Source: Nonomuraea jabiensis (GTDB lineage: Bacteria; Actinomycetota; Actinomycetes; Streptosporangiales; Streptosporangiaceae). Taken from it: a DNA stretch of 64,000 nt. Shown here piece by piece: positions 1 through 64,000 of the stretch (position 1 is the first letter of the stretch; each line of letters opens with the position of its first letter). The stretch lies in contig NZ_JACHMB010000001.1 in the NCBI RefSeq assembly GCF_014204795.1, positions 12,862,501-12,926,500 on the forward strand. The letters are read 5' to 3'. The position numbers and the translations under genes are program-made. The notes beneath the pieces are model-generated. The model ran no database searches, was not told the DNA's origin, and was given only the letters and a program-made list of their open reading frames with translations.

Positions 1-507
1 GGCCGCCGCGGTCTCCTGGTGGGTCTGGTTGTCGGACGGCAGCGTGTCCAGCGCGGTGAACCTGTCCATCTCCACGGTGTCGCCGCAGCGCACGCCTGAG
101 CTGCGCTCCACGCCGCGCGGGTCGAAGCTGATCAGGTCATATCGGGCGCGCAGCCCGGTGAGCGCCTTGGCGGCCTGGTCGAGCGTGTCGACGCCGGAGG
201 CGCCCGGACCGCCGAAGTTGAACACCACCGAGCCCAGCCGGTTCTTGCCCGTGGTGGACAGCTTGATGAGCGCCAGGTCCAGCTTCTCCCCGTCCGGCTT
301 GTTGTAGTCGAGCGGGACGGACAGCTTTCCGCACCGTACCGAACTGTCCTGGCTGGCCGGTGGCTCGCCGCCGGGACGCTTGATGTCGGTGCACGGCCCC
401 CAGCTGATCGCGCCGGGGTCCGCCGTCGACTGCGAGGCGGGCTCGGCCGGCACGGTTGAGCAACCGGCGACGACCGGGATGAGCAGGGCTGCTAGGACGC
501 GTCGCAT
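1..507 (-). CDS. Secreted lipoprotein alpha/beta hydrolase (S33 / tripeptidyl aminopeptidase-like), C-terminus cut off by window edge
   Basis: The first 169 residues are visible; the gene runs off position 1. The N-terminus MRRVLAALLIPVVAGCS is a lipoprotein signal with a lipobox ending VAGC (Cys16), so the protein is probably anchored outside the membrane. The motifs FGGPGASG (oxyanion-hole loop) and FDPRG are those of secreted actinobacterial alpha/beta hydrolases of the tripeptidyl-aminopeptidase group, which trim short peptides. The nucleophile Ser and the catalytic Asp/His would lie in the missing part. The ATG at 507 is chosen because it places the signal peptide at the N-terminus. It could equally be an esterase of the same fold. 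Confidence 0.8.
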   Translation of the reverse strand, partial: MRRVLAALLIPVVAGCSTVPAEPASQSTADPGAISWGPCTDIKRPGGEPPASQDSSVRCGKLSVPLDYNKPDGEKLDLALIKLSTTGKNRLGSVVFNFGGPGASGVDTLDQAAKALTGLRARYDLISFDPRGVERSSGVRCGDTVEMDRFTALDTLPSDNQTHQETAAA

Positions 508-578
508 GAACAGACTTCTCCCTCGTCTCTCAGGGGGAAGTAGTGCCCACAATACGTGACGCCGCACCATACCTGGGT

Positions 579-613
579 GAGGCGGCACGTACCCCTCCTG
601 AACGTGCCGCCTC
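579..613. terminator. Perfect 12-bp hairpin between the hydrolase gene and aceE
   Basis: GAGGCGGCACGT at 579-590 pairs perfectly with ACGTGCCGCCTC at 602-613 around an 11-nt loop. It lies just upstream of the aceE terminator hairpin and about 70 nt upstream of the hydrolase start. It may be a second terminator for aceE or a 5' regulatory structure of the hydrolase. No clear T-run is seen on either side. Confidence 0.45.
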
Positions 614-645
614 ACAGGCCGAACGCCGCGGACGGCGGAAATGAC

Positions 646-679
646 GGCGCCCCCGCGAGAGGTTCTTCGCGGGGGCGCC
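646..679 (-). terminator. Intrinsic terminator of aceE
   Basis: GGCGCCCCCGCGA (646-658) pairs perfectly with TCGCGGGGGCGCC (667-679) around an 8-nt loop, 14 nt beyond the aceE stop on the minus strand. The 13-bp GC stem lacks a strong U-tract, as is common for terminators in high-GC actinobacteria. Confidence 0.75.
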
Positions 680-692
680 GCTTCTGGATGAC

Positions 693-3440
693 TCAGACGC
701 CCATCGACTGGGTGTCGTTGCTCTCCGCGCCGCCCGCCTCGGTGACGCCGTTCTTGAGGTGGTAGCGGGCGATCGCCTCGCGCAGCACCTCGCCGTCGAG
801 CTCGCCCCGCTTGACCAGGCTGGTCAGCACGGCCAGCGTGATCGAGGCGGCGTCGACGTGGAAGTGGCGGCGCAGCGCCGAGCGGGTGTCGGACAGGCCG
901 AACCCATCGGTGCCCAGCGAGGACCAGTCACCCGGCACCCACTGCGCGATCTGGTCCTGCACGGCCTTCATGTAGTCGCTGACGCCCACGAACGGGCCCT
1001 GCGCCTGGGAGAGCGCCTGGGTCACGTACGGGACGCGCTGCTCGGCGTCGGGGTTGAGCAGGTTGTGCTCCTCGCAGGCCAGCGCGTCGCGGCGCAGCTC
1101 GGACCACGACGTCGCCGACCACACGTCGGCCGATACGCCCCAGTCCTCGGCCAGCAGCCGCTGCGCCTCCATCGCCCATGGGCCCGCCACGCCGGAGGAC
1201 AGGATGTTGGCCTTCGGACCCTGGGTCTGCGGCCCGTCGGCGAACTTGTACAGGCCCTTGAGCAGGCCCTGCACGTCGAGGTTGGCCGGCTGGGCGGGCT
1301 GCAGGTAGGGCTCGTTGTAGACGGTCAGGTAGTAGAAGACGTCCTCCGGCTGGTCGCCGTACATCCTCCGCAGGCCGTCCTTGACGATGTGGGCCACCTC
1401 GAACGCCCACGACGGGTCGTAGGAGATCGCGGCCGGGTTGGTGGAGGCGATGAGCGGCGTGTGGCCGTCCTCGTGCTGCAGGCCCTCACCGTTGAGCGTG
1501 GTGCGGCCCGCGGTGGCGCCGAGCAGGAAGCCGCGGCCCATCTGGTCGCCCATCTGCCACATCTGGTCGCCGGTGCGCTGCCACCCGAACATCGAGTAGA
1601 AGATGTAGATCGGGATCATGTGCTCGCCGTGCGTGGCGTAGGCGGTGCCGGCCGCGATGGCCGAGGCCATCGAGCCCGACTCGCTGATGCCCTCGTGCAG
1701 GATCTGGCCCTGCGTGGCCTCCTTGTACGACAGCAGCAGCTCCCTGTCGACGGCCTCGTACGTCTGGCCGTGCGGGGAGTAGATCTTGGCCGTCGGGAAC
1801 ATGGCGTCCAGACCGAACGTACGCGCCTCGTCCGGGATGATCGGCACGAACCGGTGGCCGATCTCCTTGTCGCGCATGAGGTCCTTCAGCAGCCGCACGA
1901 ACGCCATCGTGGTGGCGACCTGCTGCTTGCCCGAGCCCTTGGCGAAGCCGCCGTAGACCTCGTCGCCGGGCAGCTTGACCGGCTTGGCGCGCATGACCCG
2001 CTTGGGCAGCACACCGCCGAGCGCCGCGCGGCGCTCCTTCATGTACTGGATCTCGGGGTCGTTCTCGCCCGGGTGGAAGTACGGGGGCAGCTCGCCCTCC
2101 AGCGCGGAGTCCGGGATCGGCAGGTAGAGCCGGTCGCGGAACTCCTTCAGCTCGGCCTTGGTGAGCTTCTTCATCTGGTGGGTGGCGTTGCGCGCCTCGA
2201 AGTCCTTGCCCAGCGTCCAGCCCTTGATGGTCTGGGCGAGGATCACGGTCGGCTGGCCGACGTGCTCGCGGGCCGCCTTGAACGCCGCGTAGACCTTGCG
2301 GTAGTCGTGGCCGCCGCGCGACAGCTTGCGGATGTCGTCGTCGGTCAGGTGCTCGACCATCTTGCGCAGGCGCGGGTCACCGGAGAAGAAGTGCTCGCGG
2401 ATGTACTCGCCGGACTCGACCGAGTAGGTCTGGAACTGGCCGTCGGGCGTGGTGTTCATCTGGTTGACCAGCACGCCGTCGACGTCGGCGGCCAGCAGCG
2501 GGTCCCAGTCGCGGCCCCACACGACCTTGATGACGTTCCAGCCGGCGCCGCGGAAGTACGACTCCAGCTCCTGGATGATCTTGCCGTTGCCGCGTACGGG
2601 ACCGTCGAGCCGCTGCAGATTGCAGTTGATCACGAACGTGAGGTTGTCGAGCTCCTCGCGGGCCGCCAGGCCGATCGCGCCGAGCGACTCCGGCTCGTCC
2701 ATCTCGCCGTCGCCCAGGAACGCCCACACGTGGCTGCGGCTGGTGTCCTTGATCTGCCGGTTGAGCAGATAGCGGTTGAACCGCGCCTGGTAGATCGCGC
2801 CGATCGGGCCGAGGCCCATGGAGACCGTCGGGAACTCCCAGAAGTCGGGCATGAGGCGCGGGTGGGGGTAGGAGGGCAGGCCGTGGAAGCCGTGCGACAG
2901 CTCCTGGCGGAACGCGTCGAGCTGGGCCTCGTTGAGGCGGCCCTCGAGGAAGGCGCGGGCGTAGATGCCCGGCGCGGCGTGCCCCTGGAAGAAGACCTGG
3001 TCGCCCGACTCGCCGTGGTCCTTGCCGCGGAAGAAGTGGTTGAAGCCCACTTCGTAGAGGGAGGCGGCGGAGGCGTAGGTGGCGATGTGGCCACCGACGT
3101 TGGTGCGGGCGTTGGCCCTGGACACCATGATGGCCGCGTTCCAGCGGATGTAGGCGCGGATGCGGCGCTCGACGTGCTCGTCACCGGGGAACCAGGGCTC
3201 GCGCTCCGGCGGGATCGTGTTGATGTAGTCGGTGCTCCGCAAACCCGGCACGCCGACCTGGTGCTCGCGTGCCCGCTCCAGCATGCGCAGCATGAGGTAG
3301 CGGGCTCTGGTGCGGCCTTCGGTCTTGACGACGTTGTCGAGAGACTCGAGCCACTCGTTGGTCTCGCTGGGGTCGACATCAGGCAGCTGGCTGGGTAGGC
3401 CGTCGCTGATGATCGAGAATCGCTGGCGTCCGGAAGCCAC
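693..3440 (-). CDS. aceE: Pyruvate dehydrogenase E1 component, homodimeric type (AceE)
   Basis: Thiamine-diphosphate enzyme that decarboxylates pyruvate and reductively acetylates the lipoyl E2 of the pyruvate dehydrogenase complex in the cytoplasm. The protein is 915 aa, typical of actinobacterial AceE. The ThDP/Mg-binding motif [10 protein letters not shown] is present, as are blocks such as [23 protein letters not shown] and [16 protein letters not shown] shared by the single-chain E1 family. I chose the GTG at 3440: the protein then begins VASGRQRF ahead of the conserved [11 protein letters not shown] block, and a GGAAGG Shine-Dalgarno lies about 8-10 nt upstream. In-frame ATGs at 3492 and 3518 are alternatives. 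No E2 or E3 gene is adjacent, as usual in actinobacteria. Confidence 0.96.
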
Positions 3441-4118
3441 TGGGTCTCGCCTTCCGAGGATGACTGATGTCTGGTCTGGGTCGCCTTCCATCCTGGTCGC
3501 TAGCCGTAGAAAACGCATCTCTACTGACCGGTAACCAGTGGTGTCCCTGCTGGCAGAGACTGATCAGAGTGGCCTAGACCACCGATGGTAGGACGAATCG
3601 CCACCAAAGGTTACATCCCGGGAGCAATTTAACAAGACAGGAAAACGAACGAAATTTCGCTCGAATGTCTCTGGACTCCTGGCTCCCGTACCCTCCACTG
3701 TGCCCCGGAGGGAGGGGGTTCTCACCCCCTGGACGGCGCGGCGTGACGGGCGAGTCTAGCGGCCATCCTCCTGGCGGGGCTCCGAGGGGGCGAGCGTTGC
3801 CGCCGCTCACGGCCCCTCGCCACTTCTGCCCCCTATCGCCTCTCCGGCCCTGCGACGCCCCTCACCACCCCTAGGGCCCCCCGCCCCCTACTGATCCAGT
3901 TCGTCCCTCAGACCCAGCAGACCCCTCCTGCACCTCCTACCCGCTCTCTCCCTCCTACCGCTACCCCCTCCCCTTCCCCGTCGGCTCGCCACGCCGCCGG
4001 GGCCTGCCACCTCAGCGCCGCGTAACATTTCGGTCATTTTTTGCCGTCCTCCTGGAGGTGGGGCAAAACTTCCGAATCACTCTTTTCGTCCGGCCTCCCG
4101 CGTACCAATGTGGGTTAT
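3441..4118. other. Non-coding stretch upstream of aceE and the DUF1918 gene, with a pyrimidine-rich tract and a stem-loop
   Basis: This divergent intergenic region should hold the promoters of aceE (leftward) and of the DUF1918 gene (rightward). The segment about 3801-3990 is strikingly C-rich and G-poor on the + strand. TTTTGCC (4039-4045) can pair with GGCAAAA (4062-4068), with an inner CCTCC/GGAGG pair, forming a stem-loop 50 nt before the DUF1918 start. A short reading frame on the minus strand (3574-3810) has no recognisable domain. I see no riboswitch or RNA gene. Confidence 0.5.
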
Positions 4119-4301
4119 ATGGATGCTGCGGTAGGAGACCGGCTCCTGGTGCACGGACATGCCGTTGGCGAAGGGGACCGGAGTGGTGTGATTGTGGAGG
4201 TCAAGGGCCTCGACGGCGGGCCTCCCTACATGGTGCGCTTCGACGACGGGCACACCGGCCTGGTGTTTCCCGGCCCGGACGCCGTCGTGGTGCATAAGTA
4301 A
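4119..4301 (+). CDS. DUF1918 small protein
   Basis: A 60-aa protein beginning MDAAVGDRLLVHGHAVG and ending DAVVVHK. It matches the whole-length DUF1918 pattern: short, SH3-like all-beta proteins with a G-D-R-L-x-V-x-G opening and a Y-x-V-R-F-D-D-G block (here PYMVRFDDGHTGLVFPG). The cellular role is unknown. The ATG at 4119 was chosen because family members begin at this point. A longer in-frame reading from 4041 would add 26 residues with no conservation I recognise. It lies 9 nt before the YjbQ gene, so the two may be co-transcribed. Confidence 0.8.
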   Translation: MDAAVGDRLLVHGHAVGEGDRSGVIVEVKGLDGGPPYMVRFDDGHTGLVFPGPDAVVVHK

Positions 4302-4310
4302 GATTTCCCT

Positions 4311-4718
4311 GTGAGATCTGAAATCATCTCCGTGGCCACAGGGTCGCGAGAGACAGTGCACGACATCACTGCTGAATGCGCTGATTTCGTGCGCACGCAG
4401 GGCGATGACGGGCTGTTGCATATCTTCGTGCCCCATGCGACGGCCGGTGTCGCCCTGCTCGAGTTGGGCTCGCGCAGCGACGACGATCTGCTCGCCGCGC
4501 TGCGTGACCTGCTGCCGCCCGATGATCGCTGGCGTCACGCCCACGGGTCGCCCGGTCACGGACGGTCACACGTCATGCCCGCGCTGATCCCGCCGTACGC
4601 CACGGTCCCCGTGCTGGGCGGGCGTCTGGCGCTCGGCACGTGGCAGTCGATCGCACTCGTCGACCTGAACGTCGACAACCGGCAACGCCAGGTTCGCCTG
4701 TCGTTTTTGTCTGATTGA
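4311..4718 (+). CDS. YjbQ / UPF0047 family protein
   Basis: A 135-aa protein starting at GTG 4311. It carries the UPF0047 signature: HIFVPHATAGVALLE, a central GHGRSHVMPAL segment with clustered histidines, and GTWQSIALVDL near the C-terminus. Family members are small trimeric cytoplasmic proteins; some are annotated as secondary thiamine-phosphate synthases, but the physiological role is unsettled. The conserved His residues could form a metal or phosphate site. It lies 9 nt after the DUF1918 gene. Confidence 0.88.
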   Translation: MRSEIISVATGSRETVHDITAECADFVRTQGDDGLLHIFVPHATAGVALLELGSRSDDDLLAALRDLLPPDDRWRHAHGSPGHGRSHVMPALIPPYATVPVLGGRLALGTWQSIALVDLNVDNRQRQVRLSFLSD

Positions 4719-4835
4719 TTCTGGCCGACTACGGCCGTACCCGTGGCGACCGTTGACGACTGAGGGTCACAGCGTGTGGACTGTGCCGAAGCGATAAACC
4801 GCATAAGCGGGGCCACTCAAGCAGGAGGGATAAAC

Positions 4836-5264
4836 GTGAGCGCGACCGCGGGTCAGGCGCAGGGCGAGCGCGGCCTGGCCGAACGGCTCGGCCTCAAGCC
4901 GGGTCAGGTGGTGCAGGAGATCGGTTGGGACGAGGACGTCGACGACGAGCTTCGCGACTCCATCGAGGACCTGACCGGCAACGAGCTGTTGGACGAAGAG
5001 AGCGACGACGTCGTGGACGTGGTGCTGATGTGGTGGCGCGACGGCGACGGAGACCTCTTCGACGCCCTCAGCGACGCCATGCGAGCACTCGCCGACGGCG
5101 GCCAGATCTGGCTGCTGACTCCCAAGGCCGGGCGCGATGGCCACGTGGAGCCGAGCGACATCGGGGAGGATGCCGCTACCGCGGGTCTCTCGCAGACCAG
5201 CAGCATCTCCGCCGCACCGGACTGGTCCGGGACCAGGCTCGTCACGCCCAAGGGCAAACGGTAG
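4836..5264 (+). CDS. DUF3052 family protein
   Basis: A 142-aa acidic protein starting at GTG 4836 behind a strong GCAGGAGGG ribosome binding site. The core LGLKPGQVVQEIGWDEDVDD, the acidic DEESDDVVDVVLMWWRDGDGD stretch, the WLLTPKAGRDG segment and the C-terminal SQTSSISAAPDWSGTRLV block match DUF3052, a family restricted to actinobacteria. Function is unknown. As I recall it is often found close to aceE and an AhpE peroxiredoxin, as here. Confidence 0.87.
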   Translation: MSATAGQAQGERGLAERLGLKPGQVVQEIGWDEDVDDELRDSIEDLTGNELLDEESDDVVDVVLMWWRDGDGDLFDALSDAMRALADGGQIWLLTPKAGRDGHVEPSDIGEDAATAGLSQTSSISAAPDWSGTRLVTPKGKR

Positions 5265-5302
5265 GGGGTCCGGGCGCGCCTTCCGTACGGCAGGATGAAG
5301 CC

Positions 5303-5758
5303 GTGAACGCACATCCTGCCGAGGTCGGCGCCCTGGCTCCGGATTTCGAGCTGCAGGACCAGCACGGCACCCCGGTGAGCCTGGCTCAGTTCCGGGGTAC
5401 GAAGGTCGTGCTGGTCTTCTACCCGCTTGCCTTCAGCGGGATCTGTCACGGCGAGCTGTCCGCGCTGCGCGACCAGCCGCTCGACGGCGCACAACTGCTG
5501 ACCGTGTCCGTCGACTCCGTGTTCACGCACCGTGCGTGGGCCGATCGCGAGGGTTACACGTTTCCGCTGCTCTCCGATTTCTGGCCACACGGACAGGTCG
5601 CGCGGGCGTACGGTGTGTTCGATGAGGCGAAGGGGTTCGCTCTTCGGGGGACCTTCATCATCGACGGCGAGGGCGTGATCCGGTGGTCGGTGGTCAATCC
5701 GGCCTCCGCCGCACGCGACGTCGCCGACTACACCAAGGCACTCGCCGACATTTCTTGA
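5303..5758 (+). CDS. AhpE-type peroxiredoxin
   Basis: A 151-aa thiol peroxidase of the AhpC/TSA superfamily that reduces peroxides in the cytoplasm. The peroxidatic Cys is Cys48 in YPLAFSGICHGEL; the AhpE subgroup has the same FTGICxGEL pattern. No second Cys in the usual resolving position is seen, consistent with 1-Cys AhpE proteins that are recycled by mycoredoxin or mycothiol. The start is GTG 5303, giving VNAHPAEVGALAPDFEL, the usual N-terminus with APDFEL. It is 38 nt downstream of the DUF3052 gene. Confidence 0.88.
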   Translation: MNAHPAEVGALAPDFELQDQHGTPVSLAQFRGTKVVLVFYPLAFSGICHGELSALRDQPLDGAQLLTVSVDSVFTHRAWADREGYTFPLLSDFWPHGQVARAYGVFDEAKGFALRGTFIIDGEGVIRWSVVNPASAARDVADYTKALADIS

Positions 5759-5772
5759 CCTCGGAGGGAACG

Positions 5773-6096
5773 ATGCCCTGCTACCGATGCGGGGCCCGGC
5801 AGACCGACCCGGTGCGCGGCGCCAGCCCGTGGCAGCGCGGGGTGCGCCACGAGACGCAGGTGTTGATCTGCCCGGACTGTCAGCGGCTGCACGACCTCGA
5901 CCTCGACGCGTGCGCGGCCTGCGGCTCGGTCGCGCTGATCTGCCGGCTGGGCGAGGTGGAGTGCCGGTCCTGCGGCGACGTACGGCTGGCGCGCTCCGAC
6001 GCGCTCGCGGGCTCTCCTGTCTCCCCACCGCCCTCACCCCCCGGCCTCTCGGCGGAGGTGGAAGCGGCCCTCAACCGCGTACTGGGCCGCACCTGA
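5773..6096 (+). CDS. Small zinc-ribbon protein
   Basis: A 107-aa protein starting at ATG 5773 behind GGAGGG. It contains four Cys pairs in CxxC arrangement: CYRC, CPDC, CAAC and CRSC. These can form two zinc ribbons. A proline-rich linker (SPPPSPPG) leads to a short helical tail. It follows the peroxiredoxin by 14 nt and is probably in the same transcript. No catalytic residues are visible. A nucleic-acid-binding or adaptor role is possible but unproven. Confidence 0.72.
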   Translation: MPCYRCGARQTDPVRGASPWQRGVRHETQVLICPDCQRLHDLDLDACAACGSVALICRLGEVECRSCGDVRLARSDALAGSPVSPPPSPPGLSAEVEAALNRVLGRT

Positions 6097-6286
6097 GCCC
6101 CCAGGACCGGACACGGAGGCACCGGGGCCTGAGACCGACCACAGAGCCACGCACGCCCGAATAGGGAAACACGAGGCCGCCACAGCACCGCGAGCCGCTC
6201 TGAGCCCGCAGCACTGAACCCTGGGCTCCGATCCCCGGCGGCGCTGCTCTGGACTCCCAGCCCTCAACAGGGCTGCCCGAGGCCCG

Positions 6287-6376
6287 CAGACTGAAGAGCT
6301 GAGAACAGGGACGCTCCGGGGACTGCACTGGAGCGGTGAGACAGGGACGCTCGGGGGGCAGGACTGGAGAGCTGAG
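6287..6376. repeat. 36-bp imperfect tandem repeat, about 2.5 copies, in a 380-nt gene-free gap
   Basis: Two adjacent 36-nt units at 6305-6340 and 6341-6376 share ACAGGGACGCTC at their starts and end in CTGGAG-(C/A)G-(G/C)TGAG. A partial unit at about 6287-6301 precedes them. The gap 6097-6480 holds nothing else I recognise. Two similar unit-length repeats occur elsewhere in this window (35777-35890 and 47704-47798). Confidence 0.6.
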
Positions 6377-6480
6377 CAACAAGGACAAGCGATCTCAACT
6401 CAGACACCGGGAATCCCTGCAGCGAAGGGACTCTTTCCAGACATTTGCTGAGCTGCGCTATCGTCTCCTCCGTGTCCGAC

Positions 6481-7482
6481 ATGACTCCGAGCGTGAGCGA
6501 GAGCCCGAACCCGAGTGTGACCGTGAGCCCCAGCCCGGCTCCGAGCTCGTTCGTCGTCGCGCTCGACGTCGGCGGCACGTCCATGAAGGGCGGCCTGGTC
6601 AGCGACTCCGGCGTGGTGCTGCTGAGCGAGCGGCGCCCGACCCCCCGGGCGGAGGGCCCTGAGGCGGTCGTGTCCGCCATCTCCGACTTCATCAGCCACC
6701 TGGCCGCCTCGGGTGACGGCACCCCGGCAGGCGTGGGCCTGGCGGTCCCCGGCCTGGTCTCCGACAACGCCGCCGTCTACGCCGCGAACCTGGGCTGGCG
6801 CGACGTCCCCGCCACGAGCTTCACCACCCTGGACATCCCCGTCCTGCTCGGACACGACGTACGCACCGGCGGCCTCGCCGAGAGCATCCTCGGCGCGGGC
6901 CGGGGCCTGTCCGACTTCCTCTTCCTCCCCATCGGCACGGGGATCGCGGGCGCCTCGATCATCCGGGGCGAACCGTACGGCGGCTCCTCCGGCTGGGCCG
7001 GCGAGATCGGCCACACCCCGGTCTTCCCGGACGGGGAACAGTGCGCGTGCGGTCAGTTCGGCTGCCTGGAGACGTACGCCTCGGCCGCCTCGGTGGGCCG
7101 CCGCTACAGCCAGCGCGCCGGCGTGGAGGACGTCAAGGCGGAGCAGGTGGTCTCCTCCGACGACCCGATCGCCGTAGAGGTCTGGGACGAGGCCGTGGAG
7201 GCCCTGTCGCTGGCCCTGGCCACGTACACGCTCCTGCTGGACCCCACGGTGATCGTCCTCGGCGGCGGCCTCGCCGAAGCGGGCCCCGCCCTCTTCGACC
7301 CGGTACGCACCCGCCTCGTCAAACGCCTCGCCTTCCGCGACGCACCCCCACTGGTACCGGCCGCACTCGGGGTCGACGCCGGCATGCTCGGAGCCTCCCT
7401 CCTGGGCTGGCGCGCCGCCGGCCGCCCCGAACTGGGCCCCGGCTGGACAGTGGATGTGCGATCGGGCCCTGTGGTGTCGTAA
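6481..7482 (+). CDS. ROK family sugar kinase (glucokinase-like)
   Basis: A 333-aa ATP-dependent hexose kinase of the ROK family. The phosphate-binding motif VVALDVGGTSMKGG opens the fold. The ROK zinc motif is intact: EIGHTPVF followed by CACGQFGCLETY, supplying the His and three Cys ligands. LGGGLAEAGP is the C-terminal adenosine-binding motif. No N-terminal HTH is present, so it is an enzyme rather than a ROK repressor. The first 30 residues are a Ser/Pro-rich low-complexity tail. ATG 6481 is used, but GTG 6472 and an ATG at 6445 are in frame and no clear ribosome binding site decides. Substrate may be glucose or another hexose. Confidence 0.85.
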   Translation: MTPSVSESPNPSVTVSPSPAPSSFVVALDVGGTSMKGGLVSDSGVVLLSERRPTPRAEGPEAVVSAISDFISHLAASGDGTPAGVGLAVPGLVSDNAAVYAANLGWRDVPATSFTTLDIPVLLGHDVRTGGLAESILGAGRGLSDFLFLPIGTGIAGASIIRGEPYGGSSGWAGEIGHTPVFPDGEQCACGQFGCLETYASAASVGRRYSQRAGVEDVKAEQVVSSDDPIAVEVWDEAVEALSLALATYTLLLDPTVIVLGGGLAEAGPALFDPVRTRLVKRLAFRDAPPLVPAALGVDAGMLGASLLGWRAAGRPELGPGWTVDVRSGPVVS

Positions 7483-7499
7483 GGTGTAGTGCCGATCAG

Positions 7500-7571
7500 G
7501 GGCGGTTAGCTCAGCGGTAGAGCACTCGCCTTACAAGCGAGGGGTCACTGGTTCGAACCCAGTACCGCCCA
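7500..7571 (+). tRNA. tRNA-Val(TAC)
   Basis: The cloverleaf folds completely: acceptor GGGCGGT pairs with ACCGCCC, D stem GCTC/GAGC, anticodon stem CTCGC/GCGAG with loop CTTACAA (anticodon TAC, valine), T stem ACTGG/CCAGT with loop TTCGAAC, and discriminator A. CC but not CCA is encoded at 7572-7573, so the end is finished post-transcriptionally. Its 3' half (from 7527) is repeated at 12939, marking it as an integration target. Confidence 0.96.
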
Positions 7572-7580
7572 CCTGCAGAA

Positions 7581-7612
7581 AAGCCCCGTCTCCGATCATG
7601 GAAACGGGGCTT
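7581..7612 (+). terminator. Terminator after tRNA-Val
   Basis: AAGCCCCGT (7581-7589) pairs with ACGGGGCTT (7604-7612) around a 14-nt loop, starting 10 nt after the tRNA. It is the expected Rho-independent terminator for the tRNA. Because an element sits in the tRNA 3' end, this copy probably came in with the element. Confidence 0.7.
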
Positions 7613-7640
7613 CGTGCCAGACGGGATGATCCGGCCGGGG

Positions 7641-7814
7641 TCAGGCCGTGTTGCTAAAGGAAGCCGGTGAGCCGGGTTCACCCCAGACTTCGCCGTCGAG
7701 CAGCGCCATTCCCAGTACGGGCCACGCCTCCCGCCTGCGACGGTGCAGCCGCATGGTGTCCATCTCGCTGCGTAAACTGTTGGCTTGTGTCCTGTCTGTG
7801 ATGTCAACGTGCAC
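7641..7814 (-). CDS. Possible small protein, unrecognised
   Basis: A 57-codon frame from GTG 7814 (alternative ATG 7763), ending TGA at 7641. It encodes a basic Arg-rich centre (RLHRRRREAWPVLG) followed by MALLDGEVWGEPGSPASF. The composition looks protein-like but there is no clear ribosome binding site. It could be the tail of a larger gene lost during element decay. It is not assigned to any family. Confidence 0.25.
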   Translation of the reverse strand: MHVDITDRTQANSLRSEMDTMRLHRRRREAWPVLGMALLDGEVWGEPGSPASFSNTA

Positions 7815-7849
7815 ACTGACGGTTTCGCATTCGACCGAAGGACTGAGCC

Positions 7850-8149
7850 GTGCCCGACCGACCTGAGATTGTCTGCATCTGCGGCTCTACCCGGTTCGTG
7901 GACGAGATGCGTGCGGCGAACCGTGATCTGACCTTCGCCGGTGTCATCGTCGTCGCGCCAGGCGAAGCAGACGAGTTGATCACCAACGAGCAGAAGACCG
8001 CGATGGACGCCCTCCACCTGCGCAAGATCGACCTGGCTGACCGGGTTCTGGTCGTCAACCCCGGCGGGTATATCGGCGAGTCCACGAGCAGGGAGATCGC
8101 ATATGCCCATGCCACCGGCAAGCCGATCTCGTTCACCGATCCCGTCTGA
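7850..8149 (+). CDS. Small nucleoside 2-deoxyribosyltransferase-like protein of phage/plasmid type
   Basis: A 99-aa protein from GTG 7850. It opens with ICGSTRFVDEMRAAN and closes with VVNPGGYIGESTSREIAYAHATGK. This pattern (CGSTRF near the N-terminus; NPGGYIGxST near the C-terminus) is shared by small Rossmann-like proteins carried by actinophages and integrative elements and related to the nucleoside 2-deoxyribosyltransferase / DUF4406 fold. The protein may bind a nucleotide; activity is unproven. An AAGGAC sequence sits 6 nt upstream. It is the first convincing cargo gene of the island. Confidence 0.68.
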   Translation: MPDRPEIVCICGSTRFVDEMRAANRDLTFAGVIVVAPGEADELITNEQKTAMDALHLRKIDLADRVLVVNPGGYIGESTSREIAYAHATGKPISFTDPV

Positions 8150-8372
8150 CCAGTAGAACGCTTCGTGGTGCGCGGGCAACGAGTCTCGGTCAGCCTCGGA
8201 GCGTGTTGCTAGGGGGTCTTCGAAGTCGTCGGGCGCAGCCTTGTGCTTGTGTCGCGTGACGTGATCTCTGATGAGGCGTGCCCGTTCACAGAGCGATCAA
8301 CGGGGATTCACGGTTACTCGACCGGCATCCACCCAGGTCAGCGTTTCCCAGCTCAGCCCAGTGATCTTGAAA

Positions 8373-8419
8373 GAGTTCCCAAGCTGACAGCGCGGGTTCG
8401 ATTCCCGTCACCCGCTCCA
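8373..8419 (+). pseudogene. 3' fragment of tRNA-Gly(CCC), att scar
   Basis: Bases from about 8373 carry an anticodon-loop-like GTTCCCAAG (anticodon CCC), then the complete T arm (GCGGG-TTCGATT-CCCGT) and the acceptor 3' strand CACCCGC followed by discriminator T and CCA (8417-8419). The 5' half (expected GCGGGTG) is missing, so this is not a functional tRNA. A 3'-only tRNA fragment is the typical remnant of attR/attL for an element that once used a tRNA-Gly gene. Confidence 0.75.
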
Positions 8420-8530
8420 CGCGCGAAGGCCCAGGTCAGGACGCTGATCCAGACTCGCCACCTTAGTCATTTTAGGGCTATGTCCATGTCGCGTCGCGAG
8501 CGTTCTAACAGGCGGCGCATACTGGTGGGG

Positions 8531-8758
8531 ATGAAGTCAACCAGCGGCGCGCCCCGTCGCCACCTGTCCACAAGTCCCTTCAAGCCCCCGCCCCCCACCC
8601 CGCCTGCCGAGCGGTTCAGCGTGAACGACCGAGTGACCCATGATCGGTATGGTCTCGGCGTCGTCATCGCTGTAGAAGACGAGATCGCCGTGTTCGTCGA
8701 TTTCGGATCGCGGCAGGAACGGATCACTACACCGTTCAACAAGCTGTACAAACTCTGA
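8531..8758 (+). CDS. Small hypothetical protein with SH3/KOW-like C-terminus
   Basis: A 75-aa protein. A basic, Pro-rich N-terminus (PFKPPPPTPP) precedes a compact domain with DRVTHDRYGLGVVIAVEDE, VFVDFG and ITTPFNKLYKL. The VTHDRYGLGxV pattern resembles small actinobacterial proteins with a KOW/SH3-like barrel. Function is unknown. ATG 8531 was chosen because upstream sequence in the same frame is the translated tRNA-Gly fragment; ATG 8480 is an alternative giving 92 aa. It is part of the island. Confidence 0.55.
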   Translation: MKSTSGAPRRHLSTSPFKPPPPTPPAERFSVNDRVTHDRYGLGVVIAVEDEIAVFVDFGSRQERITTPFNKLYKL

Positions 8759-8858
8759 GACCGCTGTCACACGGGAAAGCACACAGCGCAAGCACATCCA
8801 CGCCAGCGTCTAGTGTTCTTCGCCTTTAATTCGCGTCCTAAGTTGCTGTGTTGCTCTG

Positions 8859-9919
8859 ATGGCGGGTTCTGGTCCTAAGGCGGTTCAGATCGTCCTGTCC
8901 GACGGCGAGCGTGATCAGCTCACGCAGCTGGCGGCGAGCTCCTCGAAGCTGGCTTGGCGGGCGCGGTTGGTGCTGGCCTGCGCGGAGCCGGGCAGCACCA
9001 ATGCGGGGGTAGCCGCCACGATGGGCGCCACGCCGGATACGGTGCGCAAGTGGCGGAGCCGGTTCGCGGCCTCGCGGCTGGCGGGGCTTGCCGACGAGGC
9101 GAGGCCGGGCAGGCCCAAAGCCGCATTGACCCTCAGTGATGATGAGCGTGCCACATTGACACGCTGGGTGCGGCGGGCCAGCAGTGCCCAGGCGTTGGCT
9201 CAGCGCTCCAAGATCGTGCCGGCCTGCGCGGACGGTGCGAGCAACGCCGACGTGGCCGCCCGGTTGGGAGTGGGCGCGCACATGTGGCCAAATGGCGGCA
9301 GCGCTTCATCGAGGCCCGGTTGGAAGGACTGATCGATGAGCCGCGACCGGGCCGTCCCCCGACGATCAGGGATGACCAGGTCGAACAGGTCGTCATCGAC
9401 ACCTTGGAGTCGACACCGAAGGGCGCGACGCACTGGTCACGCGCCTCGATGGCAAAGCGGTCGGGGCTCTCGCCTTCGACGGTGGGGCGGATCTGGAAGG
9501 CGTTCCGGCTCAAGCCGCATCGGGCCGAGACGTTCAAGCTGTCAAAGGACCCGCTGTTCATCGAAAAGGTTCATGATGTCGTCGGGCTGTATCTGAATCC
9601 GCCCGAGCACGCCGTGGTGCTGTGCGCGGATGAGAAATCCCAGGTCCAAGCCCTGGACCGGTCGCAGCCAGTGCTGCCGATGATGCCCGGGATGCCTGAG
9701 CGGCGTACCCATGACTACATCCGGCACGGTACCAGCAGCCTGCTCGACATCGCCGACGGGAAAGTGATCGCCTCGATGCACCGGCGGCACCGGTCGGTGG
9801 AATGGCTGAAATTCCTCAAGAAGATCGACCGTGAGGTGCCGGCCCACCTGCACGTGCACATCGTGTGTGACAACTACGGCACGCACAAAACCCCAACTCG
9901 TTCACGCTCCGGCGCATAG
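8859..9919 (+). pseudogene. IS630-type transposase, chimeric and frameshifted
   Basis: Two consecutive HTH-type N-terminal domains are present. The first (8859 to about 9120) ends RPGRPK and is followed directly by a second start-like ALTLSDDERATLTRWVRRA. The second domain breaks at about 9281, where one base is missing before GTGGCCAAATGGCGG. The reading continues in the next frame (from 9284) with KWRQRFIEARLEGL and the catalytic region (VVLCADEKSQVQALDRSQP, then VHIVCDNYGTHKTP). A few residues are missing after GTSSL, and the gene stops after THKTP, so the third catalytic acidic residue is lost. The element is inactive. Confidence 0.85.
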
Positions 9920-10084
9920 GTAAAAGTAACCTTGCGCTGGTTACATTTCATTCTGTTCCGATTTGGCGCCTCCAGACGCGCCGTCACCGAGGGAGCCCGA
10001 CCCCCCGGACCGACTGTCCGAACATCGCGCAGCCTGACGAGTTCCCGATCGAAGTGATGCCGAGGCGCTCCCAGGTCCGGAATT

Positions 10085-10325
10085 GTCGAAGGATCCATGC
10101 GTGCGCGCCAACGTTGACGTTCGGCCACCGCTCGAAGGAGCCGAACCGCAAGAGGGGGCACGTTGGCATCTCCAGCCGGGACGGGCTTCCAGACGTAGTG
10201 GTGTCTGGTTTCTCGTCGGTCCGGCCGGGTGCTCCTGTTCGGCCAGGGTCTTGCTGGACCACTCGCGGGAGACCAGGATCCGCCGACCGGAGTAGCCGAG
10301 CTGATCGGGCTTATGCGCCTTGACG
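10085..10325 (-). pseudogene. Fragment of a RepSA-like replication initiator (pSAM2/AICE type)
   Basis: Reading leftward from about 10325, one frame gives QLGYSGRRILVSREWSSKTLAE. After a frame change near 10215 another gives HYVWKPVPAGDANVPPL and then RLLRAVAERQRWRARMD. The order GY-x-GRR-x-LVSR-x-WS-x-KTLA, then a YVW...P.GD..VPPL..RLL.AV..R.RWR tail, is what I recall from the C-termini of replication initiators of actinomycete integrative elements and plasmids. The N-terminal replication domain is absent. This is recognised from memory; a profile search would settle it. Confidence 0.6.
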
Positions 10326-10335
10326 TGTCGTCATA

Positions 10336-10950
10336 TCAGCTGGATCCGCACAGCCTATTGAGCTCCGCGATGTCTGTATTGATATCCGCGATCACCTGGT
10401 TGGGATCGCCGCCGGCCATGCCGGTCAAGCGGAAGTTCAGTTCCTGGAATTCTGCGGCCAGCCGGCTGATCTTCGCCCCTACCACTCCTTGCGCGTCAAG
10501 GACCGCCCCCATCAGGTCGCGGTACGTCTGCTGAGCCGCTGCCGCCTGGCTGCTGCGGACGGTCCCGGCGTTCCGGCGGTATGCGGTCAGCGCCGCCGCC
10601 GCCTCGTCGCAGCCGCCGGGACGGACCGCTGACAGCAGTGCGGAGGGAACCGGAACCGGTCGCGTGGAGCTTGGCCTTGGTGGCTGGGGCGTGCTGGACT
10701 CAGGCGATGGACTCGGGGTTGGAGGTGCGGGCCGGGTGGTGACCGGATCTGATGACGATGACTGCGCGGCCGGGGTGGGGGCCACGGCGTCGGACTTCGG
10801 CTGCGGAGGCGGGGCCGGCGGCATCAGGTAGGCGATCAGCGCGACCACGGCGGCAACCGCACCCGCCAGAGCGCTCACAGCCGGCCAGTTCAGGCGCAAC
10901 CCTGCTCCCCCGCCCGCCCCCGACGGCTGCGCTGATCCGTTCTTCGCCAT
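10336..10950 (-). CDS. Single-pass membrane protein with Pro-rich linker and helical C-terminus, unknown function
   Basis: A 204-aa protein. A short Gly/Ala-rich cytoplasmic N-terminus is followed by one TM helix (LNWPAVSALAGAVAAVVALI, about residues 22-44). A long Pro/Ser/Thr-rich segment then leads to a helical C-terminal domain with two Cys (GGCDEAAAALTAY and NRLCGSS), which could form a disulfide. The ATG at 10950 (MAKNGSAQ) is preferred over the longer frame from 11097. It is likely a cell-surface protein; no family is recognised. The 332-nt gap upstream (10951-11282) contains no gene I can recognise. Confidence 0.55.
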   Translation of the reverse strand: MAKNGSAQPSGAGGGAGLRLNWPAVSALAGAVAAVVALIAYLMPPAPPPQPKSDAVAPTPAAQSSSSDPVTTRPAPPTPSPSPESSTPQPPRPSSTRPVPVPSALLSAVRPGGCDEAAAALTAYRRNAGTVRSSQAAAAQQTYRDLMGAVLDAQGVVGAKISRLAAEFQELNFRLTGMAGGDPNQVIADINTDIAELNRLCGSS

Positions 10951-11282
10951 GCCCTCATCGTGGCCGAGCCACCGAACTCGGTCCAGAACGCCTCCTATTG
11001 ATCTTCTCGAATTGAACTCCCCTATAAAGGTGGGGGGTGGAGCGGCTTCGGCGGCCGGAAGGGGTAGGTGGAAAACGGCGACGCCTGTATGAACCACCCC
11101 ATCGGCAGGTCAGCACGCGAGTGGTACTGCCGTCATCGTCGGCTATGTCCCGGACGTGCTCGAAGCCAGGCTCGACACTCCCCCCGGCCCGCTGCCGCTA
11201 TGCGGTGGGGTGGACGGCGTACGAGGTGAGTACGAACGGCCCTCCCCAACATTGCTCTCTCGGCAGGAACGCGGTTGAGCGG

Positions 11283-11777
11283 CTACCGTAACGGGGGAAT
11301 AGGGGACGCGGAACGCACCACCTCCTCTTCTGCGGGCCGTTCGGCGAGATGGACGCAGGCCCGGCAAGCGCGCGTAGCCGTGGGCAGGAAAGGCAAGCAC
11401 CAACCCAAGGTCGGCCGCGGGCTCACTACCTCGCCGCACAGGCTGACCTTTTGGTTCGCCCGTACGGCATGCTGTACGGCGTTCCTTTCGTGGTTGGACA
11501 GGCCGAGCCGATATTCGCATGCCGGCTTCTCCGGTCCTGCCGGATCGGCGTGTACGAGTAGGTCATCCCAGTGGACTGGCCAGCGCTGCGCCCCTCCGGG
11601 CAGCTCGTGCGGCTGTCCGTCGAGTTTGAGCAAGCCCAGGGTGCCGTTACGCAGCGCTGCTACCACGGTCCCGCGACGACCGAGCAGCGCTGAGGCCCAC
11701 GCTCGCGTCTGTGCTGGGCTGTGGAGCAGGTCCACGATCTCGGCATGACAGCCGACTCGGGGCGAAGGGGCGCTCAC
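11283..11777 (-). CDS. Hypothetical protein with C-terminal Cys/His cluster
   Basis: A 164-aa protein. The N-terminal half is rich in Trp, Leu and His (HWDDLLVHADP). The C-terminal half contains VSLCGEVV, LGWCLPFLP and RACRACVHLAE; together with the nearby NHERNAVQHAV these Cys/His residues could bind zinc. Its start codon overlaps the stop of the upstream gene by 4 nt, so the two are translationally coupled. I do not recognise a named family. Such small Cys/His proteins are common in actinobacterial accessory regions next to XRE-type regulators. Confidence 0.5.
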   Translation of the reverse strand: MSAPSPRVGCHAEIVDLLHSPAQTRAWASALLGRRGTVVAALRNGTLGLLKLDGQPHELPGGAQRWPVHWDDLLVHADPAGPEKPACEYRLGLSNHERNAVQHAVRANQKVSLCGEVVSPRPTLGWCLPFLPTATRACRACVHLAERPAEEEVVRSASPIPPLR

Positions 11778-11989
11778 AGTGCCTGCTCCGCCGCTTCCTG
11801 CTCCTTCAACGGCTCGGCCAGTTGAGCGACGTCATCCGCGTCGATCGTCTGGCAGAGACCGTGGTCTACCTCGTACTGGGATAGACGTCGGCCGTTTCGA
11901 GTTGCCCAGAGACGCCCCGCAGAACTACGCCAAATACACCAACCGGGAAAAGCCGCTTGGAGGTCTCCGAGAATTACCGGGGTTGACAT
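11774..11989 (-). CDS. Small hypothetical protein of actinobacterial accessory regions
   Basis: A 71-aa protein beginning MSTPVILGDLQAAFPGWCIWRSSAGRLWATRNG and ending in an acidic helix. The LxxAFPGWxIWRS...WATR pattern is familiar from many small actinomycete proteins of unknown function encoded near XRE-type regulators and zinc-binding partners. It is the first gene of a two-gene operon with 11283-11777 (4-nt overlap) and is transcribed away from the broken regulator at 12082. Confidence 0.6.
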   Translation of the reverse strand: MSTPVILGDLQAAFPGWCIWRSSAGRLWATRNGRRLSQYEVDHGLCQTIDADDVAQLAEPLKEQEAAEQAL

Positions 11990-12081
11990 GGGATCAGCGT
12001 TGCTTACTTTTGCGTGACGAACCCACCGCGTTATAGAGACGTCCAGGACGTTATGGCGTTACGCTCGCCCTACGCAGCGCC

Positions 12082-12832
12082 ATGCTGAACGCCAAGGTCA
12101 CGAACCAGAACCTGGCCAACCGGTGTGGCGTGGACGTCAAGACGGTGGAACGCCGGCTGCAGGACGAGGCTCGTGTCCCGCACCTGCGGCACCAGTGGGC
12201 CGTCGCAGAGGCACTAGGAGTTGAGACAGCCGTGCTACGGCCAGACGCAATTCGCAATACAGTAAAAACGGGGCCGGACAAGGAAGTATTGACCGTTTAT
12301 CCGTATCGCTCCGCGTGCCCGAAATCAATCTGGCGCAACCTCATCAACGCGGCGCGCAACGAGATCGTGTTCGCCGGTTATACGAACTACTTCCTATGGC
12401 TGGAACACCCGAACCTGGCGAAAGTTCTCAGGCGGAAAGCACAGCAGGGCTGCAAGATCCGGTTTCTCGTCGGCGACCCCGAGAGCGAGGTCACCCGTCG
12501 CCGCGAGGAGGTGGAGAACGTCCCCGCTGACCGTGTCCACCCGCGTAAGGATCACGCTGTCGGAGATCGAGCAGCTACGCGACGTCCCCGGAGTCGAGGC
12601 CCGGTACGGCGACGAGCACATCGCCATGAGCGTGTTCCGCTTCGACTCGGAGATGCTGGTCACCCCTCATCTGGCCAATTTGGTGGGACACGACTCGCCG
12701 ATGCTGCACCTGCGGCGGTACCAGGACGACGGCTTGTTCGACCGGTTCGCGTACCACGCTTCCGAGCTGTGGAGCAACGGCCGTGACGTATGGCAGCAGC
12801 CGCAGCCCACGGGCCAGATGCTGGGTGACTAG
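12082..12832 (+). pseudogene. HTH regulator with C-terminal PLD-like domain, frameshifted
   Basis: The N-terminal half carries an HTH (NQNLANRCGVDVKTVERRL) and a following AVAEALGVE block. It continues into a phospholipase-D-like fold (IVFAGYTNYFLW, then KIRFLVGDPESEVTRRREE). The frame then breaks at a run of four C (12522-12525); one extra C shifts translation. The homologous C-terminus (VRITLSEIEQLRDVPGVE, EHIAMSVFRFDSEMLVTPHLA, DGLFDRFAYH) continues in the next frame to 12832. Related intact proteins are common in Streptomyces and lack HKD catalytic motifs. A real mutation or a base-calling error in the C run are both possible. Confidence 0.75.
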
Positions 12833-12938
12833 CTGAGTGGCAATCGCCCCGGACGGCCCTGGACTCCAGAGGACCGCATTGAACCATAACCCCAGGTGGG
12901 GACGGGAATCGACCAAGATCCCGCCCCTTCTCCTGATG

Positions 12939-12980
12939 CGCCTTACAAGCGAGGGGTCACTGGTTCGAACCGAGTACCGC
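12939..12980 (+). repeat. Right att copy: 3' half of tRNA-Val
   Basis: 12939-12971 is identical to 7527-7559 of the tRNA-Val gene (33 nt: anticodon arm, variable loop and T loop). Identity continues with two mismatches to 12980. The 5' half of the tRNA is absent, so it is an attachment-site duplicate, not a gene. Confidence 0.88.
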
Positions 12981-12984
12981 TCGC

Positions 12985-13410
12985 GTTCATCGCGTCGGCG
13001 ATCCGTGCTGTACCGGTAGATCAGTGCTGCCCGGACCGAATCATGTCCTATGCGCTGCATGAGAACTTTGGGCTCACGTCGGAGCTCGCGGCGATCGTGC
13101 TGCCCGCGTGCCGGAGATCATGGAGTGCAGACCCGGGAAGCCGACCCTCTCGTGCTCTCATCCCCCTTGGCCGCGCCGGAAGTCGCTGCTGTGAAGGATG
13201 CTCGTGAGCCGGCGAAGATCAGCACGTCGGCCTCTGGGGCGACGAACTCGTCGGGGTGGTTGCGGAGCACCGGGATGGTCACTTCCGGGATGGCGACCGT
13301 ACGAACTCCCGCACGGCCCACGAGGAACTCGCCCCGTGTCGAGCACGACATGCTGTTGCCGAACGCGGACGGCCCGGGCCGCGAGGTCAAGCGGCGGCGC
13401 GGCGCGCCGC
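12985..13410 (-). pseudogene. Degenerate tyrosine recombinase (integrase) gene
   Basis: Read leftward in shifting frames, it gives LDLAARAVRVRQQHVVLDTG, GRAGVRTVAIPEVTIPVLRNH, EFVAPEADVLIFAG, SSDFRRG, then HDLRHAGSTIAAS (the Arg-box HxLRH), and finally MQRIGHDSVRAALIYRYST (the conserved GH and active-site region, with Tyr). This is the C-terminal catalytic domain of an actinobacterial phage/AICE integrase in the right order. At least three single-base frameshifts and small deletions separate the blocks, and the N-terminal arm- and core-binding domain is missing. The 3' end abuts the att copy at 12939-12980, the normal int-att arrangement. Confidence 0.82.
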
Positions 13411-13638
13411 CGTACGCCCCGCGCTGCGCGTGCGGCCTGGGGGTCGTTCTCGCACGAGCGCCGCGCGGGACACCGCCGTACGCCCGCCCCGCCCGTACGC
13501 CCCTGACCCGCCGACCAAGCGCCGCACCGCCGCAGAGCGGACTGTCCCGTGCTGCCCACCACCCAGCGGACCAAGGCCTGGGGCGACGGCGACGGAGTGA
13601 TCGGTCGAGAGGTCTGCGTCTGTCGACGCTTACGCGAC

Positions 13639-14838
13639 TCAACCGCGTTCGCGCATCGCGAGGAAGCAAACGACAGCCGCCACCGTCAAGACCGGAACTC
13701 CAACGAGGATCGGCGCTCTCAACCCCCACGCAGTCGCAACCAGGCCACCGAGGAGGGCTCCCAGCGGAGACGCGCTCATCACCGCGGTCATCGCCGCGCT
13801 GCTCACTCGACCGAGCATCTCGGCTGGAGTAAGCCGCTGGCGAGTAGTACGGGCCACGACGGCCCACACGCCGAACGCAGCACTTGTGATGGCCAGACCC
13901 GCGGCCACCACGACGGCAGAAGCGGTAATGCCGATCATCAGTTGCCCGATCGCGGCGCAACCGAGGCACCCAGCCAGAGCTCCCGCGGGTCCGATCATTC
14001 GCGTGACCCGTGTCGCGAAGAACCCTCCGGCGAGTCCCCCAACGGCGCCGACGCCCAGCAGCACGCCATAGCCCCAAGCCGGTAGACCGAGGACCTGAGG
14101 CACGTAGAGCACGAGCACGGCGAACCAGGCACTGTCCATCGCCGCGAACACGGCACCCAAGCCCACGATCGTTCGCAAGCGAGGATGTTTGATCAGCCAC
14201 CGCAGACCGGCGCGCGTGTCACTCCAGATCCGACCCTTGGTGCCGTACGAACCGGCTTTCGGCGCGAACACGTCAGGCAGGCTGAAGATCAGAGCGGCCG
14301 CCAAAGCCAGGGCTCCGCCATTGACTGCGAACGGGAGCACCAGCGCCACGCCGAATAGATATCCACCGATCGGCGGCCCCACTAATTCGTTCCCCGCGAC
14401 CTCCGCGTTGACCAACCCACCGTTGGCCCGATCGAGATCGGCATCTTTCACCAGAGGCGGAAGGAGCGTGGCCGTTGCGGTGTCGCGCAGCGTCTCACCT
14501 ACACCACAGACGAACGCCACCAGATAAAGCAACGCGATCCCGGCAACATCCAGAGAAACCGAAACGACCAGGACGGCCAGCATCGATACCCGAACCACAT
14601 CGACGGCCGCAGCAAGGCGACGCTGGTCAAATCGATCAATGATCGCCCCGGCGAACAGCCCGAACAACAACCACGGGCTCTGCCCGGCGATGGCGACACC
14701 AGCCACCGCAACCGGATCAGAGGTGATGGCGGCTGCCAACAACGGCAAGGCGGCCATCCGAATCCCATCGCCCAGATTGGACAGCACCGTCGCCAGCCAT
14801 AACCGGTGGTACGCCGGTCCCAATGACGCCGAAACCAT
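13639..14838 (-). CDS. MFS transporter (EntS-like efflux pump)
   Basis: A 399-aa protein with about 12 hydrophobic helices. The N-terminal half begins LATVLSNLGDGIRMAALPLLAA and has the motif A-like loop AGAIIDRFDQRRLAA, both typical of the enterobactin-exporter-like MFS group (DHA3) that exports drugs or siderophores. A central cytoplasmic loop (PKAGSYGTKGRIWSDTRAGLRWL) separates the halves. It is intact, unlike its left neighbours, and may be cargo of the older integrated element. The 228-nt stretch between the integrase remnant and this gene contains GC-rich sequence with repeated GCCGTACGCCC motifs but no gene. Confidence 0.82.
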   Translation of the reverse strand: MVSASLGPAYHRLWLATVLSNLGDGIRMAALPLLAAAITSDPVAVAGVAIAGQSPWLLFGLFAGAIIDRFDQRRLAAAVDVVRVSMLAVLVVSVSLDVAGIALLYLVAFVCGVGETLRDTATATLLPPLVKDADLDRANGGLVNAEVAGNELVGPPIGGYLFGVALVLPFAVNGGALALAAALIFSLPDVFAPKAGSYGTKGRIWSDTRAGLRWLIKHPRLRTIVGLGAVFAAMDSAWFAVLVLYVPQVLGLPAWGYGVLLGVGAVGGLAGGFFATRVTRMIGPAGALAGCLGCAAIGQLMIGITASAVVVAAGLAITSAAFGVWAVVARTTRQRLTPAEMLGRVSSAAMTAVMSASPLGALLGGLVATAWGLRAPILVGVPVLTVAAVVCFLAMRERG

Positions 14839-15355
14839 CGGCTCCCTCTCCCGTAAATCTGATCATCTATGTGCAGGTAACCTGAGGCAGGCTTGGAAGA
14901 TCAGATCACAATGCCGTTCGAGAGGTCTATCTTGATCCCCTCTCGGCGAACAAGCTGAAGTAGCCGCATAAGGGATCACGCAGCCTTGGGCGTGCGTCTG
15001 TCGGCTCGGCTTCTCGGTCGAGAGCAAGCCATGGTTTCTCCCGGTGCGACGAGGCAGGCGAACGGTTCCACATGCCCCTTGGACACCGGAACCAAGGCCG
15101 AGACTCAAGATCCGGGATATGCGCGGGATGAATTGCGGACTGTGGCGCCGCGGTCAATCAGAAGTGCAGGTCGTAGTGCTGGCTGGACGCGCTGACACAG
15201 AAGGTGCGCGAGGGCGGGGCGTAGGCAAGGCCATGGTCTTCGCCGCTCGGCGATCAGCCCTCGGATCGACTCGGCCGATCCGGCTGCGGTGGCCACGACT
15301 CATCGCACCGCCGTTCGCGTACATCCCGTGCCGCCATATGGGGAGATGTCCACCC
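14839..15355. other. 517-nt gene-free stretch
   Basis: No reading frame here shows a recognisable domain on either strand. It should contain the promoter of the MFS gene (leftward) and that of the FUSC-type gene (rightward). If the older element at tRNA-Val had a distal att copy it should lie around here, but I find no third copy of the tRNA-Val 3' end. Confidence 0.4.
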
Positions 15356-16549
15356 ATGCGCGATAGGTGGAGACAGTTAACCGCATCGACCGAACGACAG
15401 GCCGCCTATGTCCGGGCGCAGGTCGCAGGGCTGGCCAGGCGGGATTCGCACCAGCGGTTACAGGTGCGGCAGATCGCCAAGGCCACCCTGGCGGCGGTGC
15501 TGGCCTGGCTGGTGGTCAGCCGGCTGTCGCTGTCGCAGGCGGCCTGGATCGCGCCGGCCACTGCGGTGATCATGGTGCACGCCACCGTCTACCAGACGCT
15601 GACCAACGGGCTGCGCCGCGTCGCGGCCGTGGCCACCGGGGTGATCCTGGCCGGCGCCGTCGGATACGTGATGGGCCTGGGCGTGCTGAGCCTGGTCCTC
15701 GTCGTTCCGCCCGCGCTGCTGGCCGCGCGCTGGCGTCGGATGGGACGTCACGGCAGCGACGTCGCCACCACCGCCGTGCTCATGCTGTCCTTCGGCGCCG
15801 CCTCCGAGGAGGGCTACCTGCTGGGCTACGTCGTGGCCACCGCCATCGGCGCGCTGAGCGGGATGAGCGTGAACCTGCTGCTGTGGCCGCCGCTGTATCG
15901 CGACCGTCCCGTCCTGGCGGTACGCCGCCTCGGCCGCGAGACCGCCGCCCTGCTCGGCGCCATGGCCGAAGGGCTGCGCGACGGCTGGAACCTGTCCGAG
16001 CTGCCGGAATGGGAGCGCCAGGCCGTACGACTGGACGAGCATCTGGCCGCGGCCACCACCGCGGTGGCCGACAGAACCGAGAGCCGCCGCTACAACCTGC
16101 GCCTTCGCCTCCATCCCCGATCCGGCGCCGCCGACCCGAGCCCGGTGCTGCGGCTGCTGACGTCGGCGGCGGCGCACGTGCACGCCATCGTGCACGCCCT
16201 GTCCTACCTCGACCACCCCGCCGCTCCGGGTTCCGGCCCCGGGCAGCCGGCCGACGTCAGCGACGACTACGCCCGCGACTACGCCGACCTGCTCGACCTG
16301 CTGGCCGAGGCGCTGGCCAGCAAGGTACGCCGCGGCGACCCCGCCCATACGCATGAACTGATCGGCCGCGCCCAGGCCCATGCCGTCCGCATCCACGAGC
16401 GGATGACCAGCGAGATCCGCCACGGCCAGATCGAGCATCCCGGCGGCTGGGCGCTCAGCGGCAGCCTGCTCACCGACGCCGACCGCATCCTGGCCATCCT
16501 CTCCGACAACCAGGACACCCTGCCCGGCTACGGCCGGACAAAGACGTAA
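15356..16549 (+). CDS. FUSC / aromatic acid exporter-like membrane protein
   Basis: A 397-aa protein. The N-terminal half has about six TM helices in two groups (ATLAAVLAWLVVSRL; AAWIAPATAVIMVHATVYQTL; AAVATGVILAGAVGYVMGLG; then LLGYVVATAIGALSGMSVNLLLW). The C-terminal half is a cytoplasmic helical domain rich in Arg/Glu. This is the plan of FUSC-like proteins (ArAE family), which export aromatic acids or similar stress compounds. Start ATG 15356 (MRDRWRQLT); ATG 15338 is an alternative with a 6-residue extension. Substrate is unknown. Confidence 0.78.
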   Translation: MRDRWRQLTASTERQAAYVRAQVAGLARRDSHQRLQVRQIAKATLAAVLAWLVVSRLSLSQAAWIAPATAVIMVHATVYQTLTNGLRRVAAVATGVILAGAVGYVMGLGVLSLVLVVPPALLAARWRRMGRHGSDVATTAVLMLSFGAASEEGYLLGYVVATAIGALSGMSVNLLLWPPLYRDRPVLAVRRLGRETAALLGAMAEGLRDGWNLSELPEWERQAVRLDEHLAAATTAVADRTESRRYNLRLRLHPRSGAADPSPVLRLLTSAAAHVHAIVHALSYLDHPAAPGSGPGQPADVSDDYARDYADLLDLLAEALASKVRRGDPAHTHELIGRAQAHAVRIHERMTSEIRHGQIEHPGGWALSGSLLTDADRILAILSDNQDTLPGYGRTKT

Positions 16550-16570
16550 GGCCAAAGACGTAAGGCGCGA

Positions 16571-19339
16571 TCAATCGAGCAGCCGCCCGCCCTCTCCCAG
16601 ATCGAGCGCGGCCAGCTCGGCCCGCGACGCCACCCCGAGCTTCGGATACGCCTTGTACAGGTGGTACCCGATGGTCCGCGGGCTGAGGAAGAGTTGCGCG
16701 GCGATGTCCCTGTTGCTCATGCCCCTGGCCGCCATCCGGATGATCTGCAGTTCCTGGGCCGTGAGCCGGTCCAGCGCTCCCGCGGGGACATGTCCTTCCA
16801 TGATCTGGCGTTCCCCCGCGGCACGCAGCTCCGCGCGGGCACGGTCGGCCCACGGACGCGAGCCCAGCCGTTCGAAGATCTCCATGGCGGACCGCAACTG
16901 GCGGCAGGCGTCCGCGCGCCGGCGCAGCCGCCGTAGCCACTCGCCGTAGAGCAGTTCCGTACGGGCCCGCTCGAACAGCCGGCCGCCCCGCAGGTGCAGC
17001 CGAAGCGCCTGCTCGAAATACCGCTCGGCCTCCTCGTCCGGGGCCAGCAGCGCCCGGCAGCGCAGCGCCACCGCGCCGGCCCAGGGCACGGGGGTCTGCG
17101 CGGCCCACATCTGCACCCGTTCGGACGCCGCCGCCGCGAAGCCGGCGCGGCCGGCCCGCACCGCCGCCTCGACCAGGTCCGGCATGCGGTGCATGACCAT
17201 CACGGTACGTGCGGCGGGCCCGAAGGCGCCGAACACCTCGGCCCGGTGCAGAGCCGCCTCCGGCCGTCCCAGCGCGAGGTCGAGCAGGTTGAGCGAGACG
17301 CAGCGCATGCCTCCCGTGGCGGCGTTGCGAACGCCGGCGATCTCCTCCGCCAGCGCCAGGCAGCGCTCCTCGTCGCCCTCGATCGCCGCCAGGTAGGTCA
17401 TGACTCCGGTCAGCAGAGCCGCGTAGTGCCCCTGGCCGGTGTCACGCGCGATGCGCAGTCCTTCCTTGGCGCTGGCCAGGGCGTCACGGTGCAGCCCGAG
17501 GAACATCTGGGAGCGCGCCACGAGGACGAGCGCCAGCGGGAGGAGCCCGATCGCGCCCTGGGCGCGGCATTCGCGCTCGATGGCCGCGGCCCTTTCGTAG
17601 GCGACCAGATCGTCGCCGATCACCAGGTCCCAGATGGCGAGGTGGGCGCGTTCCTGCAGCTCCACCGGCTCGGAGCTGCCGCGTAAGCCTTCGATCAGGT
17701 CGCGCAGCCACGCCAGGCCCGTCGGCGGCTCCTCGGCGGCCAGGCCGCCCATTCCCGCGAGCGCCCGCGTCAACGGCCGTAGCCGACCGGCGGTGGGGGC
17801 GCGCAACTGGGACACGCGTGCCGCCGTCTGGGTGAGAGCGGTGTAGTCGCTGCCGATCCAGGCCGGGGTGAGCGCTTCGAAGTAGAGGGTGATGGCCACG
17901 TCCTCGGCCTGCTCGATGACGGTCTCGGCCGCCTGGGCGAGCAGCGTGTGGGCGGTCTGCGCCTGACCGTGCGCCATCGCGATCATCGCGCGGGTCCGGG
18001 CGAGGAACGCCAACGCCATCGGGTCGGCCACCTCCGCCGCCGCCCGGTCGGCGAGGTCCGTCGCACGGGCGTACAGCCCTGCCTCCACGGCCGCCGCGGC
18101 GGCCGCGGTGAGACGACGGCCTCGGTCGCGCGGCTCCGGGCTGAGCTGGGCCGCGCGCTCGCAGGCCGCCGCCACCGCCGCGTGCCCTCCTCTGGTACGG
18201 GCGTGCTCCGCGCTGCGTTCCAGCGCCGCGGCGGTCTCCTCGTCGGGCCCCGTCGCGGCGGCGGACAGGTGCCAGGCCCAGCGGTCCACGTCGCCAGGAC
18301 GTCCGGCCAGGGCATGCGCCAGGGCACGGTGGATCGCCAGCCGCCGTACCAGGGAGGCGACCTGGTAGGCGGCGGCGCGTACGAGCGGATGCCGGAAGCG
18401 GATGCGGCCGTCGCCGACGTGGATCAGGCCCGCCGCCTCGGCCGCGTCGACGTCGGCCAGGTCGGCGCCGAGCTCCCGTACCGCTCCCAGAACGACGTCG
18501 AGGGCGCCGGTGTCGTCCGCGGCGGCCACCAGCAGGACGGTCTGCGCCCCCTCGGGCAGCCGCGTGATGCGGTCGCGGAAGGCACGATGAACGCGCCCGG
18601 GCGCGGGGCGGGAGCCGATGCCGATGGCCCGGATGGGTGACTCGCCGGCGCCTTGTTCCCGGGTGAGGAGCGCCGGCAGTTCCAGCAGGGCCAGCGGGTT
18701 GCCCTGCGCCTCTTCGAGCAGGTGCGCGCATGCCTGGGGGGCCAGGTCGCCGGCGTGCTTGGTCAGCAGCTCGGCGGCGCACGCCGTGTCGAGCCCCGAG
18801 AGGTGTAAGTCCGGCACGCCGACGGCGGGGAACGCGTGCTCGTCCTCGCGGGCGGCGAAGACGATCACGACGCCCTCCGCCTCCAGGCGACGGGCGGCGA
18901 ACAGCAGTGCCTCCGCCGACGCGTGGTCGAGCCACTGCGCGTCGTCCACCAGGCACAGCAGCGGCCGCCGCTCCGCGAGATCGGCCAGCAGGGTGAGCAC
19001 CGCCAGCCCGGCCAGGAACCGGTCGCCGCCGGACGCGCGCCCCATGCCGAGCGCGCCGCGCAGCGCCGCCGCCTGCCCGTCGGGCAGCCGGTCGACGCCG
19101 TCGAGGGCGCCGCGCAGGAGCAGGTGCAGGCCGGCGAACGGCAGCTCCATCTCCGGCTCGAAACCCGCTCCGCGCAGCACCCGGATGTCGTCGCCGGCCG
19201 CCTCGGCGGCGTAGTCGAGCAGCGCCGACTTGCCGATCCCGGCCTTGCCGCGCACCACCAGCGCCCCGCTCCGGCCCGAGCGGGCGTCCATGAGCAGCCG
19301 ATCGATGGCCGCCTGTTCCTCGACCCGCCCTATGAGCAT
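16571..19339 (-). CDS. LAL-type transcriptional regulator (AAA ATPase + LuxR HTH)
   Basis: A 922-aa large ATP-binding LuxR regulator. The N-terminal STAND ATPase has Walker A GKAGIGKSALLD (about residues 31-42) and Walker B LLCLVDDAQWLD. A long helical TPR-like middle follows. The C-terminus is a LuxR HTH (LTAQELQIIRMAARGMSNRD, then IAAQLFLSPRTIGYHLYKAYPKL). Such proteins activate pathway clusters in actinobacteria. ATG 19339 (MLIGRVEEQAAIDRLL) is chosen: GGAGGGG lies 8 nt upstream, and the in-frame upstream extension is low-complexity. It lies next to, and in the same orientation as, the monooxygenase/methyltransferase operon, so it may control it. Confidence 0.92.
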   Translation of the reverse strand: MLIGRVEEQAAIDRLLMDARSGRSGALVVRGKAGIGKSALLDYAAEAAGDDIRVLRGAGFEPEMELPFAGLHLLLRGALDGVDRLPDGQAAALRGALGMGRASGGDRFLAGLAVLTLLADLAERRPLLCLVDDAQWLDHASAEALLFAARRLEAEGVVIVFAAREDEHAFPAVGVPDLHLSGLDTACAAELLTKHAGDLAPQACAHLLEEAQGNPLALLELPALLTREQGAGESPIRAIGIGSRPAPGRVHRAFRDRITRLPEGAQTVLLVAAADDTGALDVVLGAVRELGADLADVDAAEAAGLIHVGDGRIRFRHPLVRAAAYQVASLVRRLAIHRALAHALAGRPGDVDRWAWHLSAAATGPDEETAAALERSAEHARTRGGHAAVAAACERAAQLSPEPRDRGRRLTAAAAAAVEAGLYARATDLADRAAAEVADPMALAFLARTRAMIAMAHGQAQTAHTLLAQAAETVIEQAEDVAITLYFEALTPAWIGSDYTALTQTAARVSQLRAPTAGRLRPLTRALAGMGGLAAEEPPTGLAWLRDLIEGLRGSSEPVELQERAHLAIWDLVIGDDLVAYERAAAIERECRAQGAIGLLPLALVLVARSQMFLGLHRDALASAKEGLRIARDTGQGHYAALLTGVMTYLAAIEGDEERCLALAEEIAGVRNAATGGMRCVSLNLLDLALGRPEAALHRAEVFGAFGPAARTVMVMHRMPDLVEAAVRAGRAGFAAAASERVQMWAAQTPVPWAGAVALRCRALLAPDEEAERYFEQALRLHLRGGRLFERARTELLYGEWLRRLRRRADACRQLRSAMEIFERLGSRPWADRARAELRAAGERQIMEGHVPAGALDRLTAQELQIIRMAARGMSNRDIAAQLFLSPRTIGYHLYKAYPKLGVASRAELAALDLGEGGRLLD

Positions 19340-19463
19340 GACCGATCCCCTCCGCTCGACGCCGCCATCACGCTGTGGATCCACGCCGTGGTCGCCCGAG
19401 CGCCGGCTGAGGCCGCGACGGCGAATCCGCTCACCCCCGGGTCGTCCCCGCGGTGCTGCCGAG

Positions 19464-20303
19464 TCACCCCGTGAGCCGGGCGGTGGCCAGCCAGCCGGGA
19501 CCGGAGCCCGCCCGGGCGGGGTCGAAGGCGGGCGGTGCGGGACGGCCGTAGGCGGCGGCCACCTCGCAGACATCCTGTGCCCGCCCCATCCAGCCCCGGG
19601 CGCCCAGCCAGCGATCAGGGTCCAGTTCGGGGCCGCCGACCCACAGCTCGGCCAGATCGGCGGAGATCGCGGTCCGCGCCGCCCGCAGCGCGGGGTTGTC
19701 CGGGGCGTGGTCGAAGGCCACGACGCTGCCGGGCGCCGCCAGGTCCGTCACGCGGTCGAGCAGGACGTCCGCGGCGTCGGGCGTCAGGGCGTACAGAATG
19801 CCCTCCATGAGCCAGGCGGCCGGGCGCTCCGGCGCGAACGCGGCCTCGCGCAGCGCGCCCGGCCAGTCGGAGCGCAGGTCGGTCGCGACCTCCACCCGCC
19901 GGCACAGTGGTTCGGCGCCCTTCAGGACGCCGGACTTGAACGCCAGCACCTCGGCGAAATCGACCTCGAACACACGTGTCCCGGCCGGCCAGCCCAGCCG
20001 GTACGCGCGCGCGTCCATGCCGCAGGCCAGCAGCACGACCTGGTCGCAGCCCTCCTCCGTGGCCTTCAGCAGCGCGTCGTCGAGGTACCGGGTGCGCACC
20101 GCCACCTGTCCGGCCATCAGCTCGGCGAACTCCGTCCACCCCGCCGGCGCCCTCTCCCAATAGGCGTCGCCGGCGGCCGCCCGTACGAAGCGCTCGGCGT
20201 ACGGGTCGTCGAAGAGACGATCCGCACGGCTGTTCTCCAGCGCGCGAAGCGCGGCCACGCCGATGCTCGTCTCGCCGATTCCCTGCAAGGATGTCCCACT
20301 CAT
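19464..20303 (-). CDS. SAM-dependent methyltransferase, leucine carboxyl methyltransferase-like (TIGR00027 type)
   Basis: A 279-aa class I methyltransferase. The SAM-binding motif VVLLACGMDARAYRL followed by the acidic FEVDFAEV is the signature of the actinobacterial LCM/TIGR00027 family, which O-methylates carboxylates or hydroxyls, often in secondary metabolism. A further block is AWLMEGILYAL. ATG 20303 is used because GGAGG sits 5 nt upstream; ATG 20315, immediately after the monooxygenase stop, is an alternative. Last gene of the three-gene operon 22137-19464. Confidence 0.85.
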   Translation of the reverse strand: MSGTSLQGIGETSIGVAALRALENSRADRLFDDPYAERFVRAAAGDAYWERAPAGWTEFAELMAGQVAVRTRYLDDALLKATEEGCDQVVLLACGMDARAYRLGWPAGTRVFEVDFAEVLAFKSGVLKGAEPLCRRVEVATDLRSDWPGALREAAFAPERPAAWLMEGILYALTPDAADVLLDRVTDLAAPGSVVAFDHAPDNPALRAARTAISADLAELWVGGPELDPDRWLGARGWMGRAQDVCEVAAAYGRPAPPAFDPARAGSGPGWLATARLTG

Positions 20304-20315
20304 GTCAACCTCCAT

Positions 20316-21767
20316 TCAGCCGATGCGGGCCGGCCCGCACCAGTCGGTCAGGGCCTGGACCAGGTCGCCGCTGGTGGGCTTGTCACTCGCCCAGGCGAGG
20401 TAGCCGTCGGGCCGCACGAGCGTGCTCCGCGTGCCGGCCCCGGCGGGGACGACGTGGTCGGTTCGATCGCTCCAGCCGGGCGGTGGGCTGAGCCGGGTGC
20501 TGAGCACGAACCTGCCGCCGCGCAGGGCCTCGTACAGCCTTCCGGGCGTTCCGCCGTCGATCGCGAAATCGGGGACGCGCCTTCCCGCCCCCGCGAAGGT
20601 GGCACCCGGCGTGCGATAGCGGATGGCGAGGCCGGACAGCATGTTGCGGGCCGCGGCCCGGCGAACAGGCCCTACCCGCATGAGCGCCCCGCTGACCTGG
20701 TTGCGCGCCGCGCGCAGGACCGGCGAGCGCAGGAGCGCCAGCCGGGTCAGCAATCCACTGGTACGCAGTACGGTCCTGCCCACCGGATGCCGTTCCCGCT
20801 CGTAGCTGTCCAGCAGGCCCGGCCGCGCCCAGCCGCGTACGGCCGCCACCAGCTTCCAGCTCAGGTTGGCGGCGTCCTGCAGGCCGGTGTTCATGCCCTG
20901 GCCGCCGGCGGGCGCGTGCACGTGCGCGGCGTCGCCGACGAGGAACACCCGGCCGGCCCGGTAGTGGACGGCCTGCCGCTCCTCGCTGTGGAAACGCGAC
21001 ATCCAGCGCGGGTCGTGCATGCCGAAGTCGGTGCCGTACGCCTTGCGGGTCAGCCACTTCAGCTCCTCGAAGTCCACCGGCACCTCATCGGACAGGTCGC
21101 CGTTCGTGTGGTTTCGGCCGATGACGCGATACCAGCCGTCCCCGAACGGGGCGATGAACACGAACCCCTGCCGGACGCCGTTGACCGACAGCAACTCGGC
21201 GGGCCTCTCGGCCAGCCTGACATCGGCGAGCATCATCGACTGCGCGACGGCGTGGCCGGGAAAGGGTATCCCGGCGGCCTCGCGCACGGTGCTGTACCTG
21301 CCGTCGGCCCCCACCACGTAGGAGGTCCGCAGGGTCCGCTGGTCCCCGTCCAGGGTCCGCACCCGCACGTCCACCCCGCCGCCGTCCTGCTCCAGGCCCG
21401 TGACCTCCTGTCCGGCCAGCAGCTCGGCGCCGTTGTCCAGGGCTCGCTTGGCCAGGAGCCGCTCGATCTCGTACTGCGGCGTGATGAGCATGTACGGGTG
21501 ACGGCCCGGCAGCTCGGTCATCCCGATCTTGACGTGGTCCCAGATCAGCAGGCCCGGGACCGTGGTGCCGGTGGCCAGGGCCTGGTCGGCCAGCCCGCGC
21601 ATGTCGAGCATCTCCAGGGTTCGCGCGTGCACGGCGAAGGCCCGCGACAGCGGCGACTGCTCCGTACGCCGCTCGACCAGCGTCACGCGGATCCCGGCGC
21701 CGGCCAGGTCACCGGCGAGCAGCAACCCGGTCGGCCCGGCACCGACGATGATCACGTCCGCGTTCAT
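20316..21767 (-). CDS. FAD-dependent aromatic hydroxylase (class A flavoprotein monooxygenase)
   Basis: A 483-aa NAD(P)H- and FAD-dependent monooxygenase of the p-hydroxybenzoate hydroxylase fold. GAGPTG (residues 9-14) binds the ADP of FAD. VVGADGRYSTVR is the DG motif. RVFLVGDAAHVHAPAGGQGMN is the GD motif that binds the flavin ribityl. The sequence resembles polyketide hydroxylases and rifampicin monooxygenases (aromatic polyketide or phenol substrates). Its stop is directly followed by the methyltransferase start, so hydroxylation followed by methylation of a shared substrate is a reasonable inference. Confidence 0.9.
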   Translation of the reverse strand: MNADVIIVGAGPTGLLLAGDLAGAGIRVTLVERRTEQSPLSRAFAVHARTLEMLDMRGLADQALATGTTVPGLLIWDHVKIGMTELPGRHPYMLITPQYEIERLLAKRALDNGAELLAGQEVTGLEQDGGGVDVRVRTLDGDQRTLRTSYVVGADGRYSTVREAAGIPFPGHAVAQSMMLADVRLAERPAELLSVNGVRQGFVFIAPFGDGWYRVIGRNHTNGDLSDEVPVDFEELKWLTRKAYGTDFGMHDPRWMSRFHSEERQAVHYRAGRVFLVGDAAHVHAPAGGQGMNTGLQDAANLSWKLVAAVRGWARPGLLDSYERERHPVGRTVLRTSGLLTRLALLRSPVLRAARNQVSGALMRVGPVRRAAARNMLSGLAIRYRTPGATFAGAGRRVPDFAIDGGTPGRLYEALRGGRFVLSTRLSPPPGWSDRTDHVVPAGAGTRSTLVRPDGYLAWASDKPTSGDLVQALTDWCGPARIG

Positions 21768-21771
21768 GGTG

Positions 21772-22137
21772 TCAGCACTCCGAAGGGGAGGTTATCGACC
21801 GGAGCACCGCTCCAGTGGTGTAGACCTTCTTCTTCCCCTTGGTCTTCGCATTGACGGTGAAGCACACATCGGTGGCCTGTTTGAAGTCGAGCTTGATATG
21901 GCGTTTCTGCTTGCAGTGATTGTTGAAGTAGACGGTGACGGAGACGATTCCCGGATCCCAGGAGAGGTTGAGCTTCTTGCCCTTGGGCGAGGCGCAGTCG
22001 AACGACTTACGTTTCACGGCCTCGCCGCCGGTGGCCGCCGCGACGCCGGACGGTTGGGCGGTGGCCGTCGTCACATCGGCTGCCATGAGGACGAGGGCGG
22101 CCGCCGCCGGAACCAGGATGAATTTTGCCACGGACAC
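21772..22137 (-). CDS. Small secreted basic protein, unknown
   Basis: A 121-aa protein from GTG 22137 (GGGAGG 5 nt upstream). An N-terminal signal peptide (KFILVPAAAALVLMAADVTTATAQ) is followed by a mature domain of about 90 residues rich in Lys, with four Cys (SFDCASP, NNHCKQK, TDVCFTV, SPSEC) that can form two disulfides. The beta-rich sequence resembles small exported beta-sandwich proteins; no family is recognised. Its stop lies 4 nt before the monooxygenase start, so it heads that operon, an odd partner for two cytoplasmic tailoring enzymes. Confidence 0.72.
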   Translation of the reverse strand: MSVAKFILVPAAAALVLMAADVTTATAQPSGVAAATGGEAVKRKSFDCASPKGKKLNLSWDPGIVSVTVYFNNHCKQKRHIKLDFKQATDVCFTVNAKTKGKKKVYTTGAVLRSITSPSEC

Positions 22138-22226
22138 GTTTCCTCCCTGTTTTCTCTGGACGCGAATGACGCTAATCGCGCGGCCGCGGAGCCAAATCAG
22201 TAATCTGACTGGTCGGCTTACACCAG

Positions 22227-23108
22227 TTATCGGAGCAGCTCCATGACCTGGCCCATCGCGTCCATGCCGCCCTCCAGGACGGTGATGTAGCCGAATCCGA
22301 GCCGCTCGCGGTTCTTGCGCAGCTTGTCGGCGATCTGCTGGGCCGTGCCGATCAGCAGGCTCGGCGCCTCGGCGCGTTCCTCGATGCTGAGGTGGGGCGC
22401 GAAGGGGGCCGCCTTCTCCAGCGCCGCCCTGCTGTCGTTCGTGATGACGACCATGGGCACGGTGCTGTTGAACTCCACCTTCCCGGCCCGGTCACCCAGC
22501 GCGGCCCGGACGAAGTCCGCCCGTTCGGCCATGGACTCGGCGGAGGCGAACGCCGGCAGGCCGCCGTCCTCGTGCCTGGAGGTGCTGGCCCCGCTGAAGC
22601 CGATGATGTCGGCTTCGCGCGCCGCGTATCGCAGCAGCCGGTCTCCCCGCCCGGCGATCATGAGGGGCGGTCCCGGCCGCTGGGCCGGGCGGGGCAGCAC
22701 CTCGGGATCGGCGAAGAGCCTGCGCAGCTCCGACACCATGCGCTGGAGGCCGTCCACGCGCTCGCCGCCGCTCCCGTACGGGAGCCCGGCCGCCTCGAAT
22801 TCGTGCCTGGCATGGCCGGCGCCCAGCCCCAGCTCCAGCCGCCCGTCGATGAACAGGTCGGTGCTGGCGATGTCGCGGGCGGCCAGGGCGGGCCGGTAGA
22901 AGTTGGCGTTGAGCATGTGGGTGCCGAGCCGTACCCGCTCGGTGGCCTCGGCGGCCAGCACGATGGCGGGGAACGGGGCGGGCATGCCCAGGTGGTCGGC
23001 GACCGCGATGGTGTCGTAGCCCAGCGACTCAGCCTTCCTGCACTTCTCCACCCATTCGCGGCGGGTCGAGGGGACGTGCAGGGCGACGCCGAAACGGAAC
23101 GCGTGCAT
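22227..23108 (-). CDS. LLM-class F420-dependent oxidoreductase (TIGR03621-like)
   Basis: A 293-aa TIM-barrel oxidoreductase of the luciferase-like family. It opens FRFGVALHVPSTRREWVEKC and has VADHLGMPAPFPAIVLAAEAT, RVRLGTHMLNANFYRPALAARD and LELGLGAGHARHEFEAAGLPYG, blocks of the F420-using actinobacterial subfamily. It would transfer hydride between reduced or oxidised F420 and an unknown organic substrate. A palindromic operator sits 23 nt upstream of the start, so expression is probably tightly regulated. Confidence 0.88.
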   Translation of the reverse strand: MHAFRFGVALHVPSTRREWVEKCRKAESLGYDTIAVADHLGMPAPFPAIVLAAEATERVRLGTHMLNANFYRPALAARDIASTDLFIDGRLELGLGAGHARHEFEAAGLPYGSGGERVDGLQRMVSELRRLFADPEVLPRPAQRPGPPLMIAGRGDRLLRYAAREADIIGFSGASTSRHEDGGLPAFASAESMAERADFVRAALGDRAGKVEFNSTVPMVVITNDSRAALEKAAPFAPHLSIEERAEAPSLLIGTAQQIADKLRKNRERLGFGYITVLEGGMDAMGQVMELLR

Positions 23109-23130
23109 GGACCGGCCTTTCGTCGAAAGT

Positions 23131-23164
23131 CCTCACTTGGAGACTTGAATGTCCCCAAGTGAGG
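23131..23164. promoter_or_regulatory. Palindromic operator upstream of the LLM oxidoreductase gene
   Basis: CCTCACTTGG (23131-23140) and CCAAGTGAGG (23155-23164) are perfect 10-bp inverted arms with a 14-nt spacer. A further partial half-site (ACTTGG) follows at about 23170. The position 23-56 nt before the start overlaps the expected promoter, suggesting a repressor site. No HxlR, MarR or TetR gene lies beside it. The rest of the gap to 23409 shows no recognisable gene. Confidence 0.7.
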
Positions 23165-23409
23165 ATATGACTTGGGCGGCGAGGAGGAAAGACGCAACGG
23201 AAACATCGCGGCGAGCCGTTCGGCATCGCCCAGCCGGGCGCCTCCAGCCAGTACGCGCTGCCGGTCAACGGGAGAGGCGGAGTGCACAAGCTCCTTTGCG
23301 CCGCCGCTGGCCGCCCGGCCGCACCTGCGGTTCTGCAGCACGCACAGCGTCTGGGATCAGGGCCGGCCTGACCCTCTCGGTGCTGCCCCTTCGGCGTGAC
23401 CGATGCGGG

Positions 23410-24135
23410 TCACCGGGGCCGGTGGCCCTTCCTTTTACGGTCGGCCGGCACCGCCCGGCGGCCGGAGCGGTTCTTCGCGGGTTTCTGTGCCTGCCGCTGT
23501 GCCGGCTTCTCCGCAGGGGCGGCAGGGGGACGGCCCCGCGAGCTGTTCACCGTCCGGCCGCGTACGATGCCGATGAAATCCTCCACCAGGTCGGTGGTCG
23601 CGTCCGTGAGCCAGGCCAGGGCGACCTGGGACTGCGGCGCGTCCGACACCGGCCGGTACGTGAGATCCCTGCGGTGGTGGAGGCGGGCCAGCGACTGCGG
23701 AACCACGAGCAGCCCGGCACCGGCCGCCACCAGCTCGACCGCCTCGGCCGTCGTGGCCGGGCGGGTGAAGGCGGGCAGCCCGGGCCGGACGGTCCACTCG
23801 ATGGTGTCGTCCAGAGGATGGAGCACCTCGTCGTCGGCCAGGTCGGCGGTGGACACCTCCTCGACGGCGGCCACCGCGTGGTCCTTGGGCACCACGACCA
23901 CCGTGGTCTCCACGTAGAGCGGAATCACGCTGAGCCCGTCCCGGTCGACCGGGAGCCTGACGAAGCCGGCGTCGGCGCCGCCGTCCCGGAGGAGACCCAC
24001 CGCCTCGGCCGGGGGAACCGTGGCCAGGATGATCGGCACCTCGGGCATCCGCTCCGCCCAGATGTTGACCCATTTCGCGGGTGTCACCCCAGGCACGTAC
24101 GCCAGCCGGAACACCTTGGTCTCCCCGTCAGTCAC
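23410..24135 (-). CDS. LysR-type substrate-binding domain protein lacking HTH
   Basis: A 241-aa protein that begins directly with a LysR effector-binding domain (FRLAYVPGVTPAKWVNIWAE, then RDGGADAGFVRLPVDRDGL, VVVVPKDHAVAAVEEV, EAVELVAAGAGLLVVPQSLA). It ends in a basic, Ala/Pro/Lys-rich tail (QRQAQKPAKNRSGRR). The usual N-terminal winged HTH is absent and no HTH-coding frame is found upstream. It probably senses a small molecule and acts through a partner or through the basic tail. It diverges from the DUF5997 gene 55 nt away, a pairing I recall from other actinobacteria. Confidence 0.8.
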   Translation of the reverse strand: MTDGETKVFRLAYVPGVTPAKWVNIWAERMPEVPIILATVPPAEAVGLLRDGGADAGFVRLPVDRDGLSVIPLYVETTVVVVPKDHAVAAVEEVSTADLADDEVLHPLDDTIEWTVRPGLPAFTRPATTAEAVELVAAGAGLLVVPQSLARLHHRRDLTYRPVSDAPQSQVALAWLTDATTDLVEDFIGIVRGRTVNSSRGRPPAAPAEKPAQRQAQKPAKNRSGRRAVPADRKRKGHRPR

Positions 24136-24190
24136 GTCCTCAGGGTATCGATGTCATGGAAACCCGTTCCGACTGACTACTCTTGACGTC

Positions 24191-24571
24191 ATGACCTCGT
24201 CCAAACCGAAGAGCATCCAGACGATGAAGCCCGAGACGGCGGCCAAGAAGCTGGGTGTCCTCCTCTCGGCCACTCCCGCCGAGTTCCAGGCGGGCGTCGT
24301 CTCCAGGGACGAGCTGAACGAGTTGCAGTCGAGGCCGCCCGCCTGGCTCACCGAGCTGCGCCGTAACGGCCCGCACCCGAGGCAGGTCGTCGCCGCGAAG
24401 CTCGGCGTCTCCAATTCCGGCCTGATCAGAGCCGGGATCACCGAACCGCTCACCACCGCCGAGATCGATGCGCTGAAGGCGGAGAACCCGCCGTGGCTGG
24501 AGCACGAGCGGTCCGTCCAGGCCGAGACGCGCAAGGAAGCGCTCCGCCTCAAGCAACGGCAGGACGGCTGA
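24191..24571 (+). CDS. DUF5997 family protein
   Basis: A 126-aa basic, mostly helical protein (MKPETAAKKLGVLLSATPAEF; LQSRPPAWLTELRRNGPHPR; VVAAKLGVSNSGLIRAGI). The pattern is DUF5997, known in actinobacteria without assigned function. The segment VVAAKLGVSNSGLIRAG resembles a helix-turn-helix, so DNA binding is possible. It is divergent to the HTH-less LysR-domain protein, and the TGACGTCA palindrome overlaps its start codon (ATG 24191). A split sensor/DNA-binder pair is a speculative possibility. Confidence 0.75.
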   Translation: MTSSKPKSIQTMKPETAAKKLGVLLSATPAEFQAGVVSRDELNELQSRPPAWLTELRRNGPHPRQVVAAKLGVSNSGLIRAGITEPLTTAEIDALKAENPPWLEHERSVQAETRKEALRLKQRQDG

Positions 24572-24781
24572 GCTCCCGCGCCTTTCCGGCCCGAGACTGG
24601 CCCGTCGAGAAGTAACGGCCGAGCTCCGGTTGTTCCTGCCGCCGCAGGCGTTCGGTGTCTTCCTTGCCGACCGGCGATCCGCCGGCGGCCGTGGAGAATG
24701 CGGAGACCGCTTTTCCGCCCCCACGGGTTGTCTTACCATGGACCGGTTCGGCCGCTTGCGCAATCGGTGAGGACGGCTCGA

Positions 24782-25687
24782 GTGGACCTTTCCCGCTCCG
24801 CATTCATACGCCGTTGGTATTTTCTCTCGCTCGGCCTGGCCGGCGCCGGGCTCATTCTGCTGAGATTCACCGTGTTAAGCGCCGCCACGGCCGGCAGCGC
24901 GATCCTGCAGAGCCTTTCCGGCATCGCCGACAACCTCATCGCCGCGGTGCTGACCTCCATCATCGTCGGCGCCGCGTACATCTATCTCTTCCCCCAGAAC
25001 GCGGCGCCGGCCTATGAGGTCGTGCCCAGCCGCGACATCGCGCGGGCCATCGCGGACATGACCGACAACGCCAGGGAGTGGTCCGTCCGCTCACGCGGCG
25101 CCAACTACTTCACCTCGGTGACCCTCCCCGCCCTTGTCGCCTCCGCCCTGGATCGGGGCGCCTCGATCAGGATGCGGGTGCAGTGCCTCGATCCCGACCA
25201 GCCTCCTCTTCTGGCGGCATACGCCGAGTCGATGAGCGACATCCGCTCCCGCGTGGGCACCTGGTCTGCCTCGCGCGCCCGGCTGGAGGTGTGCGCGTCG
25301 TTGCTGCGTGCCGCGCTCCACGTCAAGGACGCACCGCGCGTCCGGGTCGAGTTCGGGTTCAGCCCTTCGATCTGGGTGATGAGCCTGGACCTCACCGACC
25401 AGGCGGCGCTGGTCACCGGGCAGAACAAGGGCGAGGACGCGTTGCTGTTCCGCACCGAGTCCCAGTTCTTCAAACCGTATTCGGACGATTTCGATATCAG
25501 CTGGAAAGCCTGCCGGGTCGTCAGCCCGCGGCTGAGTCAGGCCATGCCGGCCGATCCGCGGAAACTGACCGAGCAGCATTTGGTGATTCTCGAGGAATTC
25601 TACGGGGGCTTGGGCGTGGCCCGGCCGTCGCGGGAAGAACTCCGGGAGATCGTGCGAACGCTGAACCGGGAGCACGATTATGCCTAG
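24782..25687 (+). CDS. Two-TM membrane protein with soluble PLD-like domain
   Basis: A 301-aa protein from GTG 24782. Two hydrophobic helices (FLSLGLAGAGLILLRF and IAAVLTSIIVGAAYIYLF, about residues 12-75) are followed by a cytoplasmic domain of about 220 residues. That domain has REWSVRSRGANYFTSVTLPAL, then SALDRGASIRMRVQCLDPDQPP, and a later DALLFRTESQFFKPYSDDF. The order resembles the catalytically silent PLD-like module fused to HTH regulators in actinobacteria (compare 12082-12832). HKD motifs are absent. It overlaps the next gene by 8 nt. A membrane-bound sensor or effector role is inferred. Confidence 0.65.
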   Translation: MDLSRSAFIRRWYFLSLGLAGAGLILLRFTVLSAATAGSAILQSLSGIADNLIAAVLTSIIVGAAYIYLFPQNAAPAYEVVPSRDIARAIADMTDNAREWSVRSRGANYFTSVTLPALVASALDRGASIRMRVQCLDPDQPPLLAAYAESMSDIRSRVGTWSASRARLEVCASLLRAALHVKDAPRVRVEFGFSPSIWVMSLDLTDQAALVTGQNKGEDALLFRTESQFFKPYSDDFDISWKACRVVSPRLSQAMPADPRKLTEQHLVILEEFYGGLGVARPSREELREIVRTLNREHDYA

Positions 25688-26318
25688 CCCGGCCGAATGG
25701 CTGGCCCGGCGGCGCGTGGCGGAAATCCGGGAGTGGATCGGCCGCGATCGGGTGCTCGCCTATGAGCATCCGTACGGATTCATGGTGGTACGGCTGGAGC
25801 AGGCGTTCGTCCCGGGCTGGCAGATTCGCGTGCATCTGTGGCCCCCCAAAGCAGTGCAGGAAGAGCGGATGCGGAGGAACGGCACGCATCTGCAGCAGGT
25901 GCACGCGCACGGCTGGCACCTCTGGAGCGTGGTCCTGCTGGGTGCGCTGGACGAGGCGTGTTACACGATCGCCGACGAGCCGGACTCGCCGCTGGCGGCG
26001 TACTCGGTGACCAGCGACTACGGTCAGGGCTCCAGCCGCCTGCGGCTGGAGCGGGAGGGGGTCGTGGTCGAGGCGGACGGACGGCTGCGCAGGGCGCCGG
26101 ACGACGCGCCGTACCTGATCCCGGCGGGCCGTCTGCACGCCAGTCTCTCGGCCCCGGAGTCGTGGAACATGTCGCTGGTCGCGACCGAGCTGGCCGGCAA
26201 CGTGCCGTCCACCGTCGTCGCTCCCAGGTCGCTCGGCGCCGCCACGGCGAACAGGCGTGGGGAAGCGCGGGATCTGCCCGTGTTGTGGTCCCTCCTCGAC
26301 CGTGCCGCGAAGGGCTGA
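25680..26318 (+). CDS. Cupin-like hypothetical protein
   Basis: A 212-aa protein overlapping the stop of the membrane protein by 8 nt, so the two are translationally coupled. The sequence QVHAHGWHLWSVVLLGALDE followed about 60 residues later by YLIPAGRLHASL resembles cupin motifs 1 and 2 (HxH...E and PxGxxH). Preceding strands such as YGFMVVRLEQ and WQIRVHLWPP support a beta-barrel. Metal binding by these His residues is plausible. It could be a small-molecule dioxygenase or a ligand sensor for the membrane partner. No specific family is recognised. Confidence 0.6.
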   Translation: MPSPAEWLARRRVAEIREWIGRDRVLAYEHPYGFMVVRLEQAFVPGWQIRVHLWPPKAVQEERMRRNGTHLQQVHAHGWHLWSVVLLGALDEACYTIADEPDSPLAAYSVTSDYGQGSSRLRLEREGVVVEADGRLRRAPDDAPYLIPAGRLHASLSAPESWNMSLVATELAGNVPSTVVAPRSLGAATANRRGEARDLPVLWSLLDRAAKG

Positions 26319-26431
26319 GAAGAGCCCGAGGCCGGCGGCTCGGCCTTGCCCTGGTGACGGAACCCGGGTAGCCGGCCCGCGCCTCCGCGACGACGGCGGT
26401 CACGGCGGGGGTCGTCTGGCGGGCTGATCGA

Positions 26432-27520
26432 CTACCGCGAGGCCGGCGGGGCGACCGAGGCGCGTTGGATGAGCTGGGAGCGGAGGGTGTGCATGGTGCG
26501 CGCCGGCTCCGCCCCGCCCAGGATGTCGAGGAGAACCTCGGCCGCCTTGGCGCCGAGCTGGTGCACCGGCTGGGCGATCATCGTCAGCGGCGGGTCCATG
26601 ACCGCCGCCCACGCGCTGTCGTCGAACCCGATCAGCGCCACGTCCTCCGGGTAGGACAGCCCCGCCTTGCGCAGGGCGCGCAGGGAGCCGGTCATGCCGT
26701 CGGTCTCCGTGCAGAACACGGCGGTGACCCGGTCGGGGAGGGCGAGCATGCGGCCGACCTCCCCCACCACCCGCGCCTCCGTCTTGGGCCCGACCATCAC
26801 CAGCTCCGGATCGAACGGGATGTGCGCGTCGTCGAGCGCGTCGAGGTAACCCCGCAACCGCTCGCCGTCCGTCCACAGGTTGCGCGAGGCCGCCGCCAGC
26901 AGCTCGCGCCTGGTCGACGGCGGCTGCGCCACCGGCGGCCCCCACACGAACCCGATGCGCCGGTGACCGGCCGCGATGAGCACCTCGACCGCCTCGCGGG
27001 CCGCTTCGCGGTTGTCGATGACGACCGCGTCGAGGTCGAGGGCGGCCACCGCGCGGTCGACGAGCACGACGGGGATGCCCCGGTCCATGGCCGCCCTGAT
27101 GTGGGCGACCTGGTCGCGGTCGAGCGCGGCCGAGGCGACGACGACGCCGTCGACCCGCTTGTCGATGAGCACGTTGGTGGCCGCGATCTCCTCCTGCAGG
27201 TTCTCGTACGTGCTCAGCACGATCACGTCGAACCCCCGCGCCCGCGCGCTGTCGGAGATCCCCCGCAGCAACCCCGCGAAGAACGGGTTGCCGATGTCGG
27301 CCACGATCACGCCCAGGGTGTGGCTCACGCCCGTCGACATGCTGCGCGCGAGCGCGTTGGCGCGGTAGCCGAGCTTCTCGGCCGCCGCGAGCACCCGCGC
27401 GCGCAGCTCCGGGCTGACGTATCCGTAGCCGCCGAGCGTACGGGCCGCCGTGGCGCGGCCCACGCCGGCCTCGGCCGCGACCTCGGAGATCGTCGGCCCC
27501 TGGCCACGGTCAGCTGGCAT
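26432..27520 (-). CDS. LacI-family repressor of the fructosamine module
   Basis: A 362-aa LacI/GalR regulator. The HTH is TISEVAAEAGVGRATAARTLGG with the hinge helix ALARSMSTG. The periplasmic-binding-protein-like core has HTLGVIVADIGNPFFAGLLRG, DGVVVASAALDRDQ and IGFDDSAWAAVMDPPLTMIAQP. It is the last gene downstream of frlB-like and frlD-like genes in the same direction, 30 nt after the kinase. Two palindromic sites in the divergent promoter region (29458 and 29560) are its likely operators, with a fructosamine or its phosphate as likely inducer. Confidence 0.88.
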   Translation of the reverse strand: MPADRGQGPTISEVAAEAGVGRATAARTLGGYGYVSPELRARVLAAAEKLGYRANALARSMSTGVSHTLGVIVADIGNPFFAGLLRGISDSARARGFDVIVLSTYENLQEEIAATNVLIDKRVDGVVVASAALDRDQVAHIRAAMDRGIPVVLVDRAVAALDLDAVVIDNREAAREAVEVLIAAGHRRIGFVWGPPVAQPPSTRRELLAAASRNLWTDGERLRGYLDALDDAHIPFDPELVMVGPKTEARVVGEVGRMLALPDRVTAVFCTETDGMTGSLRALRKAGLSYPEDVALIGFDDSAWAAVMDPPLTMIAQPVHQLGAKAAEVLLDILGGAEPARTMHTLRSQLIQRASVAPPASR

Positions 27521-27550
27521 GGATCCCTTCCCCCGTTCCTGATCGGCCCA

Positions 27551-28411
27551 TCACATCGTAGTCAGCCGGCCGCGGCCGAAGGCGCCCTCGACGAAGCACT
27601 GGTCGCGGGCCGATTCCGCCCCCAGGGCCAGCGCCCGCGCGATCGGGCCGAGCCCCGGCCGGTCCCCGGAGGTCCAGCCGTCACGCAGCAGCGAGACGGC
27701 GAACCCGGCGAGGAAGGCGTCGCCGCAGCCCATCGTGTCGACGATGCCGTCGGCGCGCTGCGCGGGAGCGCTCACCAGGGCGTGGCCGTCGTGGGCGATG
27801 GCGCCGTCCACGCCGCGCGTGCCGACCGCGAGCCGGGCGCCCCGCCGTACCGCCTCGGCCAGCAGGTCGCCGGTGGCGGCCGCGTCGAGGTCGGAGCAGG
27901 ACAGCAGCACGAGGTCGGCGTGCGGGCAGACGCGGTCGAGGTAGGCCGGGCTGCGGTACTCCGCCTCGCTGGACAGGTCGAAGCTGACCAGCGTGCGGAG
28001 CCCGGCCAGCTTCGGCAGCTCGGGCTCGCTGCGGGAGTAGACGCTCGAATGCACGAGGTCGAAGCCGCCCACGTAGCCGAGCAGGCCGTCGTCGAGCACA
28101 AGAGGCTCGCGTACGGTGACGCCGCCGCCGTTCCAGCCGAGGAAGACGCGGTCGCCGTCGTCGACCCGCAGGTGCGAGACGCCGCTCTCGCCCTCCCGTA
28201 CGACGCAGGCCTCGATCGAGACCCCCTCCGCGGCGATCGACTCCCGCAGGAAGCCCCCGAGCGAGTCGTCGCCGAAGACGCCCAGGTAGGCCGACTCGAG
28301 GCCGAGGCGGCGGGCGTAGACGGCGACGTTGACGCTGTTGCCGCCGGGGTAGTCGACGCCGCGGTCGATGAACCGGTCGACGATGTTGTCGCCGAAGCCG
28401 AGCACTCGCAT
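27551..28411 (-). CDS. frlD: PfkB-family kinase, fructoselysine 6-kinase (FrlD)-like
   Basis: A 286-aa ribokinase-fold sugar kinase. The N-terminal MRVLGFGDNIVDRFIDRG and GGNSVNVAVYARRLG are typical of FrlD. The catalytic anion-hole motif is DTMGCGDAFLAGFAVSLL (Asp base in GCGD). It would phosphorylate an Amadori compound such as fructoselysine at C6. It lies 7 nt downstream of the FrlB-like deglycase gene, matching kinase plus deglycase. The substrate amino acid cannot be told from sequence. Confidence 0.78.
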   Translation of the reverse strand: MRVLGFGDNIVDRFIDRGVDYPGGNSVNVAVYARRLGLESAYLGVFGDDSLGGFLRESIAAEGVSIEACVVREGESGVSHLRVDDGDRVFLGWNGGGVTVREPLVLDDGLLGYVGGFDLVHSSVYSRSEPELPKLAGLRTLVSFDLSSEAEYRSPAYLDRVCPHADLVLLSCSDLDAAATGDLLAEAVRRGARLAVGTRGVDGAIAHDGHALVSAPAQRADGIVDTMGCGDAFLAGFAVSLLRDGWTSGDRPGLGPIARALALGAESARDQCFVEGAFGRGRLTTM

Positions 28412-28418
28412 GCGGGCC

Positions 28419-29420
28419 TCAGTAGTCCATGACGCGGTAGTAGCGGCGCAGGTCGAGGGAGTGGTCCCGGACCCGCTCCAGGTGCTTGCTGACGCGGCTC
28501 ATCACGGTGTCGAGCACGAGCGGCGCGAGCAGGCCGCGGAACTCGGGGCTGATCCCGGTGAGCGGGTAGTCGCGGGTGTCGAAGACGGTGACGTCCTTGG
28601 AGACGCGCCGGGCGAACGCCTCGGCGCGGTCGGTGAGCGGGCGCGTCTCGTCCTCGCCCTGGAAGATGATCACGCTGGTGTCCTCTTCGAGCAGCTCGAG
28701 CGAGCCGTGGAAGAACTCCGCGCTGTGCACCCTGGTCGTGCGCAGCCACTGCATCTCCTCGAGGATGCACATGGAGTAGAGGTACGTGAACCCCCAGAGG
28801 TTCCCGCCGCCGACGAGGAAGTGGTAGTCGCTGTCCTTGTGGGCCTCGGCGAACGCGGCGGCCACCGGCTCGGCCTGCTTGGCGACCTCGACGAGGATCC
28901 CCGGGACGCCCTCGAACTCGGCGGCGAACTTCTCGTACCCGTCGAACTCGCCCCGGCGGGCGAGCAGCCGGGTCATGAACAGCAGCAGCTGCATGTCGAA
29001 GGGCCAGGTCTTGGGCTGCGAGACGAGCGCCGCGTCCACCTTCGTGGCCACGGGCGAGTCGGGGTGGCCGGTGAAGGAGACCGTGAAGGCGCCCTTGGAC
29101 TTGCAGTACTCGATCGCGCGGATGGTGTCGTCGGTGGTGCCGGAGACCGAGGTGAAGATCGCCACGGTGTCCTCGCCCAGGCGGGCGTCACCGGAGACGA
29201 TCAGCTCGGCGGCGATCGCGGCGCGCACGTCGAGCGTCGAGCTGCGCCGGGCCAGGTGCTCGTAAGGCCACATCTGGGCGTAGGTGCCGCCGGCGCCGAC
29301 GAGGAGCACGTGCTTGAACCCCTCGTCCACGAGCCGGTCGACCAGCTCCTCGATCCGTGGGCGCAGGCCCACCGCGCTCGTCACCTGGGAGAGAAATTCC
29401 GGCTCGTTGAACCCGAGCAT
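28419..29420 (-). CDS. frlB: SIS-domain deglycase, fructoselysine-6-phosphate deglycase (FrlB)-like
   Basis: A 333-aa protein with two SIS domains. VLLVGAGGTYAQMWPYEHLA and TVAIFTSVSGTTDDTIRAIEYC are the sugar-phosphate-binding loops of the first. The second contains VHSAEFFHGSLELLEED, the Glu/His-bearing loop characteristic of FrlB/FraB deglycases rather than GlmS. The enzyme would cleave phosphorylated Amadori products to glucose 6-phosphate and the free amine or amino acid. It is the first gene of the leftward operon and divergent from the ABC importer. Confidence 0.82.
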   Translation of the reverse strand: MLGFNEPEFLSQVTSAVGLRPRIEELVDRLVDEGFKHVLLVGAGGTYAQMWPYEHLARRSSTLDVRAAIAAELIVSGDARLGEDTVAIFTSVSGTTDDTIRAIEYCKSKGAFTVSFTGHPDSPVATKVDAALVSQPKTWPFDMQLLLFMTRLLARRGEFDGYEKFAAEFEGVPGILVEVAKQAEPVAAAFAEAHKDSDYHFLVGGGNLWGFTYLYSMCILEEMQWLRTTRVHSAEFFHGSLELLEEDTSVIIFQGEDETRPLTDRAEAFARRVSKDVTVFDTRDYPLTGISPEFRGLLAPLVLDTVMSRVSKHLERVRDHSLDLRRYYRVMDY

Positions 29421-29457
29421 CTTCGCATCCTTTCCGGGAAATGACGCGGAACCGACC

Positions 29458-29471
29458 TGATACCGGTATCA
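29458..29471. promoter_or_regulatory. LacI-type operator O1 of the fructosamine module
   Basis: TGATACCGGTATCA is a perfect 14-bp palindrome with the central CG typical of LacI-family operators. It lies 38 nt upstream of the deglycase start. A consensus-like TTGACA at 29485-29490 is nearby. Confidence 0.8.
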
Positions 29472-29559
29472 CGCGGCAGTCACGTTGACACAGAAGTCCT
29501 GGATCCGTCAAACAACCAGCCACTTCAGGATGACGAGAAAAGATCTTGGCACCTGGGGC

Positions 29560-29573
29560 TGGTACCGGTATCA
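29560..29573. promoter_or_regulatory. LacI-type operator O2 of the fructosamine module
   Basis: TGGTACCGGTATCA matches O1 at 13 of 14 positions. It lies 102 bp from O1 centre to centre and 58 nt upstream of the importer gene start. Paired sites at this distance would allow looping or independent control of the two divergent operons. Confidence 0.8.
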
Positions 29574-29630
29574 GATGCGCTGTAAGGTCGGCCAACACCA
29601 AAAGGCGTTCCTGAAAGAGAAAGGATGCCC

Positions 29631-30944
29631 ATGCGCCCTCGCGCACTGCCGACGTTCGCGGCACTCCTCGGGACACTCACGCTGGCCGCCTGCTCGGGCG
29701 GCCGGCCCGCGCCGGCCCCGGCGGCCGACGCCGCCGCCACGCCGGAGTTCTCCGGCACGCTGAGCATCCTCACCAAGTTCGCCGGCGACCCGACGGGTCC
29801 CTACTTCGAGAACCTCGCGGCCGAGTACCAGAAGAAGCACCCGCAGGTGAAGGTCGAGCTGATCCAGGAGACCGACCAGAGCGTCAAGGACAAGCTCAAG
29901 ACGCTCACGGCCTCGGACGCTCTGCCCGACGTCTACTTCACCTGGACCGGCAACTGGGCGGACAACTACATCCGCGGCGGCCGCGCCGCCGACCTCACCA
30001 AGGTGATCGGGCCGGACACGGAGTGGGGCAGGACGTTCAGCCCCGGCTCGCTGGCCGCCTTCGCCCGCGACGGCAAGAACTACGGGATCCCGCTGTACGG
30101 CAACGGCAAGTTCATGGGCTACAGCAAGAGCGCCTTCGCCAAGGCCGGGGTCGAGGTGCCGAAGACGTTCGAGGACCTCGTCGCCGCCTGCGGCCCGCTG
30201 CGCAAGGCCGGGTACGAGCCCGTCGCCTTCGGCAACAAGGACGGCTGGCCCGCCCTGCACTACCTGCAGCAGCTGTTCGCCTACAACGTGCCGGACGCCG
30301 TGCTCCAGGCCGACTTCGTCCCGGCCACGGCCAAGCTCGACAACCCGGGCTACGTCACCGCGCTCAACCAGTTCAAGACGCTGGTCGACCAGTGCACCGA
30401 CACGAAGAGCGGCACGAACGGCGTGCTCTACTCCTCGGCGCAGGAGGCCTTCGCCAACGGCAAGGCCGCCATGTACTACCAGGAGATCCTGGAGTTCGAC
30501 AACGCGACGTCGGGCAAGCTCAAGCCCGCGGACTTCGGCATCTTCCAGCTCCCGGTCCCGGCTGACCACCCCGGCGACCCGGCGGTGCTGGAGGGCTCGC
30601 CCGAGGGCTACCTGATCAACGCCAAGTCGCCCAGGATCGCCCTGGCCGTCGACTTCATGAAGTTCGCCACGAGCGCGCAGAGCGCCAGGACGCTGTCCGC
30701 GCCGCCGTACGGGCAGCCCAGCACGGTCGTCGGCGCGGTCACGCCGGAGACCTCCAGCAAGGCCGTCTACGAGGGCGTCCAGCTCGTCAACAAGGCGCCG
30801 AAGCTGGCCATCTGGCTCGACATGGTCACCGTGCCCGAGGTGGCCGACGCGTGGCTGGCCGGCGGCGAGGCGATCGTCAGCGGTGGCAAGACCGCCGAGC
30901 AGGTGCTCGAAAGCGTGCGCCAGGCCTCGGCCGAAGCCAAGTAG
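29631..30944 (+). CDS. ABC transporter substrate-binding lipoprotein (family 1, CUT1)
   Basis: A 437-aa family 1 extracellular solute-binding protein. A signal peptide ends with lipobox LAAC (TLTLAACSGG). The mature part has FSGTLSILTKFAGDPTGPYFE and many aromatic residues typical of sugar binding (for example VYFTWTGNWADNYI). ATG 29631 is preferred because AAGGA lies 5 nt upstream; ATG 29625 is in frame. It heads the rightward importer operon. The neighbouring FrlB/FrlD genes suggest it binds fructosamines. The ATPase is not encoded here and is probably a shared MsiK-type subunit. Confidence 0.9.
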   Translation: MRPRALPTFAALLGTLTLAACSGGRPAPAPAADAAATPEFSGTLSILTKFAGDPTGPYFENLAAEYQKKHPQVKVELIQETDQSVKDKLKTLTASDALPDVYFTWTGNWADNYIRGGRAADLTKVIGPDTEWGRTFSPGSLAAFARDGKNYGIPLYGNGKFMGYSKSAFAKAGVEVPKTFEDLVAACGPLRKAGYEPVAFGNKDGWPALHYLQQLFAYNVPDAVLQADFVPATAKLDNPGYVTALNQFKTLVDQCTDTKSGTNGVLYSSAQEAFANGKAAMYYQEILEFDNATSGKLKPADFGIFQLPVPADHPGDPAVLEGSPEGYLINAKSPRIALAVDFMKFATSAQSARTLSAPPYGQPSTVVGAVTPETSSKAVYEGVQLVNKAPKLAIWLDMVTVPEVADAWLAGGEAIVSGGKTAEQVLESVRQASAEAK

Positions 30945-30955
30945 GGAGTCCGCAC

Positions 30956-31831
30956 GTGCGCGCCACGCTCAGGCTCGTATGGGTCCTGCCCGCCCTCGTG
31001 CTGGTCGGAGTGTTCGTCTACCTGCCGCTCGTGCAGAACCTGCAGTTCAGCACGCTCAAGTGGGACATCTACAGCGGCAGCCAGGAATACGTCGGGCTCG
31101 ACAACTACGCCAAGCTCGTCGACGACCCGGTGTTCTGGTCGTCGCTGGGCAACAACGCGCTGTACGCGGTGGTCTCCATCGTGTTCCAGGTGTTCGGCGC
31201 GCTCCTGCTCGCCGCGCTCATCGAGAGCATCGGCAGCGAGCGCTGGCGGCGCGGCCTGCGCGCGGTCTACTTCATCCCCTCGGCGATCTCGCTGACCGTC
31301 GCGGGGCTGCTGTTCTACTTCGTGTACGAGCCGAACCTGGGCCCGCTCAACCACGCGCTCAAGGCCGTCGGCCTGGGCCAGTTCGCCCAGGCGTGGCTGG
31401 GCCAGGAGAGCACGGCCATGTCGGCGATCATCGCGATGAGCCAGTGGCAGGGCTTCGGCTACTCCACGCTGCTGTTCGCGGTCGCGATCCAGCGCATCCC
31501 CTCGGAGATCTACGGCGCCGCCGCCATCGACGGCGTCGGCCCGATCCGCCGGTTCGTCCACGTGACGGTGCCGCTCGTGCGCGAGATGACCGGGCTCATG
31601 GCGATCGTCACCATCTCGGGCGCGTTCCAGGTGTTCAACGAGGTCATGGTGATGACCGCCGGCGGGCCGAACAACTCGACGCAGGTGCTGGGCACCTGGC
31701 TGTACCGCAGCGGGTTCGTCCGCAACAACTTCGGCTACGCCGCCGCGGTCGCGACCGTCCTGTTCGTGATCACGCTCGGCATCGCGGTGGCACAGCTGTG
31801 GGTCACCCGCAGGAGAAGGGTGGAATGGTGA
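30956..31831 (+). CDS. ABC sugar transporter permease (MalF-like)
   Basis: A 291-aa membrane protein with about six TM helices starting at GTG 30956 (AGGGAG 7 nt upstream). The cytoplasmic EAA loop that contacts the ATPase is YGAAAIDGVGPIRRFVHVTVPL. The N-terminal LRLVWVLPALVLVGVFVYLPL is typical of CUT1 MalF-type permeases. It lies 11 nt after the binding-protein gene and overlaps the next permease by 7 nt. Confidence 0.9.
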   Translation: MRATLRLVWVLPALVLVGVFVYLPLVQNLQFSTLKWDIYSGSQEYVGLDNYAKLVDDPVFWSSLGNNALYAVVSIVFQVFGALLLAALIESIGSERWRRGLRAVYFIPSAISLTVAGLLFYFVYEPNLGPLNHALKAVGLGQFAQAWLGQESTAMSAIIAMSQWQGFGYSTLLFAVAIQRIPSEIYGAAAIDGVGPIRRFVHVTVPLVREMTGLMAIVTISGAFQVFNEVMVMTAGGPNNSTQVLGTWLYRSGFVRNNFGYAAAVATVLFVITLGIAVAQLWVTRRRRVEW

Positions 31832-32661
31832 CGCGCCTGAGCTTCCTCGCGGTGATCGCCCGCGTCTTCATGTGGGCCTTCCTGCTGGCCCTCGCGGTCG
31901 TCGTGGTCTATCCGCTGCTGTGGATGACCCTCAACGGGTTCAAGACCAACGCCGAGCTGTTCGGCGACCCGTTCGCGCTGCCCCTGCACTGGAGCTTCGA
32001 GAACTACCAGAAGGCGTGGAACCGCGGCGTCAGCGACTACCTGACCACCAGCGTGCTGGTCACGCTGACCTCGACAGTCGCCACGGTGTTCGTCAGCGCG
32101 TGGGCCGCCTACGGCCTCACCCGCGTGAACGTCCCGCTCAACCGGACGCTCACGGCGGCGATCCTCGGCGGGCTCATGCTCGCCCCCACCGTGGCGCTCG
32201 TGCCGCTGGTGAAGATGTTCCAGGCGATGGGGCTGTACAACACGTTCTGGGCGCTGCTCATCCTCTACACCGCCTTCCGCGTCCCGTTCACGACCTTCCT
32301 CATCCGGGCGTACATGATCGACCTGCCCCGCGAGGTGGACGAGGCGGCCGAGATGGACGGCGCGGGCCGGTGGACGGCGTTCTGGCGGATCATCCTGCCG
32401 ATGTGCAAGCCGATCCTGACCTCGACGGTGCTGCTGCACATCCTCTTCACCTGGAACGAGTACCTCTTCGCGATGATCTTCACCAGCGGCACCGGCGTGC
32501 AGACCCTCCCCGTGGGCCTGACCAGCCTGATGAGCAAGCACGGCACCGAGTACCCGGTCGTCTTCGCCGGGATGGTGATCGCGGCGCTGCCCGTGGTCCT
32601 GCTGTTCTTCCTGGGCCAGCGCTACATCGTCAAGGGTCTCGCTGACGGGGTCGGCAAGTAG
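31825..32661 (+). CDS. ABC sugar transporter permease (MalG-like)
   Basis: A 278-aa membrane protein with about six TM helices. Its ATG at 31825 overlaps the stop of the first permease, indicating translational coupling (AGGAGAAGG upstream). The EAA loop is VDEAAEMDGAGRWTAFWRIILP. The N-terminal VYPLLWMTLNGFKTNAELF is typical of MalG-type partners. Together with 30956-31831 it forms the importer channel; no ATPase gene follows. Confidence 0.9.
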   Translation: MVTRLSFLAVIARVFMWAFLLALAVVVVYPLLWMTLNGFKTNAELFGDPFALPLHWSFENYQKAWNRGVSDYLTTSVLVTLTSTVATVFVSAWAAYGLTRVNVPLNRTLTAAILGGLMLAPTVALVPLVKMFQAMGLYNTFWALLILYTAFRVPFTTFLIRAYMIDLPREVDEAAEMDGAGRWTAFWRIILPMCKPILTSTVLLHILFTWNEYLFAMIFTSGTGVQTLPVGLTSLMSKHGTEYPVVFAGMVIAALPVVLLFFLGQRYIVKGLADGVGK

Positions 32662-32668
32662 GCACAGG

Positions 32669-33694
32669 TCAGGCAGCGGCCGTCCAGCCGAGCAGCCGCT
32701 CCAGCGGCCAGGTGTTGACGACGCGGTCGGCCTCGATGCCGCACCGCGCGGCCCGTTCGCAGCCGTAGTGCTGCCAGTCGAGCTGCCCGGGCGCGTGGGC
32801 GTCGGAGTCGATCGCGAACACGCACCCCATCTCGTACGCCAGCCGCATCAGCCTCTTGGGCGGGTCGAGCCGGTCCGGCCGGGAGTTGACCTCCACCGCG
32901 ACCCCGAACCGCCGGCAGGCCTCGAAGACCAGCTCGGCGTCGAACGACGACTCCGGGCGGCGCTCGCCGCGCCTGCCGCCGGCCCTGACCACCCGCCCCG
33001 TGCAGTGGCCGAGCACGTCCACCAGGGGGTTGGCGATGGCGGTGACCATCCGGCGGGTCATCTCGTCGCCGTCCATGCGGAGCTTGGAGTGCACGCTGGC
33101 CACCACCACGTCCAGCCGCTCCAGCAGCTCGGGTGACTGGTCGAGGGAGCCGTCGGTGTTGATGTCCACCTCGATGCCGGTCAGGATCCGGAACGGGGCC
33201 AGCCGCTCGTTCAGCTCGGCCACCACGTCGAGCTGGCGTTCCAGGCGCTCGGCCGAGAGGCCCTTGGCCACGGTCAGGCGGGGCGAGTGGTCGGTCAGCG
33301 CCAGGTAGTCGTGGCCGAGCCCGCGGGCCGCCTCGGCCATCTCCTCGATCGGCGAGCCGCCGTCCGACCAGTCGGAGTGGCTGTGCAGGTCGCCCTTCAA
33401 CGCGCCGCGCAGCGCCTCCGTCTCTGCGTCGAGCTGCACCCCGTCGGTCGCCCGCAAGCGCCGCAAATACGTAGGAACCTGCCCATCGAGGCTTTCGTTG
33501 ACCACAAGGGCGGTGACCTTCCCGATGCCGGGCAGGTCGCCGAGACCGCCGGTGCGGGCCAGCCGCACGAGCTCGTCCCTGGGCAGGTCGGCGACGACCT
33601 GGGCGGCGCGACGGAAGGCACGTACGCGGTACGTGGGCTCTCCGGCGCGCTCCAGCAGGAAGGCGATCTCGCGCAGGGCCTCAACCGGTTCCAT
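32669..33694 (-). CDS. PHP-domain phosphoesterase with N-terminal helix-hairpin-helix (PolX-C-like)
   Basis: A 341-aa protein. The N-terminal third resembles the DNA polymerase beta-type 8-kDa/HhH region (LERAGEPTYRVRAFRRAAQ; GDLPGIGKVTALVV). The PHP domain has metal-ligand motifs GDLHSHSDWSDGG, ALTDHSPR, GIEVDIN, ASVHS, LGHCTGR and DSDAH. No polymerase palm is present, so it is a PolX-like nuclease/phosphoesterase without polymerase. Start ATG 33694 (MEPVEALREIAFLLERAG) agrees with homologues; ATG 33706 is possible. It probably acts in DNA repair, but the substrate is unproven. Convergent with the permease gene. Confidence 0.83.
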   Translation of the reverse strand: MEPVEALREIAFLLERAGEPTYRVRAFRRAAQVVADLPRDELVRLARTGGLGDLPGIGKVTALVVNESLDGQVPTYLRRLRATDGVQLDAETEALRGALKGDLHSHSDWSDGGSPIEEMAEAARGLGHDYLALTDHSPRLTVAKGLSAERLERQLDVVAELNERLAPFRILTGIEVDINTDGSLDQSPELLERLDVVVASVHSKLRMDGDEMTRRMVTAIANPLVDVLGHCTGRVVRAGGRRGERRPESSFDAELVFEACRRFGVAVEVNSRPDRLDPPKRLMRLAYEMGCVFAIDSDAHAPGQLDWQHYGCERAARCGIEADRVVNTWPLERLLGWTAAA

Positions 33695-33785
33695 GTGAGC
33701 GAACATACCTCGGGGCCATGACTACAGGATTGAACGGGGACGAGGGCCGCCGATAGGCTGAGCGGCCCATGAAAGCAGGATCTTG

Positions 33786-34187
33786 ATGGCACAACCTCCG
33801 AAAACCCACCCCACGCCACCGCCGCCCGCGCGCAAGGCGTCCAAGGCCATCCCGCTGACCATTCTCGGTGTTCTGTCCGTCATGCTGGTCGGGTACTGCG
33901 CGGCCACCCAGGATGACGACGACGTCACCGCGGACTGCGTCGTGCAGCTGGACGACGGCACGTACGAGATCGTCGACGACGACTACTGCGACGATGACGA
34001 CAACGGCTCGTACCACTACTACGGCGGTTCGCGCGGGGCGTACATGTGGTACTACGGGGGCACCAGGTCGGGCAACAAGGTGCACGGCGGCACCACGTAC
34101 CGGCCCTCTGACGTGAACATCAGCTCCCGCGGCGGGAAAGAGATCCAGCGGGGCGGCTTCGGCAACCACTGGGGTGGCGGGAGCTGA
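33786..34187 (+). CDS. Small membrane/secreted protein, YgiB-like partner of the glutathionylspermidine synthase-like gene
   Basis: A 133-aa protein. After a Pro-rich cytoplasmic start comes one TM or signal-anchor helix (AIPLTILGVLSVMLVGYC). An acidic, Cys-containing segment (TQDDDDVTADCVVQLDDG; DDDYCDDDDN) is followed by a Gly/Tyr-rich tail (YHYYGGSRGAYMWYYGG; GNHWGGGS). The acidic/Gly-Tyr-rich layout recalls YgiB (DUF1190), encoded beside YgiC in enterobacteria. It lies 3 nt before the YgiC-like gene here. Function is unknown; an envelope role is likely. Confidence 0.65.
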   Translation: MAQPPKTHPTPPPPARKASKAIPLTILGVLSVMLVGYCAATQDDDDVTADCVVQLDDGTYEIVDDDYCDDDDNGSYHYYGGSRGAYMWYYGGTRSGNKVHGGTTYRPSDVNISSRGGKEIQRGGFGNHWGGGS

Positions 34188-34190
34188 CAG

Positions 34191-35333
34191 GTGCGCCGTG
34201 AGCATGGCACTCCCAGGGACGGCTGGGAGAAGACGATCGAGGGCCAGGGCCTGGCCTACCACCGGGCGGCGCACCCGTCGGGGCTGAGCCGGCCTTACTG
34301 GGACGAGTCCATCCATTACGTCTTCTCCATGGACGAGGTCGAGGCGCTGGAGGAGCAGGTCGAGGAGCTCCACGAGATGTGCCTGCGCGCCGTCGAGCAC
34401 GTGGTCTCGGCCCGGCGCTTCGCCGACTTCGCGATCCCCGAGTGGGCGTGGGAGGAGGTGGCGCGCTCATGGGAGCGCCGCGACGCCCACCTGTACGCCC
34501 GCTTCGACCTGCGCTACGACGGCACCGGCCCGGCGAGGCTGCTGGAGTACAACGCGGACACGCCGACCTCGCTCGTGGAGTCGTCGGTCGTGCAGTGGTT
34601 CTGGCTGCAGGACGTCCACCCGGGCGCCGACCAGTGGAACTCCGTGCACGAGCGGCTCATCGAGCGCTGGCGCGAGCTGCGGCTGCCGCCCGGGCCCACC
34701 CACTTCGCGTTCACGAACATGGACGAGACGGGCGAGGAGGCCATGACCGTGGCCTACCTGCAGGAGACCGCCGAGCAGGCGGGCCTGCAGACCGTCGCCG
34801 TCGCCATGGAGGACATCGGCTGGGACTCGCTCAACCGCCGCTTCGTGGACGCCGAGAACCGTGTGATCCGCTCGGCGTTCAAGCTCTACCCGTGGGAGTG
34901 GATGCTGGCCGACGACTTCGGGCGGCACGCCGTACGGCACGCCACCTGGATCGAGCCGCTGTGGAAGACGCTGCTGTCCAACAAGGCGCTGCTGGCCATC
35001 CTGTGGGAGCTCAACCCCGGCCACCCCAACCTGCTGCCCGCCTACCTCGACGGCCCGCGCGACCTGACCTCCTACATCGCCAAGCCGCTGCTGGGCAGGG
35101 AGGGCGCCTCCATGCGCATCGTCACCCCCGAGGGCACCCAGGAGACGCCGGGCGTCTACGGCCGGGAGGGATACGTCTTCCAGGGCTTCGAGGCGCTGCC
35201 CCGGTTCGAGGGGCAGCGGCCGGTGCTCGGCGCCTGGGTGGTCGCCGACGAGGCCGCCGGGCTGGGTATCAGGGAGACGACCGGCCTGATCACCGATGAC
35301 ACCTCCTCGTTCGTCCCCCACCTCATCGCCTGA
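34191..35333 (+). CDS. Glutathionylspermidine synthase family protein (YgiC/YjfC-like, ATP-grasp)
   Basis: A 380-aa protein from GTG 34191 (GGGAG 7 nt upstream). It resembles the C-terminal synthetase domain of glutathionylspermidine synthase: YWDESIHYVFSMDEV, LYARFDLRYDG, LEYNADTPTSLVESS, ILWELNPGHPNLLPAY, KPLLGREGASM and GAWVVADEAAGLGIRE. Lone synthetase-domain proteins such as YgiC probably ligate peptides or amines with ATP, but do not make glutathionylspermidine as far as is known. Actinobacteria lack glutathione in general, which makes the natural substrate an open question. Confidence 0.85.
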   Translation: MRREHGTPRDGWEKTIEGQGLAYHRAAHPSGLSRPYWDESIHYVFSMDEVEALEEQVEELHEMCLRAVEHVVSARRFADFAIPEWAWEEVARSWERRDAHLYARFDLRYDGTGPARLLEYNADTPTSLVESSVVQWFWLQDVHPGADQWNSVHERLIERWRELRLPPGPTHFAFTNMDETGEEAMTVAYLQETAEQAGLQTVAVAMEDIGWDSLNRRFVDAENRVIRSAFKLYPWEWMLADDFGRHAVRHATWIEPLWKTLLSNKALLAILWELNPGHPNLLPAYLDGPRDLTSYIAKPLLGREGASMRIVTPEGTQETPGVYGREGYVFQGFEALPRFEGQRPVLGAWVVADEAAGLGIRETTGLITDDTSSFVPHLIA

Positions 35334-35364
35334 CTCCCCACCGCATCCCCCGATAGGAATCAAC

Positions 35365-35796
35365 GTGACTCTTCTCGAGACCCTCGCCCGCGGCGCGGGC
35401 GCCATCGCCGCGTACGCCGCCGTCGGCGTGATCCTGATGATCGTCGGCTTCTACGTGATCGACTGGGCCACCCCCGGCAAGCTGAGCGAGATCATCCGCA
35501 CCCAGCGCAACCCGAACGCCACCCTGCTCGCCACCTCCGCCCTGGCCGCCGTCGGCCTGATCGTGGCCGCCTCCATCTGGTCCTCCGGCGGCCGGCTGGC
35601 CGAGGGGCTGGCGGGCACCGCGGTGTTCGGCCTGGTCGGCATCGTGGTGCAGACCGTGGCGATGCTGCTGTTCGACCGGATCGTCGGCATCTCCGTACGC
35701 GATCTCGTAAGGGAGCCCGAGCTGCAGCCGGGCGCGCGGCTGCTCGCGGTCACGCACATCGCGATCGGCCTCATCACGGCCGTCGCGGTCATCTGA
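35365..35796 (+). CDS. DUF350 membrane protein
   Basis: A 143-aa protein from GTG 35365 with four predicted TM helices in two repeats (YAAVGVILMIVGFYVIDW; LLATSALAAVGLIVAASIW; GTAVFGLVGIVVQTVAMLLF; THIAIGLITAVAVI). This is DUF350 (YjfL-type), which is often encoded with glutathionylspermidine synthase-like genes. It follows the YgiC-like gene by 31 nt. Role unknown. Its 3' end carries the first unit of a 45-bp tandem repeat. Confidence 0.8.
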   Translation: MTLLETLARGAGAIAAYAAVGVILMIVGFYVIDWATPGKLSEIIRTQRNPNATLLATSALAAVGLIVAASIWSSGGRLAEGLAGTAVFGLVGIVVQTVAMLLFDRIVGISVRDLVREPELQPGARLLAVTHIAIGLITAVAVI

Positions 35797-35890
35797 CACC
35801 GGCCGCCCGGCCCCCGGCAGAACGGCCGTCCCGCTCATCTGACGCCGGCCGCCCGGCCCCGGCGGAACGACCGTCGCGGTCATCCGAACG
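35777..35890. repeat. 45-46-bp tandem repeat, about 2.5 copies, overlapping the end of the DUF350 gene
   Basis: Units begin CGGCCGTC at 35777 and 35823, with a partial third unit CGACCGTC at 35868. The core includes GGTCATCTGAC(A/G)CCGGCCGCC. Unit 1 contains the DUF350 stop, so the array probably arose by duplication of the gene end. Confidence 0.75.
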
Positions 35891-35910
35891 GACCTGGCAC
35901 TCTAGGAGGC

Positions 35911-37083
35911 GTGACAGACCGGACCCGGGAGGACACCACACGCAGGCTCGAGCGGGCCATGGGCTCGCTCGGCACGGCGGCGATGGCGCGCATGGAGGAC
36001 CAGCTGCCGTGGTTCCGCGCGCTCAGCGCCGAGGACCGGTCGTGGGTGGGGCTCGTGGCCCAGGCCGGCATCGCCGCGTTCGTCGAGTGGTTCTCGATCG
36101 CCGGCGAGGATCCCCCCACCCCCAGCATCGAGTTCTTCGGCACGGCTCCGCGCGAGCTCAAGCGGTCCATCTCGCTGCAGCAGACCGTCGACATCGTCAG
36201 GATCGTGGTCGAGGTGGTCGAGGCGCAGGCCCACGAGCTGGCCGCGCCCGGCGGCGAGGACCAGCTCCAGCAGGCCATGCTCCGCTACACCCGCGACGTG
36301 GCCTTCGCCGCCGCCCACGTCTACGCCCGCGAGGCCGAGGCCAGGGGCTCGTGGGACGCCCGGCTCGAGGCCCTGATCGTGGACGCCCTCGTCCGCGGCG
36401 AGGTCGACGACGGCCTGCACTCCTGGGCGGCCGCGCTCGGCTGGACCTCCTCCCCCGTGGTCGTCATCGCCGGCCACGCCCCCGACGACGACCCCCGCGC
36501 GGTCATCGACGGGCTGCGGGAGAAGGGCCGCCGCATCGGCATGGACCTGCTGGCCGGCGTGCAGGCCGACCGGCTGATCGTCATCGTGGGCGGCGCCGAG
36601 AGCGTCAACGACGCGGCCAAGCAGGTCGTGCACCGCTTCGGGATGGGCCCCATCGTCATCGGCCCCGAGGTCCCCGACCTGCACGCCGCGGCCAGGTCCG
36701 CCAGGGCGGCGCTGGCCGGGCTGAAGGCGTCGTCCGGCTGGCCCGACGCGCCCCGGCCGGTGCACGCCGAGGACCTGCTGGCCGAGCGGGCGCTCGACGG
36801 CGACGACGACGCCCGGCAGCAGCTCATCGAGAACGTCTACCTGCCGCTCGCGGGCACCCCCCTGCTCGACACCCTCGCCACCTACCTGGAGCAGGGCACC
36901 TCGCTGGAGGCGACGGCGCGGCTGCTGTTCGTCCACCCCAACACCGTCCGCTACCGCCTGAAGAAGATCACGGAGCTGACCGGCTACCAGCCCACGGAGG
37001 GCAGGTCCGCTTTCACGCTCCAAGTCGGCCTGATCCTCGGCCGGTTGGCGGAGAGTGCCGAAATGTGGCGTGCCCTAACGTAA
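35911..37083 (+). CDS. fasR: PucR-type activator of fatty acid synthesis (FasR)
   Basis: A 390-aa regulator. The C-terminal PucR HTH is LEATARLLFVHPNTVRYRLKKI, and the N-terminal part is a helical sensor (LPWFRALSAEDRSWVGLVAQAGIAAFVEWFS). In S. coelicolor FasR lies directly upstream of fabD-fabH-acpP-fabF and activates that operon; the same order is seen here. The GTG at 35911 is used, but an AGGAGG abuts it at 1-nt spacing, which is too close, so a downstream start such as ATG 35959 is possible. The gap to fabD is 103 nt. Confidence 0.9.
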   Translation: MTDRTREDTTRRLERAMGSLGTAAMARMEDQLPWFRALSAEDRSWVGLVAQAGIAAFVEWFSIAGEDPPTPSIEFFGTAPRELKRSISLQQTVDIVRIVVEVVEAQAHELAAPGGEDQLQQAMLRYTRDVAFAAAHVYAREAEARGSWDARLEALIVDALVRGEVDDGLHSWAAALGWTSSPVVVIAGHAPDDDPRAVIDGLREKGRRIGMDLLAGVQADRLIVIVGGAESVNDAAKQVVHRFGMGPIVIGPEVPDLHAAARSARAALAGLKASSGWPDAPRPVHAEDLLAERALDGDDDARQQLIENVYLPLAGTPLLDTLATYLEQGTSLEATARLLFVHPNTVRYRLKKITELTGYQPTEGRSAFTLQVGLILGRLAESAEMWRALT

Positions 37084-37101
37084 TGCCACCGAAATCCCCA
37101 C

Positions 37102-37154
37102 TGTAGGCTTCCTACAAAACCCCCCGGACGAAGTTCGTGCGGATCATTATCCGC
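37102..37154. promoter_or_regulatory. Two short inverted repeats in the fasR-fabD intergenic region
   Basis: TGTAGG-CTT-CCTACA (37102-37116) and GCGGAT-CATT-ATCCGC (37139-37154) lie in the only sizeable gap before fabD. This is where the FasR-dependent promoter should be. I cannot say that either is the FasR site. Confidence 0.35.
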
Positions 37155-37186
37155 GTGTCGGAGTTCTACAGGGCAAGGTGGGTTTT

Positions 37187-38083
37187 GTGCTTGTACTCGT
37201 CGCTCCGGGCCAAGGTGCCCAAACGCCAGGCTTCCTTTCACCCTGGCTCGAGCTCCCTGGTGTGGCCGACAGACTCGGCGCCTGGTCCGAGGTCGTCCAG
37301 CTCGATCTGATCGCCTACGGCACCACCGCCGACGCCGACGAGATCCGTGACACCGCCGTCGCCCAGCCGCTGCTCGTGGCCGCCGCGCTGGCCTCCGCCG
37401 AGGTGCTCGGCGTGCGGCCGGACGTGCTCGCGGGCCACAGCGTGGGCGAGTTCGCCGCCGCCGCGCTGGCCGGGGTGCTCACCCCCGAGCAGGCGCTCAC
37501 CCTGATCCGCGAGCGCGCCCGGGCCATGGCCAAGGCCGCCGCGGTCACCGAGACCGGCATGACCGCCGTGCTCGGCGGCGCCGAGGAGGACGTGCTGGCC
37601 GCCCTCGACAAGCACGGCCTGACCCCCGCCAACATCAACGGCGCCGGCCAGATCGTCGCGGGCGGCACGCTGGAGCAGCTGGCCGCGCTCAAGGAAGACC
37701 CGCCCACCCGCGCCCGCCTCATCCCGCTGAAGGTGGCCGGCGCCTTCCACACCCGCCACATGGCCCCCGCCGTGGAGAGCCTGCGCGAGGCCGCCTCCGG
37801 CGTGACCCCCGCCGACCCCGCCGTCACGCTCCTGTCCAACTCCGACGGCCAGGCGGTCGCCTCCGGCGCCGAGTTCGTGGACCGGCTGGTCAAGCAGATC
37901 AGCAGCCCCGTCAGGTGGGGCGCCTGCATGGAGACCATGGCCGGGCTCGGCGTCACGGAGATGATCGAGCTGCTGCCCGGCGGCACGCTCACCGGTCTGG
38001 CCAAGCGCGGCCTGTCCGGGGTGCGGACGGTGGCGCTGAAGACCCCCGACGACCTCGACGCGGCCAGGGAGCTGACCAAGTGA
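37187..38083 (+). CDS. fabD: Malonyl-CoA:ACP transacylase (FabD)
   Basis: A 298-aa enzyme that moves malonyl groups from CoA to acyl carrier protein for type II fatty acid synthesis. The nucleophile is Ser85 in LAGHSVGEFAA; the active-site His is in VAGAFHTRHM. The oxyanion motif APGQGAQTPG is at the start. GTG 37187 gives VLVLVAPGQG, the normal FabD N-terminus; GTG 37178 is in frame but adds only three residues. An AAGGTGGG binding site lies 6 nt upstream. The stop overlaps the fabH start. Confidence 0.96.
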   Translation: MLVLVAPGQGAQTPGFLSPWLELPGVADRLGAWSEVVQLDLIAYGTTADADEIRDTAVAQPLLVAAALASAEVLGVRPDVLAGHSVGEFAAAALAGVLTPEQALTLIRERARAMAKAAAVTETGMTAVLGGAEEDVLAALDKHGLTPANINGAGQIVAGGTLEQLAALKEDPPTRARLIPLKVAGAFHTRHMAPAVESLREAASGVTPADPAVTLLSNSDGQAVASGAEFVDRLVKQISSPVRWGACMETMAGLGVTEMIELLPGGTLTGLAKRGLSGVRTVALKTPDDLDAARELTK

Positions 38084-39036
38084 AGATTCCCGACGTCGCC
38101 CCTGGCGGCAGGATCCTGGGCCTCGGCCACTACCAGCCGGCCAACATCGTCACCAACGACGACCTGGCCAAGAACATGGACACCAACGACGAGTGGATCC
38201 AGTCCAGGGTCGGCATCAAGGAGCGCCGCGTCGCTCCCGACAGCGAGTCCCTCGAGGACATGGCCACCATCGCCGGCGGCAAGGCGCTGGCCGCGAGCGG
38301 CCTGTCGCCCGAAGAGGTCGACCTGGTCATCGTGGCCACCTGCACGCTCGAGACCCAGATCCCCAACGCCAGCGCCGTCGTGGCCCACCGCCTGGGCATC
38401 AAGGCGCCGGGCGCGTTCGACGTCAACGCCGCCTGCGCCGGGTTCTGCTACGCCCTCGCCACCGCGAGCGCCGCCGTGCGCGGAGGTGCGGCCCGCCACG
38501 TGCTGGTCATCGGCGCGGAGAAGCTGTCGCAGTGGGTCGACTGGACCGACAGGTCCACCGCCGTGATCTTCGCCGACGGTGCGGGCGCCGCGGTGGTGGG
38601 TCCCTCCGAGACCCCCGGCATCGGCCCCGTGGTGTGGGGCAGCGCCGGCGACAAGTCCGAGGCGATCGCCATCAAGGACCGCGACAACTTCCTCCGCCAG
38701 GAGGGCCAGACGGTGTTCCGCTGGGCCACCACCACGCTCCACCCGGTGGCGCTGGAGGCCTGCGAGCGCGCGGGCGTGGACCCGTCGGAGCTGGCGGCGT
38801 TCGTGCCCCACCAGGCCAACCTGCGCATCATCGAGGCCATCGCCCGCAAGCTGGGCGCCGACCAGGCCGTGATCGCCCGCGACATCGTCCACGCCGGCAA
38901 CACCTCGGCCGCCTCGATCCCGCTGGCGCTCTCGCGCATGCTGGAGCGCGGCGAGGTCCGCTCCGGCGGCCTCGCGCTGCTGCTCGGCTTCGGCGCGGGC
39001 CTGACCTACGCCGGTCAAGTGGTCGAGATCCCTTAG
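38080..39036 (+). CDS. fabH: 3-oxoacyl-ACP synthase III (FabH)
   Basis: A 318-aa ketoacyl synthase that starts fatty acid chains by condensing acyl-CoA with malonyl-ACP. The catalytic triad is visible: Cys119 in NAACAGF, His in VPHQANLRI and Asn in HAGNTSAAS. In actinobacteria FabH prefers branched starters, giving iso/anteiso lipids. GTG 38080 overlaps the fabD stop by 4 nt (GTGA), so the two are translationally coupled. Confidence 0.96.
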   Translation: MKIPDVAPGGRILGLGHYQPANIVTNDDLAKNMDTNDEWIQSRVGIKERRVAPDSESLEDMATIAGGKALAASGLSPEEVDLVIVATCTLETQIPNASAVVAHRLGIKAPGAFDVNAACAGFCYALATASAAVRGGAARHVLVIGAEKLSQWVDWTDRSTAVIFADGAGAAVVGPSETPGIGPVVWGSAGDKSEAIAIKDRDNFLRQEGQTVFRWATTTLHPVALEACERAGVDPSELAAFVPHQANLRIIEAIARKLGADQAVIARDIVHAGNTSAASIPLALSRMLERGEVRSGGLALLLGFGAGLTYAGQVVEIP

Positions 39037-39112
39037 CCTCCCCCCGCACCTCATCCAGAGCTTGTACGGCACAGCCGTGCAGAACCCAGAAATCAGAAGG
39101 AGAACCAGCGAC

Positions 39113-39352
39113 ATGGCTGCCACCGAGCAGGAGATTCTTGACGGCCTCGGCAAGATCATCAACGAGATCACCGGCATCCCGGCCTCGGACGTGACCCCCG
39201 AGAAGAGCTTCGTCGACGACCTCGACATCGACTCCCTGTCCATGGTCGAGATCGCCGTGGCCGCCCAGGACGAGTTCGGCGTCGAGATCCCCGACGACCA
39301 GCTCAAGAACCTGAAGACGGTCAAGGACGTCCTCAGCTTCATCCAGGGCTGA
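39113..39352 (+). CDS. acpP: Acyl carrier protein
   Basis: A 79-aa acidic helical carrier protein. The phosphopantetheine attachment site is Ser41 in DLDIDSLSMVEI. ATG 39113 is preceded by AGAAGGAGAA, a strong ribosome binding site, in line with high ACP demand. The 76-nt gap after fabH is the longest inside the operon and could hold an extra promoter. Confidence 0.97.
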   Translation: MAATEQEILDGLGKIINEITGIPASDVTPEKSFVDDLDIDSLSMVEIAVAAQDEFGVEIPDDQLKNLKTVKDVLSFIQG

Positions 39353-39389
39353 CAGAGAAAACCAAACTGACTAGCAAGGAGCGCGAAAC

Positions 39390-40622
39390 GTGAGTGCGAA
39401 CCGGGTACGTGTCGTCGTCACCGGGCTTGGCGCGACGACGCCCGTCGGTGGAGACGTCACCTCGACCTGGACGGCGCTCCTCGCCGGTCAGTCGGGTGTC
39501 GAGGCCCTCACCACGGACTGGATCGACACCGTCCCCGTGAAGTTCGCGGGGACGGCCGCGGTGGACCCCACCGAGGTGCTGCCGCGGCCGGAGGCCCGCC
39601 GTCTCGACCGCAGCGAGCAGTTCGCGATGGTCGCCGCCCGGGAGGCCTGGCAGGACGCCGGCGCCCCCGAGGTCGCGCCGGAGCGGCTGGGCGTCGTGGT
39701 CTCCAGCGGCATCGGCGGCATCAACACCACGCTGAGCGCCTACGACACCTACCGCGAGCGCGGCTGGAACCGGCTGTCGCCGTTCACCGTGCCGATGCTC
39801 ATGCCCAACGGGCCGGCCGCCTGGATCGGCCTCGACCTGGGCGCCCAGGCCGGGGTGCACGCCACCGTGTCGGCGTGCGCGTCCGGCGCGGAGGCGATCG
39901 GCCACGCGATGGACATGATCAGGGTGGGCCGCGCCGACGTGGTCGTGGCCGGCGGCACCGAGGCCGCCATCCACGGGCTCAACATGGCGGCCTTCGCCGC
40001 CGCGCGGGCCATGTCCACCCGCAACGACGACCCGCAGGGCGCGTCCCGGCCGTGGGACCGCGACCGCGACGGGTTCGTGCTCGGTGAGGGCGCCGGCATC
40101 GTGGTGCTGGAGTCCGAGGAGCACGCCAAGGCGCGTGGCGCGCGCATCTACGCCTACTGCGCCGGGGTCGGCTACTCCGCCGACGCCCACCACATCACGC
40201 AGCCCGAGCCCGAGGGCCGGGGCATCATCATGGCGATGACCCAGGCGCTCAACGACGCCGGCCTGACCGGGCTCGACATCAAGCACGTCAACGCACATGC
40301 CACCTCCACCCCTGCCGGCGACGTCGGCGAGGTGCAGGCCGTGGCCAAGGCCATCGGCACCCACCCGCTCGTGACCTCGACCAAGTCGATGACCGGTCAC
40401 CTGCTCGGCGGGGCCGGCGGCATCGAGTCCGTCTTCACCATCAAGGCGCTGCAGGAGCGGATCGTCCCCGCGACCATCAACCTCGACAACCTCGACGACG
40501 GCATCGAGGTCGACCTGGTCTACGGGAAGAACCGCCAGCTGCCCGAAGGAGACGTCGCCGCGGTCAACAACTCGTTCGGATTCGGGGGCCACAACGTGGC
40601 CGTCGTGTTTAAGGGGGCATAA
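39390..40622 (+). CDS. fabF: 3-oxoacyl-ACP synthase II (FabF)
   Basis: A 410-aa ketoacyl synthase that elongates acyl-ACP. The active-site Cys163 is in VSACASGAEAIG; the two His are in HVNAHATSTPAGD and MTGHLLGGAGG. The C-terminal NNSFGFGGHNVAVVF is typical. The start is GTG 39390 with AAGGAGCGCG upstream. The stop TAA is immediately followed by the carboxylase ATG. Confidence 0.96.
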   Translation: MSANRVRVVVTGLGATTPVGGDVTSTWTALLAGQSGVEALTTDWIDTVPVKFAGTAAVDPTEVLPRPEARRLDRSEQFAMVAAREAWQDAGAPEVAPERLGVVVSSGIGGINTTLSAYDTYRERGWNRLSPFTVPMLMPNGPAAWIGLDLGAQAGVHATVSACASGAEAIGHAMDMIRVGRADVVVAGGTEAAIHGLNMAAFAAARAMSTRNDDPQGASRPWDRDRDGFVLGEGAGIVVLESEEHAKARGARIYAYCAGVGYSADAHHITQPEPEGRGIIMAMTQALNDAGLTGLDIKHVNAHATSTPAGDVGEVQAVAKAIGTHPLVTSTKSMTGHLLGGAGGIESVFTIKALQERIVPATINLDNLDDGIEVDLVYGKNRQLPEGDVAAVNNSFGFGGHNVAVVFKGA

Positions 40623-42047
40623 ATGACCGTGCTGGACAACGGGGTGGCGGCTGACGGCACCGATCAGGAGCCTGCCGATCCCCGCGATCCAGTCGTCCGC
40701 CTGACCGCGCTGCTCGACGAGGGCTCGCTGCGGCAGATCACCTCCGAAGACAAGAGCGGCGTGCTGGCCGCCATGGGCCGCGTCGAGGGTGTTCCCGTCG
40801 TCGCCTTCTGCAGTGACGCCCGCTTCCAGGGCGGCGCGATGGGCAGCGAGGGTTGCGAGCACATCGTGCACGCCTACGACGTGGCCGTCCGTGAACGGGT
40901 GCCGATCATCGGGATCTGGCACTCCGGCGGTGCGCGACTCGCCGAAGGCGTCGAGTCGCTGCACGCCGTCGGGCGGGTCTTCGCCGCCATGACCAAGGCG
41001 TCCGGCGTGGTGCCGCAGATCTCCGTGGTCGTCGGCCCCGCCGCCGGCGGCGCCGCGTACGGTCCCGCGCTGACCGACCTCGTCATCCTGGCCGAGTCCG
41101 GCCGCATCTTCGTCACGGGCCCCGACGTGGTCCGCAGCGTCACCGGCGAGAGCGTCGACGCCGCGGCCCTGGGCGGCCCGGAGCCGCACAGCAAGCGCAG
41201 CGGCGTCGTGCACGTCGTCGCCGGGTCCGAGACCGACGCGTACGTCAAGGCGCGCCAGCTCGCCACGCTCCTCGGCCACCAGGGCCGGGTGCGCACGGGA
41301 GAAATCGAGGAAGTGGACTTCTCCACGCTGCTGCCCGACTCGGCCAGGCGCGCCTACGACGTCAAGCCGCTGGTCAACGGCCTGCTCGACGAGCCTGGCA
41401 TCGAGCTGCACCCCAAGTGGGCGCCGAACATCGTCACATCGCTCGGCCGCCTCGGTGGCCGGACGGTCGGTGTGATCGCCAACAACCCGCTGCGGCTCGG
41501 CGGCTGCCTCGACGCCACGTCCGCCGAGAAAGCCGCCCGCTTCGTACGTATGTGTGACGCTTTCGGAGTGCCGTTGGTTGTCCTCGTGGACGTTCCCGGC
41601 TACCTGCCCGGGGTCGGGCAGGAGCACGACGGGGTCGTGCGGCGGGGGGCCAAGCTGCTGCACGCCTTCGCCGAGGCGTCGGTGCCGCGGGTCACGCTGG
41701 TGACGCGGAAGGCGTACGGGGGCGCGTACATCGCCATGAACTCCCGCGCGCTGGGTGCCACCAAGGTGTTCGCCTGGCCGACCACCGAGGTGGCGGTCAT
41801 GGGGCCGGTGGCGGCCGTACGCATCCTCAAGCGGCGCGAGCTGGCCGCGGCGCCGGAGGAGGAGCGGGCCGAGCTGGAGCAGCGGCTGGCCGCCGAGCAC
41901 GAGAAGCTGGCCGGCGGGCTCGACCGGGCTCGGGAGCTGGGGGTCATCGACGAGGTGATCAAGCCTGAGGAGACGCGCGGCGCCATCGCCAAGCTCCTCG
42001 CCCAGGCCACGCCCGCCCGCGGCGCCCACGGCAACATCCCGCTGTAG
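40623..42047 (+). CDS. Acyl-CoA carboxylase carboxyltransferase beta subunit (AccD-type)
   Basis: A 474-aa biotin-dependent carboxyltransferase of the acetyl/propionyl-CoA carboxylase family. The two crotonase-like halves show GGAMGSEGCEHIVHAYDVA, HSGGARLAEGVESL, VVVGPAAGGAAYGPAL and VTRKAYGGAYIAMNSRAL. It would carboxylate acetyl-CoA to malonyl-CoA with a biotinylated alpha subunit encoded elsewhere. The position at the end of the FAS-II operon matches accD6 of mycobacteria. The ATG directly follows the fabF stop. Confidence 0.9.
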   Translation: MTVLDNGVAADGTDQEPADPRDPVVRLTALLDEGSLRQITSEDKSGVLAAMGRVEGVPVVAFCSDARFQGGAMGSEGCEHIVHAYDVAVRERVPIIGIWHSGGARLAEGVESLHAVGRVFAAMTKASGVVPQISVVVGPAAGGAAYGPALTDLVILAESGRIFVTGPDVVRSVTGESVDAAALGGPEPHSKRSGVVHVVAGSETDAYVKARQLATLLGHQGRVRTGEIEEVDFSTLLPDSARRAYDVKPLVNGLLDEPGIELHPKWAPNIVTSLGRLGGRTVGVIANNPLRLGGCLDATSAEKAARFVRMCDAFGVPLVVLVDVPGYLPGVGQEHDGVVRRGAKLLHAFAEASVPRVTLVTRKAYGGAYIAMNSRALGATKVFAWPTTEVAVMGPVAAVRILKRRELAAAPEEERAELEQRLAAEHEKLAGGLDRARELGVIDEVIKPEETRGAIAKLLAQATPARGAHGNIPL

Positions 42048-42061
42048 CTCTGCTGACGATC

Positions 42062-42089
42062 GGCCCCGCACCGGCACCGGTGCGGGGCC
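42062..42089 (+). terminator. First terminator of the fatty acid operon
   Basis: GGCCCCGCACC (42062-42072) pairs perfectly with GGTGCGGGGCC (42079-42089) with a 6-nt loop and is followed by TTGTT. It starts 15 nt after the carboxylase stop. Confidence 0.88.
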
Positions 42090-42102
42090 TTGTTCATGCT
42101 TC

Positions 42103-42142
42103 CCAAGAGGCCCCGCACCGGCATGGGTGCGGGGCCTCTTGG
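42103..42142. terminator. Second, bidirectional terminator with a 17-bp perfect stem
   Basis: CCAAGAGGCCCCGCACC (42103-42119) pairs perfectly with 42126-42142 around a 6-nt loop. Its inner sequence repeats that of the first hairpin. It separates the fatty acid operon from the convergent DUF3145 gene and carries A/T at the stem base on both sides, so it can serve both directions. Confidence 0.88.
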
Positions 42143-42173
42143 GCGCGGCGTTTCGCCCGTGGCGGGGGCAGGG

Positions 42174-42668
42174 TCAGACGGCGGCGTGGAGCCAGCGGAC
42201 GGGCGCACCGTCGCCCGCGTACCGGAACGGCTCCAGCTCCTCGTCCCAGGGCCGGCCGAGCATCTTGTCCAGCTCGTCCTCCAGCACGCACCGCCCCTGG
42301 GCGGCCATCATCATCGCCGCCCGGAGCCGTTCCTCGGGGATCATGATGTCGCCCGCCGCGCCGATGACCGCGGTGAAGGCACCGAGCGTCGGCGTGTAGG
42401 CGTGGCGGGACCCGTCCACTCCCGGCGACGCGTCCTCGGTGATCTCGAACCTGAGGCGCTGCCAGCCCATGAGCGAGGAGGCGATGGCCGCGGCGATGCC
42501 GGCGCGGCCCTCCCACTCCGCCTGGGCCCGCACGACGTTGGGCGCGGCAGGTTGCGGAGTCCACGTCAGATCAACGGGCACGCCAAGGACACCCGCGACT
42601 GCCCATTCGATATGAGGGCACAGCGCGGGCTGAGCCGAGTGGACGTAAAGGACGCCACGAGCAGACAC
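42174..42668 (-). CDS. DUF3145 family protein
   Basis: A 164-aa protein from GTG 42668. The sequence GVLYVHSAQPALCPHIEWAVAG, then DLTWTPQPAAPNVVRAQAEWEG, GRCVLEDELDKMLGRPWDEELE and VRWLHAAV match DUF3145, an actinobacteria-specific family. I recall it located beside fabF in Streptomyces, as here. Function is unknown. It is convergent with the fatty acid operon. Confidence 0.85.
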   Translation of the reverse strand: MSARGVLYVHSAQPALCPHIEWAVAGVLGVPVDLTWTPQPAAPNVVRAQAEWEGRAGIAAAIASSLMGWQRLRFEITEDASPGVDGSRHAYTPTLGAFTAVIGAAGDIMIPEERLRAAMMMAAQGRCVLEDELDKMLGRPWDEELEPFRYAGDGAPVRWLHAAV

Positions 42669-42843
42669 CGGACCTCCCGTTTCGGTACGAGGTGCGCCTT
42701 CCCCAACGGCCTCGCCCCGGGATGATCACAAGTGACTAGGGAGAGACTACCGTCGGTCGCTATCCGGCACCAGAGGGGGGCCATACCAAGTTGGTGCGGG
42801 AGTGGCATGTGACAGTTGGACCAGCGGGGAAACATACCGCCTC

Positions 42844-43857
42844 ATGGAAATTCAATCTGTCGGCGCGTCGCTCATCCGGCCTGGTCAGGTGCTGGCCGAC
42901 CGCGCGGCGCTGCCGGCCGTCTCACGCTGGACCCAGGCGGTCTCGGAGGCGGACGGCGTCTGCGTGATCCACCTGTCGCCCGGCGCCGACCCCTGCGAGA
43001 TCACCGCCGAACTCCGCGAGCGGGGCCTGCGGGCGTCGCCGAACCACGTGTTCCGCGGCCAGCCCCTGTTCTTCGGTGGTCCCGCGTCCAGACCCTTCCC
43101 CACCCCGCCCATCGCCCACAAGCCGGGGCGGTCCCGCTCGGGCGTGGTGGTGGGGCTGCTCGACACCGGCATCGCCAAGCACCCGTGGTGGTCCGGCAGC
43201 GACTGGTACGGCCAGACCGCCCCCGAGTGCGCCGACGCGACGGAGGGCTCGCAGGCGGGGCACGGCACGTTCATCGCGGGCCTGCTGACCCGGCGGGCCC
43301 CGGGCGCGGAGCTGAGCGTGCACCGGGTGCTCGACGGCGACGGCATCGGCGACGAGGCGACCGTCGTACGCGCGCTCCACCGCCTGCGCGAGCGCCCTCC
43401 GCAGGTGCTCAACCTCTCCTTCGGCGGCCACACCTACGACGACCGCCCGCCACCGCTGCTGAGCGACGCCATCGCCGCGCTGCCCGACACGGTGACCGTG
43501 GCCTGCGCCGGCAACACGGGGTCCGACCGGCCGTTCTGGCCCGCCGCGCTGCCCTCCGTGGTGGGCGTGGCCGCCGTGGACGCCGACGAGGAGGAGCGCG
43601 CCCCCTACTCCGGCTACGGCATCTGGGTGGACGCCTGCGCCCGCGGCGACTGGCTGACCAGCAGTTTCCTGGACGGCGGCGACTTCGCGGGATACGCGGC
43701 GTGGAGCGGCACGTCGTTCGCCACCGCCCTGGTGGCGGGGGCCGTCGCGGACGGGGCCAAGAGCGAGCCGGCCAAGGAGGTCGCCAGACGGCTCTTCGAG
43801 TCTGAGCAGGCCCGGCAAATTCCCGATCTGGGAGTTCTGATCCCGGCGAGTCTGTAG
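42844..43857 (+). CDS. Subtilisin-like (S8) serine protease without signal peptide
   Basis: A 337-aa S8 protease. The triad is Asp107 (VVVGLLDTGIAKHPW), His140 (GHGTFIAGLL) and Ser291 (WSGTSFATALVAG); Asn224 (CAGNTGS) supplies the oxyanion hole. About 95 residues precede the catalytic core and could act as a pro-segment or recognition domain. No signal peptide or TM helix is seen, so the enzyme is probably cytoplasmic. ATG 42844 is preferred to the longer frame from 42802. It lies 73 nt upstream of the ECF sigma gene on the same strand. It may be activated by, or cleave, the CHAT module partners. Confidence 0.88.
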   Translation: MEIQSVGASLIRPGQVLADRAALPAVSRWTQAVSEADGVCVIHLSPGADPCEITAELRERGLRASPNHVFRGQPLFFGGPASRPFPTPPIAHKPGRSRSGVVVGLLDTGIAKHPWWSGSDWYGQTAPECADATEGSQAGHGTFIAGLLTRRAPGAELSVHRVLDGDGIGDEATVVRALHRLRERPPQVLNLSFGGHTYDDRPPPLLSDAIAALPDTVTVACAGNTGSDRPFWPAALPSVVGVAAVDADEEERAPYSGYGIWVDACARGDWLTSSFLDGGDFAGYAAWSGTSFATALVAGAVADGAKSEPAKEVARRLFESEQARQIPDLGVLIPASL

Positions 43858-43930
43858 AGTTTACGCTCAGTCCTCAGCCAATCACGGGGAGGCATGATCG
43901 CCTGCTCGTGCCGGACGGAAGGAGGCCGCG

Positions 43931-44458
43931 ATGCGCGATCCAGCGGAGCTGCTCGCAGCGGCGGCCGAGGGCGACCGGACGGCCTGGGACGAGCTGGAGT
44001 CCAGGTTCGGGCCGCGCATGTGGGCGGTGGCCCGCGCGTGCGGCCTGAGCCCCTCCGACGCGGCGGACGCGGTCCAGGGCTCCTGGTTGCGCCTGCTGCA
44101 GCACCTGCCGAGCATCAGGGATCCCGCCGGTGTGGGAGCCTGGCTCGTGACGACCGCGCGCCGCGAAGCCCTCCTGCTGCTGCGCAAGGATCGTCCCGGG
44201 GTCTCCTCCTTCGAGGTCGCCGAAGACCCCGACCCCGAGTCCGCCGTCCTGGAGGCCGACGGCCGGCGCCTGCTCTGGAAGACGGTCTCCGACCTGCACG
44301 AGCCCTGCCGCTCACTCCTCCAGCTGGTCGCCGTCGACTTCGGCAACCAGCAGATGGCGGCACGGCTCGGACTGCCCGTGGGCAGCATCGGTCCGACCAA
44401 GGCCCGATGCCTGGAAAAACTGCGCACTCTGATCTCGATACAGGAGACAGCGCAATGA
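43931..44458 (+). CDS. ECF-type RNA polymerase sigma factor
   Basis: A 175-aa sigma-70 family protein with only regions 2 and 4. Region 2 includes DRTAWDELESRFGPRMWAVARA, ADAVQGSWLRLLQHL and ARREALLLLRKDR. Region 4 includes LLQLVAVDFGNQQMAARLGL then PVGSIGPTKARCLEKLR. The start has a strong GGAAGGAGG. The stop overlaps the next ORF start (ATGA). No zinc anti-sigma is adjacent; the coupled small gene may take that role. The target promoter is not identifiable here. Confidence 0.9.
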   Translation: MRDPAELLAAAAEGDRTAWDELESRFGPRMWAVARACGLSPSDAADAVQGSWLRLLQHLPSIRDPAGVGAWLVTTARREALLLLRKDRPGVSSFEVAEDPDPESAVLEADGRRLLWKTVSDLHEPCRSLLQLVAVDFGNQQMAARLGLPVGSIGPTKARCLEKLRTLISIQETAQ

Positions 44459-44901
44459 TCAACGACGAGTATTTCCTGGCGGCCCTCCGGTTGGCCGCCG
44501 GGAACGACCCGATCCCCGGCCACGTGTCCGCTGCCGCGCGCGACGCCTACCGGCTCCGCGTCCCCGGGGCGGTGACGGCCGACCCCACCGACCTCGGCGC
44601 CGCCGGCGGCGTACGCGATGACGAAGGCTGCCATCTGGTGCGCTTCGTCGTGGCGGGCCTCACCTTCGACCTGGAGATAACGATCGGCGACGGGCTCATC
44701 GACGTGGCGGGACACGTCGCCCCGTACCCGGGGGAGGGCGCGCTCATCGATGTGCGCACCCCCCATCTGACGCTCACCCGGCGGATCGCCGGCTCCGGCG
44801 ACTTCGCCGCCACCGGCCTGCCGCCGGGCTGGCTGAGCGTGGTCTGCCACCGCCCCGGCCACAAGCCCGTCCAGACGCGGTGGGTGCGCATCCGGCCCTG
44901 A
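44455..44901 (+). CDS. Small partner protein between ECF sigma and CHAT protein
   Basis: A 148-aa protein whose ATG overlaps the sigma stop by 4 nt. The N-terminus is a helical segment (LLAALRLAAGNDPIPGHVSAAARDAY style: LAAGNDPIPG, SAAARDAYRLR). It is followed by a beta-rich domain ending ATGLPPGWLSVVCHRPGHKP. I recall similar short proteins (DPVP..V..AAR helix plus a beta-sandwich with GLPxGxxxL) encoded between ECF sigma factors and CHAT/TPR proteins in many actinobacteria. Translational coupling to the sigma factor suggests an anti-sigma or sensor-adaptor role, not yet shown. Confidence 0.65.
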   Translation: MINDEYFLAALRLAAGNDPIPGHVSAAARDAYRLRVPGAVTADPTDLGAAGGVRDDEGCHLVRFVVAGLTFDLEITIGDGLIDVAGHVAPYPGEGALIDVRTPHLTLTRRIAGSGDFAATGLPPGWLSVVCHRPGHKPVQTRWVRIRP

Positions 44902-44928
44902 CGCGACCCTGATCCTCTTGTCGACCAG

Positions 44929-44954
44929 CCGAGAGAGCCCATCGCCTCTCTCGG
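44929..44954 (+). terminator. Perfect 9-bp hairpin before the CHAT gene
   Basis: CCGAGAGAG (44929-44937) pairs with CTCTCTCGG (44946-44954) around an 8-nt loop, between the sigma partner gene and the CHAT gene. It could be an attenuator that reduces CHAT expression relative to the sigma pair. Two CCAAGGCACC direct repeats follow before the CHAT start. Confidence 0.5.
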
Positions 44955-44998
44955 CCGTTCCGTTCCAAGGCACCGAGTTTCCCTCCCAAGGCACCCAT

Positions 44999-47524
44999 AT
45001 GAGCGCTACATCAGAGCGACCCGACGACCGAGATCCACTCGTCGTGGCGGCCGAGGCCGCTGTCATGCGCTCCCTGGTCGATCCCGACCACGCCCTTCAC
45101 GCCGCCCGTACCGTGCTCTCCTCCGCCCGCCGCGCCGGCGACCCCGAGGCCGAGGCCGTCGCGCACCGGGCCATCGCGCTGGCCGCCCGCGAGCTCGGCG
45201 ATCTGCGCAGCGCCGAGCACCACCTCCGCGAGGCCATCGCCACCCCGGGCGCCCCGCCGGAGCGCGTCGCCCAGGCCCGGCTCTCCCTCGTCACCGTACG
45301 CACCGAACTCGGCCACCCCATCCAGGCCCTGCGCGTGGCCGCCCTGGCCTGGGCCCACCTCTCGCCGCTCGACCGCGCCAAGCTCGACACCCAGCGCGCG
45401 GTCGCCCTGGCCCGCCTCGGCCGCCACCAGGAGGCCATCGCCTCCTGCGACCGCGCGCTGCGGGCTCTCGTGACCGCTCCCGGCACCATCGACGACCGCA
45501 GGTTCCTGGCGGGCGGGCTGCTCAACCGCGGCCTCGTCCACTCCTACCGCGGTGACTGGGACGCCGCCATGCGCGACCTCACCGCCTGCCTGGAGATCTC
45601 CCGGCACTCGGGGCTGCGGCACCTGGCTCGCCTGTCCGCCGCGAACCTGCCCTTCCTCGCGGTACGGCGGGGCGACATCGCGGGGGCGTTCAAGCTCTAC
45701 CGCGAGGCCGAGGACACCCTGTTCGGCTTCCCCGAGCGGCTGGCCACGATGCGGGCGGACTTCGCCGGCGCCCTGCTGGCCGCCCACCTGCCGGGCGAGG
45801 CCAGGGCCATGCTGAGCCTGGCCGTACCCGATCTGGAGGCGTCGGGGGCGCACGTGGCGCTGGCCGAGGCCCGGCTCAAGCTGGCCCAGGTGGAGCTGCT
45901 GACCGGCGACCCGCGCCGGGCGCTGGAGGTGGCCGAGCAGGCGGCCGGCGAGCTGGCCGCGCAGGACCGGACGTCGTGGCTGCCGCTGGCCAGGGAGGTC
46001 GTCCTGCGGGCCCGGCTGGCGCTCGAACCCGTCACGCCCGCCCTCGTCACCGACCTGGTCGAGTGCGCGGACGAGCTGGAGGACTGCCTGGCGCACCTGG
46101 CGGGCGCCGCCGCGCTGCGGCTGGTGGCGGCCGAGGCGGCGCTGGCCGTGGACGACCATCCGACGGCCTCGGCGCAGCTGGCCCTGCTCACCGAGCACGC
46201 CGAACGCGAGGAGCCGTTCCCCCCGATCGGCACCCGGCTCATCCCGCCGGATTCCGAGTCCGCCCGCGAGGCGCAGATCCCGGTGCCGGTGCGGCAGCAC
46301 GCGCTCGCCCTGGAGGCGTCGCTGCAGGAGGACGCCACGGGGGCCTTCCGGGCGGTCCGGGTGGGGCTGTCGGAGGTGAGCGAGCAGGTGGAGACGTTCG
46401 ACGATCCCTCGCTGCGCGCCCACGCGGCCAGGGCCGGGGAGCGGCTGGCGGGGTTCGGGCTGGGGCTGGCGGTGCGGGGCGGGTCCGCCGGGGAGGTGTT
46501 CGAGTTCGCGGAGCGGTGGCGGGCGGTGGCCGCGCCCTCGCACGCGTGCTCGCCGGTGGATCCCGAACGGGTGCGGGCGGAGCTGGGGTTCGGGGCGCTG
46601 GTGGAGTTCGTCGCGGACGAGGACGCGCTGCTGGCCGTACTCGTCAGCGGGGAACGGGTGTCGCTGCGGCGGGTGGGCGACGTCGGGCAGGTCAAGGAGG
46701 CGATCGTCCGGCTCCGTTACGCGCTGCGCCGCCAGTGCTCCGGGACGCCGCGTCCTCGCTGCGACCTGGAGAGCGTCGAGGTGGCGGCCCGGGAGGTCGA
46801 AGGGCTGCTGCTGCGCCCGCTCCTCGCCGAACTGGGAGACGGACCGCTGGTGGTGGTGCCCGTGGACGCCCTGCACACGCTGCCGTGGGGCGCGCTGCCG
46901 TGCCTGCGCGAACGCCCGGTCAACGTGGTCGCCAGCGCGGCCGGCTGGGTGCGGGCCCGGGAGCTCGCCCGCGCCCGCCGCAGCGGCCCGCCGGCGGTGG
47001 TGGCCGCGGCCGGGCCCGCCCTGGCGCACGCGCACGCCGAGGTGCGCAACGTGCTCGCCTGCCACCCGGACGGGCGCGAGGCGCCGGGGCGCACCGGGCC
47101 GGTGCTGGAGGCCCTGGCGGCGGCCGACGTCCTGCACCTGGCCGCGCACGGGGTCTTCCACGCGCGCAGCCCGCTGGTGTCCGGGATCACGTTGGAGGAC
47201 GGCTCGCTGATGGCCTACGACCTGCTGGACATCCCGCGGTCGCCGGGGCTGGTGGTGCTGTCGGCGTGCAACTCGGGGATGTCGCGCACGCCGGTGGAGG
47301 GGGCGCCGCTGGGCCTGCCCGGGACGTTCCTGGCCAAGGGGTCCGCGTGCGTGGTGGCGGGGCTGGTGCCGGTGCGGGACGAGGGGGCTCGGGCGCTCAT
47401 GAGCTTGTTCCACGAGCTGCTGGTGGCGGGCCAGCCCCCGGACGCGGCCCTGGCCTCCGCCGCCGCCAAGACCGGCGAAACCGGCTTCGTGTGCTTCGGC
47501 GCGGGCGATCGTCCGCTGTATTAG
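44999..47524 (+). CDS. TPR-CHAT protein (caspase-like protease)
   Basis: An 841-aa protein. Residues about 20-500 form TPR-like helical repeats (for example AEHHLREAIATPGAPPE; HQEAIASCDRALRAL; LLNRGLVHSYRGDWDAAM). The C-terminal 300 residues are a CHAT domain of the caspase fold. The predicted dyad is His717 (LHLAAHGVFHARSPL) and Cys757 (VVLSACNSG). Other CHAT blocks are PVDALHTLPWGALP and GLPGTFLAKGSACVVAGL. CHAT proteases cut specific partners when their TPR sensor is triggered, often in defence or cell-death systems. ATG 44999 has a weak AAGG upstream. Confidence 0.88.
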   Translation: MSATSERPDDRDPLVVAAEAAVMRSLVDPDHALHAARTVLSSARRAGDPEAEAVAHRAIALAARELGDLRSAEHHLREAIATPGAPPERVAQARLSLVTVRTELGHPIQALRVAALAWAHLSPLDRAKLDTQRAVALARLGRHQEAIASCDRALRALVTAPGTIDDRRFLAGGLLNRGLVHSYRGDWDAAMRDLTACLEISRHSGLRHLARLSAANLPFLAVRRGDIAGAFKLYREAEDTLFGFPERLATMRADFAGALLAAHLPGEARAMLSLAVPDLEASGAHVALAEARLKLAQVELLTGDPRRALEVAEQAAGELAAQDRTSWLPLAREVVLRARLALEPVTPALVTDLVECADELEDCLAHLAGAAALRLVAAEAALAVDDHPTASAQLALLTEHAEREEPFPPIGTRLIPPDSESAREAQIPVPVRQHALALEASLQEDATGAFRAVRVGLSEVSEQVETFDDPSLRAHAARAGERLAGFGLGLAVRGGSAGEVFEFAERWRAVAAPSHACSPVDPERVRAELGFGALVEFVADEDALLAVLVSGERVSLRRVGDVGQVKEAIVRLRYALRRQCSGTPRPRCDLESVEVAAREVEGLLLRPLLAELGDGPLVVVPVDALHTLPWGALPCLRERPVNVVASAAGWVRARELARARRSGPPAVVAAAGPALAHAHAEVRNVLACHPDGREAPGRTGPVLEALAAADVLHLAAHGVFHARSPLVSGITLEDGSLMAYDLLDIPRSPGLVVLSACNSGMSRTPVEGAPLGLPGTFLAKGSACVVAGLVPVRDEGARALMSLFHELLVAGQPPDAALASAAAKTGETGFVCFGAGDRPLY

Positions 47525-47703
47525 GGCCTGGTGGTACGGGGGCCGCATGGCTGCTCAGCCCGGCCCTCAGCACCGACGCGGGCCGGGGCGGCGATGCCCC
47601 CGCACGCCGGCTCGCTCGGCCTGGCGCGACCGGTCGGCCTCGCGGGGTCCGGAGCCGATCGGGCGCGAGCCACCGGCTCAGCGACGGCCGGCTACTGCGA
47701 GGT

Positions 47704-47798
47704 GCCTCGCCATCGTCGCGCGGGTAAGTGGCAGCGTCCGGGCCGTCTTGCCGCCGTCGCACAGGCGAGTGGCAGCGTCCGGGCCGCCTCGCCGTCGG
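47704..47798. repeat. 41-bp tandem repeat, about 2.3 copies, after the CHAT gene
   Basis: Units at 47704-47744 and 47745-47785 share GTGGCAGCGTCCGGGCC exactly and differ elsewhere; a partial unit (47786-47798) follows. The 455-nt gap 47525-47979 holds no other recognisable feature. Confidence 0.7.
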
Positions 47799-47979
47799 AG
47801 CCAGCGCCTCGCCGAGCACCCCGCCCCCGCCTGCCCTGCCGCAGCCGGAGCCCGGCCGAGCCACCCGGCCGCCGAAGCCACCGCCCGCCGGAGCCGACTG
47901 CTGGAGTCGCCCGCTCGACGGAGCCGTTCGTCCGGTGGGCGGACGGTGCCCGGGGTGAGCGGCTGGCCGGGGGCGGCGG

Positions 47980-48798
47980 TCAGGCGGTGGCGATCGGGCG
48001 GGAGGGGTCGGCCACCCAGTTGGACCAGGAGCCGACGTACAGCGCGGCGGGCAGGCCGGCCACCTCCAGGGCCAGCACCTCGTGCGCCGCCGTCACCCCG
48101 GAGCCGCAGTAAGCCCCCGCCTGAACCCCCTCCCGGACCCCCAGCCCGGTGAAGCGCTCCCGGAGGGCGGCGGGCGGGAGGAAGCGGCCGTCGGGCCCGA
48201 TGTTCTCCGTCGTGGGCGCGCTGACGGCCCCGGGAACGTGCCCGGCCACCGGATCGACCGGCTCCACCTCGCCCCGGTAGCGTTCGCCGGCTCTGGCGTC
48301 GAGCAGCACGCCCTCGGTGGCCAGCGCCCCCGCCTCGTCGGCGGTCAACGCCGGCATCCCGCCGGGCCGCGCGGTGAAGTCGCCGGACCCCGCGAGGTCG
48401 GGTGCGTCCTTCGTGGTGGGCAGCCCGGCCTCGGTCCACGCGGGCAGCCCGCCGTCGAGGACGCGGACGTCCTGGTGGCCGAAGTAGCGCAGCGCCCACC
48501 ACGCCCTGGCCGCGACCGTGGACCCGGCGTCGTCGTAGACCACCACGGGGCGGCCGTCCGACACGCCGAGCCGCCGCATCGCGCTCTGGAAGGCGCCCGC
48601 CTCGGGCAGCGGATGCCGCCCGCCCGCGCCGGGCGGGGCCGCGAGATCCTGGTCGAGGTCGCAGTAGACGGCGCCGGGGATGTGCCCCTCGCGGTAGAAC
48701 TCCACCCCGGGCGGCCCGCCGAGGCGCCAGCGGACGTCGAGCACCGTCACGTCATCGAGCGCGGCGAGCTCGGCCGGTGTGATCAGCGGGCTGGTCAA
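47980..48798 (-). CDS. Sulfurtransferase (two-domain rhodanese, SseA-like)
   Basis: A 272-aa tandem rhodanese. The N-terminal domain has DVRWRLGG, the spacer GHIPGAVYCDLDQDL and VVVYDD where an active-site Cys is absent. The C-terminal domain carries the catalytic loop with Cys in GAYCGSGVTAAHEVLAL. The CGSGVTA loop is typical of thiosulfate or 3-mercaptopyruvate sulfurtransferases. It starts at TTG 48798 with GGGGG 7 nt upstream. It moves sulfane sulfur in cysteine or thiosulfate metabolism. Confidence 0.88.
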   Translation of the reverse strand: MTSPLITPAELAALDDVTVLDVRWRLGGPPGVEFYREGHIPGAVYCDLDQDLAAPPGAGGRHPLPEAGAFQSAMRRLGVSDGRPVVVYDDAGSTVAARAWWALRYFGHQDVRVLDGGLPAWTEAGLPTTKDAPDLAGSGDFTARPGGMPALTADEAGALATEGVLLDARAGERYRGEVEPVDPVAGHVPGAVSAPTTENIGPDGRFLPPAALRERFTGLGVREGVQAGAYCGSGVTAAHEVLALEVAGLPAALYVGSWSNWVADPSRPIATA

Positions 48799-48852
48799 GG
48801 CGTACCCCCAGAGAATTCGTCGCCGGAACTCGTCACAGTATCCCCGGCCAGG

Positions 48853-50004
48853 TCACGTGCGTGCCTGCAGGAGCGGCACGTGCTGCTCGGCCGCCGTCAT
48901 CGAGCCGTGGTAGCCGGTGAACATGGCCTCGACCCTGTGGCGGGAAGGCGCGATGATCGCCAGGTCGGTGTACGGCACGGCCACGACGTCGCCGATGCGC
49001 CCCAGCCACGCCTCCCGCACCCGGGGGCCGAACCAGCCCGACTCCACCGCCTCCCGCCTGGAGACCACCCAGGCCTTCCCGCGCAGGGTCTCGCGCCAGG
49101 CCTCCAGCACGTCCTGTCCGGCTCCGGGCTCGGCGTAGACGTGCCTGGCCCTGGCCTCGCCGCCGAGCAGCGCCACGCCCTGCGTCAGCTCGGGCACGCT
49201 CTCGGCGTCGATCTTCTCGGTGGCGTTGACCATGCCGTGGTCGGCGGTCACGTAGAGGGCGGAGCCGGGGGGCAGGCCCGCCACGAGCCGCTGGGCCATG
49301 TCGTCGACGATGGCGAGCTGCCGCAGCCACTCCTGGCTGCCCCACCCCGTCATGTGCCCGGCGGCGTCGAGATCGCCGTAATAGACGGTGACGTGCGCCG
49401 CCCCTTGGCGCATCGACTCGTGTACGCGGGCCACGCGGTCGTCCACGGTGTCGGCGGCCACGTAGCGTACGCCCCGGTAGACGGCCTTCGTCAGGCCGGT
49501 GCCCTCGAACTCGGCGGGGCCCACATAGACCGCGTCGAGCCCGGCCCGGGTGGCGCGCTGGTAGACGGTCGGGGCGGGCTGCCAGAGCTCGGGATCCATG
49601 GTGAGGCCGTCGGGCAGGGTCCACCGCAGGCAGTTGAACAGGTGGCCGGTGCCGGGGACGGCCAGCGTCAGGCCGAGCATGCCGTGCTCGCCCGGGGTCA
49701 GGCCGGTGCCCAGGGAGCAGAGGCTGGTGACGGTCGTGGCCGGGAATCCGGCGGTGAGCGTCCGGCCCGCCAGGCCGGACAGGAACGGGGCGGTCTCGGC
49801 GTGCGCCTTCAGCGACTCGGCGCCCAGGCCGTCGACCAGGAACAGGCACACGCGATCGGCCGGCTCCAGGACGAGCGGCGGCCCCGCGCCGGACGAGGTC
49901 GCCGTGTCCGGGTCGGGTGCGCGTACGCCCAGTGCCGCCAGCAACGCGTCGGGCAGGTCCGCGAGTGACCCGCCGCCGTACCCCGGCACCAGCATGTCGT
50001 TCAT
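48853..50004 (-). CDS. Alkaline phosphatase superfamily protein (nucleotide pyrophosphatase/phosphodiesterase-like)
   Basis: A 383-aa metal-dependent enzyme. Metal and nucleophile motifs are visible: CLFLVDGLGAES, then AGFPATTVTSLCSLGTGL (catalytic Thr region), YYGDLDAAGHMTGW and YVTADHGMVN. No signal peptide is seen, so it seems cytoplasmic. Members of this NPP-like group hydrolyse phosphodiesters or pyrophosphates; the natural substrate is unknown. It is 24 nt downstream of the DUF5998 gene, and the two probably form an operon. Confidence 0.84.
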   Translation of the reverse strand: MNDMLVPGYGGGSLADLPDALLAALGVRAPDPDTATSSGAGPPLVLEPADRVCLFLVDGLGAESLKAHAETAPFLSGLAGRTLTAGFPATTVTSLCSLGTGLTPGEHGMLGLTLAVPGTGHLFNCLRWTLPDGLTMDPELWQPAPTVYQRATRAGLDAVYVGPAEFEGTGLTKAVYRGVRYVAADTVDDRVARVHESMRQGAAHVTVYYGDLDAAGHMTGWGSQEWLRQLAIVDDMAQRLVAGLPPGSALYVTADHGMVNATEKIDAESVPELTQGVALLGGEARARHVYAEPGAGQDVLEAWRETLRGKAWVVSRREAVESGWFGPRVREAWLGRIGDVVAVPYTDLAIIAPSRHRVEAMFTGYHGSMTAAEQHVPLLQART

Positions 50005-50028
50005 CCTATGCCTCGGCGGAGCGCTCCC

Positions 50029-50616
50029 TCAGGAGACGCGGGCGGTGGCCTCGGACAGGGCCTTGGCGAAGGCGAGGACGTGGGTGACCGCTTCCGGGCC
50101 GTCGGCCGCCTCGCTGACCCGGAGGGACAGGTCGTCGGCCGTGATCGCGCCCGTGTAGCCGTGGTCGGCCTCGCAGTTTTCGTCGCCGCAGGTGGCCGGC
50201 TCCAGGTCGACGTGGGAGATGGCACCCCAGCCGATCGTGAGCGTCACCTCCGTGGGCGGCACGCCGGGGGCGTAGGAGGCGGGGTCGGGCACCACGCGCG
50301 TGACGGCGACCGACTGGACGCGGCTCAGGCGCACGGCCTCGGTGGTGGTGGAGGCGTGGGACGTCGAGACGCCCTCCACCGCGGGGTGCTCGTCGGTGTG
50401 GCAGACCAGCAGCCGCGTCGCCGACAGCACCAGCACCGTGACGTGCCTGCGCACCTCCATGGCGGGATCGAAAGTGGCCTCATGATGGACCACGAAGGCG
50501 GTCACCGCCTCCTTGCCCAGCGCGGATTCGACCGCATCGGTGACGAGGTCGGGATAGTAGCCGCTGCGCTCGATCGCTTCACGCAGGCCCGCGGCTGAGA
50601 CTCGGGTTTCCCTCAT
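50029..50616 (-). CDS. DUF5998 family protein
   Basis: A 195-aa protein. The start LREAIERSGYYPDLVTDAVESAL is followed by AFVVHHEATFDPAMEVRRHVTVLVLSATRLLVCHTDEH and a Cys-containing CGDENCEADHGYTG segment near the C-terminus, matching DUF5998. That family is actinobacterial and unassigned, and I recall it next to the phosphatase-superfamily gene found downstream here. The Cys/His cluster might bind zinc. Confidence 0.8.
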   Translation of the reverse strand: MRETRVSAAGLREAIERSGYYPDLVTDAVESALGKEAVTAFVVHHEATFDPAMEVRRHVTVLVLSATRLLVCHTDEHPAVEGVSTSHASTTTEAVRLSRVQSVAVTRVVPDPASYAPGVPPTEVTLTIGWGAISHVDLEPATCGDENCEADHGYTGAITADDLSLRVSEAADGPEAVTHVLAFAKALSEATARVS

Positions 50617-50751
50617 GGGTCCATCCTGCCAGGGCGAGGCTGTGTGCTCACCCGCCGGATATAACGCTCTATAACGTCTTTTATCCAGGCATCAAGGGGC
50701 GCTTCGGTTCACCCCATTCGCTCCTCTCGGCCGCCCTTCGCTGAGAGCTGA

Positions 50752-53472
50752 TCAGGACAGCCGCCGGGGGCCTCCGTCGAGGCGCGGGCCGGCCGGGGTG
50801 CGGAGGGTGGCGCGGGCGCCGAGGACGATGACCCCCGACTCTCCGACGAGCACCTGGTCCAGGTCCAGCCGGGCCACCTCCGGCAGGTCGTTGGCCAGGC
50901 GGCCGACGCGTACCAGGAGGTCCTCCAGGGCGTCCACGGCCACGGGAGGGTAGCCGTACTCGCCGAAGAGCAGCGGGGCCGCGCGGACGGAACGCACGAG
51001 CCCGGCGGCGTCCTCGTGGGTCAGCGGGGCCAGGCGGAAGCCCTGGTCGAGGAGGAGGCGCGCGGTCACCTCGCCGAGCCCGAACGAGACGAAGGGGCCG
51101 AACGCGGGGTCCTCGACGACGCCCACGACGGTCGGGACGGCCGGCTGCGGCGCCATGCGCTGGACCGCCAGCTCGACGCGTTCGCCCAGCTGGTCGGCGA
51201 ACTCGGCGTAGGCGTGGCGGACCATCTCGGGCCCGGTCAGGCCGAGCCGCACGGTGCCCGCGCGCCGCGAGGCGCCGGGGTCGGCCACCTTGAGCACCAC
51301 CGGCCAGCCGAGCCGCTCGGCCGCCTTGACCGCCTCGTCCGGCGAGCGCACCACTTCGGCGGACCAGACGGCGAGGCCGTAGCAGGACAGGAGCTCGGCG
51401 GCGTCCACCTCGACCGGCGGCCCCGGCTGCGCGAACGCCTCCGGCGGCGCGGCGGGGCCCTCCCCCTCGTCCGGAGCGCCGGTCGTGGTGAGGGCCGCCT
51501 GGACGAGAGCCTTGGCGCGGACGGTGTCGATGCCGTCGAGCTCCGGCAGCGGCACCGCCGGATGGGCGAACCACTTCGCGTAGCGGACCACGTGGGCCAG
51601 CGCCCGCACGGCCTCCTCGGGCGCCGCGTACGAGGGGATCGAGCCGCGCGAGGGCGCCGTCCCGCACCCCGGCGGGCCGGTCTCGACGCGCAGGGCCGGG
51701 TGCATGCCCAGATGCCCCTGGAACGTCGCCAGCACCGGCTTGCCGGAGTCCTTCGAGACCCGCAGCAGCTCGGCCGCCACCGCGTCCGTGTCGCCGGGGA
51801 TGGGCGGCATGTAGATCACGACGGCGGCGTCCACGTCGGGCGAGGCCAGCTCGCCGGCGAGGGCCGCGCCGAACTCCGAGGCGCCGGCGGCGGCGCCCAG
51901 GTTGACCGGCGAGCGGGGTTCGAGGCCGGCGGCGAGGCAGGCGTCGGCGGCCAGGAGGCCGAGCGCGTCGGAGTTGGTCACGAGCGCGACCCGCGGCCCG
52001 GCCGGCAGCGGCTGGTAGGCCAGCAGCTGGCCCACGTCGAACAGCTGGATGAGGTCGTCGACCCTGATCAGCCCCGCCTGCTCGAACAGCGAGCTGATCG
52101 CCGAGTCGGGCAGCCGCAGCTCCTCCGCCGAGTGCCCGGCGGGGGTGCCGCCGCTCTTGACCACCACGACCGGCTTCCTGCGGGCGATGCGCCTGGCCAG
52201 CCGGGTGAACTTGCGCGGATTGCCGAGCGACTCCAGGTAGAGCAGGATCACCTCGGTCGAGTCGTCCTCCTCCCAGTACTGCAGGAGGTCGTTGCCGGAG
52301 ACGTCGGCCCGGTTGCCCGCGGAGACGAACGTCGAGATGCCCATGCCGCGCTGGGCCACCCGCTGGAGCAGCGCCGTGCCGAGCGCGCCCGACTGGCTGA
52401 AGAACCCCACCTTGCCCCGGCACGGCAGGGTGGCGGCGAGGGTCGCGTTGAGCTGGACGGCGGGGTCGGTGTTGGCGATGCCGAGGCAGTTGGGGCCCAC
52501 GACGCGCAGCCCGTACGAGCGCGCGAGGCGCGCCAGCTCGTCCTGCCTGGCCTTGCCCTCCGGGCCCGTCTCCCCGAACCCCGAGGAGACCACCACCAGC
52601 CCGTGCACGCCCTTCTCCGCGCACTCCTTGACCACGTCGATCACGCCGGAGGCGGGCACGGCCACCACGGCCAGGTCGACGTCGCCGTCGATGGCCCCCA
52701 CGCTCGGGTAGGCCCGCACGCCCGCCACGGCCCGCACCTCCCGGTGCACCGGGTAGACGGGGCCGGTGAAGTCGGCGCCCAGCAGGTTGCGCAGGACGGT
52801 CTGGCCGACCCCGCCGGGCTCGCGGGAGGCGCCGATGACGGCGACCGAGCCGGGGGCGAGCAGCCGGGCGATGGAGCGGGACTCGGCGCGGTGCTCGCGG
52901 GCGAGCGTCACCTCCGTCGAGGTCTCGGTGGGGGTGAGGTCGAGCGTCATGCGTACGACGCCGTCCTCGAACTGGCTCTGGGCCGTGTAACCGGCCTGGC
53001 GCAGCAGGCCCGTCATGCGCATGTTGGCGGGCAGGACGTCGGCGACGAAGCGTTCGATGCCGTTCTCGCGGGCCGTGGCGGCCAGGTGCTCCAGGAGCAC
53101 GGAGGCCACTCCCCTGCCCTGGTGGGCATCCTCGACGAGGAAGGCGATCTCGGCCTCACCGGGACCGGTGCGGTCGTAGCGGATGACGGCGACCATCTCG
53201 GCGCCGATGGTGGCGATCAGCGCGACCCGGTTGACGTAGTCGACGTTGGTGAACCGCTCGACCTCCCGGTCGGACAGCCGGGGCCTCGGTCCGAAAAACC
53301 GGAAATAGATCGACTCGTCTGACAGCCGCGAGTAGAAAGAGCGGAGGCGATCGGCGTCGGCGGGCTTGATCGGGCGGACGTGCGCGGTGCCTCCGTCGGC
53401 CAGAACGACGTCGGCCTCCCAGTGGGCCGGATAGTGTGCCTCCACAGTGTCGAGCGTAAACCCGCATTCCAT
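50752..53472 (-). CDS. GNAT acetyltransferase fused to ADP-forming acyl-CoA synthetase (Pat-like)
   Basis: A 906-aa fusion. Residues about 20-180 are a GNAT domain (VRPIKPADADRLRSFYSRLS; VEDAHQGRGVASVLLEHL is the acetyl-CoA loop). About 200-330 is a CoA-binding Rossmann domain (VAVIGASREPGGVGQTVLRN). About 340-560 is a ligase-CoA domain (GKVGFFSQSGALG; ALVTNSDALGLLAADAC). The C-terminal 220 residues are an ATP-grasp (LGWPVVLKVADPGASRR). Such fusions are protein lysine acetyltransferases that regulate acetyl-CoA synthetase. GNAT is N-terminal here, the reverse of Salmonella Pat. The start lacks a clear ribosome binding site. Confidence 0.9.
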   Translation of the reverse strand: MECGFTLDTVEAHYPAHWEADVVLADGGTAHVRPIKPADADRLRSFYSRLSDESIYFRFFGPRPRLSDREVERFTNVDYVNRVALIATIGAEMVAVIRYDRTGPGEAEIAFLVEDAHQGRGVASVLLEHLAATARENGIERFVADVLPANMRMTGLLRQAGYTAQSQFEDGVVRMTLDLTPTETSTEVTLAREHRAESRSIARLLAPGSVAVIGASREPGGVGQTVLRNLLGADFTGPVYPVHREVRAVAGVRAYPSVGAIDGDVDLAVVAVPASGVIDVVKECAEKGVHGLVVVSSGFGETGPEGKARQDELARLARSYGLRVVGPNCLGIANTDPAVQLNATLAATLPCRGKVGFFSQSGALGTALLQRVAQRGMGISTFVSAGNRADVSGNDLLQYWEEDDSTEVILLYLESLGNPRKFTRLARRIARRKPVVVVKSGGTPAGHSAEELRLPDSAISSLFEQAGLIRVDDLIQLFDVGQLLAYQPLPAGPRVALVTNSDALGLLAADACLAAGLEPRSPVNLGAAAGASEFGAALAGELASPDVDAAVVIYMPPIPGDTDAVAAELLRVSKDSGKPVLATFQGHLGMHPALRVETGPPGCGTAPSRGSIPSYAAPEEAVRALAHVVRYAKWFAHPAVPLPELDGIDTVRAKALVQAALTTTGAPDEGEGPAAPPEAFAQPGPPVEVDAAELLSCYGLAVWSAEVVRSPDEAVKAAERLGWPVVLKVADPGASRRAGTVRLGLTGPEMVRHAYAEFADQLGERVELAVQRMAPQPAVPTVVGVVEDPAFGPFVSFGLGEVTARLLLDQGFRLAPLTHEDAAGLVRSVRAAPLLFGEYGYPPVAVDALEDLLVRVGRLANDLPEVARLDLDQVLVGESGVIVLGARATLRTPAGPRLDGGPRRLS

Positions 53473-53613
53473 ATGCCAAGACCGGAGCCCCTGTTGGGCA
53501 ACGCTTGTGCATCGACTGCAGCCCGGTGTCCTGGGACCGCCCCACGGGCAGCCCGGAAGCTGTTACTTTTGCCGTGGCCAGGCTCGTTCTGAAGGCAGCA
53601 AGGTGGTGACATC

Positions 53614-54507
53614 ATGACGCGGGTCGTCGTGGTGGGCGATCTCATGACCGACGCGGTCGCGCGCGCCCGTTATGCGCTCGCCAGGGCGAGCGACACCCCG
53701 GCGATCGTGACCATGCACGGCGGCGGCTCGGGGGCCAACATCGCCTCGTGGCTGGCCGTCGAGGGCGGCGAGGTGGCCTTCATCGGCCGCAGGGGCGCCG
53801 ACATCACGGGGCGCAACCGTGACATGGAGCTGATGGGCTACGGCGTCGACGCCCGGCTCGTCATGGACCCGGAGCGGCCCACCGGCACCTGCGTGGTGCT
53901 CGTCACGCACAAGGGCGAGCGCACCATGCTCTCCGACCCCGGCGCCAACGCCGCGCTGTCGCCCGAGGACCTGCCGCGCGACCTGTTCTCCAGTGGCGCC
54001 CACCTCCACCTGTCCGGCTACACGCTGATCAACGAGGGCTCGCGCGACGCGGGCCTGGCCGCGCTCGACATGGCCAGGCGCGGCGGGATGTCGATCTCGG
54101 TCGACTGCGCCTCGTCGGCGCCGCTGGAGCGTACGGGCGCCGAGTCGTTCCTGGAGTGGACCAGCGGGGCCAAGCTGCTGTTCGCCAACATCGACCAGGC
54201 CAAGGTGCTGACCGGCCGCGACGACGCCGAGGCCGCCGCCAAGGTGCTGACCGCGTGGTTCCCGCAGGTCGTCATCAAGATGACCGCCGAAGGCGCGCTG
54301 TGGTACGCCAACGGCCGCCCCGAGCCGGTCCGGGTGGCCGCCGAGCCGGTCGACAAGATCGTGGACGGCACGGGCGCCGGAGACGCGTTCTGCGCCGGGT
54401 TCCTGCCCGTCTGGCTGGCGGGCAAGCCGCCGGCCGAGTCGCTGGCCGCGGGCTGCCGCCTGGCCTCGAAGGCCATCATGCACCTGGGCGCGCGCCCGCC
54501 GTTCTAG
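53614..54507 (+). CDS. PfkB-family carbohydrate kinase
   Basis: A 297-aa ribokinase-fold sugar or nucleoside kinase. MHGGGSGANIASWLAVEGGEV is the sugar-binding N-terminal motif; the catalytic anion-hole motif is VDGTGAGDAFCAGFLPV with Asp as base. LVTHKGERTMLSDPGAN and VIKMTAEGALWY are other family blocks. AAGGTGG sits 7 nt upstream of ATG 53614. The substrate could be ribose, adenosine, pseudouridine or another sugar; context does not decide. Confidence 0.87.
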   Translation: MTRVVVVGDLMTDAVARARYALARASDTPAIVTMHGGGSGANIASWLAVEGGEVAFIGRRGADITGRNRDMELMGYGVDARLVMDPERPTGTCVVLVTHKGERTMLSDPGANAALSPEDLPRDLFSSGAHLHLSGYTLINEGSRDAGLAALDMARRGGMSISVDCASSAPLERTGAESFLEWTSGAKLLFANIDQAKVLTGRDDAEAAAKVLTAWFPQVVIKMTAEGALWYANGRPEPVRVAAEPVDKIVDGTGAGDAFCAGFLPVWLAGKPPAESLAAGCRLASKAIMHLGARPPF

Positions 54508-54587
54508 TCCCGTAGGTCTCCATGGTGAGCGGTCCCCGCACCGCTATGGTGGAGAAAATCGGGATGAGCGCGAAATAAGGGAGCCGG

Positions 54588-57296
54588 ATGCGCGGCGTGC
54601 GTCCGTTACGGCCGGGCGATCCCACGTCGGTGGGTTCGTACAAGGTCACCGGCTTTCTCGGCGAGGGCGGTCAGGGCAGCGTCTACCTCGGCGTCTCCCC
54701 TTCCGGCGAGCAGGTCGCGATCAAGCTGCTGCACGCCCGGTTCGCCGACGACGAGCAGGCGGTACGCCGCTTCCGCCGCGAGGCCGAGGCGGCCCGGCGG
54801 GTGGCCGAGTTCTGCACGGCACGCGTGCTCGAGGTCGGAGCGGTCAACGACCAGCCCTTCATCGTCGGCGAGTACGTCGACGGGCCCTCCCTGCAGCACC
54901 AGGTCACCAAGGAGGGCCCCGTCCAGGGCCCGGCGCTCATGCGGCTGGCGATCACCACCGCCACGGCCCTGGTGGCCATCCACGGGTCCGGGGTCGTCCA
55001 CCGGGACTTCAAGCCCAGCAACGTGCTGCTCGGCCCGGACGGGCCCCGCGTGATCGACTTCGGCATCGCCCGGGCGCTCGACATCAGCCAGAGCCTGACC
55101 ACCAGCATCGTGGGGACGCCCGCGTTCATGGCTCCCGAGCAGTTCCTCGGGGGGGCCTCGCCGGCGAGCGACGTGTTCGCCTGGGCGGGCACCATGATCT
55201 TCGCCGCCACCGGGCGCGGGGCCTTCGGCTTCGGGCCGCTGCCCGTGGTCATGCACCGCATCCTCAACCTCGACGCCGACCTGAACGGCGTGCCGGCGGA
55301 GATCGCGCCGCTGCTGTGGGCCTGCCTGGCCAAGGACCCCCGGCGCCGCCCCACCGCCGAGCAGCTGATGCGGGACCTCATCCGCGCCGGCGCCGCCCCG
55401 CCACCCGCTCCCTCGGCGCCCGCGCCGGCCCCTCCGGCAGCGCAGCCCGTCAGCAGCCCGCAGGCGATCGGGGGGCACTTCCGCCCAGGGCCGTATCCGG
55501 CCAGCGGCCCCGTACGGCCGCCCGCGCCGGGGGCCACGACCGAGCCCTCGCGGCGGCACGGGCAGCGCAGGGCGCTGGTCTCGATCGGGGCGGCGGCCAC
55601 CGCTCTGGTAACCGGGGTCGCGGTGTGGCTCGTGGCGCGCAGCCATCCCGAGGACTTCTCCCCGAACCCCACACCCACGTCCTCGCAGGTGGCGGCCTTC
55701 GGGACGGCCGTGACGTCCGTGGCCGACCCTTCGGCCAGGAAGGGCGGGACCCTGCGGGTTGTCTCGCCGTACGAGCTCGAGTCCGTCGATCCGGGGAACA
55801 TGTACATGCCGGATTCCCTGAACCTGGTGCGGCTCTACGGGCGTTCGCTGACGATGTTCAAGCCGGCGCCGGGAGCCGCCGGGACGCAGATCGTGCCGGA
55901 CCTGGCCGAATCGCTCGGTGTGCCGGGCGACGGCGGCAAGACCTGGACGTACAAACTCCGACAAGGCGTGAAATATCAGGACGGAACGCCGGTCACCTCC
56001 GAGGACGTCAAGTACGCGATCCTGCGGAGCATGGATCCCTCCCGCAACCTGGGATCGCCCTACTTCGAGCTCATGCTCGACCTCCCCTCCGGCTACCAGG
56101 GCCCCGCCAAGTCACCGAACGCGAACACCGACGCGGCCATCCAGACCCCCGACGACCGGACGATCGTCTTCCGCCTCAGGCGGCCGTACGCGACGTTCGA
56201 CGACGTCGTGCAGCTCCCCGAGACCGTCCCCGTGCCGCAGGCCAAGGACACGCGGGAGACCGTCCTCGCCTCGGGCCCGTACAAGATCGAGAGCGTGTCC
56301 GCCGACAAGAAGCAGGTCGTCCTCACCCGCAACGACCAGTGGGCCGCCGCCACGGACCCCAACCGCAACGCGCTCCCCGACCGGTACGAGATCGACTACC
56401 AGGTCGCCGACGCCGAGCAGCGGCTGCGGGCCGGAACGGCCGATTTCGGCTTCTTGAACACCTCGGCGAGCACCGAGGCCGCGGCGCTCGGCGATCCGGC
56501 GCTCAGGAAACGGGCCGACGTCCCGGTGGGCACGTCCGTGCGCATGCTGGCGATCAACCCGCAGGTGGCGCCGTTCGACAAGGTCGACTGCCGCAGGGCG
56601 GTGGTCCGCGCGCTCAACCTCAAGAACCTCGCCCGCGCGTTCGGCGCCGGACCGGCACAGTCCCCGCTGCCCACCTCGCTCGTGCCGCCCACGGTCGCCG
56701 GCGGTCGCTGGCGCGATCCGAACCTGAAGGCCGAGGGCGACCAGCAGGCCGCCAAGCAGTCGCTGGCCGCGTGCGGGAAACCGTCGGGGTTCTCCACCGA
56801 CTACGTCTATCGGGACCTGGGCACCGACAAGCAGATCGCCGAAGTCGTACAGCACGACCTCGCCGCGATCGGCATCGAGGTCACGCTGCGGCAGGTCTCC
56901 CCCGCGGAGTTCCACAAGACCTACGGCGGCAACCCCGGCAACCTCAAGCGGCAGGGCATCGGCCTGATCCCCAAGTCCTGGGCGCCTGACTGGCCCGATC
57001 CCGAGTCGTTCCTGTCGTCGATCGCCGACAGCAGGCAGATCACCGACACGTATTCGTTCAACGTGAGCGTCCGCGTCAAGGCGATCGACGACCTCATGGA
57101 CCGGGCCAGGGCCGAGCTCGACGCGGGCAAGCGGGCCGCCCTGTGGACCGAGGTGGAGCGGAAGCTCGCCGACGAAGCCGTGCTCGTGCCGCTGGTCTGG
57201 GTGTGCCCGGTGCTGCTACGCGGCCAGAACGCCGCCAACGTCCACGTCAGCCCCGTCTACGGCAACTACGACCTGCTCACCATGGGCCTCAAGTAG
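54588..57296 (+). CDS. Ser/Thr protein kinase fused to a family 5 extracellular solute-binding domain
   Basis: A 902-aa receptor-like kinase. Residues 18-270 are a Hanks-type kinase: GEGGQGSV loop, Lys46 (VAIKLL), HRD catalytic Asp140 (VVHRDFKPSN), DFG Asp157 (VIDFGIARA) and GTPAFMAPEQ. A Pro-rich linker leads to one TM helix (about 329-350, SIGAAATALVTGVAVWLVA). The outside part (about 385-902) is an SBP5 peptide/opine-binding domain (GGTLRVVSPYELESVDPGNM; YKLRQGVKYQDGTPVTSEDV). Peptide binding outside could regulate the kinase inside. AGGGAG lies 5 nt upstream of ATG 54588. Confidence 0.92.
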   Translation: MRGVRPLRPGDPTSVGSYKVTGFLGEGGQGSVYLGVSPSGEQVAIKLLHARFADDEQAVRRFRREAEAARRVAEFCTARVLEVGAVNDQPFIVGEYVDGPSLQHQVTKEGPVQGPALMRLAITTATALVAIHGSGVVHRDFKPSNVLLGPDGPRVIDFGIARALDISQSLTTSIVGTPAFMAPEQFLGGASPASDVFAWAGTMIFAATGRGAFGFGPLPVVMHRILNLDADLNGVPAEIAPLLWACLAKDPRRRPTAEQLMRDLIRAGAAPPPAPSAPAPAPPAAQPVSSPQAIGGHFRPGPYPASGPVRPPAPGATTEPSRRHGQRRALVSIGAAATALVTGVAVWLVARSHPEDFSPNPTPTSSQVAAFGTAVTSVADPSARKGGTLRVVSPYELESVDPGNMYMPDSLNLVRLYGRSLTMFKPAPGAAGTQIVPDLAESLGVPGDGGKTWTYKLRQGVKYQDGTPVTSEDVKYAILRSMDPSRNLGSPYFELMLDLPSGYQGPAKSPNANTDAAIQTPDDRTIVFRLRRPYATFDDVVQLPETVPVPQAKDTRETVLASGPYKIESVSADKKQVVLTRNDQWAAATDPNRNALPDRYEIDYQVADAEQRLRAGTADFGFLNTSASTEAAALGDPALRKRADVPVGTSVRMLAINPQVAPFDKVDCRRAVVRALNLKNLARAFGAGPAQSPLPTSLVPPTVAGGRWRDPNLKAEGDQQAAKQSLAACGKPSGFSTDYVYRDLGTDKQIAEVVQHDLAAIGIEVTLRQVSPAEFHKTYGGNPGNLKRQGIGLIPKSWAPDWPDPESFLSSIADSRQITDTYSFNVSVRVKAIDDLMDRARAELDAGKRAALWTEVERKLADEAVLVPLVWVCPVLLRGQNAANVHVSPVYGNYDLLTMGLK

Positions 57297-57301
57297 GCGC
57301 C

Positions 57302-59407
57302 TCACGAGGTGACCGCCAGGGCGAGCGGGAGGACCGCCGGCGCGCCCGCGTGCCGGATCAGGGCCGCCCCCAGCGTCATCGTCCACCCCGTGTCGACGCG
57401 GTCGTCCACCAGCAGCACCGGCCCGCCGCACTGCGCGATCGAGGCGCCCAGCTCCTTGGGCATGGCGAGCGTCCCCCGGACCGCCTGCACCCGCTTGGCG
57501 CTGTTGAACTGCTGCCCGGGCGCTCCCGCCCGATAGCCCAGCTCGCCGAGGTAGGACAGCCGGCCCACGGACGCCAGCCGCTCGGCGAAGCTCCGCACCA
57601 GCGTGGGGCGCGTCGCGGACGGAACGCTGACCACGGCCACGGGCCGCTCGCGCCAGTCCCAGGCCGCCAGCACCTGCACCACGGCCTTGAACACGTCGTC
57701 GGGCACCGGCCCGTCGCCCTCGTGGAACAGCTCCCGCAGCCGGTTGCCCCAGCCGATGTCGGTCAGCCGCCCGAGCGCGCGACCGGGCTCGGCGCCCAGC
57801 TCCGGCTTGATCCGCCCGGACAGGTCGGCCAGCCCGGTGGGCCACTGCCTGCGGGCCTCGATCTCGACGCCGGGCCTGCTCAGCCGCTGGCGGGCGCCCT
57901 CGACGGCCTGTGCGGCGATCTCCGGCGAGCGGTGCCGCCCGGTGCAGTTGTCGCAGCGCCCGCACGGGGTGGCGCTCTCGTCGTCGAGGTGCCTGCGCAG
58001 GTACTGCTCCCGGCACTCGGACGTCGTCAGGTAGCCCAGCATGGCCTCCTGCTCGGCCCTGCGCTCGGCGGCGATGCGGGTGTAGCGCTCGGCGTCGTAC
58101 GCCCACGGTTCGCCGGTGGCCTCCCAGCCGCCCTTGACCCGGCGGACCGCGCCGTCCACGTCGAGCACCTTGAGCATCATCTCCAGCCGGCTGCGGCTGA
58201 GGTCGACCGCCGTCTCCAGCGCCGGGGTGGACATGACGCCGCGCTCTTCGAGCGTCTGGAGCGTGGTCCGTACGACGGGCTCGGGCGGGAAGGCCAGCGA
58301 GGCGAAATATGACCAGATATCCCGATCCTCGGTGCCCGGCAGCAGGATCACCTCGGCCCGCTCGACCCCGCGCCCGGCCCGGCCGACCTGCTGGTAGTAG
58401 GCGACGGGCGACTGCGGCGCGCCCACGTGCACCACGAAGCCCAGGTCCGGCTTGTCGAACCCCATCCCCAGCGCGCTCGTCGCCACCAGCGCCTTGAGCT
58501 TGTTGGTCAGCAGCGCCTCCTCGGCGGCCAGCCGCTCGGCCGGCTCGGTCTGCCCGGAGTAGGCGGCCACCTCGAACCCCTGGTCGCGCAGGTAGCCGGC
58601 GATCTCGTGGGCGGCGGCGACAGTGAGGGTGTAGACGATGCCGGAGCCGGGCAGCTCGCGCAGCGTCTGCGCCAGCCAGGCCAGCCGCTGCTCGGCGGTG
58701 GGCAGGCGGACCACGCTCAGATGCAGGCTCTCCCGCTCCAGCGCCCCGCGCAGCACCAGCGTGCCGTCGCCGTCGTCGCCGGGCAGGCGCATCTGCTCGG
58801 CCACGTCACGGGTGACGCGGGCGTTGGCGGTGGCGGTGGTGGCCAGGACGGGGATGCCCGGCGGCAGCTCCTCGAACAGCGTGGCCAGCCGGCGGTAGTC
58901 CGGCCGGAAGTCGTGGCCCCAGTCGGAGATGCAGTGGGCCTCGTCCACCACCACCAGCCCGGCGCTCTCGGCCAGCTCGGGCAGGACGTTGTCGCGGAAG
59001 TCGGGGTTGTTGAGCCGCTCGGGACTGACCAGCAGCACGTCGACCATGCCCTCGGCGACCTCGCCGTAGATCTCCTCCCACGCCTCGGGGTTGGCGGAGT
59101 TGATCGTGACGGCCCTGATGCCGGCCCGCTCGGCGGCGGCGATCTGGTTGCGCATGAGCGCCAGCAGCGGCGAGACGATGACCGTGGGGCCCTCGCCGAG
59201 CTCGCGCAGGAGCGCGGTGGCCACGAAGTAGACGGCCGACTTGCCCCAGCCGGTGCGCTGCACGACGAGCACCCGCCGCCGATCCAGGACCAGCGCCTTG
59301 ATCGCGGCCCACTGGTCGTCGCGCAGCACGGCGTGCTCCCCGGCCAGGGCCCGCAACCGCTCCTCGGCCTCTTCACGCAGCATCGCGACATCGGGGGCTT
59401 CACTCAT
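57302..59407 (-). CDS. RecQ-family DNA helicase with C-terminal phosphoribosyltransferase-like segment
   Basis: A 701-aa protein. The helicase core has Walker A Lys56 (VQRTGWGKSAVYF), DEAH at 155-158 (VVVDEAHCISDWGHDFRPDY), TTATAN and QVGRAGRGVERAE. The RecQ zinc module is CREQYLRRHLDDESATPCGRCDNC. The final 120 residues resemble a type I PRTase: VPSATRPTLVRSFAERL, then VLLVDDRVDTGWTMTLGAALIR (667-688), which is a PRPP-binding loop. Such RecQ-PRTase proteins occur in actinobacteria; the role of the C-terminal segment is unknown. Convergent with the kinase gene, 5 nt apart. Confidence 0.9.
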   Translation of the reverse strand: MSEAPDVAMLREEAEERLRALAGEHAVLRDDQWAAIKALVLDRRRVLVVQRTGWGKSAVYFVATALLRELGEGPTVIVSPLLALMRNQIAAAERAGIRAVTINSANPEAWEEIYGEVAEGMVDVLLVSPERLNNPDFRDNVLPELAESAGLVVVDEAHCISDWGHDFRPDYRRLATLFEELPPGIPVLATTATANARVTRDVAEQMRLPGDDGDGTLVLRGALERESLHLSVVRLPTAEQRLAWLAQTLRELPGSGIVYTLTVAAAHEIAGYLRDQGFEVAAYSGQTEPAERLAAEEALLTNKLKALVATSALGMGFDKPDLGFVVHVGAPQSPVAYYQQVGRAGRGVERAEVILLPGTEDRDIWSYFASLAFPPEPVVRTTLQTLEERGVMSTPALETAVDLSRSRLEMMLKVLDVDGAVRRVKGGWEATGEPWAYDAERYTRIAAERRAEQEAMLGYLTTSECREQYLRRHLDDESATPCGRCDNCTGRHRSPEIAAQAVEGARQRLSRPGVEIEARRQWPTGLADLSGRIKPELGAEPGRALGRLTDIGWGNRLRELFHEGDGPVPDDVFKAVVQVLAAWDWRERPVAVVSVPSATRPTLVRSFAERLASVGRLSYLGELGYRAGAPGQQFNSAKRVQAVRGTLAMPKELGASIAQCGGPVLLVDDRVDTGWTMTLGAALIRHAGAPAVLPLALAVTS

Positions 59408-59461
59408 GCCCCCCTTGTTACCAGCTTTCTCCGACGGAATGGGCCAGTGGGCCGCAAGCCG

Positions 59462-60283
59462 CTACTTGTCGGCGTGCTCGGGGAAGGCGTTGATGGTGAC
59501 GCGGTGCATGCGGCGGCGCTCGGTGTAGTCGGCCACCGCGTAGTGCTGGGTCGGGCGGTTGTCCCAGAACGCCAGCGTGCCGGGCCGCCACCGCAGCCTG
59601 AGCTGGTACTCCGGCGAGCGGATGTGGTCGATCAGGAGCGGCAGCAGCGCCTCGTTCTCCCGGTCCGTCAGCCCCACCAGGCGGGTCGTGGAGGCGCGGT
59701 TGACGAAGAGGGCCTTGCGGCCGGTCTCCGGGTGCACGCGCACCACCGGGCGCTCCACCGGCGGCCACTTGGCCTGGATCTCGGCCAGGTCGAACGGGTG
59801 CCCCTTCGCGATCGCCTTCTTCATCGACATCGTGATGTCGTGCACGGCGGTCAGCTCGTCGCACAGCCGCTGCAGCGACGGCGAGAGCGTCTCGTACGCC
59901 AGGTAGGTGTTCGCCCAGCACGTGTCCCCGCCCACGCTGGGCAGCTGGACGCAGCGGAGCAGGGAGCCCATCGGCGGGGTGGGCTCGAAGGTGTTGTCGC
60001 TGTGCCACTCGTCCCCGCCCTCGCCCTTCGGCGAGGTCTGGTCGAGGACGTGGATGGGGCTGGTGGAGTCCTTCTTGAAGGCGGGGTGGTTGAGCGTGCC
60101 GAAGTTCAGGGCGAACTGCAGGTGCTGTTCGTCGTCGATGTGCTGGTCGCGGAAGAACAGCACGAGGTGCCTGAGCCAGCCGGCCCGCAGGGTGGCGACC
60201 TCTTCCTGCGACAGCGGTTTGCGCAGATCGACCCCGGTGACCTCGGCGCCGATGTGCATGGTCACGGGATGGAACTCGATCAT
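59462..60283 (-). CDS. TauD/TfdA-family Fe(II)/2-oxoglutarate dioxygenase
   Basis: A 273-aa dioxygenase. The iron ligands are His and Asp in DEWHSDNTF and a distal His in FWDNRPTQHYAVADY; a 2-oxoglutarate-binding Arg is in MHRVTI. The start MIEFHPVTMHIGAEVTGVDL is the TauD N-terminal pattern. ATG 60283 is chosen because GGAGG lies 4 nt upstream. It probably uses taurine, an alkylsulfonate, or another small carboxylate; sequence alone does not say which. Confidence 0.88.
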   Translation of the reverse strand: MIEFHPVTMHIGAEVTGVDLRKPLSQEEVATLRAGWLRHLVLFFRDQHIDDEQHLQFALNFGTLNHPAFKKDSTSPIHVLDQTSPKGEGGDEWHSDNTFEPTPPMGSLLRCVQLPSVGGDTCWANTYLAYETLSPSLQRLCDELTAVHDITMSMKKAIAKGHPFDLAEIQAKWPPVERPVVRVHPETGRKALFVNRASTTRLVGLTDRENEALLPLLIDHIRSPEYQLRLRWRPGTLAFWDNRPTQHYAVADYTERRRMHRVTINAFPEHADK

Positions 60284-60441
60284 GACGCCTCCGGATACAG
60301 GTGGGAACCCTCGGCCCGAACGTACGACCCAAGCAATTGCTTGGTCAAGGGTCGTTCCGGAGAGCCTTCCGTACACGCCGGTCGCGACTTGTGACGCCAA
60401 CGAGTCGCGGGCACCCGAATACCTTCGGCACAATGTTCGAC

Positions 60442-62934
60442 ATGGCCCGACGCACGACTGCACCCCCGCCCGAGGACTTCGAGGAGCGGATCGTCGACAT
60501 CGACGTCACCTCCGAGATGCGCACCAGCTATCTCGAGTACGCCTACTCGGTGATCTACCAGCGCGCCCTGCCCGACGCGCGCGACGGCCTCAAGCCCGTG
60601 CAGCGTCGCATCCTCTACTCGATGACCGAGATGGGGCTGCGGCCGGATCGCGGCCACGTCAAGTCGTCGCGCGTCGTCGGCGACGTCATGGGCAAGCTGC
60701 ACCCCCACGGCGACAGCGCCATCTACGACGCCCTGGTGCGCCTGGCGCAGCCGTTCTCCATGCGCCTGCCGCTGGTCGACGGGCACGGCAACTTCGGCTC
60801 GCCCGACGACCTGCCCGCCGCCATGCGTTACACCGAGGCCAGGCTGGCCACGGCGGCGATGCTCATGGTCGACGCCCTCGACGAGGACACCGTCGACTTC
60901 AAGCCCAACTACGACGGCCAGGAGACCGAGCCGGTCGTCATGCCGTCGGCCTTCCCCAACCTGCTGGTCAACGGCACCAGCGGCATCGCGGTCGGCATGG
61001 CCACCAACATGGCGCCGCACAACCTCAACGAGGTCGTGGCCGCCGCCCGCCACCTGATCAAGAAGCCGGACGCGACGCTGGACGAGCTGATGACGTTCGT
61101 CCCGGGTCCCGACCTGCCGACGGGCGGCTCGATCATCGGGCTGCAGGGCGTGCGCGACGCGTACGAGACGGGCCGTGGCACGTTCCGCATGCGGGCCAAG
61201 TGCGCGGTCGAGCAGATCACGCCCCGCCGCAAGGGCATCGTCGTCACCGAGCTCCCCTACAACGTCGGCCCCGAGCGCGTCGTCACCAAGATCAAGGAGC
61301 TGGTGACGGCCAAGAAGCTCCAGGGCATCGCCGACCTCAAGGACCTCACCGACCGCCACAAGGGCCTCCGGCTGGTCATCGAGATCAAGAACGGCTTCAT
61401 CCCCGAGGCCGTCCTGGAGGAGCTCTACCGGCTGACGCCGATGGAGGAGACGTTCGGCATCAACAACGTCGCCCTCGTCGACGGCGAGCCGCGCACGCTC
61501 GGCCTGCGCGAGATGCTCCAGGTCTACGTCGACCACCGGCTCGAAGTGGTGCGCCGCAGGTCCGAATACCGGCGGCGCAAGCGCGAGGAGCGCCTCCACC
61601 TGGTCGACGGCCTCATCATCGCCCTGCTCAACATCGACGAGGTCATCCAGGTCATCCGCTCCTCCGACGACTCGGCCGAGGCCCGCACGCGGCTGATGGA
61701 CGTGTTCGACCTGACCGAGATCCAGGCCTCCTACATCCTGGACACGCCGCTGCGCCGGCTCACCAGGTTCGACAAGCTGGAGCTGGAGCGGGAGAAGGAG
61801 ACGCTGAGCGACGAGATCGCCAAGCTGACCGAGATCCTCTCCTCCGACACCAAGCTGCGCCAGGTGGTCTCGGGCGAGCTCGCCGACGTGGCCAAGAAGT
61901 ACGGCATGCCGCGCCGCACGGTCCTGCTGGAGGCGCCCGGCGTCGCCCGCACCCCGGTCGCGGTCGTGGACCTGCAGGTGGCCGACGACCCGTGCCTGGC
62001 GCTGCTGTCCTCGACCGGCCTGCTGGCCCGCACCTCCGACGCCACGCCGCTGCCGGGCGAGGGCGAACGGTCGGCGCACGACGTGCTGGTGTCGGTCGTC
62101 AAGACGTCCGTACGCGGCGAGGTGGGCGTGGTGACGTCGCTGGGCCGGCTGATCCGGGTCCAGGTCGTCGACCTGCCGACCCTGCCGACCACGGCCAATC
62201 CGCCGTCCCTGTCGGGCGGGCACCCGGTGTCCGAATACGTCTCGCTGCAGCCCGACGAGAAGGTCGTCGGCCTGGGCTCCCTCGATCCCGACGGCCCCGG
62301 CCTGGCCCTGGGCACGGCGCAGGGCGTGGTCAAGCGGGTGGTGCCCGACTACCCGGCCAACCGCGACGACTTCGAAGTGATCACGTTGAAGGACGGCGAC
62401 ACCGTGGTGGGCGCGGTCGAGCTGGTGTCGGAGTCGCACGACCTGGTGTTCATCTCCTCCGACGCCCAGCTCCTGCGCTACCCGGCCTCGCAGGTGCGCC
62501 CGCAGGGCCGTCCCGCGGGCGGCATGGCGGGCATCCGGCTCGACGACGGGGCCCGGGTGATCTGGTTCGGGGTGGTGGATCCCGAGCGTCCCGCGCACGT
62601 GGTCACGATCGCGGGCTCCTCCACGGCGCTGCCCGGCACGCAGGTGGGCGGCGGCAAGGTGTCCGACTACGCCGAGTTCCCGCCCAAGGGCCGGGCCACG
62701 GGCGGGGTCCGGGCGCAGCGGTTCCTGAAGGGCGAGGACGAGCTGCTGCTGGCGTGGGCCGGCCCGGCGCCGGCCAAGGCGGTCTCGGCGGTGGGCAAGC
62801 CCGTGCCGCTGCCGGAGGAGATCGGCCGCCGCGACGGCTCGGGCGTGCGGCTGACCAACACCATCGGCGCGATCGGCGGCGCCCTCGCCTCCGCGCCCGA
62901 GGCCCTGCCGTCCGGGTCCGCCCCGGCCGAATAG
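60442..62934 (+). CDS. parC: Type II topoisomerase subunit A (ParC / GyrA-like)
   Basis: An 830-aa DNA-cleaving subunit. The catalytic Tyr130 lies in [11 protein letters not shown], preceded by [13 protein letters not shown]-type block ([21 protein letters not shown]). The C-terminal third (about 510-830) is the GyrA/ParC beta-pinwheel that wraps DNA, with [13 protein letters not shown] and [15 protein letters not shown] blades. The GyrA box (QRRGGKG) typical of gyrase is not seen, which favours ParC (topoisomerase IV). ATG 60442 ([16 protein letters not shown]) matches ParC starts; ATG 60433 is in frame. No parE gene is beside it in this window. Confidence 0.9.
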
Positions 62935-62945
62935 ACGTCCTTTGA

Positions 62946-62977
62946 CGCTGCCGGGTGCCTGCGGACGCCCGGCAGCG
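62946..62977 (+). terminator. Terminator of the topoisomerase gene
   Basis: CGCTGCCGGG (62946-62955) pairs perfectly with CCCGGCAGCG (62968-62977) around a 12-nt loop, 11 nt after the parC stop. A following short GTTAT is the only U-like tract. Confidence 0.78.
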
Positions 62978-63013
62978 GCTGTTATGAATCACGGATCGGC
63001 ACCGATCTCATCT

Positions 63014-63032
63014 GGGAGAGCGCTCTCTCCCA
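63014..63032. promoter_or_regulatory. LacI-family operator (CebR/CelR-like) upstream of the secreted Calx-beta gene
   Basis: GAGAGCGCTCTC (63016-63027) is a perfect 12-bp palindrome with the GAGCGCTC core of CebR/CelR cellulase-regulon operators. Flanking GGG and CCC extend it with a one-base offset. It sits 16-28 nt before the GTG start, so repressor binding there would block expression. Confidence 0.7.
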
Positions 63033-63043
63033 CTGGAGGTACT

Positions 63044-64000
63044 GTGTTCCGAGCCAGACGCCCGTTATGGGTGACCCTTTCCCTCGTCGCCGCCCTGATC
63101 GTCGCCCCACGGGCGGCCGCGGCCGCCGACCCCCTCACGATCACCGATTTCGAGTCGGACAGCGTTCCCTCAGGCGTGTACGCCTGGGGCAACGACGCCG
63201 CCTCGACCCCCGCGCTCACGATCGAGCCCGGCCCCGCCAGACCCGGAGCCCCGGCGACCAACCGGGTGCTCAAGTCGGTCTACAACGTCAGCCAGTGGGG
63301 CGGCTGGTCGCACGATCTGGCCGCCACCCAGGACTGGTCCCCGTACGAGGGCTTCTCCTTCTGGGTGAACGGCGCCGCCTCGGGCCAGAAGATCTTCTTC
63401 GAGATCAAGGACGGCGGCGGCGGGGCGGGCGCCGCCGAGCTGTTCGAGTCGTCGTTCACCGACGACACGGCGGGCTGGCGGCAGGTGAAGGTGCCGTTCG
63501 GGAGCTTCACCAGGCGCACCGACTACCAGCCCGGCGGCGCGCCGTCCGACGGCGAGCTGGACCTGGTCGCCATGTGGGGCTACTCGATGCGGCTGCCGGC
63601 CTCCTCTCAGGGCACGCTGGAGTGGGACCAGGTCGAGCTCTACGGGACCGCTCCCCCGCGCCCGGTCAGGCTCTCCACCGACCGGCCCGTCTACCCGGTG
63701 AACGAGAAGGGCGAGGCCAGGGTCAGCGTCACCGTCGCCACCGCCGACGGCCGGCCCCTGCCCGCCGACCTGGCCGTGAGCTACCGGACCGGTACGGGCA
63801 CCGCGACCCCCGGCGGCGACTACACGCCCGTCGAAGGCACCCTGACCTTCCCCGCGGGCACGGCGTCCGGGGCCGCCAGGGCGTTCACGGTCAGGACGCT
63901 CAAGGACGGCCAGGACGAGGTCGCCGAGACCATCCCGATCGAGCTGTCCGGCACCGGCACCAGGCCCCCGGCCGAGGCCCCGGTGGTCGTGATCAACGCG
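63044..64000 (+). CDS. Secreted carbohydrate-active protein with CBM-like and Calx-beta domains (truncated at window end)
   Basis: The first 319 residues are present; the gene continues past 64000. GTG 63044 (GGAGG 6 nt upstream) begins a signal peptide (RPLWVTLSLVAALIVAPRAAAAA). A jelly-roll domain follows (ITDFESDSVPSGVYAWGND; WGGWSHDLAATQDWSPYEG; FWVNGAASGQKIFFEIKDGG), like the CIA30/CBM-type modules of secreted glucanases and glucosidases. A Calx-beta motif follows (VTVATADGRPLPADLAVSYRT; GGDYTPVEGTLTFPAGTASG). A glycoside hydrolase catalytic domain may lie downstream; it is not seen here. Confidence 0.82.
   Translation, partial: MFRARRPLWVTLSLVAALIVAPRAAAAADPLTITDFESDSVPSGVYAWGNDAASTPALTIEPGPARPGAPATNRVLKSVYNVSQWGGWSHDLAATQDWSPYEGFSFWVNGAASGQKIFFEIKDGGGGAGAAELFESSFTDDTAGWRQVKVPFGSFTRRTDYQPGGAPSDGELDLVAMWGYSMRLPASSQGTLEWDQVELYGTAPPRPVRLSTDRPVYPVNEKGEARVSVTVATADGRPLPADLAVSYRTGTGTATPGGDYTPVEGTLTFPAGTASGAARAFTVRTLKDGQDEVAETIPIELSGTGTRPPAEAPVVVINA

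Follow-up and report, generated by a model that had tools for sequence, protein, structure and literature searches.

We describe here a four-gene locus of Nonomuraea jabiensis in which an ECF sigma factor gene and the gene for a small partner protein lie together with genes for two proteases, a subtilisin-like S8 protease and a TPR-CHAT caspase/separase-like protease. The gene content, the intact active sites, an inseparable sigma-partner pair, the pairing of CHAT with S8 and co-inheritance as a unit are established in the analysis that follows. Our favoured interpretation, held tentatively and with somewhat less than even confidence, is that the locus may constitute a housekeeping proteolytic gene switch of the ECF54 type acting in the cytosol, with the partner serving as a soluble anti-sigma factor that is cut by the CHAT protease, assisted by the S8 protease.

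The locus occupies positions 42844-47524 of the window, by which we mean the whole 64,000-nucleotide stretch of DNA that was analysed. Open reading frame calls and translations place all four genes on the + strand:

42844..43857, + strand: S8 protease (cytosolic, subtilisin-like), 337 aa; PF00082, E 4.9e-25
43162-43164, 43261-43263 and 43714-43716, + strand: S8 triad codons Asp107, His140 and Ser291
43931..44458, + strand: ECF sigma factor, 175 aa; Sigma70_r2, E 1.5e-10; sigma70-ECF TIGR02937, E 1.4e-14
44455..44901, + strand: small partner, 148 aa, its ATG overlapping the sigma TGA; candidate anti-sigma factor or protease substrate
44614..44616, + strand: partner Arg54 codon, putative cut site
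44999..47524, + strand: TPR-CHAT caspase/separase-like protease, 841 aa; PF12770, E 1.5e-31, and several TPR models
47147-47149, 47267-47269 and 47378-47380, + strand: TPR-CHAT codons His717, Cys757 and Asp794

These coordinates, the sigma/partner overlap, the S8 triad and the CHAT dyad had been given in a preliminary description of the locus and are borne out by the reading frames, translations and alignments. None of the four window proteins (S8, sigma, partner and CHAT) has a membrane-like hydrophobic stretch, the highest 19-residue Kyte-Doolittle mean being 1.6. The genes flanking the locus in the window are fatty-acid, DUF3145, rhodanese, phosphodiesterase, DUF5998 and acyl-CoA ligase-like genes.

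The preliminary description had made its reading depend on the four genes being found together in relatives; this comparison was run and the idea survives it, the neighbourhood recurring across the Actinomycetota. All four genes are present in 16/16 Nonomuraea loci. Among the 103 loci examined, every one of the 95 Actinomycetota loci that hold both genes has sigma directly upstream of the partner on the same strand, at a median spacing of 12 bases (60 or fewer in 76/95; largest 400). The CHAT and S8 genes are placed in many arrangements around this pair, and the link between sigma and partner is tighter than that between sigma and either protease. CHAT lies in the neighbourhood in 16/16 Nonomuraea, 39/40 family, 18/19 class (one of the 18 being a weak fragment, L098) and 11/16 phylum loci, and the five phylum-level genomes without CHAT near the partner carry one elsewhere (531-880 bits). 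Loci were picked by a match to the partner, which is thus present by construction, save for L007-L022 and L131-L140, which were picked by a match to CHAT; outside Nonomuraea the sample is mostly one locus per genus and phylogenetically non-independent. At the level of whole genomes, CHAT (E<=1e-40) occurs in 86/88 partner-positive as against 14/208 partner-negative genomes, a co-occurrence for which the Fisher test ignores phylogeny; four of the 14 CHAT-positive, partner-negative genomes were inspected, and all four do carry sigma and partner. The partner itself is found in 256/297 genomes of the order, and its distribution is patchier at the level of the class (88/296) and the phylum (34/296).

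Both proteases appear to be catalytically competent. In the S8 protein, Asp107, His140, Ser291 and the oxyanion Asn224 are invariant across 50/50 aligned sequences. The N-terminal 60 residues give a Kyte-Doolittle value of 0.78, with no signal-like hydrophobic N-terminus, and the absence of a membrane-like stretch in the hydropathy scan upholds the earlier designation of this subtilisin as signal-less; the window copy shares its ATG start with the 15 Nonomuraea loci that were aligned at this point. An extension of about 90 aa precedes the catalytic domain, as judged from Pfam and the alignment. S8 accompanies the locus in 16/16 Nonomuraea, 28/40 family, 16/19 class and 10/16 phylum loci. With 34 matches to Peptidase_S8 across a genome of 13.17 Mb, about 0.04 would be expected by chance per 16 kb; of the 35 partner loci sampled at class and phylum level, read over 8-20 kb and usually over 16 kb, 26 contain an S8 gene. 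It is missing beside 12/40 family loci, and eight of the 12 genomes concerned yielded no S8 match scoring above about 100 bits; S8 is dispensable or replaced where the locus stands without it. In the CHAT protein, His717 and Cys757 are conserved in 52/52 aligned sequences and Asp794 in 51/52. In separase, D2151 reads the P1 arginine, and the corresponding residue of the Craspase TPR-CHAT protein is K670 (PMC9729208). Asp794 may be the counterpart of D2151 and, like it, read a P1 arginine.

The partner is built from a conserved N-terminal segment (residues about 1-42), an indel-rich linker (about 43-63) and a CarboxypepD_reg-like C-terminal region (about 64-146). Its sole Pfam match is to CarboxypepD_reg, at a sub-threshold E of 0.0032 (18.2 bits; cut-off 32.3), and the same model is reached at E<=0.1 by 34/52 partner members (best 1.5e-4). 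Neither NCBIfam nor PADLOC returned a match to the window partner. When a profile of the family was compared with the PDB set at a limit of E 10, no solved structure matched; by sequence the partner is therefore tied neither to Csx30 nor to any known anti-sigma domain, and kinship with Csx30 was dropped as an explanation. Within the linker, Arg54 is retained as arginine in 205/209 unique partner sequences, commonly in the context G/A-V/A-R-S/G/D/A. It is flanked by two insertion hot-spots, which directly precede residues 50 and 57, and among all columns at >=90% shows the strongest contrast with its neighbours. A near-invariant arginine in such a linker fits a cut site; it could instead be retained for folding. 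Likewise, the inseparable sigma-partner pair, as read from gene order, fits an anti-sigma or adaptor role for the partner.

Co-evolution between sigma and partner was considered as further evidence and set aside. Mean-field coupling across 210 sigma-partner pairs exceeded 15/15 within-cluster shuffles and fell below all 20 phylogeny-only simulations (the top-1 and top-10 inter-protein scores being higher in 20/20), so the excess over shuffles is accounted for by shared ancestry. The simulations are simple, treating sites as independent and slightly more conserved than the data; the strongest within-protein score topped all 20, and the test therefore had some power. At low power, the 210 pairs give no sign of co-evolving contacts beyond phylogeny.

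A profile of the sigma family can be aligned over ECF sigma structures, e.g. 1or7; region 2 is matched by Pfam, and region 4 was assigned by visual inspection of the alignment. The setting of the sigma gene recalls ECF54, for which a 2022 review, citing Casas-Pastor 2021 and Huang 2015, describes a context of carboxypeptidase, subtilase and CHAT domain genes, proposes control by proteolysis and names Geodermatophilus amargosae SFT86700.1 in a table as an example (PMC8999054). The four-gene layout is thus already in print. What is called a 'carboxypeptidase' in the ECF54 context probably corresponds to the CarboxypepD_reg-like partner, here the constant neighbour of sigma; the likeness to ECF54 is one of gene context, namely an ECF sigma amid subtilase and CHAT genes, together with four window proteins free of membrane-like stretches.

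Two characterised systems are wired alike. Craspase (type III-E) joins the TPR-CHAT protein Csx29, Csx30 and the sigma factor RpoE (PMC9729208). In that system the sigma-binding partner, encoded by a neighbouring gene, is cleaved once by CHAT and sigma is left uncut; substrates of CHAT proteases are reported often to have their genes close by (PMC9729208, PMC11106740). The locus shares with Craspase a TPR-CHAT protein with a His/Cys dyad, an RpoE-type sigma and a partner protein; it differs in its 148-aa partner without a solved-chain match, in the addition of S8 and, on our proposed matching of residues, in having Asp794 for Craspase K670. The Csx29 model NF041237 reaches the CHAT protein at E 0.048 (12.5 bits; cut-off 300), which does not place it in the Csx29 family, and no gRAMP or CRISPR gene was seen among the flanking window genes scanned. 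In CalpL-CalpT-CalpS (type III CRISPR), a protease cuts an anti-sigma factor and an ECF sigma is the third member; CalpL is a cA4-triggered Lon-type protease with a SAVED domain, and no CHAT or S8 is described for the system (PMC11417357). The locus likewise combines protease, ECF sigma and candidate anti-sigma factor, with CHAT and S8 instead of the Lon-type enzyme. The EACC2-defined system shares a caspase-fold peptidase near an ECF sigma, and is defined by EACC2 and a DUF1822 TPR gene, neither of which turned up among those window genes that were scanned with Pfam. The interpretation given in the preliminary description is partly supported, since it survives the comparison with relatives; its statement that no characterised example is known does not stand beside Craspase, CalpL/CalpT/CalpS and the gene set reported for ECF54 (PMC9729208, PMC11417357, PMC8999054), and its placing of the locus among conflict systems fares no better, as discussed below. 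A literature search that covered few subscription papers found no experimental study of the operon, and the accessible parts of PMC8103513 and PMC7159879 hold nothing further on the four-gene set.

Counting Craspase as a direct precedent favours a model in which CHAT cuts the partner. The fixed order of sigma and partner, the adjacency of S8 and CHAT where that pair is lacking, the joint occurrence of partner and CHAT, the second four-gene set described below, the invariant catalytic residues and the retention of Arg54 speak for it as well; the coupling result, the partner profile with no structural match and the family loci lacking S8 weigh against it. In this model, the N-terminal segment of the partner would keep sigma inactive; the TPR superhelix would sense a stimulus and activate the CHAT protease, which would cut the partner linker, most likely after Arg54; S8 would work with CHAT, either to complete the breakdown of the cut anti-sigma factor or to amplify the signal; and the released sigma would reprogramme transcription. 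Binding, cleavage, the cut site, the order of events and the regulon are what we infer. It is tempting to go further and to see in the locus a counterpart of Craspase that is spread through the Actinomycetota, is inherited vertically and has no CRISPR part. In it, a separase-like, Arg-specific TPR-CHAT protease, together with a subtilisin, would free an ECF sigma by cutting soluble anti-sigma factors of a new family at a single linker arginine, and type III-E would have borrowed an older switch; we regard this extended version as doubtful. Proteolytic control of ECF54 was proposed from gene context in the 2022 review, and the locus map together with the Arg54 and Cys757 predictions makes it testable. 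Were the model true, a bacterial caspase/separase-like protease wired like CRISPR Craspase would have an everyday cellular role, and there would be a reason for an S8 protease to travel with CHAT.

Other arrangements of the same parts can be envisaged. The review lists ECF54 as lacking an anti-sigma factor, which speaks against an anti-sigma model, and its published proposal makes sigma itself the protease target (PMC8999054). The two proteases would then degrade sigma and keep its level low, with the partner as a delivery adaptor or chaperone, a role for which its CarboxypepD_reg-like C-terminal region could serve as a peptide-binding adaptor. We consider this unlikely, since the Craspase CHAT spares sigma and the sigma-partner pair is tighter than any protease-sigma link. 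A zymogen cascade of CHAT and S8, directed at targets of its own and with sigma and partner only transcribing genes needed after activation, is less likely still. The adjacency of S8 and CHAT in 6/6 stretches (f21/f30) that have CHAT without the sigma-partner pair would agree with such a cascade, and the S8 N-terminal extension could be a prodomain; but S8 is absent from 12 of the 40 family loci while CHAT is retained in all but one, and CHAT is adjoined by sigma and partner in most loci read.

That the locus is a conflict system directed against phage or leading to cell death, as suggested in the preliminary description, appears improbable. CHAT proteases do act in such systems (Craspase, SAVED-CHAT), and PADLOC gave modest hits, S8 matching a subtilase model (9.4e-8) and CHAT matching BovA (0.0025). 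Against this, the partner is near-core in the order, and the locus has a fixed site by acyltransferase, ketoacyl synthase, carboxyltransferase and DUF3145 genes, with neighbours that recur and are syntenic in the family (several clusters in the recurring-neighbour clustering being antisense shadows of real genes). The plasmid search returned a single match among 72,556 records, an 11.85 Mb replicon. The order-level count, synteny and plasmid search thus do not give the patchy or mobile distribution of a defence island, although the partner is patchier in the class and phylum.

A shared ECF-type promoter was also sought. Blocks conserved 5' of S8 are also 5' of the divergent DUF3145 gene and are thus unassignable, and the search for upstream blocks found weaker ones ahead of sigma in at most 6/40 and ahead of CHAT in at most 10/39. 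The genome itself carries a second four-gene set (L094), which is nearest to L095 and L096 in all four gene trees.

The genome is a single contig of 13.17 Mb, in which the window occupies positions 12,862,501-12,926,500; the operon considered here encodes a subtilisin-like protease (S8), an ECF sigma factor, a 148-residue small protein (the partner) and a TPR-CHAT protease (CHAT). For all four genes, open reading frames, translations and Pfam matches bear out the preliminary description: gene lengths, catalytic residues and the overlap of the partner ATG with the sigma TGA all agree with it. Both S8 and CHAT look like active proteases by their conserved residues: the S8 triad together with its Asn is kept in 50/50 aligned S8 proteins and the CHAT dyad in 52/52 aligned CHAT proteins. 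Elsewhere in the window (54588-57296), a single protein joins a kinase domain to a following family-5 extracellular solute-binding domain.

The expectation that the four genes would be co-located in relatives held in a neighbourhood scan of the stretches surrounding CHAT matches from the Nonomuraea search (named genomes; 16 loci, best-segment identity 72-81%) and partner matches from the other searches. The complete set was present in 16/16 Nonomuraea, 27/40 family, 16/19 class and 10/16 phylum loci; across the same four samples, sigma was found in 16/16, 40/40, 19/19 and 14/16, CHAT in 16/16, 39/40, 18/19 and 11/16, and S8 in 16/16, 28/40, 16/19 and 10/16. The family locus without CHAT (L077) lies at a contig end, and class locus L098, counted among the 18, holds only a weak CHAT fragment. 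Peptidase_S8 matches number 34 in the N. jabiensis genome, a chance expectation of about 0.04 per 16 kb. The partner itself occurs in 256/297 genomes and 55/62 genera of the order (single-protein search) and, by profile search, in 88/296 genomes and 48/114 genera of the class and 34/296 genomes and 25/199 genera of the phylum.

Among the 296 class genomes, CHAT (E<=1e-40) was detected in 86/88 partner-positive and 14/208 partner-negative genomes. Four of these 14 were fetched (L136, L137, L138, L140), and all four contained sigma and partner genes missed by the first partner search. Of the two partner-positive exceptions, one had no CHAT at E<=1e-15; the other is 75% complete and carries a 57-bit CHAT piece. 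The N. jabiensis genome also possesses a second four-gene set (locus L094):

G000:C1, about 8430400-8435600 (~8.43 Mb): S8, sigma and partner on the minus strand, CHAT divergent.

In trees of 75 complete loci, L094 is closest to L095 and L096 (family f20) for every one of the four genes; the set has therefore stayed together as a unit. With the S8 family profile, the S8 proteins of the two sets in this genome scored 423 and 305 bits, and all others at most 100.

Arrangement counts, CHAT-S8 adjacency and distant CHAT copies lead to the conclusion that this one system behaves as a combination of two gene pairs, sigma-partner and CHAT-S8. Sigma lies 5' of partner on the same strand in all 95 loci possessing both, out of 103 examined (the rest being L123 and L124, with partner but no sigma, and six CHAT-anchored loci). 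The distance between the sigma stop and the partner's first aligned residue has a median of 12 bases, is <=60 in 76/95 and reaches 400 at most. CHAT and S8 are placed before or after this pair in either orientation. Ten CHAT loci from other genomes had all four genes together in 4/10; sigma and partner were absent from the other six stretches (five f21 genomes and one f30, both family handles), and in 6/6 of these S8 adjoins CHAT. Five phylum genomes without CHAT near partner encode it elsewhere (531-880 bits). In the family, 12/40 loci lack an adjacent S8: four of these genomes have an S8 of 168-271 bits elsewhere, including two in genome G029 that lie ~1 kb or less from its other partner copies, and in the remaining eight no S8 above ~100 bits was found. 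Locus L126 is a tandem, partner-sigma-CHAT-S8 then partner-CHAT-S8, in which the locus scan detected no second sigma gene; L115 has three separate CHAT match stretches, as if the gene were broken.

The partner's N-terminal segment is conserved and carries a DPxP motif; a variable linker follows, and the C-terminal region bears a faint resemblance to CarboxypepD_reg. The partner profile matched no solved structure. Within the linker, residue 54 is Arg in 205/209 unique sequences (219/223 rows); the residue after it is S, G, D or A in 211/223 rows, and insertions flank it just before residues 50 (up to 8 residues, 70 rows) and 57 (up to 43 residues, 75 rows). Residue 54 has the greatest neighbour contrast of all partner columns at least 90% conserved. 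CHAT Asp794 is kept in 51/52 aligned proteins. According to an excerpt of PMC9729208, separase recognises P1 Arg via D2151, where the TPR-CHAT of Craspase (the CRISPR type III-E protease) has K670 instead. We infer that Asp794 may be the D2151 counterpart; if so, CHAT would be Arg-specific. It is this putative specificity, with linker Arg54, that leads us to propose a switch in which CHAT would cleave the partner after Arg54, cleavage would release sigma, and S8 would finish or amplify the cut; binding, cutting and order of events we likewise infer. Across 210 sigma-partner pairs, inter-protein coupling scores exceeded 15/15 within-cluster shuffles and fell below 20/20 phylogeny-only simulations, and therefore lend the switch no support. 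The 12 family loci without an adjacent S8 and the lack of a solved-structure match for the partner profile do not support it either.

The review PMC8999054 places carboxypeptidase, subtilase and CHAT proteins around the sigma gene of group ECF54, proposes that proteolysis controls it, and records no anti-sigma factor for the group. In all likelihood, the present gene set is that one, so the association itself is not new, and the earlier remark that no characterised example was known does not hold. Precedents for such wiring are Craspase, with protease, partner and sigma factor (excerpts of PMC9729208 and PMC11106740), and the protease-controlled sigma factor of CalpL/T/S (excerpt of PMC11417357); PMC11229360 mentions a SAVED-CHAT cascade. 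The present analysis contributes the division into sigma-partner and CHAT-S8, the near-perfect co-occurrence, one genome's second module and the Arg54 prediction, which suggests the ECF54 'carboxypeptidase' as a candidate for both regulatory partner and missing anti-sigma factor.

The operon is not a typical defence island. Against the initial reading as a conflict system stand its neighbours: acyltransferase, ketoacyl synthase, carboxyltransferase and DUF3145 genes border it on one side, and the opposite flank holds rhodanese, phosphodiesterase, DUF5998 and acyl-CoA ligase-like genes. Neighbouring gene families turn up again in tens of 60 compared loci. The sole plasmid-collection match was an 11.85 Mb Nonomuraea gerenzanensis record, and PADLOC matches were modest (for S8 a subtilase model, 9.4e-8; for CHAT the BovA model, 0.0025), with none for sigma or partner.

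Upstream of S8, a long block (42668-42844) common to the divergent DUF3145 gene is conserved across genera. No ribosome-binding site is evident by eye directly before the S8 ATG, as if the transcript were leaderless. Between DUF3145 and S8 lies a perfect palindrome, ACCAAGTTGGT (42785-42795); ACCAANTTGGT occurs once in the window, at this position, and in 0 of 100 shuffles. Kept in aligned Nonomuraea loci with single changes in a few, the palindrome looks like a putative operator.
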